IMG/VR virus record: IMGVR_UViG_3300031669_000091
Coordinates: 1-39,771 of that record
DNA from: a virus
Reading direction: 5' to 3' (one strand)
Length of the DNA: 39,771 nt
Part shown: positions 1-39,771 of the stretch, one piece after another
Numbering within the stretch: position 1 is the stretch's first letter
Layout: every line of letters begins with the position of its first letter
Position numbers and translations under genes: made by a program
The notes under the pieces: generated by a model
Told to the model about the DNA's origin: nothing
Seen by the model: the letters and a program-made list of their open reading frames with translations, nothing else
Database searches by the model: none

Positions 1-147
1 GTTGCTAAGCAACACGACGATTCGCGGCGCCGAAGGTGGGGTGGCCTTATATACGACCCGGGGCCCGCTGAGCGCGCGGCCGACCGCGGGGATGGAGCCT
101 CTCCATACAGAATTTCAAAAAATTTCGTAGCAAAAAGGTGTACCGAC
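1..147. other. Leader region with small hairpins, no gene seen
   Basis: No credible coding frame is seen before the ATG at 148. The first 13 bases form a perfect small hairpin (GTTGC-TAA-GCAAC). A second hairpin is ATGGAG (92-97), loop CCT, CTCCAT (101-106). The stretch 58-91 is very GC rich. No -35/-10 pair with good spacing is visible, and neither hairpin has a following T-run, so I cannot call a promoter or terminator. This is the only non-coding DNA upstream of the terminase block, so it could hold a regulatory or packaging signal, but that is inference. Confidence 0.4.
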
Positions 148-321
148 ATGATTGAGTGGATTTTGCTGGTTTGGTTGGTGGTTCCTGGTCATCCCCCTGC
201 CCCTGCGGTCGAGGCGGGCGTGTATCATCAGGAGGCCCGCTGCATTGCTGCCCGCGATTCTGTGCAGACTGAGCGCGAGGATGTTGGGTTTATTGCGGTG
301 TGTGTGGAGCGGGATAAGTGA
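148..321 (+). CDS. Small secreted or membrane peptide, 57 aa, unknown function
   Basis: ATG at 148 opens a 57-residue frame ending at TGA 319-321, with a purine-rich AAAAAGG about 9 bases upstream. The N-terminus (MIEWILLVWLVV) is a hydrophobic segment followed by a Pro/Ala-rich stretch, fitting a signal peptide or membrane anchor. The remainder is polar with two cysteines (Cys32 and Cys52) that could form a disulphide outside the cytoplasm. Codon choice (G/T at third positions) matches the next two genes, which supports it as real. A longer frame beginning at 152 overlaps it but has a less sensible protein. Function unknown. Confidence 0.6.
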   Translation: MIEWILLVWLVVPGHPPAPAVEAGVYHQEARCIAARDSVQTEREDVGFIAVCVERDK

Positions 322-350
322 GGGTGAAAAAAAATTTCGAGCTTCGCTAG

Positions 351-905
351 GTGTCGCGAAGGGGTCAGGTTTTTGGGGATCCTGTTAAGGCGCCTGAGTT
401 TGACAGGCGAGGGTTTGAGGGGTGGCGTCAGAGGTGGTGGCGTTTGACTGGGTTTTGGCCGGGTGTTGATCGTTTGGGGCATTTGGTCGCTTTGGAGGTT
501 GGGATATTGGAAGTGACGGAGGTTGTGCAGGATTGGCCGCCGAATATAGAGGCGATTCGTGCGGTGTTGCCGGTTACTGAGCGGAATATCTTTGCTTATG
601 GTGGGAAGATCTATTCGCCCTCGAGGGGTGATTTGTCGCGCGAGTTGATTGCGCATGAGCGGGTGCATTTTCAGCAGCAGGGTGATTTGGTGGATTTGTG
701 GTGGGAGATGTTTCTTGCTGATCCGGAGTTTCGGCTTACCCAGGAGATTCCGGCGCACAAGGCGGAGTACACGGAGTTTTGTCGGAATTGTAAGGACAGG
801 AATCGTCAGGTGGAGTATTTGCGTTCTTTGGCGAGGCGATTGTCGGCGCCTATGTACGGTGGCATGATCGATTTCAAGCAGGCGATGAAGGCGATCCGTG
901 GATGA
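351..905 (+). CDS. HExxH zinc metallopeptidase-like phage protein
   Basis: The frame opens with GTG at 351, straight after an in-frame TAG, and encodes up to 184 aa. Residues 102-106 are HERVH, the HExxH zinc-binding motif, preceded by an aliphatic helix (ELIA) and followed by FQQQGD. An acidic QEIPAHKAEY segment about 30 residues on could give the third ligand, as in gluzincin-type peptidases. The conserved-looking core begins near residue 53. A GGAGG at 494-498 lies 8 bases before TTG 507, so the true start may be 507 (132 aa); codon use upstream still matches, so both remain open. Stop overlaps the next start (ATGA). Whether it cleaves a protein is unknown. Confidence 0.7.
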   Translation: MSRRGQVFGDPVKAPEFDRRGFEGWRQRWWRLTGFWPGVDRLGHLVALEVGILEVTEVVQDWPPNIEAIRAVLPVTERNIFAYGGKIYSPSRGDLSRELIAHERVHFQQQGDLVDLWWEMFLADPEFRLTQEIPAHKAEYTEFCRNCKDRNRQVEYLRSLARRLSAPMYGGMIDFKQAMKAIRG

Positions 906-1171
906 ATTGTGAGGAGTTTATTGACTCGATCAATAAGACCAAGATGCCGTTGGGTTATGGCTTGATCTACACGGATTTTAAGCGTGTCACCGGGCCGGTT
1001 GTTGAGGTTCAGAATCCGGCGTTTCAGCATCCGTTGCCGCTGGATGATCGTGAGGGGCCGTTGAAGTTGTTGATGGTTCCGACTGATGTTGTGCAGCAGG
1101 TGGTTTTGGATTTGCGGGCGATTGCGATACCCAGTATGCCGTTCTGGTTTCGATTTCCGGTGTGGAAATGA
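902..1171 (+). CDS. Small conserved-context protein, 89 aa, unknown
   Basis: ATG at 902 overlaps the upstream TGA (ATGA) and the frame ends at 1171, overlapping the terminase start in the same way. This tight coupling on both sides argues for a real gene. The protein is short and globular, with Pro and aromatic residues near the C-terminus (PSMPFWFRFPVWK). I see no signal peptide, no membrane span and no motif I recognise. Its place just before TerL is where small terminase subunits often sit, but it has no visible helix-turn-helix, so I do not call it TerS. Confidence 0.7.
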   Translation: MNCEEFIDSINKTKMPLGYGLIYTDFKRVTGPVVEVQNPAFQHPLPLDDREGPLKLLMVPTDVVQQVVLDLRAIAIPSMPFWFRFPVWK

Positions 1172-2823
1172 ACGTGCAGTCGAGTTTACTGATGGAGGAT
1201 CTGCTCAAGAAGTATGAGCAGATGACGCCTGAGCAGCGTGCTGAGCTGGATGCCACGATTGGCGATCGCTCAACAGGGAGGATGTGGTTTCCGACTGTTG
1301 GGCCGCAGCTTGACGCGGTCAATTGTGAGGCCGATGTATTGCTTTACGGCGGGTCCGGTGGTTCCGGCAAGACCGATTTGATACTCGGCCTCGCATTCAC
1401 TGAGCACAAGCGCACGCTGATTATCAGGAAGCACTACGTTGATTTGACGGCCCTGACGGATCGGGCCAAGGAGATCAATGGCACGGACAAGGGTTACAAC
1501 GGTTCGATTCCGCCAAGATTGCGCACCGTGAATGATCGCCTGATCGATTTTGGTGGTTTGGCAAAGCCGGGTGATGAGGAGCATTGGCAGGGTCAGGCGC
1601 ACGATCTGCTCGCGATTGACGAGGTGGTGCAGAATCGTGAGAAGCAGGTGCGCTTTTTGATGGGTTGGGTGCGATCGGCGGAGGATGGGCAGCGGTGTCG
1701 GGTGGTTTTGGCCAGCAACCCGCCAACCACTTCAGCGGGCGACTGGATCATTTCGATGTTTGCGCCGTGGCTGGATAATCGTTACCCGAATCCGGCCAAG
1801 CCTGGTGAGCTGCGTTGGGTAGTCACGATGCAGGGCGATGGTGGTAATTCGTTCGATCACTGGATCGATGGCCCGGATGTAAAAATTGACTCAGGCAGGA
1901 AGAACCCGGATGGCACGATCAGATACCTCACCCCCGAATCAAGAACCTTTATCCCCGGAAAGCTCGACGACAATCCGTTTCTTGCCTCAGACGGTAAGTA
2001 TGCGGCCAAGCTCGATGCGCTACAGGAGCCTTTACGATCGGCCATTCGTGACGGTAACTTCATGGCGGCCCGCCAGGACGAGCCCGACCAGCTCATCCCG
2101 ACCGACTGGATCAGAGCCGCGCAAAACAGATGGCGCGACGATTACAACGGCCAGCCGCCCGTAAATGTGCCGATGTGCGCGATCGGTGTCGATGCCGCTC
2201 GCCAGAAGGACGAAACGGTGCTGGCGCCGCGCTATGACGGTTTTTATCCACCTGTTATTGCCGTCCCGGGCCATCAGACCCCGCACGGCCGCGATGTCGC
2301 GGCATTGGTTATCAAGCACAGGAAGCATAACGCGATTCCGGTGATTGACTGTGGTGAGATGAACGGTGCTGAGGCGTTTGCGCATCTCGAGGAGAATGGT
2401 GTTGAGTGTCAGCGCCATGTGGGCATGGATCCGTCCGTTGGCCGCACTAAACAGAAGCAGCTCAAGTTTTTCAACAAGCGCGCAGAGGTCTATTACCGCT
2501 TCATGGAGGCGCTGGATCCTGAGCAGGATGGTGGCTCACCGATTGCGCTTCCGGATGACCCGATGCTGGTTTCAGACCTGACCGCTGTGGCCTGGGAGCT
2601 GACCGCAAACGGCATCAAGATCACACCGAAAAAAGACGTAGTCGCTTTGCTTGCTCGTTCTCCTGACAGGGGAGATGCTGTGGTGCAGGCATGGAGTGCA
2701 GGCGCCCGGGCAGTTACACACTTGCATGAGTGGCGCAAAGATCAATTGGCGGGTACGATGCTTGGCAAAGCCTCGCGGCGACCTGCCGTAAATCTCGGCC
2801 CACGGAGGGGAGGGAGACACTAA
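1168..2823 (+). CDS. terL: Terminase large subunit (packaging ATPase/nuclease)
   Basis: The 551-aa protein is the motor that pumps DNA into the prohead through the portal and cuts it. With ATG 1168 as start (ATGA overlap; an in-frame GTG at 1162 is less likely), the Walker A is GGSGGSGKT at residues 61-69 and the Walker B is LLAIDE with D151-E152. The C-terminal half has the RNase H-like nuclease pattern: D342 in GVDAARQKDE, D394/E397 in IDCGEMNG and D500/D503 in SPDRGDA. Length and domain order are normal for the family. It is followed by portal and scaffold genes, the standard packaging order. The stop overlaps the next start (TAATG). Confidence 0.95.
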   Translation: MNVQSSLLMEDLLKKYEQMTPEQRAELDATIGDRSTGRMWFPTVGPQLDAVNCEADVLLYGGSGGSGKTDLILGLAFTEHKRTLIIRKHYVDLTALTDRAKEINGTDKGYNGSIPPRLRTVNDRLIDFGGLAKPGDEEHWQGQAHDLLAIDEVVQNREKQVRFLMGWVRSAEDGQRCRVVLASNPPTTSAGDWIISMFAPWLDNRYPNPAKPGELRWVVTMQGDGGNSFDHWIDGPDVKIDSGRKNPDGTIRYLTPESRTFIPGKLDDNPFLASDGKYAAKLDALQEPLRSAIRDGNFMAARQDEPDQLIPTDWIRAAQNRWRDDYNGQPPVNVPMCAIGVDAARQKDETVLAPRYDGFYPPVIAVPGHQTPHGRDVAALVIKHRKHNAIPVIDCGEMNGAEAFAHLEENGVECQRHVGMDPSVGRTKQKQLKFFNKRAEVYYRFMEALDPEQDGGSPIALPDDPMLVSDLTAVAWELTANGIKITPKKDVVALLARSPDRGDAVVQAWSAGARAVTHLHEWRKDQLAGTMLGKASRRPAVNLGPRRGGRH

Positions 2824-3065
2824 TGTCAGGACTCAAAAATACAGCCAAGCGATCATTCAATGCGTCTGTCGGCAAGGGCTGGAAAACCAACGACGAAATT
2901 CGCGCCGAGAAAAAGGCAAAAAAACAGAAGGCCATCAACAAGCAATTCGAGAATGCCAACATGCCGGATGAGCAGATGCTCAAGCTGATCGAACGGCGCA
3001 AGGCCGCCAAACGAGTAGGCTCACGCGCCTCGACGGTAATGACCTCCGGAGACACACTCGGATGA
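2823..3065 (+). CDS. Small charged protein between terminase and portal, 80 aa
   Basis: ATG 2823 overlaps the terminase TAA (TAATG) and the TGA at 3063-3065 overlaps the portal ATG. The frame is open further upstream, but the coupled start is the better choice. The protein is Lys/Glu rich, with a helical, probably coiled-coil middle (EIRAEKKAKKQKAINKQ) and a Ser/Thr-rich tail. No known domain is recognised. The position suggests a head-assembly or packaging accessory, but this rests only on context. Confidence 0.75.
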   Translation: MSGLKNTAKRSFNASVGKGWKTNDEIRAEKKAKKQKAINKQFENANMPDEQMLKLIERRKAAKRVGSRASTVMTSGDTLG

Positions 3066-4705
3066 GACCTCAAGACCTTGTAGCACGCGGAATGCAGCTC
3101 TGGTCTGACCGCAAGGTCCTGACAACCTTGTGGCAGGAAATTGCCGACAACTTTTACCCGCAGCGCGCAGATTTCACCGTGACTCGCTATGTCGGTGAGG
3201 AGTTTGCCTCCAATCTGTACAGCTCCTATCCGATTATTGTGCACCGCGAATTGTCGACCTCGTTTGCAGCGATGCTGCGCCCGCGGGCAAAAGAGTGGTT
3301 TTCGATCTCGGTGCATGACGAGGACATGCTGACGCAGGCCGGCCACCAGTGGCTCGACTGGGCCACCAAGCGGATGCGCATGGCGATGTACGATCGCAAG
3401 GCGCAGTTCATCCGCGCCACGGCTGAGGCTGATGCAGACTTTGCCGCGTTTGGTCAGTGTGTAATTTCGCGTGAAATAATCTGGAGTTCACAGCGACCGC
3501 ACTTGCTATACAGGACATGGCATCTGCGCGATTGCGCATGGGCCGAGAAATCTGATGGCACCATTGGCGAGCTGTATGTGAAATGGAAGCCGACCATCAA
3601 AGAGCTCAAAGAGATGGGCATGAAGCTGCACCCGAACGTCGAGCGTATGTCGATGCAGATGGGTGGCGATCTGCAGAAGATCGATTGCCTCAGAATGGTT
3701 GCCTCGACGGACGTCTATCAGGGCCAGCAGGACATAGCCAAGGGCTATCCGTGGGTGCTGAGCTACATCGACACTCTGAACAATCACATCATGGGTGAGA
3801 TGCCGCAGAACTCCATGGGCTTCACGGTGCCAAGATGGCAGACCGTATCCGGATCCCAATACGCTTATTCCCCCGCCACTGTTGCCGGCCTACCGGACGC
3901 ACGGCTGCTACAGGCCATGAGCCTGACGCTTCTCGAAGCCGGCGAGATGTCCGTGCGTCCACCGATGATTGCCACCCAGGACGCTGTCCGCGGTGATGTG
4001 CAACTGTATGCCGGTGGCATTACATGGGCCGATGTCGAGTACGACGAGCGCAAGGGTGATGTGCTCAGGCCGATCGCTCAGGATCGCAGGGGATTGCCGC
4101 AGGGTTACAACGAGCGCGACATGCAGATGCAGATGCTCACGCAGGCTTTCTACCTGAATAAATTAACGCTGCCGCCGCCAGAGGGCGACATGACGGCGTT
4201 TGAAGTAGGTCAGCGCGTAGAGGAGTATGTCAGGGCAGCCTTGCCACTATTCGAGCCGATGGAGCACGACTACAACGGCCAACTTTGTGAAGATACCTTC
4301 GACAGCCTTCTGCGCGCTGGCGCTTTTGGATCCGTGCAGGACATGCCACAAGAGCTGCAGGGTCAGGAAGTGCATTTCAAGTTTGTCAGTCCGCTGCACG
4401 ACGCCATCGAGCGCAAGCAGGCCGCGGTATTCTACGAAACTGCAGATCTTCTCGAGAGGGCTGTACAGATGGATCCGACTGCCGCTTACAACGTCGACGT
4501 CAATGGTTCTCTCAGAGATGCCCTGACAGGTATCGGTTTGCCGGCCAGACACATGGTTCCTTTGGATCAAGTGCAGGCACAGGCCGACCGCGATCAGGAA
4601 GCCATGGAGATTCAGCAAGGCGCCGAAGTTGCCCAGAAGGGTGGCGCCGCGATCCGCGATGTTGCTCAGGCCTCGCAGTTGACTGGCGTTGATGTAGCTG
4701 CCTGA
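3062..4705 (+). CDS. Portal protein (head-tail connector family)
   Basis: The 547-aa protein fits the podovirus head-to-tail connector family (Pfam PF12236): the dodecameric ring at the unique capsid vertex through which DNA passes. The N-terminus has the typical helical start (LVARGMQLWSDRKVLTTLWQ, then FYPQRADF) and an early segment on head-proximal surfaces (AAMLRPRAKEWFSI). The Gln/Met-rich stretch near residue 360 and the Gln/Ala-rich C-terminus fit the stem and barrel regions. Length matches the family (500-600 aa). It lies between terminase and scaffold, as expected. ATGA overlap upstream and TGATG downstream indicate coupled translation. Confidence 0.92.
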   Translation: MRPQDLVARGMQLWSDRKVLTTLWQEIADNFYPQRADFTVTRYVGEEFASNLYSSYPIIVHRELSTSFAAMLRPRAKEWFSISVHDEDMLTQAGHQWLDWATKRMRMAMYDRKAQFIRATAEADADFAAFGQCVISREIIWSSQRPHLLYRTWHLRDCAWAEKSDGTIGELYVKWKPTIKELKEMGMKLHPNVERMSMQMGGDLQKIDCLRMVASTDVYQGQQDIAKGYPWVLSYIDTLNNHIMGEMPQNSMGFTVPRWQTVSGSQYAYSPATVAGLPDARLLQAMSLTLLEAGEMSVRPPMIATQDAVRGDVQLYAGGITWADVEYDERKGDVLRPIAQDRRGLPQGYNERDMQMQMLTQAFYLNKLTLPPPEGDMTAFEVGQRVEEYVRAALPLFEPMEHDYNGQLCEDTFDSLLRAGAFGSVQDMPQELQGQEVHFKFVSPLHDAIERKQAAVFYETADLLERAVQMDPTAAYNVDVNGSLRDALTGIGLPARHMVPLDQVQAQADRDQEAMEIQQGAEVAQKGGAAIRDVAQASQLTGVDVAA

Positions 4706-5049
4706 TGGGAGAGATCCGCGACACGATTGGCGAGTGCTTGCCGAAAAAGGATCCTCTGGAGCGTCCGGACTACACCAACTTCGAGGTCATGGCGCTGCGC
4801 GCCTGCATGAACGGAAAGGCCTCAGAGCGGCAGCAAATTGCAGCGATCGAGTATATGATTCGCGCTGCTGGCACTCACGATACGAGCTACCGGCCAGGAG
4901 ATCAGCACGGCACGACCTTCGCGGAAGGCAAACGCTTCATAGGAACCACTTTGGTATGGATGCTGAAGTCGGCCCCGACAAGGACGGATCCCGATAAAAT
5001 TTCAGCGAGAGAGATAGAAGATGGCGGAAACAGACCAGACAACCGATAA
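4705..5049 (+). CDS. Bbp19-like small head-region protein, 114 aa
   Basis: ATG 4705 overlaps the portal stop (TGATG). The protein is small and mostly helical. The middle and C-terminal block, with MIRAAG and then GTTFAEGKRFIGTTLVWML, resembles the short domain named after Bordetella phage BPP-1 Bbp19, which lies near the portal and capsid genes in related phages. That match is from memory and is tentative. The gene overlaps the scaffold start by 29 bases in another frame, so the C-terminal tail (rich in Asp, Arg and Asn) may be dispensable. The role is unknown, presumably in head assembly. Confidence 0.65.
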   Translation: MGEIRDTIGECLPKKDPLERPDYTNFEVMALRACMNGKASERQQIAAIEYMIRAAGTHDTSYRPGDQHGTTFAEGKRFIGTTLVWMLKSAPTRTDPDKISAREIEDGGNRPDNR

Positions 5050-5968
5050 CCCGATCAACAATCCTGCAGAGCCAACCTGGTTCCAGCCGCTTGTTGGCGA
5101 TGATGCTCCCGCGGAGCGTATTGAGCTGCTGAAGGGTTACGACACCCCGCAGGCCTTCCTCGAAGATTTTGAGAATACCAAGAACCGTGACTGGCGAGTC
5201 GACATCGCCGGCGACGACGCCAAGTTCAAGAGTCAGCTCGACAGGTTCTCGACTCCGGCTGACATGGGCAAGTCATTCCGTGAAGCGCAAGCCACGATCC
5301 GCGGTGGCATGTACAAGCAGGCCCCGGCCCCGGACGCGACGGACGATGACATCAAGGCGTTTCGCGAGGCGAACGGTATCCCTGCTGAGCCTGAAGGTTA
5401 CTTTGAGAATCTGCCAGAGGGTCTGGTTGTTGGTGAGGCTGACAAGGAGATTTTCACTGACTTTGCAACGAAAATGCACAGCAAGAACGTATCTCCTGAA
5501 GTCATGCAGGAAGTTATTGGCTGGTACAACGGCTTCGCTGAGCAGCAGCAGGAGCAGCTCGCGGAGATCGATCACTCGCACCATCAGGAAACTGAGGACG
5601 CGCTGCGCAACGAGTGGGGATCTGATTACCGCACCAACATCAATATGGTCAGCAAGCTGCTGGAAACGACCTTTGGCGAACAGGCTAAAGACGCCATACT
5701 GAATGCTCGCGACGGTGAAGGCCGAGCAATTATGAATATCCCAGAGATCGTCAAGGGTCTTGCAGGCCTGAGCCGCAAGATGGATCCGCTGGCCAGGGTA
5801 ATCAGCCAGAACAACGATCCAGCTCAGACGCTCAATAACGAGATCGCTGAGATCGAGAAATTTATGCGCACCAATCGCAAGGAGTACAATGCTGACCAGA
5901 AGATGCAGGATCGACTTCTGGAGCTCTACGACATCCGACTGGAGCACGACAAACGCAAGACTGGTTAA
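5021..5968 (+). CDS. Scaffolding protein
   Basis: The 315-aa protein starts at ATG 5021 behind a purine-rich site (GAGAGAGATAGAAG). It is acidic, rich in Glu/Asp/Gln, largely helical and has no cysteine. The C-terminal 50 residues (EIAEIEKFMRTNRKEYNAD... to KRKTG) end in a basic patch, like the coat-binding helix of T7 gp9/P22-type scaffolds. It lies between portal and major capsid, where scaffolds are found. It would direct coat assembly and leave before packaging. It overlaps the previous gene by 29 bases. Confidence 0.85.
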   Translation: MAETDQTTDNPINNPAEPTWFQPLVGDDAPAERIELLKGYDTPQAFLEDFENTKNRDWRVDIAGDDAKFKSQLDRFSTPADMGKSFREAQATIRGGMYKQAPAPDATDDDIKAFREANGIPAEPEGYFENLPEGLVVGEADKEIFTDFATKMHSKNVSPEVMQEVIGWYNGFAEQQQEQLAEIDHSHHQETEDALRNEWGSDYRTNINMVSKLLETTFGEQAKDAILNARDGEGRAIMNIPEIVKGLAGLSRKMDPLARVISQNNDPAQTLNNEIAEIEKFMRTNRKEYNADQKMQDRLLELYDIRLEHDKRKTG

Positions 5969-5979
5969 GGAGAACCATC

Positions 5980-6096
5980 ATGGCAGCACCGTTGCAGCCC
6001 ACAGAGCACATCGAGACCAATAACGACAATCAGCCGGAAGCGGCGATTGACACTGGCCCTGTTCAACCGGGTGATTCAATCGACTTCACAGCCTAG
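5980..6096 (+). CDS. Very small acidic protein, 38 aa
   Basis: ATG 5980 follows a strong ribosome site (AAGGAGA at 5968-5974, beginning at the scaffold stop) and runs 38 codons to TAG 6094-6096. The product is acidic and Pro/Asn/Gln rich with no cysteine or hydrophobic core, so it is likely unstructured alone. A strong Shine-Dalgarno and another gene 12 bases downstream with an equally strong site support it being translated. No function can be assigned. Confidence 0.55.
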   Translation: MAAPLQPTEHIETNNDNQPEAAIDTGPVQPGDSIDFTA

Positions 6097-6108
6097 TAAG
6101 GAGGGGTC

Positions 6109-6279
6109 ATGGCAAAGCTATTCAGGAAGGTCTTTGACATGAGGAAGCGCAAGCAGAGTGTCACCTATACCGGCATTGAGCCGGGTCGTGGCACCTCGAA
6201 CGTCGCCTCACCGATTCCCGGCCGTGCTCGAGGTCGTCGCGCAAAAACTCCCCTTGGTGGAGAAACGGATCAGCTATGA
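6109..6279 (+). CDS. Very small basic protein, 56 aa
   Basis: ATG 6109 is preceded by TAAGGAGGGG, close to a perfect ribosome site. The 56-residue product is strongly basic, with an Arg/Lys-rich N-terminus (FRKVFDMRKRKQ) and an Arg-rich central segment (GRARGRRAK), so it may bind nucleic acid or the inner head surface. The stop overlaps the next start (ATGA). Unknown family. Confidence 0.55.
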   Translation: MAKLFRKVFDMRKRKQSVTYTGIEPGRGTSNVASPIPGRARGRRAKTPLGGETDQL

Positions 6280-6398
6280 GCGAATCGGCACCGCAGACGA
6301 AATATGTTGGCAGGCTATCCAGCTCAAAGCCGGCTAAGCCGAAAACCCCGTTCAGCGGCAAGACCAAGAAGGCCAAGAAAAAAGCAAAGAGCTACTGA
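6276..6398 (+). CDS. Very small Lys-rich protein, 40 aa
   Basis: ATG 6276 overlaps the upstream TGA and the frame ends TGA 6396-6398, overlapping the next ATG. The 40-residue product has a Lys/Pro/Ala-rich second half (KPAKPKTP and KTKKAKKKAKSY) and resembles a histone-tail-like, nucleic-acid-binding peptide. Translational coupling on both sides is the main evidence. Function unknown. Confidence 0.5.
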   Translation: MSESAPQTKYVGRLSSSKPAKPKTPFSGKTKKAKKKAKSY

Positions 6399-6595
6399 TG
6401 GGGAAGTTGCTAAATTCTAAGGCATTCAGGTGGTCAAAGCCTCCGACAGCATGGTCAATGGGCTACTTCGATCGTGGCAAAGAGAAGGCTGAGTTCGATG
6501 GCGTCGTATATGACTCGAAAACCGTGAAGGCACTCCGTCAGCGAGAGCTGGCCAAGGCCAACACGGTGATCGGTTCAGCGAATAGCTACACGTAG
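6398..6595 (+). CDS. Small protein before the capsid promoter, 65 aa
   Basis: ATG 6398 overlaps the previous stop (TGATG). The 65-aa product is basic, with an aromatic N-terminal half (AFRWSKPPTAWSMGYFDRGK) and a helical C-terminal half. It ends TAG 6593-6595, directly against the -35 box of the predicted capsid promoter. It has no recognised domain. Confidence 0.65.
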   Translation: MGKLLNSKAFRWSKPPTAWSMGYFDRGKEKAEFDGVVYDSKTVKALRQRELAKANTVIGSANSYT

Positions 6596-6625
6596 TTGAC
6601 AACCTGGCTGATGCAGGGCTAAATT
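6596..6625 (+). promoter_or_regulatory. Sigma70-like promoter for the capsid unit
   Basis: TTGACA (6596-6601) is a perfect -35 box, and TAAATT (6620-6625) matches four of six -10 bases, with an 18-base spacer. Transcription would start near 6632 and run into the major capsid gene at 6788. The promoter sits in the largest gap of the window, immediately after a stop codon, and a terminator hairpin lies after the second gene of the unit. It implies use of host RNA polymerase for the capsid genes. Confidence 0.6.
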
Positions 6626-6787
6626 CGCAGTCACCACATCAAGCCGGCCAACCTCATTCGAGCCCCGGCGCCCCCCGGCCCCTGAGCCGGCAATGTGTGA
6701 GGCCCCGCAAGGCTAACCCTCACACAGCCAAGATCAGGCCAACCCGACCAGTGGAAATGGAAATTCACTTTTTTTGGGAGAGCCGAC
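6626..6787 (+). other. Structured GC-rich 5' leader of the capsid mRNA
   Basis: This gap is C-rich and holds a perfect 8-bp inverted repeat, GTGTGAGG (6695-6702) with CCTCACAC (6718-6725), loop 15 bases. A weaker AT-rich stem (6750-6756 with 6764-6769) is followed by seven Ts (6769-6775). GGGAG at 6776-6780 is the ribosome site for the capsid gene. The strong stem has no T-run after it, so it looks more like an mRNA-stabilising or control element than a terminator. The weak stem plus T7 could stop some upstream transcripts. No gene is seen; short frames here lack a ribosome site. Confidence 0.45.
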
Positions 6788-7636
6788 ATGGCCGAAACTG
6801 CTTTTCAAACACAATACCGGCAGGAATTCATTGCCGGATTCGAGCAGCACCAGTCCCTATTGCGCGATTCGGTCACGACCGACTCCGTAATCAAGGGAAA
6901 CGTAGCGACGTTTCTGGTAGCTGATTCAGGCGGTGCAACCGCTAAAACCCGCGGTGTGAACGGATTGATTCCGGCACGCGGCGACAACCTCGCGCAGCCT
7001 GCCTGCACGCTGGTCGAGTGGCATGATCTCGTTCGCAAGACCGATTTCAACATCTTCGCCAGCCAAGGCAATCAGCGCGCGATCATGCAGATGACCTGCA
7101 TGGCCGTCATCAATCGCAAGATTGACTCTGACATCATCACCGAGCTGAACACCGGCACCATCAACACCGGCGCCGCCGCTGTCGTTACGCTCAACCTGTG
7201 TCTCGAAGCCAAGACCCGACTGGGTCAGGCCGATGTGCCGTTCGATGGAAACATCAATATGCTCGTCACGCCTCACTTCGAGGGCATGTTGCTGACGCTG
7301 GCATCGTTCACCAGTCGCGACTTCACAGCCAATGGGCCGATCGACAATACGCCCGAGGCATGGCGCGATCGCCAGCAGTCTTACCGCTGGCTCGGCATGA
7401 ACTTTGTCGTTCACCCGGACCTCCCTGGCAAAGGCACCGCAGACGAGACCTGCTTCGCGTACCACAAGAACGCGATCGGTCACGCTTACAATGCCGACAA
7501 CATTGAGGCGCGGGCGGGGTATGACGAGGAGCAGGACTATTCGTGGTCTCGTTGCTCGATCTACATGGGCTCACAGTTGCTCCAGAACAGTGGTGTTGTA
7601 CTCGTACACGCTGTCGGAACGACTCTAACCGCGTAA
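6788..7636 (+). CDS. Major capsid protein
   Basis: The 282-aa protein is assigned as the HK97-fold major coat. It starts at ATG 6788, 7 bases after GGGAG. It has the usual signs: an N-terminal helical arm (FQTQYRQEFIAGFEQHQ), an early block rich in Gly/Thr/Ala, no charged runs, a central segment (NINMLVTPHFEGMLLTL) like the spine-helix and P-domain region, and a Val/Gly-rich C-terminus (SGVVLVHAVGTTLTA). It follows the scaffold and its own promoter, and precedes a small decoration-like gene. Catalytic motifs are absent, and its length is at the short end for the fold. Confidence 0.9.
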   Translation: MAETAFQTQYRQEFIAGFEQHQSLLRDSVTTDSVIKGNVATFLVADSGGATAKTRGVNGLIPARGDNLAQPACTLVEWHDLVRKTDFNIFASQGNQRAIMQMTCMAVINRKIDSDIITELNTGTINTGAAAVVTLNLCLEAKTRLGQADVPFDGNINMLVTPHFEGMLLTLASFTSRDFTANGPIDNTPEAWRDRQQSYRWLGMNFVVHPDLPGKGTADETCFAYHKNAIGHAYNADNIEARAGYDEEQDYSWSRCSIYMGSQLLQNSGVVLVHAVGTTLTA

Positions 7637-7646
7637 GGAGATTCGC

Positions 7647-7943
7647 ATGGCTTACAAGTCTGACAATCTGCAGCAAATGTTTCCCCGCATGGGTACTGGC
7701 GACAATGCGGCCGCTGATGACGGTGGTTACGCCGTAGCTCAGTGGTCGTATCGAGCTCTCACCGCTGACAACACGCTTGGCAACATGCAGGCCGCGTCCT
7801 TCATCACTGATGGACACGACAAAGGCCTTCGGGTCGGTGACGTAATCCTCTTTGTTGAGGACACGGTCGACGCATCGTGGGGCCTGGTGTCTGCCATCGA
7901 CGCCGCTGGCTTGGTGACAACCATCATCGTCAGCAACCCATAA
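7647..7943 (+). CDS. Putative capsid decoration/cement protein, 98 aa
   Basis: ATG 7647 lies 10 bases after the capsid stop with AAGGAGA as ribosome site. The 98-aa product is beta-rich and compact (FITDGHDKGLRVGDVILFVED, then AGLVTTIIVSNP), in keeping with small head-decoration or cement proteins, which commonly follow the coat gene. It is co-transcribed with the coat and followed by a terminator hairpin, so it should be made in high amounts. The family is not recognised; the role is inferred from position and length. Confidence 0.7.
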   Translation: MAYKSDNLQQMFPRMGTGDNAAADDGGYAVAQWSYRALTADNTLGNMQAASFITDGHDKGLRVGDVILFVEDTVDASWGLVSAIDAAGLVTTIIVSNP

Positions 7944-7982
7944 GCCTAATTGACGTAACAAAGGCTTAGGCGCGACAATGCG

Positions 7983-8018
7983 AGGGGCAGGCTCATCCGG
8001 GTCTGCCCCTTTCTTGTT
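7983..8018 (+). terminator. Rho-independent terminator after the capsid unit
   Basis: AGGGGCAG (7983-7990) and CTGCCCCT (8003-8010) form a perfect 8-bp GC-rich stem with a 12-base loop, followed by the T-rich TTCTTGTT (8011-8018). A weaker stem, GCCTAA (7944-7949) with TTAGGC (7966-7971), lies just upstream. The position after capsid and decoration genes fits the end of a highly expressed transcript, with some read-through to the tail genes. Confidence 0.65.
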
Positions 8019-8031
8019 ACGGAGACCAGTA

Positions 8032-8505
8032 ATGGCAGAAGCAGCAGTAAAAGAACAACCAGTCGAGGAAGTAAAAGGGGAGCTCATCCCTATCACACAA
8101 GCTAGATTCGGCCTCGAGGTTGAAGCAGCAAATCGATGGCGTGTAAACGTGCCGATGTCGGTTGATCGCGACGACCTTCTCAACGAAAACTACTGGCAGC
8201 ACATTGCCACATCGCTCCGCCCTGGAGATGAGATCGTTGCTATGCCTGACAATATGGCGTGGAAGGATGTATTCCACGTATGCGGCGCAGGCCGCCTGTA
8301 CGCCCACGTTGTCAGAATTCAGCAGTTCGAGCTCACGCCTCTGGAGCAGGCGGTATCCTTGCCTTCGATCTATAAGGTCGAGTTCAAAGGATCACATCAC
8401 AAGTGGGCAGTAGTGCGCGGAGATGTTCCATTGAAGGATGGGTTCGAGACTGAGTCACTTGCTCGGCGGTACGCGGCAAACCATGAGTCAGCCGCAGGCA
8501 GATAG
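8032..8505 (+). CDS. Head-tail region protein, 157 aa, unknown
   Basis: The frame opens at 7978, but that would put the terminator inside the gene; ATG 8032 with GGAG 7 bases upstream is the better start. The protein has an acidic N-terminus, a middle with LRPGDEIVAMPDN, and a C-terminal block (YKVEFKGSHHKWAVVRG, then GFET) that looks like a compact conserved domain. Genes like this often lie between capsid and adaptor in podoviruses, but I cannot name a function. No signal peptide, membrane span or catalytic motif is seen. Confidence 0.7.
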   Translation: MAEAAVKEQPVEEVKGELIPITQARFGLEVEAANRWRVNVPMSVDRDDLLNENYWQHIATSLRPGDEIVAMPDNMAWKDVFHVCGAGRLYAHVVRIQQFELTPLEQAVSLPSIYKVEFKGSHHKWAVVRGDVPLKDGFETESLARRYAANHESAAGR

Positions 8506-8525
8506 CCGATCAAGGACTGAACATT

Positions 8526-8541
8526 AGCGCAGGGATGCGCT
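8526..8541 (+). other. Hairpin with GNRA-type tetraloop before the adaptor gene
   Basis: AGCGCA (8526-8531), loop GGGA (8532-8535) and TGCGCT (8536-8541) form a perfect 6-bp stem closed by a GNRA-type loop, 3 bases before the GAGGAG ribosome site (8545-8550). There is no T-run, so it is not a classical terminator. It could stabilise a processed 3' or 5' end, as RNA hairpins between T7 late genes do; this is inference. Confidence 0.4.
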
Positions 8542-8556
8542 GGCGAGGAGTAGTAA

Positions 8557-9198
8557 ATGACATCCAAATTAGCTCTTTACAACGGCGCTCTGAACGTACT
8601 CGGAGAGCGCAAACTGGCCTCCCTGACTGAGAATCGTGAGCCTCGCTACAAGCTGGATGACATCTGGGATAACGATTTGATAGATCGAGTTCTGCAGATG
8701 GGCCAGTGGTATTTCGCGCAACGCACCGTAGAGCTGTCGGCAAATCCATCAATCACGCCAGCCTTCGGCTATCAATATGGCTTTGACGCTCCAACTGACT
8801 GGATGCGGACGATGGCCGTCTGTTACGACGAGTATTTCAACCTTCCATGCACACGCTACTCTCGAGAGGGCGCGTGGTGGTTCTCTGACGCTGAGCTGCT
8901 TTACATCAAGTACGTGTCGAATGACGTACAGTTTGGCGGTGATTTCTCACTCTGGCCGCCGAACTTCACCGAGATGGTCGAGCACTACATGGCCATGAAG
9001 GTGGCGCCTCGGCTTACTGGCATAGACATATCCGATCAGTCGCTATTGGCAAAATACAAAATGTGGCTGTCTGAGTCCAAGGCAACAGATGCCATGGAGG
9101 AGCCAGCAAAATTCGCTCCCAAGGGTGGTTGGGCAAGCTCGAGGCGAGGCAATAGCTCGTCAGGTGATCGAGGCAAGCGCAACCAGTTGATCGGGTAG
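8557..9198 (+). CDS. Tail tubular protein A / adaptor (T7 gp11-like)
   Basis: The 213-aa protein resembles podovirus gp11-type adaptors, which form the ring between portal and nozzle. The N-terminal motif (LALYNGALNVLGERKLASLT) with downstream YKLDDIWD and an aromatic WYFAQRTV block is characteristic. The C-terminus is a disordered Ser/Gly/Arg tail. Its place just before the nozzle gene matches T7-like order. GAGGAG lies upstream of ATG 8557. Length is normal for the family (190-230 aa). Confidence 0.88.
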   Translation: MTSKLALYNGALNVLGERKLASLTENREPRYKLDDIWDNDLIDRVLQMGQWYFAQRTVELSANPSITPAFGYQYGFDAPTDWMRTMAVCYDEYFNLPCTRYSREGAWWFSDAELLYIKYVSNDVQFGGDFSLWPPNFTEMVEHYMAMKVAPRLTGIDISDQSLLAKYKMWLSESKATDAMEEPAKFAPKGGWASSRRGNSSSGDRGKRNQLIG

Positions 9199-9202
9199 CC
9201 TG

Positions 9203-12001
9203 ATGACGATGGGTGAAAAGGTCCTCCTCGCCTTTAACCGGGGAGTTGTATCAAAGCGCGGTCTGGCTCGAATAGACCTAGATCGCATGGCCATGTCGGC
9301 CGAGATCCAGAAAAACCTCATACCGCGGGTCCTCGGGTCCGCGATGTTCCGTCCGGGCTTGAAATACATCGACAGCATGTTCGAGGACCTCAACCTTGTC
9401 AGGCAGATGCCGTTCATCTTTGGATCCGAGGATACGGCGCTGATTGAGTTTGGGCAGGGCAGCTACATGCGGATCCGTGTCGATGATGAGCTGGTGTCGC
9501 GCGTAGCTGTTTCGGCCGCTGTTACCGATGGCGGTTTCAACGCTGCCCTGGGTGTTGGCGTCAATGACTGGCAGGACGATTCAGAGTCAGGCTCAACTGC
9601 GAGCTCAGGCACAGGCGACCTATTGCTGTCAGGATCAGGAGAGACTTACGCCAAGGTGACGCAGCGTGTCGAGGTTGGAGTTGGTGAGCAACTGGTCGAG
9701 CACTCGCTCTCTATCTCGCCGCGCATAGGTCCGGTGCGATTGCGCGTCGGCCAGACATTGAACGGTGACGAGCTGGTGTCTGAGACACTCCTGGAGAAGG
9801 GCGCTCACAGTATCGCTTTCATACCTCAGCAGGATCATTTTTTCATTGAGCTTGCTACCGATCGCGAGTACACCGTGACGGTAGGCGGTTGTGGCATCAC
9901 CGCCGCTGGAGTGCTGCAGTTCTCGACTGGGTGGTCAACCGAGTCTCAGGTCGCATCAGTGCGGTGGGCTCAGTCAGGAGATGTCATCTATTGCGCTGCT
10001 GATGGCCTGCAGCAAAAGAAGATCGAGCGCCGCGAATACGTCGACCTCAGTGTGTCTTATCCGCGATCATGGTCGGTGGTTGACTATGGCCCGGAGGACG
10101 GCCCGTTCAATGTCCTGAATGTATCTCAGACGACGATCACGCCATCCGCGATTGCTGGCGACATCACGCTGACAGCATCAGAGCCAATCTTCGAGCAGAC
10201 CATGGGCGGCAGTATCTTTGGTGCAGGAGCTCTTATCCGTATTGACTCTGTTGGCCAGACTGTCACGAATGGCATCAACGCAGACGACACGTTCACAAAA
10301 CCGATTCGCGTAACAGGCAAGGGCGCGGCCAGAGACTTCTTGGTAATTATCGAGAATATCCCGCCAGGATCAGCAACGGTAACGCTGCAGTTCTCTATTG
10401 GCACCGACTCTGGACCTTGGACTGACTGGTCGCCTGTGTGGACAACGAACCAGAGTCTCACGATCTCCGATGGTCAGGACGATGTTGTAATTTATTACCG
10501 GCTTGGCATTAAGGCCGGCGATTTCACATCTGGCCCAGTCAACTGCACGCTCACCTATCCCGGTGGAACCATTCAGGGCATCGCCCGCATGACAGGTTAT
10601 ACCTCGCCAACGGTTATCGACGCCGTGGTGCTCAGCGACTTAGGATCAATCACTCCAAGTAAAGACTGGAGCCTTGGCCAGTGGAATGGTGGCATGGCAA
10701 ACGGCTGGCCAGACACAGTAGAGCTGCATGAGGGCCGGCTCTGGTGGGCCGGTAGGGATCGCATCTGGGCATCTGTATCTGATGGCTACGAGTCTTATGA
10801 CGACAACCAGGTTGGCGATGCTGGACCGATCAATCGAAACATAGGCTCTGGACCGATCCGCACAATTGCTTGGCTGAAATCATTTGGCAAGCTGTTGCTC
10901 GGAACCTCAGATAACTCAGCGAACCTAGATGCAGCCAGCATGGATGGAAACAGTCCATTGAGCGTACGCTCGAGCTCGTTCGATGAGGCAATCACGCCAA
11001 CCAACTTCAACATCCGAAAAATCAACTCGAAGGGCGTATTCGTTGATCGCACTGAGCAGCGACTCTATGAGCTGGCCATTGGCACGGATCAGGAGTACCA
11101 GTCTGCTGATCTCAGCATCTTCGCGCCTGACTACAACGTGGCTGGCATCCGGCAGATTGCTGTGCAGATGAAGCCAGACGTTCGAGTGCATTGCGTGCGT
11201 AATGACGGCACTGTCGGGATGTTGGTCTATGACCGCGCCGAGAACGTCATCTGCTGGTGTGAGGTCGAGCTCGGTGGACCCGGCAACTGGTGCGTTGAGG
11301 ATGTCGCGGTTCTTCCCGGGGTAGTCGAGGATCAGGTCTATTACACGGTTAAGGGCTTCAACAGCGCACAAGGCGAGGAGCGATTCCTGCTGAAGTGGTC
11401 CAAGGAGAGTGAGGCGATCGGTGGTCTGAATAACTACATGGCAGACGCATGGGGCCAGTACACCGGAGTTGCAACTGACTTCCTGACAGGGCTGGAGAGA
11501 CTGTCTGGCCTGACAGTGTCGATCTGGGCTGATGGCGCTGACCGTGGCACAGCTCAGGTTACTCAGTTCGGCACACCTGGCGAGCTCGATCTGTCTGGAC
11601 TCGATGGTGCACCTTACACAAACATCATTTATGGGCTGCCGTACACTGGCCAGTTCAAGAGCGCCAAGCTCGGAGAGATTCAAGGCATTGGCCTGATGGA
11701 GCGCAAGAAGATCAGCCGCTTGGGATTCATTGCCGAGAACCTTCACTATCAGGGGATCCAGTACGGCCCCGATTTCAACACCCTCTACGACATGCCATTG
11801 GTTGAGCAAGGTCAGGTTACAGCCGATGACTTTATCTGGGAGGACTACCATGAGGACAATTTCTCTTTCGGGGGAGATTGGAAGCTGGATTCACGCATAT
11901 GCCTGCAATTTCAATCGCCAAGACCGGCGACAATCCTGGCTGCAACAGCAGAGTTCGAGTCGATCGAGAAGCGGTCAAGTCCAAGATCACGACGAGGTTA
12001 G
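9203..12001 (+). CDS. Tail tubular protein B / nozzle (T7 gp12-like)
   Basis: The 932-aa protein has the gp12-type N-terminus (LLAFNRGVVSKRGLARIDLD, then IQKNLIPRVLGSAMFRPG), a motif I associate with podovirus nozzle proteins. The body is beta-rich with repeated Gly/Asp segments, and the C-terminal third has the usual blocks (ELHEGRLWWAGRDRIWASVS; QRLYELAIG). It would form the hexameric tail tip through which DNA leaves. It directly follows the adaptor. The last 103 bases overlap the GNAT-like gene in another frame. Length is within the nozzle range (about 800-1000 aa). Confidence 0.9.
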   Translation: MTMGEKVLLAFNRGVVSKRGLARIDLDRMAMSAEIQKNLIPRVLGSAMFRPGLKYIDSMFEDLNLVRQMPFIFGSEDTALIEFGQGSYMRIRVDDELVSRVAVSAAVTDGGFNAALGVGVNDWQDDSESGSTASSGTGDLLLSGSGETYAKVTQRVEVGVGEQLVEHSLSISPRIGPVRLRVGQTLNGDELVSETLLEKGAHSIAFIPQQDHFFIELATDREYTVTVGGCGITAAGVLQFSTGWSTESQVASVRWAQSGDVIYCAADGLQQKKIERREYVDLSVSYPRSWSVVDYGPEDGPFNVLNVSQTTITPSAIAGDITLTASEPIFEQTMGGSIFGAGALIRIDSVGQTVTNGINADDTFTKPIRVTGKGAARDFLVIIENIPPGSATVTLQFSIGTDSGPWTDWSPVWTTNQSLTISDGQDDVVIYYRLGIKAGDFTSGPVNCTLTYPGGTIQGIARMTGYTSPTVIDAVVLSDLGSITPSKDWSLGQWNGGMANGWPDTVELHEGRLWWAGRDRIWASVSDGYESYDDNQVGDAGPINRNIGSGPIRTIAWLKSFGKLLLGTSDNSANLDAASMDGNSPLSVRSSSFDEAITPTNFNIRKINSKGVFVDRTEQRLYELAIGTDQEYQSADLSIFAPDYNVAGIRQIAVQMKPDVRVHCVRNDGTVGMLVYDRAENVICWCEVELGGPGNWCVEDVAVLPGVVEDQVYYTVKGFNSAQGEERFLLKWSKESEAIGGLNNYMADAWGQYTGVATDFLTGLERLSGLTVSIWADGADRGTAQVTQFGTPGELDLSGLDGAPYTNIIYGLPYTGQFKSAKLGEIQGIGLMERKKISRLGFIAENLHYQGIQYGPDFNTLYDMPLVEQGQVTADDFIWEDYHEDNFSFGGDWKLDSRICLQFQSPRPATILAATAEFESIEKRSSPRSRRG

Positions 12002-12330
12002 CCAGTTCGGCTGACATCGAAGCGTATTTTGGTGAACCTCCAAGGGTGACGATGCGCGCCTATGTCGCTCTTGTTGACGATGAAGTTTGCGGTGTAGTCG
12101 GTGTTGCGCGAGAAGGTGACATCGGCAAGTTCTTTGCGGACTTCAACGAGAAGCTGGAACCATATCTGTCCGGCCCTGCAGTCATGCGGATCGTCAAGAA
12201 GTCAATGAGATTTTGCGATGCCTACCGCGGGCCGGTAATCTCCATCGCGGAACACGCCGAGGGCTGCAGGATACTGTTTCGACTCGGATTCACACACCTT
12301 GAAGGGGAGTATTACGCATGGCTCAGATAG
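11899..12330 (+). CDS. GNAT-like acetyltransferase, 143 aa
   Basis: The frame starts within the nozzle gene. ATG 11899 is chosen; TTG 11878 is closer to a purine-rich site but only 2 bases from it. The conserved-looking part begins near residue 28. The layout fits a small GNAT fold: an N-terminal strand-helix (SADIEAYFGEPP), a strand pair (AYVALVDDEVCGVVGVA), a helix (AVMRIVKKSMRFCDAY) where acetyl-CoA would bind, and a closing GFTH strand. The classical Q/RxxGxG/A loop is not obvious, so activity is uncertain. Similar short GNATs occur among tail genes of other podoviruses. It overlaps the nozzle by 103 bases and the next gene by 13. Confidence 0.65.
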   Translation: MPAISIAKTGDNPGCNSRVRVDREAVKSKITTRLASSADIEAYFGEPPRVTMRAYVALVDDEVCGVVGVAREGDIGKFFADFNEKLEPYLSGPAVMRIVKKSMRFCDAYRGPVISIAEHAEGCRILFRLGFTHLEGEYYAWLR

Positions 12331-12860
12331 CAGTCGCAGCCGTACTTGCAGTCGGCGCCCTGTACAAGGGAGCTGAAGCCAAGAAGCTCAAGGATCAGGA
12401 GGCACAGGGTTACACGGATGCGTCGTATCGTCGTCTAGCAGCAGCGTCCCGAGATGTCTCCGAGGAGGAGCGCAACAAGGAATTCATGTACTCACGGGCG
12501 CTGGCATCATCAGCCGCGTCAGGTGGTGGCACTGGTCATGGTGTAACAAAGTTACTGGCAGACCTGAACGCAGAGGGCATGTATCGAATGATGTCGAGGT
12601 TATGGGTCGGAAAGGATGAGGCAGAGGGCCTGCAGTTCCGTGCCGAACAAGCTCGCAGAGAGGGCGATGCCGCCGTGAAGGCCTCCTACATCAATGCCGT
12701 CACCTCAGTTGTATCTTACGGCGCGTCCATGGGTGGTTGGGGCGGTGGTCCTCCATCTGCTGCGTCCGCTGGAGCATCCGCATCAGGAGCGGTTTCAGCT
12801 CAGGGCTATCCGATGTCACCTGTCCCTGCAGGCAGCGTACAAACAAAGCTCTGGGAGTAG
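12318..12860 (+). CDS. Internal virion protein (T7 gp14-like)
   Basis: The 180-aa protein has a hydrophobic N-terminus (MAQIAVAAVLAVGALYKGAEAKK), a long Ala/Glu/Arg helical middle (YRRLAAASRDVSEEERNKE) and a Gly/Ser/Ala-rich C-terminal part. This matches the pattern of podovirus internal core proteins that are ejected into the host and line the envelope channel. Its position after the nozzle is the T7-like slot for gp14. ATG 12318 lies inside the GNAT gene end (13-base overlap). Assignment is by composition and place. Confidence 0.7.
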   Translation: MAQIAVAAVLAVGALYKGAEAKKLKDQEAQGYTDASYRRLAAASRDVSEEERNKEFMYSRALASSAASGGGTGHGVTKLLADLNAEGMYRMMSRLWVGKDEAEGLQFRAEQARREGDAAVKASYINAVTSVVSYGASMGGWGGGPPSAASAGASASGAVSAQGYPMSPVPAGSVQTKLWE

Positions 12861-12863
12861 TAG

Positions 12864-14024
12864 ATGGCAACGCAGCAAAACTATCGGGTTGATTCGTTTG
12901 TCGGAGGGCTGGCCATTAAGGCGCCAGTCAAGACGGTATCGCTTGCCAACATTCCGTCGCCTTCTGGAACTGGCGGATTGGTTGGTGGCTACATCGTTTC
13001 CGAGGGCGATAGGGTTTTGCTGGCAGCTCAGGCCGACCCGATCGACAACGGCATTTACACCGTCGAGAGTTCGGCATGGCAACGCGCCGGCGACTTCGAT
13101 GGCAACCGCGACATTGTTGGTGGCACGATTATCCCGGTCTGGCGTCAGTCGATGACTGACATCGTGCTGTATCAGGTCGACGGAGTGCCGAGTCCTATCA
13201 TCATCGGTCAGGACGACATCGACATTATCCTGTTTTTCGATCCGACCCTGGCTGGTATTACCGAGGCTCCGATCGATGGCTCGAGCTACGTGCGCAACAA
13301 TGCCGGGTGGGTTGCTGAGTCCGCTGGATCCTTGCCTTCTCCAGCAGTTAGCTCGGTTCTTGCCGGCGACGGTGCAGGCAATAACTGGGTTATTGCAACC
13401 GACATAACGATCAACTCAGCGTCAGGTGCGCTGATGACAGAGTCGACGCTTGGCGTCACAGATGGCACTAACCAGTACACGCTCTCAGTCAATGCCGGTG
13501 TTGCCAATCTGATTGGCACGGTCGGCATCACGCACGTTGAGCAAACAAAACCATGGCGGAACCTCGGCTCGATCTACATTGGCGAGGCAGCCTCCGCCGA
13601 CACTGATTTTGCAGCCCTTGGCCAGTTCTGGGTGCAGTCAGAGGTCGACAACGTACCGATGTTTACCAGTGACGCCGGCACCGATCAGCTTCTTGATCCA
13701 TCACGCTCTGACGTCAACCTGCAGAATGGCAACTACACGACTGTCCTGGCTGACAAAGGCAAGACAATCCGTAAGGACGCCGGTGGCGCCGGCGAGACTT
13801 ACACGATCGCTGCAGAGGCTTCAGTCCCGTACAAGATCGGCACCTTCATCGCTTTTGACAATGACGGTGGTGGCACCCTGACAATCGCGATTGGCGGCAC
13901 TGATACGCTGATCTTTGCCGATGACGGCTCGACCGGATCTCGGACGCTGGCTAATGGCGGCTACGCGGTAGCCTTCAAGAACGCCGCTGGCCAATGGAAG
14001 ATCGCAGGGAAGCAGCTCACATGA
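12864..14024 (+). CDS. Short tail fibre/spike with shared anchor domain
   Basis: The 386-aa protein begins with a domain (about residues 6-120: LAIKAPVK, EGDRVLLAAQADPIDNGIYT, WQRAGDFDG) that is also the N-terminus of the long fibre at 31549. This block is common in phage fibres. Residues about 245-275 hold one copy of the GQxWV...VPMFTSDAGTD module that is repeated in the long fibre. The C-terminus is a Gly/Asp/Thr beta region (ending AGQWKIAGKQLT) typical of fibre ends. It lies between internal virion proteins. It probably docks on the tail and contacts the host; the receptor is unknown. ATGA overlap with the next gene. Confidence 0.8.
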   Translation: MATQQNYRVDSFVGGLAIKAPVKTVSLANIPSPSGTGGLVGGYIVSEGDRVLLAAQADPIDNGIYTVESSAWQRAGDFDGNRDIVGGTIIPVWRQSMTDIVLYQVDGVPSPIIIGQDDIDIILFFDPTLAGITEAPIDGSSYVRNNAGWVAESAGSLPSPAVSSVLAGDGAGNNWVIATDITINSASGALMTESTLGVTDGTNQYTLSVNAGVANLIGTVGITHVEQTKPWRNLGSIYIGEAASADTDFAALGQFWVQSEVDNVPMFTSDAGTDQLLDPSRSDVNLQNGNYTTVLADKGKTIRKDAGGAGETYTIAAEASVPYKIGTFIAFDNDGGGTLTIAIGGTDTLIFADDGSTGSRTLANGGYAVAFKNAAGQWKIAGKQLT

Positions 14025-14458
14025 GCGCCCTTGCACTGATGTATCGTGCGGTAGCTGGAGAGGCTGGTGTCTGCACGCCGCAGTTCATTGGTGATCCGTA
14101 TGAAGCATTCGACAGTTATCCATCTCCAGCTCGCCCGGGCATAGAGATCGAGACAGATGGCACCATCACGCGATTTACCAGTACGACCAACAACATCCTG
14201 ATTGGCCGGTGGGATGGCGGCTGCGGCACGCTGAATATGGCTGATTATGATTTTCGCATTGACGGTGGGCCGGGAACCCCAGACCCGATCGAGTACCCAG
14301 AAGGAGTTTGGCATCCTGGCGTCAACACAATTTTCTGGCTTTTGAATGTCGTTGGCTCTGGCCTGCAGATCTACACAGGGACCATCAAGATTCGCCCAAC
14401 TGGGGGCGGTGACACCATTGATATCGCCACCGTTACGATCGAAGCTGACCTGACTTAG
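14021..14458 (+). CDS. Fibre-associated protein, 145 aa
   Basis: ATG 14021 overlaps the fibre stop (ATGA); the frame is open slightly further upstream, but coupling decides the start. The protein is beta-rich (GIEIETDGTITRFTSTTNNI; YTGTIKIRPTGGGDTID) with one Cys in the N-terminal part (CTPQF) and one in the middle (GGCGTLN). It resembles small receptor-contact or fibre-cap proteins that follow fibre genes, but no family is recognised. Its coupling to the short fibre suggests they act together. Confidence 0.7.
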   Translation: MSALALMYRAVAGEAGVCTPQFIGDPYEAFDSYPSPARPGIEIETDGTITRFTSTTNNILIGRWDGGCGTLNMADYDFRIDGGPGTPDPIEYPEGVWHPGVNTIFWLLNVVGSGLQIYTGTIKIRPTGGGDTIDIATVTIEADLT

Positions 14459-14466
14459 GAACAAAT

Positions 14467-16311
14467 ATGGCAACACTTCCATCAGTATTGGACTACGGCG
14501 CTAGACCTAGCCTGCGTAGCAGCCGCGTTGACGTTCCCGGCAGCGGAAACATGGAGATCGCCAGTGCTCTGGAGAATGCTGCCAGCAATTTCGCGAGAAT
14601 CTCTGTCGAGAATAAGCAGAAGGATGACGCACTCAGCTACTCCAACGCCAAGAATGAATACCTGATTGCCGACATTCAGGAGCGCGCAAAACTCAAAGAG
14701 GACAAGGATTACTCTACGTTTGACGCCAGATACAGGGAGGCGATGAAGGGCCACTATGCCCGCATCTTCCCGACCGTCACTGGCAAGCGTGACCGCCTTG
14801 TATTTGATGCCGAAGCTCGCCTGATGAACGAGCGCGGTGTTGTCGAGGTTAGTGAGCTCGGCCGCAAGAAGCGGGTCGACTACGAGGTTGGCAAGTATTA
14901 CGCCGACACCGAGATCAACAAACAGGCGATGCTGGTAGAGCAGTCGCCAACAGTCGTGAACGACATGATGATGACGCAGTCCGATCGCGTCGATGCCATG
15001 GTTGCCGCTGGCTTTTTTGATGAAACTGATGGTCAGGCAGAGAAACAGCGCGTCGTGCAGGCATGGGCCTACGATCGCCTGATTGACATGGATCCTAAAA
15101 TGCGTGCGCAGATGCTCGAGCGATCGATCAATGGTCGAGAGATGGGCGGCCCGGTCACGCCAGAGGACATCCGTGCCGGCAAGGGCACAGACTCGGTTGC
15201 AGACTTCCTGCACTTTGAGACCGCGGTCAAGATGCTGCGCGAAACCCAGACTGAGAATGAGATCGACGATGAGAATGCAGCCGCTCGGTCGATCGTCGAC
15301 ATTGCCTATGAGCAGCACCCTGACAATTTCGAGGCTGCTAATATCCTGGCCAGACAGATGGCCAAGGATCAGAAGCTCGATGGCAGCACCCGCGAGCGCC
15401 TCGAGTCCATGCTTACCGGCGCCAGCAATGAGGTCACGCGCAATAAGAACGCTCTGCAGGAGCGGATAATCACCGAGAACACGGATCGGATTGCCAATGG
15501 TTCTCGATACGAGGACATCTCTGGAGTCGAGCTATCGAAGCTGGAGCCGCACCAACGAGCTGCGCTTGAGACTTTTGCTATCAGCTACTCAGAGGGCCGC
15601 GAGGGATTCGCTCGGCCAACAGAGGTACGGTGGACGCTTGACCCGGATGGTGGCAACTCCTATGCAGCATGGCGCAACCTGACACAAGAGCAGAAGTCGA
15701 GGACGATGCTCGATGATGCCGCGTGGAAGTCTGTATTTACCCGCCGAGAGTGGCAGTCGTTGAAGGACGAGCAGGACCTTATCAAGAGCGGTAAGCAAAC
15801 GACACTACCCGGCGGGCTGACCAATCAGCAGATGGTCAATGCGCTGCTCGTTAGTAAAGATTTTATTCCGCAGACCGGACGCACCGATGCAGAGGCGCAG
15901 CGATACCAGCAGGCGCTATTCAACTTTGATGCTGCCGTGCAGGCAAAGCAAACGGAGCTCGGTCGCCCGCTAAGCAATGACGAGCGCCGCATTGAGTTAG
16001 CCCGTACCATGGTCCCGATTGCATTCATTGACCGAGACTTCTTCACATCGGACTACGATCTGGACGAGGCCAAGCCGGTCGCCATTATGACGCAAGACGA
16101 GCTGGACAAGGCTTACCTACCGTTGGCCAGGGCTGCCGTGCAGGAGATGGTGATTAACGGCACCGAGCTCACGGTTGAGGAAGTTCTGCGCCAGATGGCA
16201 CGCGAGAATGGGGTCGCTAAGCCGAGCAATAACAATCTCGAGAGGGCCTTCTTTGCTCTCGACAATGGGCTCGGGGATGACGAGGTTATCCGCAGACTCA
16301 AGGGTGAGTGA
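14467..16311 (+). CDS. Internal virion protein (gp15-like), 614 aa
   Basis: The protein is almost wholly helical, polar and rich in Glu/Arg/Asp, with no signal peptide or membrane span. The N-terminus is a short extended stretch (MATLPSVLDYGARPSLRSSR), then long helices. Size, composition and position between the gp14-like and the 869-aa protein match the second internal core protein of T7-like phages. It would be ejected with the DNA. No catalytic motif is visible. The stop TGA 16309-16311 overlaps the next ATG. Confidence 0.72.
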   Translation: MATLPSVLDYGARPSLRSSRVDVPGSGNMEIASALENAASNFARISVENKQKDDALSYSNAKNEYLIADIQERAKLKEDKDYSTFDARYREAMKGHYARIFPTVTGKRDRLVFDAEARLMNERGVVEVSELGRKKRVDYEVGKYYADTEINKQAMLVEQSPTVVNDMMMTQSDRVDAMVAAGFFDETDGQAEKQRVVQAWAYDRLIDMDPKMRAQMLERSINGREMGGPVTPEDIRAGKGTDSVADFLHFETAVKMLRETQTENEIDDENAAARSIVDIAYEQHPDNFEAANILARQMAKDQKLDGSTRERLESMLTGASNEVTRNKNALQERIITENTDRIANGSRYEDISGVELSKLEPHQRAALETFAISYSEGREGFARPTEVRWTLDPDGGNSYAAWRNLTQEQKSRTMLDDAAWKSVFTRREWQSLKDEQDLIKSGKQTTLPGGLTNQQMVNALLVSKDFIPQTGRTDAEAQRYQQALFNFDAAVQAKQTELGRPLSNDERRIELARTMVPIAFIDRDFFTSDYDLDEAKPVAIMTQDELDKAYLPLARAAVQEMVINGTELTVEEVLRQMARENGVAKPSNNNLERAFFALDNGLGDDEVIRRLKGE

Positions 16312-18917
16312 TGAGCGTCACTGAGGAATACCTTAGACAGAAGCAGGAGCGTGAGCGCGGGTTTGCCCTGAATGTCGCCAACGATATGGAGGTTGACCCG
16401 GATCGCGCTTCCCGCGTATTCGCAGTCTCCGCCAAGACAAAACTGCCAGAGTACGTTGTCGACGCGGATCTCGATAATATCGAGAAGCAGGTCAAGCGCA
16501 ACGAGTTCAACTACGAGAACTACACCGACGCCGTCAATGGTGCCCCGGTGTTCAACAAATTCGCTGCTGAGCATCCCTACAATCTTGCCGTCCTAGAGCG
16601 CGACCGCCGCAACCTGACACGCCTTGAGCGATCACTGGCGCCAGTCTTTCAGGGGTGGGACAAGGGTTGGGCTACGACAGAGATGGCCGAGATCGTTGGC
16701 CGGCAGATGGAGACACCTGACGAGCCACAGTCTGAGGCGGACATGGCCCGCCTTAAAGAGCTCAGGCAGCTCATGGAGGGCGACGACACCAGCAAGGGCT
16801 TCACCAAGTTTCTGACCGGCATGGCAAACCAGCTCCCGATTCAGGGAACTATTCTTGCCCAGTCAGCGGACGAGGCCATGATGGGCGGCATGATAGGTGG
16901 CAGCATCGGATTAACTGGAGGCTTCGGCATTGGCGCTGTGCCGGGTTTTTTCGGTGGTATCGGTGCTGGCGCATGGGCCGGCAGGACAATGGCGGCAGGT
17001 CAGCTCGAGCGAGCTCTGGCCTTCGATCAGTACCGCGAGGCAGGCCTCGATCAGAAGGACGCCATGCTGGCTGCTAATGTCGTTGGTGTGGTCAATGGTG
17101 CCCTTGAGTCAGTCGGTATCGGCGCGATTACCAAGAAGCTGCCGGGATTCAGAGCAGTACAGCGTGACGCTACTGGCGAGATTGTCGATCAGCTACTTAC
17201 CAAACCAACCGTGAAAAACGCCTTTACAAGGCTTGCCATTAACTATGGCGAAGTGCAGGCGACAGAGATGCTGACCGAGTCAGCTCAGGAGGCCACAACA
17301 GCCTGGGCAGGCGAGATCCTCAAGGCAGACGCCAGAGAGCGCGGCGACATCCGTCCTGAAACCGAAGCCATGACCGGCGAGGACTGGAAGGAGATGTTGC
17401 TAAGCACCATAGAGCATACCTTCTACGGCACCGCGCTGATCGGTGGCATGGGTCCTGCTACCCAGTTCTACGGTGACGCCAAGAAGGCCCGCAGCGCCAA
17501 CCAGATGTTGCAGGCCTACCAGACGCTTGGGGAAACATCCAAGGAGTCTACGACCCGCAAGGAAACGCCAACCAAGTGGACAGACTTCGTCAGCCGCCTC
17601 AGTGACGCTGGCCAGAACAAGACCATCCAGATCGAGGCGACAAAGTTTAGGGAGTATTTCCAGTCGCAGGGAATGGATGTGGAGGAGACAGCCAAAACTC
17701 TCGGTGTTAGTCCGGAGGCCTTGAAAGAAGGCACCGAGGTCACTGGATTCATCGATGTGCCGATCAAGGAGTACCTGCAGACCATTGCCCCGACCGAGCA
17801 CCACAACGCCCTGATAAAGGATTTGCGTACAGACTCCGAGCAGTTCACAGCCCGGGAGGCTGAGGCCTTCTACGCCAACGAGAAGGAGGCAATGAAAACG
17901 GTCGAGGGAATGGCCGAGAGTATTGCCGGAGACTTTGCTCAGGACGAGCAGATAATGACTGACGTCATTGGCCAGCTTCGAGCACTGAACTACTCAGGCG
18001 ATGCTGCCTCGAAGTCTGCCGAGATACTGCGTGGCATTCCGAACCTGGCAAGGCAGGAAGGCATAGAGCCGCTGGTGCTGTTCAATCAGGTATTCGGTGG
18101 GGTGAAGGGCCCGCGCAACGAGAACCTGAAGCCGCAGGACATTGATGCGCAGGTCGACCCTTACCTTGACATGATCCGAGCTGGTGACATACCGACGCAG
18201 CGGGACATCTTTGGCCCATCGCTGCTTGATTTCATCTCTCTGCGCGGCGGACTTGTACCCGACCCAGAGCTAGATGCCCGGGACTTTCGCGCTCAGGCGG
18301 TCGCCAGCGGACGTCTGGGGGCCATTCGCAACGATGGCGACACACTCGATGGCATGGCGGAGGCTGCGCAAGAAGCTGGCTTTATTGCGGAGCGGGACCC
18401 GAACCTGCTGCTCGATGCGATTGACCGCGAGCTCGGTGGTAATTCCGTCTATAGCACTCTGGATACCGACGAGAGCAAGCAGAACCTCGCCGGAATGCTG
18501 GAGGATCTGAGCAATGCTCTCGATGAGGAGGGCATTGACATTGATACGATGAGCAATGCGGAAATTCGCGCAAAGCTCAAGATTGGCAGGACCTTCAACC
18601 AGATCGATACCGACGAGCTGAACGCCCTCGGTGACTTGGTATTCAACCTAGTTGTTACCGAGCACACCGAGCAGGGGCGGGACTTCTCGCATTACCGAGA
18701 GAATATCGACACAACTCTGGCCAGGGCTGAGGTCCTGCTCGCGCAGAAGCAGGACGCGCTGGCAAAGCAACAAGATTTTGGCGACGTCACGATTACTGAT
18801 ACATTCACTCACCGGGGGAAGGTGAAAACACGGACTGTTAAAGCAAATGTTGAGTACGATCGCACCGTCAAGCGCCGTAACCTGCTGAAAAAACTAATGG
18901 ATTGTTTGAATGGCTAA
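16311..18917 (+). CDS. Internal virion protein (gp16-like) with glycine-rich segment, 869 aa
   Basis: ATG 16311 overlaps the previous stop (TGATG); GTG 16308 is one codon earlier but less likely. Residues about 190-226 are a Gly/Ala-rich hydrophobic stretch (MMGGMIGGSIGLTGGFGIG and beyond) like a glycine-zipper that can insert in membranes. The rest is helical and acidic. A large ejected protein with a membrane-active segment after the gp15-like gene fits the T7 gp16 slot. I see no lysozyme or transglycosylase catalytic motif, unlike T7 gp16. The C-terminus is basic (VKRRNLLKKL). Confidence 0.72.
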   Translation: MSVTEEYLRQKQERERGFALNVANDMEVDPDRASRVFAVSAKTKLPEYVVDADLDNIEKQVKRNEFNYENYTDAVNGAPVFNKFAAEHPYNLAVLERDRRNLTRLERSLAPVFQGWDKGWATTEMAEIVGRQMETPDEPQSEADMARLKELRQLMEGDDTSKGFTKFLTGMANQLPIQGTILAQSADEAMMGGMIGGSIGLTGGFGIGAVPGFFGGIGAGAWAGRTMAAGQLERALAFDQYREAGLDQKDAMLAANVVGVVNGALESVGIGAITKKLPGFRAVQRDATGEIVDQLLTKPTVKNAFTRLAINYGEVQATEMLTESAQEATTAWAGEILKADARERGDIRPETEAMTGEDWKEMLLSTIEHTFYGTALIGGMGPATQFYGDAKKARSANQMLQAYQTLGETSKESTTRKETPTKWTDFVSRLSDAGQNKTIQIEATKFREYFQSQGMDVEETAKTLGVSPEALKEGTEVTGFIDVPIKEYLQTIAPTEHHNALIKDLRTDSEQFTAREAEAFYANEKEAMKTVEGMAESIAGDFAQDEQIMTDVIGQLRALNYSGDAASKSAEILRGIPNLARQEGIEPLVLFNQVFGGVKGPRNENLKPQDIDAQVDPYLDMIRAGDIPTQRDIFGPSLLDFISLRGGLVPDPELDARDFRAQAVASGRLGAIRNDGDTLDGMAEAAQEAGFIAERDPNLLLDAIDRELGGNSVYSTLDTDESKQNLAGMLEDLSNALDEEGIDIDTMSNAEIRAKLKIGRTFNQIDTDELNALGDLVFNLVVTEHTEQGRDFSHYRENIDTTLARAEVLLAQKQDALAKQQDFGDVTITDTFTHRGKVKTRTVKANVEYDRTVKRRNLLKKLMDCLNG

Positions 18918-19311
18918 ACGGAAAGTCAGCGACTCCGAGTACCTCGAGATGATCGAGGGCGGTGATCTCATTGAGTCTGAAGCGGAGCCTATGACCATTG
19001 AGCGATTCGGTGAGCTGCTTGAGAAGATGGACGCCCTCGTACAAGCCAGCCAGGAGCGAGCTGAAGCAGACCTCGCCCGCAGCCAAAGCCAACTTGAAGT
19101 GCTCGCTACCCTGCAGGCACTTATTCGTCAACAGAACGCAGGACCCAAGGGGTCGCCAGTTGACTTGGCCCCATTGCAAACCGTCCTCACAGAGATCCAG
19201 ACCGCCAACGCAGAGCGTGGCCGGATCACCTATGAGTTCGATGTTCAGCGATCAAATCAGGGATATATCTCAAAAATTGTGGCAACGCCGCAGGGACGCA
19301 CTATTAACTAG
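18910..19311 (+). CDS. Coiled-coil virion accessory protein, 133 aa
   Basis: ATG 18910 overlaps the previous gene by 8 bases. The N-terminal 80 residues are helical and heptad-like (IERFGELLEKMDALVQASQE and on), followed by a Pro-rich linker and a short beta C-terminus (YEFDVQRSNQGYISKIVATP). Small coiled-coil proteins in this position may link internal proteins to tail appendages. No known family. It is followed after 9 bases by the 794-aa structural protein. Confidence 0.65.
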   Translation: MAKRKVSDSEYLEMIEGGDLIESEAEPMTIERFGELLEKMDALVQASQERAEADLARSQSQLEVLATLQALIRQQNAGPKGSPVDLAPLQTVLTEIQTANAERGRITYEFDVQRSNQGYISKIVATPQGRTIN

Positions 19312-19320
19312 GAGCTAGGA

Positions 19321-21705
19321 ATGACCACTTACTACACACTCGAATACAGCGGCCGCGCAGGCGGTAGCTTTGCCGAGGAAGGCGCTTTTGTCACATGGAA
19401 CGCTGCCGCTGACTCAGGCTTTATTGTTTGGGACATCGACCTCGGTGGTAATACTGGAAAAATGGCTATCGCGATCATTGACGGATCAATCGTCCCTGAT
19501 GCAGCGGACACCTTGACCCAGGGTGGCGTCACGGCTGATGTGGACACCTCGAACTTGCTGTTGTATCCGGCCTACGCTCGCGATGACGTAGCGGTGGCTG
19601 CGAGCGGCGCAGTTACATGGACCGGCCCTGCATTGGGTGCAACGCACAGCTTCTTCTTCGATGGTCAGACATCCAACGTGGTGGCTGGAGAGATCCTGAC
19701 TTTCTCTGGCGGCGAACAGTGTGAAGTCATTACCGTCGAATCTGATGCCGGCGCTACTGGTGAACTGTCAGTCCGCTTCATAACTGACCTCGATGCCAGC
19801 ATTCCTGTCAACAACGATACTTTCACTGGCGACATCGCCGGCGACGGCACACTGAATGGCGAGGTACATCCTCGCGCTTACAGTCCGCTTGAGCTGCACA
19901 GGCTCCTGTCTGATCTCAACGATGACGAAACGATCGCCGGCGACGATGATCTGTCGATCATTGATCCGACCGCATCAGATCGATCAACGGACGAAATTAT
20001 CCGACTGCTTGGCGCTGTGAATATCAACGATACCGTCGCGCAGCATATGTACGGCGGGTCCATCGATCAGGGCTCAGGCAATACGCGCGAGCTGTACTCT
20101 GGCCTTGGTGTGCAGGTAACGACGCCTCTTGCTACGACTCGCCCGATCCTGATTCAGGAAGATGGGATCATCACGGATTACTGGAACAACGCCTACATGC
20201 CTGATTCGGTACGAGGCAAGGTCCGGATCTTGGTCAAGACGATTGAGGCTGGTGTCCGCATCGACGGCCAGCGAGTCAAAGGCAAGCTGCTCGAGTATGG
20301 CGAGAACTACTTTGAGGGCTTCACGACACTCGGTACTGCCGAAACCTCGCTCGCATTGTTCTCATCTGGTGACGCGAACAACAACACGGCTTCCGGCACG
20401 GTTGCTGCTTACTCGCCAGTCCTTACTGAGGGCTACCAGGTGCTCGATTACAACGAGGGATCTGGCACCACGCCATTCGGCCTGTCGATTGATTTCGACA
20501 CAGAGAATGCGCTCGAGACTTACGAGTACACCAAGTACATCCAGAGGCGCGGCACGGCCGAGACCCTGTTTGGTCGCAACGCTCAGTTGTTCACTGGCTT
20601 TAATCGTAACTTTGCCTACGACGCGGAGAGTGGCAACCTGACTGAGCCAGAGGTTCTGGCCTACGGTACTGAGGTCCCATACACCGGCGAAACATCTGGT
20701 CCGTTTGTCATTGGTGACACCATTGAGGGCGCAGGCGGCGGTCGCGGTCGAGTCATCTATCTTGATGACCAAGGAACGACTGGCACGCTGATCCTGGCTG
20801 ACGTCACTGGCACGTTCAACAACACCGAGGCATTGACCACGCTGCGCGGCGCTGCAGAAACGACTGCAACCTCTGGCACGGTAGTCAATAACTCAGCATC
20901 CGGTCAGATCTTCGCTTACGCGATCTTTGATAACGGCACAGATGGCAACATCTACGGCCAGCAGCTCACTGGTGTTGTTCCGGCTGACAATCAGACGCTT
21001 TACGGTGCTACCTCGCTGCAGACAATCGATGTTGCTGGTGCAATTTCGACTCGAACGATCAACAACCAGTTTGTCGGTCTGTTTACTGGCACCAACTTCC
21101 AGACGAACTTTGGCATTGCAATCGATCCTACAGACGCGATTGCCGGCGACAGCTTCCCGAACCTGCTGGAAGTCACGATTGCTCCGCCAGACAATCGCTC
21201 CGGTACGGTTACAAACCTTGTCTCTGGCGACTACGTCACCGTGTACCCATGGGACGGATCGACACTCGACATCAACGGCGATGCAGAGCCAGACTTCGAC
21301 GAGATGACAATAACCGTCACGCTCGCTGGCGGCGAAGGTATCGTTACTGTTGGCGGCGGCAACATCCCGGCGAACACTCCTGCAGCAGGCTTCCTGCGAC
21401 TTGAGCGCGACTCTGACGGCAACTACGATCTGCTGGAATACAGCTCGTATGTAGCCGGCACAGGCGTATTCACTCTCGTCGGTACGGTTCCGAACGCTGC
21501 AACCTCTGGCAACAATCTGTTCCGAGCGTTCATCGATGAGCAGACCTTTACGACCAGTGAGTCGTACACGGCAACCTATACGACTCCAAACTCGGTGGCT
21601 GTGACGGTACGCCGCGGTGGATCACCGGATCCAATCAAGACGTTTAAGACGACTGCATCATTTGGCGCCTTCAGCATCTCGACGATTCGGACTCCGGATG
21701 CGTAA
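19321..21705 (+). CDS. Large beta-rich virion/appendage protein, 794 aa
   Basis: ATG 19321 follows AGGAGCTAGGA. The protein is Gly/Thr/Asp rich with few Lys or Cys, typical of extracellular phage structural proteins. At least two related segments contain a Gly/Val strand pattern (GEILTFSGGEQCEVITVESD near 120; GDTIEGAGGGRGRVIYLDDQ near 465), followed each time by TG.L and an F.GD or FNNT turn, suggesting internal repeats. The C-terminus (VAVTVRRGGSPDPIKTFKTT) is a beta domain. It is probably part of the tail appendage that carries the following proteins. Family not recognised. Confidence 0.75.
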   Translation: MTTYYTLEYSGRAGGSFAEEGAFVTWNAAADSGFIVWDIDLGGNTGKMAIAIIDGSIVPDAADTLTQGGVTADVDTSNLLLYPAYARDDVAVAASGAVTWTGPALGATHSFFFDGQTSNVVAGEILTFSGGEQCEVITVESDAGATGELSVRFITDLDASIPVNNDTFTGDIAGDGTLNGEVHPRAYSPLELHRLLSDLNDDETIAGDDDLSIIDPTASDRSTDEIIRLLGAVNINDTVAQHMYGGSIDQGSGNTRELYSGLGVQVTTPLATTRPILIQEDGIITDYWNNAYMPDSVRGKVRILVKTIEAGVRIDGQRVKGKLLEYGENYFEGFTTLGTAETSLALFSSGDANNNTASGTVAAYSPVLTEGYQVLDYNEGSGTTPFGLSIDFDTENALETYEYTKYIQRRGTAETLFGRNAQLFTGFNRNFAYDAESGNLTEPEVLAYGTEVPYTGETSGPFVIGDTIEGAGGGRGRVIYLDDQGTTGTLILADVTGTFNNTEALTTLRGAAETTATSGTVVNNSASGQIFAYAIFDNGTDGNIYGQQLTGVVPADNQTLYGATSLQTIDVAGAISTRTINNQFVGLFTGTNFQTNFGIAIDPTDAIAGDSFPNLLEVTIAPPDNRSGTVTNLVSGDYVTVYPWDGSTLDINGDAEPDFDEMTITVTLAGGEGIVTVGGGNIPANTPAAGFLRLERDSDGNYDLLEYSSYVAGTGVFTLVGTVPNAATSGNNLFRAFIDEQTFTTSESYTATYTTPNSVAVTVRRGGSPDPIKTFKTTASFGAFSISTIRTPDA

Positions 21706-21707
21706 AC

Positions 21708-22106
21708 ATGAGGACAATCTGCACAAGATGGGACGAGGCACAATTACCGCCTGATACTGAGTGGCGCATGTGGCGCCAGTTGCGCGGCGCCTACGGTATT
21801 GATGTGTTCAACGTCACGCCAATCGTCCCTGTCATGTCTGGTGTAAGCATCGGGCACTTCTCCACCATGGAGGAGTGCCTCGATGCCAGCACTGGCATCC
21901 GTATTTTCTTTGAGCCAGATGGGGATTGCGCACTGTCAGATATTCCATCCGGAGACAAGGTTCTCGTTTTCGGTAACACCAATCAGGGCAACGGTCATCT
22001 GTCTCGCCCGGAAGATATTTGCGTGAAGATTCCGAGCCTGAATCCAACTGATCTATATGGCGTCAACGCTGCTGCTATTGTCCTGCACTACTTGCACGGA
22101 CAATGA
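21708..22106 (+). CDS. SPOUT-methyltransferase-like small protein, 132 aa
   Basis: ATG 21708 follows the previous stop by 2 bases. The strand/helix pattern resembles a small SPOUT (trefoil-knot RNA methyltransferase) fold: VLVFGNTNQGN at 85-95 resembles motif 2, where the usual Glu is Asn/Thr; ICVKIPS at 104-110 plus LNPTDLYGVNAAAIVLHYL resembles motif 3. An RNA methyltransferase would use S-adenosylmethionine. With key residues changed, it may bind a ligand or be inactive. From memory, similar small proteins sit near tail genes of T4-like cyanophages. The fold is an inference from pattern. ATGA coupling to the next gene. Confidence 0.7.
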   Translation: MRTICTRWDEAQLPPDTEWRMWRQLRGAYGIDVFNVTPIVPVMSGVSIGHFSTMEECLDASTGIRIFFEPDGDCALSDIPSGDKVLVFGNTNQGNGHLSRPEDICVKIPSLNPTDLYGVNAAAIVLHYLHGQ

Positions 22107-23746
22107 GCACAGACCTCCGCACAACTCTCAACGCTTGTGACTCGGCAACCGGATTTCTCGGTGACGGTCCAACGCCAACCGTCAACACGACGACCGGCCA
22201 GCGGTATGAGGGCTCCGGCTCGATCCAGTCGCAGCACACCAATGCCGACGAGCATATGTACACGACATCGATCGGCGGCACTCGAGACCTGTCGGACTCA
22301 ACTGTCTACTGGTTGCTGAAAGATAACCTCGTCGACACCTATGCGAACGGCGGCACCCAGGGAGTAATTGGCGACGGCACAGATCGTATCGGTTACGACA
22401 TGGCCGGCAACAATGCGGTCGGCCTGCCGCTAGTCCCGTTCTATAACGCCTACAAGCTGGATGTCTCCGTGGTCGTGGCGACACCGGGATCGTTCAATGC
22501 CTATGCAGGAACCGAGGCAAACCTCGACCAGACAGCAATAACATCGGTCGGCATTGGCACCCTTCACCTTGCCAAGGCGGTTGGTAACGTAGCCAACATC
22601 TTCCTTGACCGCATGAGCTTCCACACGAACGGCGCCTATGCGCTGCGCATCAATGGCGGTACGTCAGGCACTCCAGAGACCATGGCCGATGTGCAGGGCG
22701 ATGACGTCACGAACGGTTGGGGTCTCACCAATAACCCGCTTGGTGAGCAGTACGGATTTTTTGGGTCTACCGAGTGGGGCGAGCCTGCCGCCAACGCCGA
22801 TGCGTATTTCACGGCGACCGGCGAACAGTGGTTCTGGATCGGTGACAACGCTGGTGGTCGAGCCATCGGCACCGGCAACTTCCTGTTCCGCGTAGTGGCT
22901 AACGCGACCGACACCATCAGTTTCGTGCTCAATAACGTGGTCATTGTCAACACCGGCACTCGAGCGATCTTCGATATGTCGGATACAAACATCGACACCC
23001 TTTCGCTGACTGCAGTAACGATGACCAATATCGGTGCGATCACCTTCCCGGTCACTGGTGGCACCAGTCGCCTTGCGAATGATTGCATCTTCAACAACTG
23101 CGATCAGGTTTACCTGTCCACGCTGCCGTGCGATGGATTGGTGTTCAACGGCTCGAATGATCCGCTCGGTGCGATTCTCTGGGATGCGAGCTCCGACGAG
23201 GAGGCCCAGGATAACCTGACGTTCAACTCTGACGGCACTGGCCACGCCATCGAGATCTCGCTGAACACGGCTTCGCTGACGACCTTCAATATTGACGGCT
23301 ATGAGGTCAGCGGCTACGAGACTACGAGTAACGGTTCTACGGGGAACACTGTGTTCCTTGTCGACAATGCAGCAGACGGTGACGTCACAATCAACGTATC
23401 TAACGGCACTGGCACCTTTAGCTACGAGCGCGCGGCAGGCTACACCGGAACAGTCACAGTCAACCAGACCGTCACCGTAACGATCACCGTGCAGGACACG
23501 GACGGCAACCCGATTGAAGGGGCCAAGGTGTTCCTCGAGGAGTCTGGCGGCACTGACATCATCTCTTTCGACATCACTAATGTCAGTGGAATTGTCACCA
23601 CCAGTTACGCCGGCTCAACGCCACAGTCTGTTGTTGGCTACGTGGCCAAGGGCACCAACAGCCCGGTCTATAAGCGCGTGAACATCAACGACACGATCGG
23701 CGCATCAGGTCTCAGCGCGACGATTACCATGGTGAGTGACGAATAA
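22103..23746 (+). CDS. Beta-helix-like receptor-binding protein with Ig-like end, 547 aa
   Basis: ATG 22103 overlaps the previous stop. The central part (about 130-420) is rich in Asn/Thr/Gly/Val strands with short turns, fitting a right-handed beta-helix or spike (NNVVIVNTG, LANDCIFNNCDQVYLS). The last 90 residues contain VTITVQDTDGNPIEGAKVFL, the start of a carboxypeptidase-regulatory/Ig-like beta-sandwich often found at the ends of phage adhesins. It probably contacts surface glycans; no enzyme residues are evident. The stop overlaps the next start (TAATG). Confidence 0.78.
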   Translation: MSTDLRTTLNACDSATGFLGDGPTPTVNTTTGQRYEGSGSIQSQHTNADEHMYTTSIGGTRDLSDSTVYWLLKDNLVDTYANGGTQGVIGDGTDRIGYDMAGNNAVGLPLVPFYNAYKLDVSVVVATPGSFNAYAGTEANLDQTAITSVGIGTLHLAKAVGNVANIFLDRMSFHTNGAYALRINGGTSGTPETMADVQGDDVTNGWGLTNNPLGEQYGFFGSTEWGEPAANADAYFTATGEQWFWIGDNAGGRAIGTGNFLFRVVANATDTISFVLNNVVIVNTGTRAIFDMSDTNIDTLSLTAVTMTNIGAITFPVTGGTSRLANDCIFNNCDQVYLSTLPCDGLVFNGSNDPLGAILWDASSDEEAQDNLTFNSDGTGHAIEISLNTASLTTFNIDGYEVSGYETTSNGSTGNTVFLVDNAADGDVTINVSNGTGTFSYERAAGYTGTVTVNQTVTVTITVQDTDGNPIEGAKVFLEESGGTDIISFDITNVSGIVTTSYAGSTPQSVVGYVAKGTNSPVYKRVNINDTIGASGLSATITMVSDE

Positions 23747-24333
23747 TGGCTGTCTCAATCGACTGGGTGACTGGCGAGATCTTCGTGCCGCGTGCTGACA
23801 TGCCAATCATTCAGGTATCGCCAGAGGTTCGCGAGCTTGATACCGCTCAGTTTTGGGTCGACCTCAAGGACCTCGAGGCAACCGAGGAAGGTGCGCCATG
23901 GACTGACACGCAGCGCAACAACCCGAGCTATATCATCTCCGGGTTCGTCTACGCGCAGGCCTTCACGATCATTGCTCCATACTTCGTGACCTTCGAGGAT
24001 GGCCAGTACACGGTGTCGCTCAAGAACACCAACAACAACATCCTAGACGTCGCCACGACCAACCAGGTGCGGATCCTGTCGCAGAACAGTGCCGGCCTGA
24101 TCGCCGGCAAGATCCAGCAGGCTGACATCGATCTGTTCTTTGACAACCTGATTGAGAACGGCGAGACCTTCTCCGAGATTCTGCGACTGCTGCGTGCCAA
24201 CGCGGCCGGCAAGATCGTGCAGGCTGTCGATGGAAGCTACTCAATACGTGACGCTGCAGACAGCAAGGACCGCATCGTTGGTGACGACTCCGCCAATGGC
24301 GGCAGAGACATTTCGAGCACGGATGGAACATGA
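23746..24333 (+). CDS. Tail-appendage protein, 195 aa
   Basis: ATG 23746 overlaps the previous stop (TAATG). The N-terminus is a short strand followed by VPRADMPIIQVSPEVRELDT, with beta segments and an aromatic QFWVDLKDLEATEEG. The C-terminal half is helical (EILRLLRANAAGKIVQAVDG) and ends in an Asp/Ser/Gly tail. Proteins with a VDLKDLE block and a C-terminal EILRLLRA helix occur with adhesins in other phages, in my recollection, but I cannot name a family. Coupled upstream and downstream. Confidence 0.7.
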   Translation: MAVSIDWVTGEIFVPRADMPIIQVSPEVRELDTAQFWVDLKDLEATEEGAPWTDTQRNNPSYIISGFVYAQAFTIIAPYFVTFEDGQYTVSLKNTNNNILDVATTNQVRILSQNSAGLIAGKIQQADIDLFFDNLIENGETFSEILRLLRANAAGKIVQAVDGSYSIRDAADSKDRIVGDDSANGGRDISSTDGT

Positions 24334-24530
24334 GCAGCCACTATGGAGGATCTCAATACGCGAGCTCTCACAACCTGTCGTCGCACTACGGCAGGACGGC
24401 TCCGTTCGTGCCGCCCATCGAGGAAGTTCACCCAATGGGCTCGGATCTCGCGCGGCGAAAGAGGATACTCCGCGATGACGACGAGCTCTTAATGGCGCTC
24501 GTCATGGCATTTTTGGAGACTAAGGACTGA
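24330..24530 (+). CDS. Small protein with SSHYG repeats, 66 aa
   Basis: ATG 24330 overlaps the previous stop (ATGA) and its stop overlaps the giant gene's ATG (TGATG). The N-terminus carries two SSHYG copies around an ASSHN segment, and the C-terminal half is a charged helix ending in a hydrophobic LLMALVMAFLE stretch. No domain is recognised. Overlap on both ends supports it as a coupled gene between appendage and giant protein. Confidence 0.65.
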   Translation: MSSHYGGSQYASSHNLSSHYGRTAPFVPPIEEVHPMGSDLARRKRILRDDDELLMALVMAFLETKD

Positions 24531-27500
24531 TGGCGCTCAAGGATTGCATCAAGAAGTTTCAGAAGGCCGGCGTGCCGATCAGCTCCGCCGACATCGAGAA
24601 ACTGGAAGCCTTCATCGAGCAGGGCATGACCGATGAGCAGGCCGTGCGCGCCCTGACTGTTGAGCTCGACAAGAAGATCGTCGACATCGCCAGCTATGCG
24701 GCGAGCAAGGGTGCGCAGGTACAGGAGCGCAAGGACGTCCTGGGTGAGGTTCGATCGTTTGCGCAGGCTGAGGAAAAGAAGCTCCGCACACGGCTTGCTG
24801 AGATCCAGAAGCTCACTGATGCTGGCGGTGCGCTGGCTCAGGTGTCTGACGACATCAACTTTATCGAGTCCATTTTTCGGCACTGGGAGCCCGGTGGTCC
24901 TGACATCGATGTCTATGACGACACGGCACTGATGACACGCATCAACGAGATGTTCTTCCATCCGGCTACCGGAGACCTGTTGCGTAACGGCAAGCTGGTC
25001 ATGGGTATGCTGAAAGGAAAGACTCAACTCCAGATCTTCAATAACTTCCGAGATCTGCAGGACAAGCGTGAGGAGATCCGCACGGAGCTGCTCGATCTGC
25101 TGGTAGAAGGCCAAGAGATCACCAATCGCCTGCTGGATATGAAGCTCAGGGATAACGGTGTGCGCGAGATGACCGAGCCGTATCCATCTCTGAACGAGCC
25201 AAAGACCAAGGGCCCAAAGCAGGGCGATCTGTTCTCCAGCCCTGACGTACCTGTCGACAAGCGCATCATCGAAGCCAAGGCTAACTACGATGCGATCGTC
25301 AAGGTTGAGGTCGAGAAAGAAATATCTGTCGGCATCACAAGGGTCAATGGCCCTGCAGATGCGGCGCACGTTCTTGCGGAGATTCGTCGCAATGCCAGCG
25401 AGGGCATGTGGGCAGTCGTGCTGGACAAGGATAACAATGTCGTCGGCATCGTCGAGCACGCTCGCGGGACATTTGATGGAACGGCCGTGTATCCATCTAC
25501 ATACGCGGGGGCTGTAATTACGATACCTGGCGCTGCAAAAGTTTGGCTGATGCACAACCACCCGAGCGGTGTCCTCGAGCCGTCGCAGGCAGACGAGCGC
25601 ATCACGCGGCGTATCGATCAGCTCATGGAAGGCTCAGGCGTAAAAGTTCAGGGTCACGTTTTGGTTGGCGGCGGTAACAGCCAGTTCACAGAGTTTGGTG
25701 AGCATGGCGTGCTGAGTCGTGGACCTATCACGCCAGCGGCTCGCAACAAGAAGGTGCCTGTCTACACCCGCAAAATTCGCGGTAAACAGAACGGCAGGAA
25801 GATCAGCTCGCCGGCAGATACCCAGCAAGTCCTGAAGGATATGGGCAACCCTGAAGGGGTGCTCATGCTGAACAACAGGCATCACGTTCTCGGCTTCCTG
25901 TCGATGACTCCACAGGAGATGTCAAAGCTCAAACATACTGGCCAGTCGAACCGCCTGATCCGCGCTCTTGCTGACATGAATGCTGCCGCCTTCATCGTAT
26001 CAACTAAGGAAAAGAACACCACGGCCGCGAACAATATGGCCAGCTTTGGCAACCTCGCTGACTGGAGAATGCTCGATGCGCTGTACTTGGAAAACGGCCA
26101 GACCAAGAGCATGGCTTCGGAGGGCACACTTTCGGCTACCCAGACGTTCTATCAGTCATCGATCGGCTTCACATCTGGACTTCTGACTGCTGCCCGCACC
26201 ATGCCCAATGGCAAGGGCAAGGCTAACGAAATGCTCGCCCTGCTCAAGAAGCAGCCAGGTGTTACCAAGGCGGAGATGGAGTGGCTCGGAGTAGATGAGT
26301 GGCTCGAGGCCGAGGCCGAGCTAAACAATACTGTTACTCGCGACCAGATCATCAAGTTTGTTGAGAATAACGGCATCGAGGTTGTCGAGACTCAGGCCCT
26401 CGGTGACGCGGCCTATAAGGGCCAGTCAATGCCGAACGGCAACAAGCCGCGCGACATCTTCCTGAAGCTGCCAGAGATCGCTGAGGACACGCTGGTATTC
26501 ACGCTCGACCTCGAGCACATAGGCGAGGGTTATCCAATCGACGACGATCAGGCCGATGATCTGTTCACATTCATCGAATCTGAACCGCGTATGGCTGGTG
26601 CTGTCCTCGAGCGCGAGAACTCAGGACAACCAGACCTCAAGCTGACCGTCAGCAATGTTACTGAGCAACAGTACGATCTGCTCGTTGAGGAGATGAACGC
26701 GCTCAGCCTGAACATTGCGAAGGAGACAACGACCGACTTCAGGATCGAAGCTCCTCCTGCTGGTGAGAAGGGCCTGCAAGAGAACTTCGGCTTCAGTCAC
26801 TTCAACGAGAAAAATATCCTTGCCTGGATGCGCACAACTGAGCGGTACGGCCCGAGCGGCGAGAGGATCCTGTTCGTTGAGGAAGTGCAGAGCGACTGGC
26901 ATCAGCGTGGCAGCCGCTACGGATACCGGGGTGACGAGGAGGGCCTGAGCCCAGAGGCAATCAAGGTCCTCGACGATGGCATCAAGGCTGCCGAACATGA
27001 GCGCGTTCTGGCAACTATTGCTCTCGATGAGGTGCTCGATAGCAGCGATCTCCTTGGCTTTGACACCAAGGGAGAGGCGAGGCGTGCGGTTCGCTTCAAT
27101 AGAGACTGGGCGGAGCGATGGGACGTAACAGATCCGGTTGCCATAGAGGCCGGCGACCGATACGCAATGGCGGTTGAATCGCACAGGCAGGCCAAGGCAT
27201 TAAAGCGTGAAGCTCTCAGAAAAGTCGTTGACGCTGTTCCTAATGCACCGTTCAAGGGACGAGGATGGCCGTCGCTGGCGATGAAGCGGATCATCCGGCT
27301 GGCTGCAGAGGAGGGTTACGATCAGGTCGCTTGGACTCCCGGGCACGTACAAAACAAGCGTGCCGGCAGGGAGGCTGATGACTCAGCTCATGTCAACTTC
27401 TATGACAACGAGCTCGTCAACCTGACCAACAAAGCTGCGCGCAAACTGGACAAGAATGCCAACGTAGTACGCAATGGCCAGCGAGTACAGACGTCGACCG

Positions 27501-30500
27501 GAGCACCCTTCAGGGTGGAGCTCAGGAGAAATCCAAGGCTATACGGTCAAGCCCGGGAGACCCTTGGCTGGTATGTCATGGATGCCACCAACAGAATTGC
27601 CAGCGGCCCGTATGAGCTGGAGGAAGTAGCTCGAGGTATCGCCAATAAGAAAAACCATCAGCAGATCCGAGTGCATTCGCTCGACATCACTGAGGAGATG
27701 AAGGAGCGAGCTCTCGAGGGTCAAACGCTATTCCAGAAAAAGAAGGGATCAATTACATTCGACGAGGTCGGCCGAGCCACAATCAGGCTGTTCCAGTCTC
27801 GCGACCTGTCTACATTCCTGCATGAGTCTGGCCACCTGTATCTCGAGGTCATTGGCAGCTTGGCAGAGCGCCCGGAAGCAACCGACAAGATCAAGGCTGA
27901 CTACGCGAAGATCCTCGAGTACCTCGGTGTTGAAAACCGCGGACAGATTACGCGCGAGCACCATGAGCTCTGGGCAGAGTCATTCGAGAAGTATCTGTAC
28001 GAGGGCAAGGCTCCAAGCATGGCCCTGCAGGACGCATTCAACTCCTTCCGTCGATGGCTGACTGACATCTGGCGCCGGATGCGGCAGAGCCCGGACGCCA
28101 TTCAACTGACCGACGAGATCCGCGGAGTCATGGACCGGATGCTCGCGACTGACGACGAGATCAAAGCAGCCAGAGCCGTGGAGCAGCTCCAGCAGACCTG
28201 GCTGACGGCCGAAGCCATGGGCGTGTCGCAGGAGGTGTTCGAGGTCTATCGCACCAGCATTGTCAACGCCAACAACGAGGAGCTCGAGCGGCTCACCGTC
28301 AAGGCCATGGCAGCACTGAAGCGCGATCAATTAACGTGGTGGAAGGACGAAAAGAAAAAGGTTCAGGCTGAGGTAGAGGCCGAGGCGCACGCTGCCCGGG
28401 TCTACAAGGCGCTTGCATTCCTGCAGCGCGGTACACGGCCTGATGGGTCTGCACTCACTCGGGCGCCATTCAAGCTCGATAAGGCAGATCTGATTGATCG
28501 TTACGGCAAGGAGTTTGTTGGCAGGCTGCCAAAGCCTTGGGTGTATAGCGTGGAGGGTGGCGTAGACACTGACGTTGCCGCTACAGCACTGGGATACAAG
28601 TCAGCCAACGAGATGATAGAGGACCTGATTAAGGTCCCTTCCATGAATAACTGGATCAAGGCTGAGACTGAAGCTCGGATGCAGCAGCTCTTTCCCGACC
28701 CACTGATCGACGGCTCAATCGCTGAGGACGCCGTCAGGATCGTTCACAACGACCGCAGGGCATCGGTGCTGGCTGCAGAGATGCGTCAGCTACGCGAGCT
28801 CCAGCGCCGCGACAGAGCAATCGTGAGCGCCACCAAGAAGGACATCCAGAAAAACCGTACTGCCTCCCGGGATGCCAACAAGGCAAGCCTGCCGAAGCGC
28901 GAGGAGCTGGCCATCATCAAGCAGGCTGCCAGAGCAACCATCGGCGCCAAGCAGGTGAAGGACATCAATCCACGGATCTACCTCAACGCAGAGCGTAAGG
29001 CTGGCCGGCGAGCGTTCGAGCTGGCTGGACAGAATAACTTTGAGGAGGCCTACGTCGAGAAGCGCAAGCAGATCGTGAACTACGAGATGTATCGCGCGGC
29101 AGTCAGGGCCAAAGAGCAGAGCGAGAAGATCCGCAACTACATGACTAAATTTTCCAAGCCGAGAGTTCAGCAGCGGCTCGGAAAGCTCGGTGTGTTGGAC
29201 CGCATCCTTGCCGTGATCGAGAACGTAGACTTTGCCAACAAGACACTGAAGGAGGTGGAGCTCGACGCAGCACTCAGGGATCTCAGAGAGGCTGTCGAGT
29301 CTGGCCGCATGGTGGTCATGCCCGAGACTGCAGAAAAGATCTTCTCCGGCAATGTGAACTGGAAGGAGCTGACCGCTGATGACCTGGTTGGCCTGCGCGA
29401 CATTGTCAAGCAGCTCGAGAAGGAGGCCGACCTCCAACTGAAGATGCCAGTCAACGGAGAGATGATTGTCCTCGAGGAGGCCAAAGAGGAAATCATCAGC
29501 CAGATCCTCGACAACAACCAGAATGTCACGCTGCAGAAAGGCACCAAGACGCCCAAGCAGCAGCGCAGCAGAGAGCTCAACAGCGCCATCTCGCATTGGC
29601 TTGGCCCTAGTGTCTTGGCCAGACTGGTCGACGGCGAGGGATGGGGTGCCATCAATCGCTTGATGATTAACAACATCAGGCGCGCGTACACGGAGCGCCT
29701 GCTACCGATGCAGCAGAAGGCCCTCGAGGACGTCACGAAAATCTGGACAAAGCGTTACACCAATGCAGAGCGCCGGCGCATGGACCGCAAGGACTTCGCT
29801 GTCGTTGGGCGAGAGCAGATGTCACGCAATGATGTCATCTCTCTGGCCCTGAACATGGGTAACGATGGCAACCTCACCGCGTTGCTTAATGGCGTGGACG
29901 AGAATGGCCAGCTCGCTTATCCCGAGGCTGACGTCAGGGCGGCGGTCGCAAAGCTGGAGTCAAAGGACTGGATGTTCGTGCAGGACATCTGGGACTACAT
30001 CGGCAGCTATTGGCCGCAGTTATCGCAGGCCATGAAGGAGCGCCGCGGAGTATCTGCCGAGAAGGTAGAGCCGACCAGCTTCACCATGGTTGGATCTGAT
30101 GGTGTCGAGGTAAACCTAAGTGGCGGCTACTACCCACTGGCTTACAACCCAGAGTTCAGCGATCGCGTGAAGGCCCAGATCTTCGATGACCATTACACCA
30201 ACATGGGCAACGGTGTGTTCGTCAGCGCCACGACCAGAGCGGGTGCAACTTACAATCGCGTCAAGAACCACAAAAACGTGGTGGCCCTGGGTGTGTTCCA
30301 GATCGACAAGCACCTGAAGGAGATCACTCGCGACATCGCTATCGGCAATGAGGTCAACTTTGTCAAGAATCTAATCAACGACAAAGACGTCCGTGCTGCC
30401 TTCCGCAAAACAGGCAACCTACAGGCGCTCAATACCTTGAACCTGTGGCTGACTGACGCTGCTGTCGGAGAGCTGCCGGCCAACTCAGTGGTTGAGCGGC

Positions 30501-31549
30501 GCATCGCCTACATCCGTGTTGGCTTCACCAAGTCGAAGCTGGCCTACAACATCTACACAACTGCGCTGCAGCTCACTGGTGCCTTTCAGTCGATGGCTGT
30601 TATCGGATCCAAGTCCATGGCGATGGGCCTCGGTCGCGTCATGGCTAATCCAGTCAAGGCATGGAAGGAGGCATTCGAGATGTCTGCCTTCCTCAAGGTG
30701 CGCTACGGGCAGGCCAATGCGTTCGACAAGGATGTACAGGATACGTCGAACTTCCTGCAGCAGAACTTTGGCGGCGGCATCCCGACTACGGCGAAGATGG
30801 CCATGGACAAGATCAGCCGCACGTTCTTCTGGCCGATCGCCAAGATGCAGTCGCTCGTCGATGTGACAACCTGGTATGGCGGTTACTGGAAGGGGCGCAA
30901 CGAGGAGGGCCTGTCTGATGCCGATGCAATTTTCTACGCAGATGCGCAGGTAGAGCTCGCGCAGACGTCCGGATTTTTCTCTGACAGATCCAACATCGAG
31001 CGCGGCACACTGAGTACCAGTACCCGACAGCAGCAGTTCATCAGGCTGTGGACGACGCTGATCTCCTACATGCTGCGCAAGGGCAACATCGCGTACATGA
31101 AAACTCAGGAGTTCAAGAAGGACATAGGTTTCATCTCCGCTGCTCAGTACGCCTCGGATCTGATTCTGTTGTTTACCCTCGAGGGGCTGACCAGTGCGCT
31201 GATCTACGGAAACTGGCCTGATGATGCCGAGGAGCCAGAGGACTATCTCAAGTTCACCGCTGAGCAGACTGCTCTGTCGGTGCTTTCAGGCGTACCATTT
31301 GCCCGGGAGATTACAACGGCCGTCTATGGCGGCGGCAACACTCCAGTAGGAGGTCTAGCCAGTGACCTGTCAGATCTTTACATACAGGCATTGCAGGGTG
31401 AGAACGACAAGGCGGCGCGCGAGGCTTTTGTCAAATCGTTTGGTACGCTATTCCATGTGCCAGCCAGTCAGACCAACAGGATGTTGGAGGCACTGATCGA
31501 CGAGGATGACCCTGAGCTCCTCGAATACTTCACAGGGACGAGAGACTAA
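24530..31549 (+). CDS. Giant polyvalent protein: JAMM + zincin + helical C-terminus, 2339 aa
   Basis: Likely an ejected multi-domain protein. In order: a helical N-terminus (KDCIKKFQKAGVPISSADIE); a RadC-type JAMM (MPN) domain with H342-N-H344-P-S-G, S352 and D355; a second, RadC-like but ligand-free segment around 440-500; a block EEVQSDWHQ (784-792) and WPSLAMKRIIRLAAEEG (from 913) seen in large polyvalent phage proteins; an HESGH zincin motif (1098-1102) with E1150/E1153 of HELWAESFEKY as likely third ligand; then long helical regions to the end with a hydrophobic segment near 2206-2228. JAMM domains usually cleave isopeptide bonds; the substrate here is unknown. No RNA polymerase motif was found, unlike N4 vRNAP. 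Coupled to its neighbours by overlaps. Confidence 0.88.
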   Translation: MALKDCIKKFQKAGVPISSADIEKLEAFIEQGMTDEQAVRALTVELDKKIVDIASYAASKGAQVQERKDVLGEVRSFAQAEEKKLRTRLAEIQKLTDAGGALAQVSDDINFIESIFRHWEPGGPDIDVYDDTALMTRINEMFFHPATGDLLRNGKLVMGMLKGKTQLQIFNNFRDLQDKREEIRTELLDLLVEGQEITNRLLDMKLRDNGVREMTEPYPSLNEPKTKGPKQGDLFSSPDVPVDKRIIEAKANYDAIVKVEVEKEISVGITRVNGPADAAHVLAEIRRNASEGMWAVVLDKDNNVVGIVEHARGTFDGTAVYPSTYAGAVITIPGAAKVWLMHNHPSGVLEPSQADERITRRIDQLMEGSGVKVQGHVLVGGGNSQFTEFGEHGVLSRGPITPAARNKKVPVYTRKIRGKQNGRKISSPADTQQVLKDMGNPEGVLMLNNRHHVLGFLSMTPQEMSKLKHTGQSNRLIRALADMNAAAFIVSTKEKNTTAANNMASFGNLADWRMLDALYLENGQTKSMASEGTLSATQTFYQSSIGFTSGLLTAARTMPNGKGKANEMLALLKKQPGVTKAEMEWLGVDEWLEAEAELNNTVTRDQIIKFVENNGIEVVETQALGDAAYKGQSMPNGNKPRDIFLKLPEIAEDTLVFTLDLEHIGEGYPIDDDQADDLFTFIESEPRMAGAVLERENSGQPDLKLTVSNVTEQQYDLLVEEMNALSLNIAKETTTDFRIEAPPAGEKGLQENFGFSHFNEKNILAWMRTTERYGPSGERILFVEEVQSDWHQRGSRYGYRGDEEGLSPEAIKVLDDGIKAAEHERVLATIALDEVLDSSDLLGFDTKGEARRAVRFNRDWAERWDVTDPVAIEAGDRYAMAVESHRQAKALKREALRKVVDAVPNAPFKGRGWPSLAMKRIIRLAAEEGYDQVAWTPGHVQNKRAGREADDSAHVNFYDNELVNLTNKAARKLDKNANVVRNGQRVQTSTGAPFRVELRRNPRLYGQARETLGWYVMDATNRIASGPYELEEVARGIANKKNHQQIRVHSLDITEEMKERALEGQTLFQKKKGSITFDEVGRATIRLFQSRDLSTFLHESGHLYLEVIGSLAERPEATDKIKADYAKILEYLGVENRGQITREHHELWAESFEKYLYEGKAPSMALQDAFNSFRRWLTDIWRRMRQSPDAIQLTDEIRGVMDRMLATDDEIKAARAVEQLQQTWLTAEAMGVSQEVFEVYRTSIVNANNEELERLTVKAMAALKRDQLTWWKDEKKKVQAEVEAEAHAARVYKALAFLQRGTRPDGSALTRAPFKLDKADLIDRYGKEFVGRLPKPWVYSVEGGVDTDVAATALGYKSANEMIEDLIKVPSMNNWIKAETEARMQQLFPDPLIDGSIAEDAVRIVHNDRRASVLAAEMRQLRELQRRDRAIVSATKKDIQKNRTASRDANKASLPKREELAIIKQAARATIGAKQVKDINPRIYLNAERKAGRRAFELAGQNNFEEAYVEKRKQIVNYEMYRAAVRAKEQSEKIRNYMTKFSKPRVQQRLGKLGVLDRILAVIENVDFANKTLKEVELDAALRDLREAVESGRMVVMPETAEKIFSGNVNWKELTADDLVGLRDIVKQLEKEADLQLKMPVNGEMIVLEEAKEEIISQILDNNQNVTLQKGTKTPKQQRSRELNSAISHWLGPSVLARLVDGEGWGAINRLMINNIRRAYTERLLPMQQKALEDVTKIWTKRYTNAERRRMDRKDFAVVGREQMSRNDVISLALNMGNDGNLTALLNGVDENGQLAYPEADVRAAVAKLESKDWMFVQDIWDYIGSYWPQLSQAMKERRGVSAEKVEPTSFTMVGSDGVEVNLSGGYYPLAYNPEFSDRVKAQIFDDHYTNMGNGVFVSATTRAGATYNRVKNHKNVVALGVFQIDKHLKEITRDIAIGNEVNFVKNLINDKDVRAAFRKTGNLQALNTLNLWLTDAAVGELPANSVVERRIAYIRVGFTKSKLAYNIYTTALQLTGAFQSMAVIGSKSMAMGLGRVMANPVKAWKEAFEMSAFLKVRYGQANAFDKDVQDTSNFLQQNFGGGIPTTAKMAMDKISRTFFWPIAKMQSLVDVTTWYGGYWKGRNEEGLSDADAIFYADAQVELAQTSGFFSDRSNIERGTLSTSTRQQQFIRLWTTLISYMLRKGNIAYMKTQEFKKDIGFISAAQYASDLILLFTLEGLTSALIYGNWPDDAEEPEDYLKFTAEQTALSVLSGVPFAREITTAVYGGGNTPVGGLASDLSDLYIQALQGENDKAAREAFVKSFGTLFHVPASQTNRMLEALIDEDDPELLEYFTGTRD

Positions 31550-34500
31550 TGGCTATCGATAGATTCAACGGGGTGATCGCATCACTGGCGATCAAGGTTC
31601 GATGTGTGGTGGCGGTTGAGAGCAACGTCCCTGTGCTCAGCGGCATCAGCAACCCTTACGGGGGCGTGTTCATTGCAAATGGAGACCGCGTCCTACTGAC
31701 AGCGCAGAGCGATGCAACCGAGAATGGTATCTGGGAGGCTGACTCGGTTGGTGCTTGGTCACGCGCGCCAGACTGGGATGGCAGCAGCGACCTTGTCAAG
31801 GGCACGACCGTTTGGGCTGGACAGCAGACCGGCGATGACAGGTTGTGGCAGGTCCAGACGACTGGAGTCATTCAGCCAGGTGTGACCTCTGTCTCGATCA
31901 CTGAGCTCTTTAACCCTGAAGTAGCAACAGCCACCAGCCTGCAGGACACGACTGACGTAGGCTCAACAACAACCAACTCGATCACCTTAAACGGTGGCTC
32001 GATCGTCATGTTCGAGCAGGCCACTCCGCCCGAGTCCAGTGCTGCAACCTTTGGACAGATCTGGGTCAGGAACTCCGCACCTAACGTCCTGATGTTCACG
32101 GATGATCTCGGCAACGATGTTGAGCTCTCGAGCATTGCGGGGGCGCTGCCGGTTGGCACAGTCAATGATTCGCCGCTGGTCTGGATAGATCCGAACTGGG
32201 TAGAAAACACATCGATCAGGCTTGGCGCCAGCAACATAAAGATCAACGAGGCCGCGACCGCTGCAGCTTCGTCGGCTGGTGTTGGCCAGCTTTGGGTAAG
32301 AAACGATACTCCCAACGTGCTCGTATTCACTGACGATACCGGCACTGACACGGTCATCGGGTTGAGCAACGTGGTCGATGGCGCCGTCGCTGGTGACATG
32401 GTGTACTGGGACGGCTCGACGTATCAGCCGAGCAGCAACATCTCATGGAACGAAACCACTCGCCAGCTCAGGCTCGACGCTGGCTCGGTCGCTGGTGCTT
32501 ACATACTCGAACTCGACATGGGCAGCAGCACCGCGGTAAACGGCATCAATTTCCTGACGACCGCGAATAACCCGTACAACTTCATCCGCGTCAGCGACCA
32601 GACTGGCGGCAACGGCTTCGAGATAGAGATGGATCACACCCTCTCGTCCGGCAACCATCGCCTAATCATCAAATCTGACCTGTCTGGAGATCTCCTGCAG
32701 TTGGAGGCTGACGGCGTTATCCGGTTCCTGCCGTTTGCCGGCAGCCCGGTCGAGATCAGCAGCGTCAGTGGTGTCGAGAAGGTTTTTGTGCAGAACGGCG
32801 CCACCCTCATGTTCCAGGAGATTGCCGCAGCACAGGCAGATCAAACCGGCCACGGCCAGCTTTGGGTAAGAAACGATACGCCCAACGTCCTTGTGTTCAC
32901 TGACGATACCGGCACCGATTGGGATTTGGGTGTAGTTGGTGTAGGTCAGTTGGATGAGCTATCCGATGTTGTAAGCGCGACGAACACGAACCGTTTTGCA
33001 CTGGTGGCAAACGGCACGACTGGTTACGTTGGACGCGCCCTTGTTGAAGCTGATATCTCGGACCTCGGAACGTACCTGACCACAGAGACTAACGACCTTA
33101 CCGCCGCAGTAACATGGGCCAACGTACCTGATGCAAACATCACCGAATCTAGTGTTACGCAGCACGCTGCTGCTGTTGCCGGCGCTTTTGTCCTTGACGA
33201 TATCAGTGACGTAACCGAGACAACTATCACCACCGGCGACCTGCTGCGCTGGAGCGGCACCGCCTGGGTCAATTACGCTGACAGCAACTTCGCGGCAGCA
33301 TCGCACACTCACCTGCTCGCCGCGGGCGCGACTGATGTCACGGCGTCTGCAACGGAGCTTAACCTGCTCGACCTGTCTGGCCTGACGGCTGGCTGGGTGT
33401 TATCTGCGGATACTGCAACAACTGCGAGCTGGAAGGCTCCTGCCTCCGCTCTAGTAGACGGCACTGTCGATGGGCAGATGTTGTATTGGGATGAGACTAC
33501 AGACACAAGGTACGAGCCGACTCTCAATATGCGGTACTCGGAACCGTCATCTATTCCTACACTGAGCTTCTACAGTGCCGCTGGCCTCACGCTGGAAGGC
33601 TCTGTTCGTGCAACTACAACCGCCCTGCAATTGGTGAATCAGTCGGGCACGATTGGTCTGAGCATGAACACAGTGACGGACCTGATTAACCTGCCAGTGC
33701 GCGTGAGTGGCGGCACATTCAGTGTCGGCAACTTGGCATGGGGCGAGAACATCACATTCGATGCCAACACCACGGCAGGAAGGGTAACGCTTACAGGGAG
33801 CTCAAAGAACCACTTGATATTTCAATCGCTTGACCTTGGGTTCCTTGGTCAGACGATAGCGGCAGGAGATCCGGTAGCGATAGCAGGCCACTCGCTGATC
33901 TGGTGTTGCGACGATGCGGCCCCGGCCCTCTACGACCGCGGCGAGTTCATATCCTCGCCGCTGAATAACTTGCAAGTCTGCACATGGCGGTTCAACACCC
34001 CAACAGGGGCAGCAGACCCAGCGACAAGTCTGTTCCGACTGAATAGCGCGACACCTGCATCCGTCACAGAAATCTATCTGGACGACAACGACTACGCTGA
34101 CGATGATGCCGCATGGTTCCTTGACACCATTGAGGTTGGCGATGTCCTGACACTCCGCACGACTGCTGGCCGACAAAAGTATTTCGTCTTTGAGGTGACA
34201 AGCGTCACCGACAATACTGGCTGGTGGACGATTGGCGTATCCATTATCGACAACGGCACGACGATATTCAGTAACGTCGATCATGTTCAGTTCGAGTTGC
34301 AAAAGACATCTGCCGCTGCGGGTGGCACCGGCAACGTCAGCAACTCAGGAACTCCGGCTAACAACGAGATTGCTGTATGGACTGGCGCAACCACCATTGA
34401 GGGTGATCCCAACTTCACATGGGACGGCTCGGTTCTTGATGTAACGGGAACCTTGGTTCTCGCAAGCTCGTCGATATTCCTTCAGCAGCGAGCGGCGGCG

Positions 34501-36024
34501 CAGGCCGACTCTGTTGGCTACGGACAGATCTGGGTCAACAGCGCCGACGATGAGCTGTACTTCACAGCCGACGATGGTGTCGATCATCAGGTCTCAAATG
34601 TCGCAATCACCGCACTAACGGGAGATGTAACAGCCACAGGACCCGGCTCTGTCGCAGCCACGATCGCAAATGACGCGATCAGTTATGCCAAGATCCAGAA
34701 TGTTGTCTCGGCAAACACGTTGCTCGGTAGTCTCTCTGCTGGCGGCATCGTCACTGAGCTGACTGGCACCCAGGTCAACACCTTCCTGCCTGTCTTTACT
34801 TCGACGCTGAATGGATCGGTTCCTCTGTCAGGCGGCGGCACAACCAACTTCCTGAGAGCAGATGGAACATGGGCCGCTCCTGCCGGTGGATCCGGAACAG
34901 TTACATCATCGGGCAGCCCGCTCGACAATCAGATTGCGGTGTTCACGACCGCGACTGACATCGACAGCAATGCCGGCTTCACCTATGACGGCACCCAGAT
35001 AATTGCAACGCCGACTGTGACCAACGGCTTTGAGGTTCATGGTCCTGGCAACCAGTTTATGATCTTCGACACGGTTGGCTCTGGTGATGCTGCTGACGCC
35101 TTTGGCTTCAACAAACAGGACGATCTCTGCTTCCTGCAAGCAACGGATGACTCGGCTGCCACCACGCGCGCCTTGATAAATATGGATGTGACGAGTGGCC
35201 TTGTGCGTATTGGCAATACCACTGGTGAGATCATCCTCAACAACTCGACACGCCTCGAGGACAACTTTGAGATGCGCTTCGGTAGTGCCGCTGGCGGTGA
35301 TGCGCAGATCGACTGGAACGGCACAAACCTTGTCATCAACACGGCCACTGGCGGGGTGCAATTTACGTCGCCAACCTCGGTAAGGACAGGCAACGCCTTT
35401 ACGCTGTACGACTCGACCAACACCGACACGTTCTCGATGACCAACAATGGCACCGACATCGTGTTCTCGAAGGTTGGCCTGGGTACGCTGTATCTCGACG
35501 ACACGTTGAATTTCCAGATGGACGACAACGCGACGTTCATCATGGGAACGACTGGCGATTGCACCATGACGTTCGACGGCACCAACGTCGCTATCGCTTC
35601 GGCGGTTGGCTCGTTCGACTGGGTGTTCACGGACATCGACGTCAATATGCAGGACAACGATATTATTCGTGCGAACCTGCTCGACTACTCGATCCAGTCC
35701 TCGTCGTCGACGCCTTCCGGCACCACGCAGACACTCGACTACACTGTTGGCCCTGCCTTCGAGGTGGACCTCGAGAGCGTCACTGGCAATATCACCATCA
35801 CGCTGTCGAATGCGCCTGCCTCCGGCACCTACGGCCAGATCACGGTCAAGGTAACGCAGGACTCAGCTACCGCCCGCACGATCACATGGGCTGGTGGCAC
35901 GTTCAGATGGGCAGGAGGAGCGGCTCACGTAATGAATGCTACGCTCGATGGGTTCTCAATCTTCACGTTTGAGACTTGGGACGGCGGAACCACTTGGTAT
36001 GGCGCAGGAGCGGACTACTCGTAA
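31549..36024 (+). CDS. Long tail fibre, 1491 aa
   Basis: ATG 31549 overlaps the giant gene's stop (TAATG). Residues 5-120 are the same anchor domain as the short fibre at 12864 (LAIKVRCV; NGDRVLLTAQSDATENGI; WSRAPDWDG). The shaft holds four copies of the GQ(L/I)WV...FT.D.G.D module (near residues 165, 241, 435 and 990), two of them nearly identical in DNA. Also seen are FAASHTHLLAAGATDVTASA and SGGGTTNFLRADGTWAAP, which are common in fibres. The C-terminus is a beta domain (RTITWAGGTFRWAGG) without a chaperone peptidase motif. It presumably forms a trimer and binds the host. Confidence 0.88.
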   Translation: MAIDRFNGVIASLAIKVRCVVAVESNVPVLSGISNPYGGVFIANGDRVLLTAQSDATENGIWEADSVGAWSRAPDWDGSSDLVKGTTVWAGQQTGDDRLWQVQTTGVIQPGVTSVSITELFNPEVATATSLQDTTDVGSTTTNSITLNGGSIVMFEQATPPESSAATFGQIWVRNSAPNVLMFTDDLGNDVELSSIAGALPVGTVNDSPLVWIDPNWVENTSIRLGASNIKINEAATAAASSAGVGQLWVRNDTPNVLVFTDDTGTDTVIGLSNVVDGAVAGDMVYWDGSTYQPSSNISWNETTRQLRLDAGSVAGAYILELDMGSSTAVNGINFLTTANNPYNFIRVSDQTGGNGFEIEMDHTLSSGNHRLIIKSDLSGDLLQLEADGVIRFLPFAGSPVEISSVSGVEKVFVQNGATLMFQEIAAAQADQTGHGQLWVRNDTPNVLVFTDDTGTDWDLGVVGVGQLDELSDVVSATNTNRFALVANGTTGYVGRALVEADISDLGTYLTTETNDLTAAVTWANVPDANITESSVTQHAAAVAGAFVLDDISDVTETTITTGDLLRWSGTAWVNYADSNFAAASHTHLLAAGATDVTASATELNLLDLSGLTAGWVLSADTATTASWKAPASALVDGTVDGQMLYWDETTDTRYEPTLNMRYSEPSSIPTLSFYSAAGLTLEGSVRATTTALQLVNQSGTIGLSMNTVTDLINLPVRVSGGTFSVGNLAWGENITFDANTTAGRVTLTGSSKNHLIFQSLDLGFLGQTIAAGDPVAIAGHSLIWCCDDAAPALYDRGEFISSPLNNLQVCTWRFNTPTGAADPATSLFRLNSATPASVTEIYLDDNDYADDDAAWFLDTIEVGDVLTLRTTAGRQKYFVFEVTSVTDNTGWWTIGVSIIDNGTTIFSNVDHVQFELQKTSAAAGGTGNVSNSGTPANNEIAVWTGATTIEGDPNFTWDGSVLDVTGTLVLASSSIFLQQRAAAQADSVGYGQIWVNSADDELYFTADDGVDHQVSNVAITALTGDVTATGPGSVAATIANDAISYAKIQNVVSANTLLGSLSAGGIVTELTGTQVNTFLPVFTSTLNGSVPLSGGGTTNFLRADGTWAAPAGGSGTVTSSGSPLDNQIAVFTTATDIDSNAGFTYDGTQIIATPTVTNGFEVHGPGNQFMIFDTVGSGDAADAFGFNKQDDLCFLQATDDSAATTRALINMDVTSGLVRIGNTTGEIILNNSTRLEDNFEMRFGSAAGGDAQIDWNGTNLVINTATGGVQFTSPTSVRTGNAFTLYDSTNTDTFSMTNNGTDIVFSKVGLGTLYLDDTLNFQMDDNATFIMGTTGDCTMTFDGTNVAIASAVGSFDWVFTDIDVNMQDNDIIRANLLDYSIQSSSSTPSGTTQTLDYTVGPAFEVDLESVTGNITITLSNAPASGTYGQITVKVTQDSATARTITWAGGTFRWAGGAAHVMNATLDGFSIFTFETWDGGTTWYGAGADYS
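32284..32345 (+). repeat. 62-bp direct repeat copy 1 in the long fibre
   Basis: This segment encodes one GQLWVRNDTPNVLVFTDDTG module and matches 32854-32915 at 58 of 62 bases. The two copies are exactly 570 bases apart in frame. Silent-type third-base changes make up the differences, so it is a recent in-frame duplication or conversion. Confidence 0.8.
32854..32915 (+). repeat. 62-bp direct repeat copy 2 in the long fibre
   Basis: This is the second copy of the module found at 32284-32345, with four base differences. It encodes the same protein motif. Homologous recombination between the copies would delete 570 bases (190 residues) in frame. Confidence 0.8.
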
Positions 36025-36707
36025 TGGCATCAAGAGTCATCATCGATGGCATCAGTCCTGACGGACTGTTTGCCAAGTTCACACAGCCAAAGGCATTCCG
36101 CGATCGCGTGCGTGAGACTCGCTTCAAGCAGGACTGGCGGATGCCTGGATGGATGTACGAGATCCTGCAGCTTGGGTGGAACGGAGAAGGGGATCCGCTG
36201 AAGTGGCTGGCCATGGCGATGCAGTCATTCAAGGGACCAAAGTACCAGCGCGGAATGCTCTCAGGCATGGGCGTCAAGCGGGCGATTCTTGGCGGGGGCG
36301 GGGCCAGCGGCGTATCGCTAACCAATCATAGTTTAAGTTCTACAGATATAGGTAACCTAGTGACTTGCCGCGTCGTTTTCCAATCGGACGGTACGCTAGT
36401 ACACGACGACGATGGCACCTTAACCGATGTAGCGGCGGGCGAATGGCACACCGACGAACCGAGTACGACCGGGGCCGACTACGAAGTACGCTATACATCG
36501 GCCAGCAAAACCGGCTCAACGTACTCTACCCCGGCGGCGGCGGGCGACACTTGGATTAGAACCGACGCCGATAGGTCTTGGGGGCATTCGATTATTGCTA
36601 AGTCGGCACCCGATAGTAGGAATAGTTCGGCCACGTTTGAACTTGGCGACAATGGAACGTCTAGCGCCGACGATAGCGCGACCATCACATTACAGGCAAT
36701 TAACTAA
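36024..36707 (+). CDS. Mosaic fibre-associated protein with foreign C-terminal domain, 227 aa
   Basis: ATG 36024 overlaps the fibre stop (TAATG); the open frame begins earlier, but this start is coupled. The first 90 residues are helical, with Trp/Met (WRMPGWMYEILQLGW). A GGGGASG linker at about 90-96 leads into a beta domain whose YEVRYTSASKTGS, AGDTWIRTDADRSWG and ATFELGDNG match a small domain I know from phage tail and fibre proteins. Leu codons before the linker are CTG/CTC/CTT; after it they are nearly all CTA/TTA, and Glu switches from GAG to GAA. This marks a recent insertion of the C-terminal half. Confidence 0.8.
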   Translation: MASRVIIDGISPDGLFAKFTQPKAFRDRVRETRFKQDWRMPGWMYEILQLGWNGEGDPLKWLAMAMQSFKGPKYQRGMLSGMGVKRAILGGGGASGVSLTNHSLSSTDIGNLVTCRVVFQSDGTLVHDDDGTLTDVAAGEWHTDEPSTTGADYEVRYTSASKTGSTYSTPAAAGDTWIRTDADRSWGHSIIAKSAPDSRNSSATFELGDNGTSSADDSATITLQAIN

Positions 36708-37369
36708 TGATTATCCAAAAACCATACACTCTCGACTATGCCCTCTGGCCACTGATAGATCCTTCGGAACGGTGGATCCTAAACAAGCTGGAGCTGCACG
36801 TTCGGCTCGGTATGGAGGCGTACCCTTGCGGAGTGGTTGCCCCTGCAGGTGACTACTGCATCCGGCCGATAATGAACCTGTATGGCATGGCCGGCGGCGG
36901 CTTCTTCAAGGTTTCTCATCCCGGCGGCAGGATCCGCAACCGTCCCGGCTACTTCGCTACTCCATGGGTAGACGGTCAGGCATCGTGGACCTACTACCTG
37001 AACGACAACCCGCTGCGTCAGACACTCGGAACCACTGACCAGAACGGCCGCATGACAGTGGAGGACCGGCAGACTGGCCTGCCCGGTGTTCCGGTGGAGC
37101 TGCAAGGGATCTCGAGATACCTCGAAATAGAGCGCATCGGCAACACCATTATCGAGGTCAGCCCGCGGCACTTCTCTGGTGAGGCTCGTCAAAACGTCAT
37201 CGACGACTACAAGGGGCAAAATCCTGCATGGGATGAGCTCGACGAGAATGGCGATCCGCTAAACACCAATCAGATCCGCGGGATGCTGCGTATCGATTAC
37301 GGCCAGGACGAGTGGGGTCTGGTTGGTTGGCGCTGGACGACCGACCAGACAACGTGGGTGACGGCGTGA
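36707..37369 (+). CDS. ATP-grasp-like protein, 220 aa
   Basis: ATG 36707 overlaps the previous stop (TAATG). The order of motifs fits a small ATP-grasp fold: RWILNKLELHVRLG (22-35), a YCIRPIMNLYGMAGGG block (50-65) like the strand and glycine-rich loop that hold ATP, a middle GYFATPWVDGQASW, and ISRYLEIERIGNTIIEVSPR (135-154) whose E-x-x-PR ending resembles the E-N-x-R metal/ATP site. ATP-grasp enzymes join carboxylates to amines or thiols. From memory, related proteins are in T4-like cyanophages. Without the usual full set of residues, activity is uncertain. Confidence 0.72.
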   Translation: MIIQKPYTLDYALWPLIDPSERWILNKLELHVRLGMEAYPCGVVAPAGDYCIRPIMNLYGMAGGGFFKVSHPGGRIRNRPGYFATPWVDGQASWTYYLNDNPLRQTLGTTDQNGRMTVEDRQTGLPGVPVELQGISRYLEIERIGNTIIEVSPRHFSGEARQNVIDDYKGQNPAWDELDENGDPLNTNQIRGMLRIDYGQDEWGLVGWRWTTDQTTWVTA

Positions 37370-37530
37370 ACGAGAATCAAGAGGTTTGGGATGACTTTTT
37401 TTGCACGTTGGTTGGCTGGACAATGCACCCCGGCTACTACCGAGAGAATGCCACCAAGCCCACCATTGAGGAGTGTGCGGATATGGCTGACGAGATGATG
37501 CGGGTGCGCAACTCGAGGACAACGGAATGA
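37366..37530 (+). CDS. Small acidic protein before the endolysin, 54 aa
   Basis: GTG 37366 overlaps the previous TGA (GTGA), and TGA 37528-37530 overlaps the endolysin ATG (ATGA). The frame also reads further upstream inside the previous gene, but the coupled GTG is a better start. The protein is acidic and helical, with a WTMHPGYYRENATKPTIEEC centre. No family recognised; coupling suggests it is translated with the lysis genes. Confidence 0.6.
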   Translation: MNENQEVWDDFFCTLVGWTMHPGYYRENATKPTIEECADMADEMMRVRNSRTTE

Positions 37531-37982
37531 TATTTACTCGCGGACACGCATTTGATTTGGCGCAGCGGTTCACTGGCATCAAGGAGATTGGCGGCAGCGT
37601 CGACAACCCTCAGATCATGGCTATGCTAAAGCTCGATAACGCATGGCCAAGCAACGACGAGGTGCCGTGGTGCTCTGGCTTTGCGAACTACATCTGTTGG
37701 CTTGCCCGCCTGCCGAGGTCAAAGGACCTGCGCGCTCGGTCCTGGCTAAACATTGGCGTTGGAATCTCGATAGACGACGCGGAGGCTGGTGACATCATCG
37801 TCATCAAACGAGGCAAGGGTGAGCAGCCGGGGCCCGAGGTTACTGATGCACCCGGTCATGTCGGTTTTTATGCTGGCAGATCCGGTGATCTCATCGAGAT
37901 CCTCGGCGGCAACCAGTCGGACACGGTGAAGATTTCAAGGTATCCTGCATCACGACTTCTTGGAGTACGGAGACTCGACTGA
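37527..37982 (+). CDS. Endolysin, TIGR02594-like cysteine peptidase/amidase
   Basis: The 151-aa protein degrades host peptidoglycan. It shows the TIGR02594 pattern: an ADLAQ-like start, GIKEIGGSVDNPQIMAML, EVPWCSGFANYI with nucleophile C49, ARSWLNIGVGI, AGDIIVI, DAPGHVGFYAG with H111, and LGGNQSDTVKISRYP (GGNQ 127-130) before GVRRLD. C49 and H111 are the likely catalytic pair. No signal peptide is present, so it needs a holin, which is encoded at 38426. ATGA overlap upstream and 1-base overlap with the next gene. Confidence 0.9.
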   Translation: MIFTRGHAFDLAQRFTGIKEIGGSVDNPQIMAMLKLDNAWPSNDEVPWCSGFANYICWLARLPRSKDLRARSWLNIGVGISIDDAEAGDIIVIKRGKGEQPGPEVTDAPGHVGFYAGRSGDLIEILGGNQSDTVKISRYPASRLLGVRRLD

Positions 37983-38383
37983 TGAAGCGATTGCTGCAAT
38001 GGATTGTGGCTGTATCCCTCCTCGCAAGCCTGACGATTGACTATGATCGCGGGTTCACGCTACGAGCAGCATATGCTCAGCAGGCAGGAAGCCTCACAAT
38101 AAGCTGGACACCACCAAGTCAGTACACGGACGGAGCTCCGCTGCTCGAGCAAGAGCTGGACTTCTACACGCTTTACTGCAACGGCTCAGAGGTCAAGCAG
38201 ATCGACATGGTTATTGGCGATCACACTGACGTTGTCGACCTGACAGGACTACCTACCGGCGACTACGCCTGCCAGCTAACTACCACAACCCTGCTTGCTG
38301 CGGAGTCGGGGCCGTCTAACAGCATAAATTTTACTATAGGCCCGCGTGTCCCGATGGCTCCTGCGGGCCTGTCGTCGATATAA
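37982..38383 (+). CDS. Secreted Fn3-like protein in the lysis cassette, 133 aa
   Basis: ATG 37982 overlaps the endolysin stop (TGATG). A signal peptide is clear: MKRLLQWIVAVSLLASLT, with a likely cleavage after AYA near residue 32. The mature part is a single fibronectin type III-like fold (SLTISWTPPSQYTDGAPL, YTLYCNG, GLPTGDYACQLTT, ESGPSNSINFTI). Two Cys could form a disulphide in the periplasm. It may bind the cell surface or the released virion; function is unknown. The 3' end lies in an inverted repeat (38338-38370). Confidence 0.72.
   Translation: MKRLLQWIVAVSLLASLTIDYDRGFTLRAAYAQQAGSLTISWTPPSQYTDGAPLLEQELDFYTLYCNGSEVKQIDMVIGDHTDVVDLTGLPTGDYACQLTTTTLLAAESGPSNSINFTIGPRVPMAPAGLSSI
38338..38370 (+). 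repeat. Inverted repeat at the end of the Fn3-like gene
   Basis: AGGCCCGC (38338-38345) and GCGGGCCT (38363-38370) form an 8-bp perfect GC-rich stem with a 17-base loop, near the stop codon and upstream of the holin. There is no T-run, so it is not a classical terminator. It may control mRNA stability between lysis genes. Confidence 0.4.
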
Positions 38384-38425
38384 AGCGCCGAGGATCCGGC
38401 TGCTCGTTTTGGTAAGGAGACCGAG

Positions 38426-38698
38426 ATGGAAATAATTACTGCGTACTGGGTAACAGCGGTTGGCCTGCTCATTGGGGTTGCTGCTCACATTGTCAAGAAA
38501 GTGATCGAGCAGCGAGAGACTGACCTGACGTTCTCATTCAAGCGATACCTGATGGAGAATCCCTACAAGACCTTCATGGTTATGTTTTATGCGATCGGCG
38601 GCGCTGCTGGACTGGCCTTGGATGGTAGCCTGACGTTCTATACCGCCATTGTTACGGGCGCTGCAGCCAATAGCTTCAGCGGCAAGGGTCAAGGGTGA
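38426..38698 (+). CDS. Putative holin, 90 aa
   Basis: ATG 38426 follows AAGGAGACCGAG. The 90-aa protein has hydrophobic segments at about 3-23 (IITAYWVTAVGLLIGVAAHI), 47-66 (YKTFMVMFYAIGGAAGLALD) and 69-84 (LTFYTAIVTGAAANSF), separated by a charged loop (KKVIEQRETD). This is the shape of a small phage holin that makes holes in the inner membrane to release endolysin. It sits between endolysin and spanin genes. The stop overlaps the next GTG start. Confidence 0.75.
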   Translation: MEIITAYWVTAVGLLIGVAAHIVKKVIEQRETDLTFSFKRYLMENPYKTFMVMFYAIGGAAGLALDGSLTFYTAIVTGAAANSFSGKGQG

Positions 38699-39024
38699 AC
38701 CTCTGGGCCAAGATAAAGTCGATCGGCTGGCTGGCGGCCGCTGGCGCCGTCCTGACGGCTATCCTGATGGTTCTCGCGGGCGCAAAATCTACCCGCCTCG
38801 AGCGCCGCGCCAAGAAGGCAGAGCACAAGGCCGAGGTCATCGTTCAGGATCACACCAAAAAGAATCTCGAGAAAGCAGCTAAACTGCAGGCCGGTGCTGC
38901 CGCTGACAAGGCCAAGGCTGCAGCCCTCAAGGAGAAATCCAAGGCCCGCCTCGAGAAACTCGGAGACCATGATGAAACCCTGGCTGATCTTGCTGACAAT
39001 TTTAATAAGCGGGTGCGCGACTGA
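38695..39024 (+). CDS. Inner-membrane spanin-like (Rz-like), 109 aa
   Basis: GTG 38695 overlaps the holin stop (GTGA). One N-terminal membrane segment (GWLAAAGAVLTAILMVLAGA, about 11-30) is followed by a long Lys/Ala/Glu coiled coil with no cysteine. This is the layout of a Rz-type i-spanin, which links inner and outer membranes during lysis. Its C-terminal end overlaps the next lipoprotein gene in another frame, as Rz/Rz1 pairs do. Confidence 0.78.
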   Translation: MNLWAKIKSIGWLAAAGAVLTAILMVLAGAKSTRLERRAKKAEHKAEVIVQDHTKKNLEKAAKLQAGAAADKAKAAALKEKSKARLEKLGDHDETLADLADNFNKRVRD

Positions 39025-39391
39025 GCGATACCAGATCCCTGACTGGCAGACGGTCGAGCGTGACCAGACGCAGGAGGTCGTGGATCCTGACTCACTCCCT
39101 GAGCTATGCGACATCGATCGCGAGACAGGTGCTTGGTCGCTGGAGTGCTGGCAGATCTTTGTACGTTACGTCGAGATCGCAGAAACAAACACCGAGGTAG
39201 CTGCGCTGATGGCTGATGGCCTGCGCAAATCTGATGCTGCCTACGATCACTTGGTCGCTGCCGGCAAGCTCGAGCAACAGCTTGCACAGATTAGGCAGGA
39301 CCTCCTCGAGGACGAGCGTCACGCGCATAAGATGGACAACTGGTTTTATCGGGGGATAATCGCGCTTGGCCTGATTGGAGCGGCACTATGA
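38972..39391 (+). CDS. Spanin-type lipoprotein with C-terminal hydrophobic segment, 139 aa
   Basis: Two ATGs in tandem at 38969 and 38972 follow GGAG (38962-38965); 38972 gives the better spacing. The N-terminus [15 protein letters not shown] is a lipoprotein signal with Cys15 as the lipidation site. The gene overlaps the Rz-like gene by 53 bases. Unlike a normal o-spanin (Rz1), it is long (139 aa) with helical middle segments and ends in a hydrophobic [16 protein letters not shown] (124-139). Lipobox plus C-terminal membrane segment is the plan of a unimolecular spanin such as T1 gp11, so it may act on its own. ATGA overlap with the next gene. Confidence 0.75.
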
Positions 39392-39771
39392 AAACCCACC
39401 ACAAAATCAATTTAACGCTGGCTGGCCTGCTTGTGCTTGCCTGCTTTGTGATGTTCATGCAGAGAGCGAATGCGACTGGCGGTGAGGAGCACGGCGACTG
39501 TGAGCACCCTCGGTTCATTGAGCACGGTTGCGGCGGCGAAGGCCCTCCGGGCCCGCAAGGCCCTCCTGGTGAGCAGGGCCCTCCGGGTGAGCAAGGCCCT
39601 CCGGGTGAGCAAGGCCCTCCGGGCCCGCAAGGTCCGCAAGGTCCGCAGGGTGAGCAGGGTGAGCGCGGGCCACAAGGAGAGCGAGGTCCTGCCGGCGAGG
39701 TTCCGACAGAGTGGATCACCAACGTCAACAAGCTGTACGACGAGAGCAGAAATTATCTTGCAGCAACGCAG
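39388..39771 (+). CDS. Secreted collagen-like protein, partial (128 codons, open at right edge)
   Basis: ATG 39388 overlaps the previous stop (ATGA), and the frame stays open to the last base. The N-terminus is a signal peptide ([19 protein letters not shown], cleavage near ANA). After a His/Cys/Glu linker come about 18 Gly-X-Y triplets ([12 protein letters not shown]), then a non-collagen [16 protein letters not shown] region. Gly-X-Y stretches let phage proteins form trimers. The DNA encoding it has an 18-bp tandem repeat. Whether it is a virion part or exported host-side protein is unknown. Confidence 0.8.
39541..39630 (+). repeat. 18-bp tandem repeat encoding Gly-X-Y
   Basis: Five 18-base units (GGCCCTCCGGGTGAGCAA and close variants) lie head to tail at 39541, 39559, 39577, 39595 and 39613, followed by shorter 9-base derivatives to 39666. 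Two neighbouring units (39577 and 39595) are identical. Such repeats change length by slippage, so the number of Gly-X-Y triplets is likely variable between relatives. Confidence 0.85.

Follow-up and report, generated by a model that had tools for sequence, protein, structure and literature searches.

Two related fibre genes in one podovirus genome

The window, by which we mean the whole stretch of DNA analysed, comprises the 39,771 bases of virus record IMGVR_UViG_3300031669_000091. Its genes run in an order that we take to be that of a T7/Carin1-like podovirus, several of the gene names having been assigned by reading of the sequence: terminase, portal, scaffold, capsid protein, tail connector, tail nozzle, an acetyltransferase, a gp14-like internal virion protein, a short fibre-like protein (S), several virion genes, a large polyvalent protein, a long fibre (L), lysin, holin and a spanin-like gene (Table 1). 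Both fibre ORFs were confirmed, each beginning directly after the upstream stop, and a 53,510-base contig (IMGVR_UViG_3300031578_000047) has S and the N-terminal part of L in identical form. The acetyltransferase gene, GNAT-like by eye, lies between the nozzle and gp14-like genes (window 11878-12330), overlaps the end of the nozzle gene and is kept in nearly all relatives. Further upstream, the gap from scaffold to capsid protein (window 5968-6788) holds about 800 bases without an ORF of at least 80 aa.

The original prediction, made from the letters of the window, was that the first ~120 residues of S and L are paralogous, and the comparisons bear this out at 36–38% identity. BLASTP aligns S residues 8-277 with L at 34% identity (E=5e-23). 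When only the N-termini are aligned by Smith-Waterman (128 and 126 residues), the score of 182 exceeds those of 2000 shuffles (mean 31, maximum 61), and the next-ranking window gene reaches 53. When S residues 1-132 were compared with the whole 39.8-kb record, only S and L matched (L: 2.8e-19, 38% identity). The GQxWV...FTxDxGxD module that had been noted in both fibres is likewise there, in one copy in S (residue 253) and four in L (residues 169, 246, 436 and 992), and is absent from the other 25 window genes checked. In both fibres the homologous stretch is modelled by AlphaFold2 as a confident domain (here, the N-domain). The mean pLDDT is 66.6 for whole S and 74.5 for L residues 1-284, and confidence is low for the first residues, the linker and the tips of both proteins. 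A Pfam scan of L yielded no more than two matches, DUF5907 and DUF4382, and neither reached its cut-off.

Table 1. Fibre genes S and L, their parts and the neighbouring genes, in window coordinates.
Feature	Position	Strand	Remarks
Tail connector	8557..9198	+	TTA-like; homologue of Carin1 connector gp37
Tail nozzle	9203..12001	+	TTB-like, phrog_376; homologue of Carin1 nozzle gp36
gp14-like internal virion protein	12318..12860	+	phrog_418; sets S slot
S, short fibre-like protein, 386 aa	12864..14024	+	N-tail, N-domain, linker, one GQxWV module, C-tip
S N-terminal tail MATQQNYRVDSFVGG	12864..12908	+	Proposed docking peptide of S-slot type; residues 5-9 have low pLDDT
S folded beta N-domain, residues 16-130	12909..13253	+	AlphaFold2 pLDDT ~88-97, residues 21-130
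S GQxWV module, residues 253-274	13620..13685	+	
S C-terminal tip, residues 276-386	13689..14021	+	Tip homologue carried by L061 (L slot)
Partner gene after S, 154 aa	13994..14458	+	Overlaps S end
Large polyvalent protein, 2339 aa	24530..31549	+	Sets L slot
L, long fibre, 1491 aa	31549..36024	+	
L N-terminal tail MAIDRFNGVIAS	31549..31584	+	DRFNG type
L folded N-domain, ~residues 13-124	31585..31920	+	pLDDT 83-97 over most of residues 11-120
L GQxWV module 1	32053..32118	+	
L GQxWV module 2	32284..32349	+	
L GQxWV module 3	32854..32919	+	
L GQxWV module 4	34522..34584	+	
L C-terminal tip	35659..36021	+	phrog_9017 tail fibre; six S-slot proteins have a homologous tip
Gene after L, 243 aa	35976..36707	+	C-terminal part weakly like S partner gene; marginal

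Distribution of the two slots and exchange of tips

In a census of related loci drawn by the nozzle gene rather than by the fibre, S immediately followed the gp14-like gene in 28 of the 34 loci that had at least 47% nozzle identity and could be evaluated (11 more could not), counts that include near-copies (two sets within the 28 and one within the six empty loci). Below 47% nozzle identity this slot was filled in none of 31 evaluable loci (four not evaluable). Copies in the L slot, after the polyvalent protein, are present in many distant loci. That the S slot is found only in close relatives, and L-slot copies in many distant ones, argues that the L slot is the older and that S is a derived second copy. 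Both genes occur, each in the same place, on seven contigs (G001, G002, G003, G007, G009, G012 and G048). In G011 and G051 there is no S, and the L slot is filled by a tandem pair; in G010 it has three copies. One of the locus comparisons behind these findings covered 42 of the 65 loci first listed, those dropped being mostly shorter contigs.

The C-terminal parts of these proteins are less faithful to their place. Six S-slot proteins (L004, L006, L027, L029, L032 and L035; 2.5e-7 to 2e-14) bear the tip of the window's L, and conversely L061, an L-slot protein with an L-type N-domain, bears that of the window's S (1.6e-31). Bodies thus pass from one slot to the other, whereas N-domains mostly stay. 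A virion with two receptor specificities, as originally predicted, is a plausible hypothesis. A tip is not always needed in the S slot, because at locus L135 (13541-13903) the S-slot gene encodes 120 residues, tail and N-domain only, with the next gene immediately after. The S body of L117 is out of frame.

Separate lineages and slot-specific N-terminal tails

We built a tree of the N-domain from 51 of 82 available rows, comprising all S-slot and L-slot rows plus 20 hand-picked outgroup rows, and leaving out rows that matched fewer than 95 profile positions and some near-copies. The 17 S-slot rows form one clade (98/94) and the 14 L-slot rows another (94/82). Constraining the window's own S and L as sisters costs 104 log-likelihood units (AU p=3e-7). 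The paralogy is an old one that has been maintained. Within genomes, S-L identity averages 39.0% versus 36.5% between genomes, with 41 of 720 permutations as high. This excess rests on G009, whose N-domains are 59% identical, as against 28–46% in other S-L pairs, and for which the AU test, on a tree without the window's own S and L rows, does not reject S and L as sisters (p=0.11).

What separates the slots lies ahead of the folded domain. Comparing the 17 S-slot with the 14 L-slot rows, we found slot-separated columns (fully or nearly distinct, with overlap under 0.1) at 6 of 12 tail positions and at none of 105 in the folded domain, all six falling within S residues 5-12; the Fisher value of 3e-7 overstates independence, as one change on a single branch can fix a tail. 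The tail carries DRFNG in 14/14 L-slot rows of the tree and is xFRxx(S/G)F-like in 17/17 S-slot rows, a pattern that allows Y for F and in which L036 has L for the last F and L004 has L for R. Among rows added after the pattern had been seen, 10 of 11 S-slot proteins fit (nine of nine, then L203 but not L204), as did three of three from the L slot. In total, DRFNG marks 17/17 L-slot rows and the S-type tail 27/28 S-slot rows, so that the tail separates 44 of 45 rows by slot, some of these rows being close relatives of one another. The sole exception, L204 (L204:3356-3712), is an S-slot protein with a DRFNG tail; in the tree it stands between the groups, on the side of L, and forcing it to join S lowers the log-likelihood by only 0.13. 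Given L204, the slot rule for tails is not absolute.

The original prediction also had S and L possibly sharing or competing for the same tail sockets through their N-domains, to give mixed virions with two receptor specificities. This reading now seems unlikely, though several observations agree with it: the folded domain holds no slot-diagnostic residue, tips interchange, an L-type tail does occur in the S slot (L204), and the multiple L-slot copies of G010 and of G011 and G051 suggest that several fibres of the same type can coexist. Indeed G011 and G051, with no S and with two L-slot copies bearing the same DRFNG tail, fit a shared socket better. Against it, the tail follows the slot in all rows but one, the N-domains form separate lineages in which even the window's own pair is rejected as sisters, and S and L show no homogenisation within genomes except in G009. 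Tails that are slot-specific and precede the folded domain favour different docking partners, and on the sequence evidence S and L would seem, by a slight balance of probability, to use two different docking sites rather than one socket.

A widespread N-domain

The N-domain is widespread in viral contigs, with 262 relatives found, although our census kept the best 80 of these and leans to near relatives. Across 86 distinct domain-bearing stretches from the related loci, its start is mostly near residue 4 of the ORF, and in some cases 50–180 residues in. Among 48 domain-bearing proteins scanned, pectate-lyase-like bodies occurred in three, TSP1/Gp66 tailspike domains in two and collar domains in two, and depolymerase or endosialidase parts in single ones. 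Such an N-terminal place on tailspike and fibre bodies suits a stem, or a module by which receptor-binding proteins are mounted, though the domain is not that alone. Pfam has no model for it, and the T7 tail fibre N-terminal anchor (PF03906) matches neither S nor L at E<=1. Several PHROGs do match and are annotated as tail fibre, head decoration or unknown; phrog_14824, phrog_2647, phrog_11518 and phrog_17264 have the same domain, in several profiles internal rather than N-terminal.

The best PDB sequence match is 9nx3, a mycobacteriophage capsid decoration protein (profile E=3.5e-14), a fragment of which is 100% identical in many mycobacteriophages of ~150 kb. It is homologous to the N-domain of S and L but differs from them in having no fibre body, in coming from a phage of ~150 kb and in its capsid role, which is given by the molecule name. 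With such a homologue, the N-domain appears not to be a tail-only anchor. Searches by fold were less telling: Foldseek with the whole-S model found no PDB match at E<=0.001, and in the VIA fold list the S N-domain had nothing above Z 2.9 and that of L nothing above Z 4.0 (unrelated enzymes), neither of which shows that the fold is new. Despite its sequence match, 9nx3 was not among the fold matches listed. A BFVD fold search gave 70 matches at E<=0.001, and many among the matches listed are named tail fibre proteins.

These relatives raise the question of whether S might decorate the capsid or neck and not be a tail fibre at all, which we consider improbable. On the one hand, beyond 9nx3 and the head decoration PHROGs, the S of L135 is a bare domain, and the S tip has a structural likeness to the Pa223 capsid spike (Z 5.5 over 71 residues, 2.6 A). 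On the other hand, that resemblance is tied with one to a Klebsiella phage baseplate chain and comes from a tip model with pLDDT of only 38-69, S lies within the tail and ejection gene block and has tips in common with fibres of the L slot, and in two relatives that lack S a second L-slot copy is present instead.

Comparison with Carin1 and with podophages bearing two receptor-binding proteins

The virion of Cobetia phage Carin1 has been solved, and its connector and nozzle are homologous to those of the window (2.8e-10 and 4.5e-19, respectively). Its L slot, at the same position after a homologous large protein, holds the tailspike Dpo31; no S-like gene is present among the Carin1 tail genes searched. 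According to PMC13317679, it is through its D1 domain that Dpo31 attaches to the phage tail. The N-terminal part of Dpo31 shows no similarity to the S/L N-domain above shuffle level, so that at least one exchange of the mount has taken place in the L slot. The Dpo31-like slot protein of CP2 has a weak PF03906 match (E=5e-4, below its cut-off), and behind polyvalent-protein homologues the mount of the fibre gene varies by phage, being T7-like in CP2 and the present N-domain here.

Several receptor-binding proteins can occur in a single podovirus, and usually one fibre hangs on another. S and L would be a variant of the known podophages with two such proteins. As with K1-5, G7C and the Klebsiella KP32 group A described in PMC6872550, two fibre or tailspike proteins occur in one podovirus, with conserved N-terminal attachment parts and exchangeable distal parts. 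In the two-receptor-binding-protein Klebsiella and coli podophages described there, one protein serves as the anchor, and the other is attached to it, or to an adapter, through a short conserved peptide (PMC6872550). Unlike those of G7C and KP32, S and L have the same folded N-domain in common, and it is in the N-tail that they diverge. We found no report of duplicated or paralogous tail fibres in podophages in the open-licence literature, though such may still be published.

Could S then be a branch fibre, borne on L or on the product of a neighbouring gene as is the second protein of G7C or KP32? In its favour, S and L both overlap a small gene that follows them (13994 and 35976), the two small genes being weakly alike; another point is the larger S neighbour of 536-610 aa in three relatives (L004:7991-9715, L147:14363-15973 and L126:9721-11553), which has the same C-terminal domain as the window's S partner. 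Yet S keeps the whole folded N-domain, in contrast to the short-peptide second proteins as PMC6872550 portrays them, and Pfam gives no T4gp10-like domain in L, although Pfam alone can miss such a domain. We think it very improbable that S is mounted in this way.

The likeness of the two small downstream genes is marginal: an iterated HMM relates them at 4.6e-7, one way, hhalign gives a probability of 53%, and their pairwise score of 54 compares with a shuffle maximum of 57. The duplicated unit may thus have been a two-gene cassette of a fibre and an overlapping small gene. In the larger neighbours of L004, L147 and L126, BNR-propeller-like repeats (by eye) precede the C-terminal domain, and these neighbours are possibly a further glycan-binding virion protein.

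A proposed scheme: a duplicated fibre with a rewritten tail

As to two separate docking sites, the homology, the slots, the tree, the tail signatures and the shared tips are seen directly in the sequences, whereas docking through the tail, a difference between the two sites and the presence of S and L in virions are inferred. S and L would then go back to a virion fibre gene that was duplicated long ago in a lineage of T7/Carin1-like podoviruses. In L, both the original position behind the polyvalent protein and the original DRFNG tail would be preserved, and L would act as main tail fibre, docking most likely, by synteny with Carin1, at the connector-nozzle junction. S would be the copy that came to lie at a new place, after the gp14-like gene, keeping the folded N-domain while its tail changed to the xFRxx(S/G)F type, such that it most likely docks at a different virion site. 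The folded N-domain would be a shared stem module, and the tips would be drawn from a common pool and move between both slots. In its fullest form (a duplicated fibre re-addressed by rewriting ~10 residues, with one stem, two sites, the address in the tail, the tips free and L204 an early state, moved with its address unchanged), this scheme is tentative, and we put it at rather less than an even chance.

A site specific to S did not emerge from comparing loci with and without it, as we found no separated columns in the connector, nozzle, gp14-like protein, capsid protein or 7978 gene. Separated columns did occur in the portal (7), the 16308 gene (9), the scaffold (2), the acetyltransferase (1) and the 14467 gene (1), numbers that come from only four to six rows lacking S and from which we draw nothing. 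Insertions in the nozzle relative to Carin1 were considered as the S docking site and rejected, being also present in relatives without S.

In this window, then, two paralogous fibres with the same stem are apparently sorted by a very short N-terminal tail. If the re-addressing is true, the tail alone decides the mounting site of a fibre, a sequence rule predicts fibre position, and the sharing of tips is explained without mixed mounts. The choice between one socket and two would also become testable by swapping about a dozen residues.

Possible hosts of the group

Relatives sit on contigs that were assigned to MAGs of Woeseiaceae, Chromatiales and Acidithiobacillales. A host among the Gammaproteobacteria is thereby suggested for this virus group, the binning of viral contigs being unsure. 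The contig of L204, on which the nozzle gene is split between two frames, was binned to a Chromatiales MAG.
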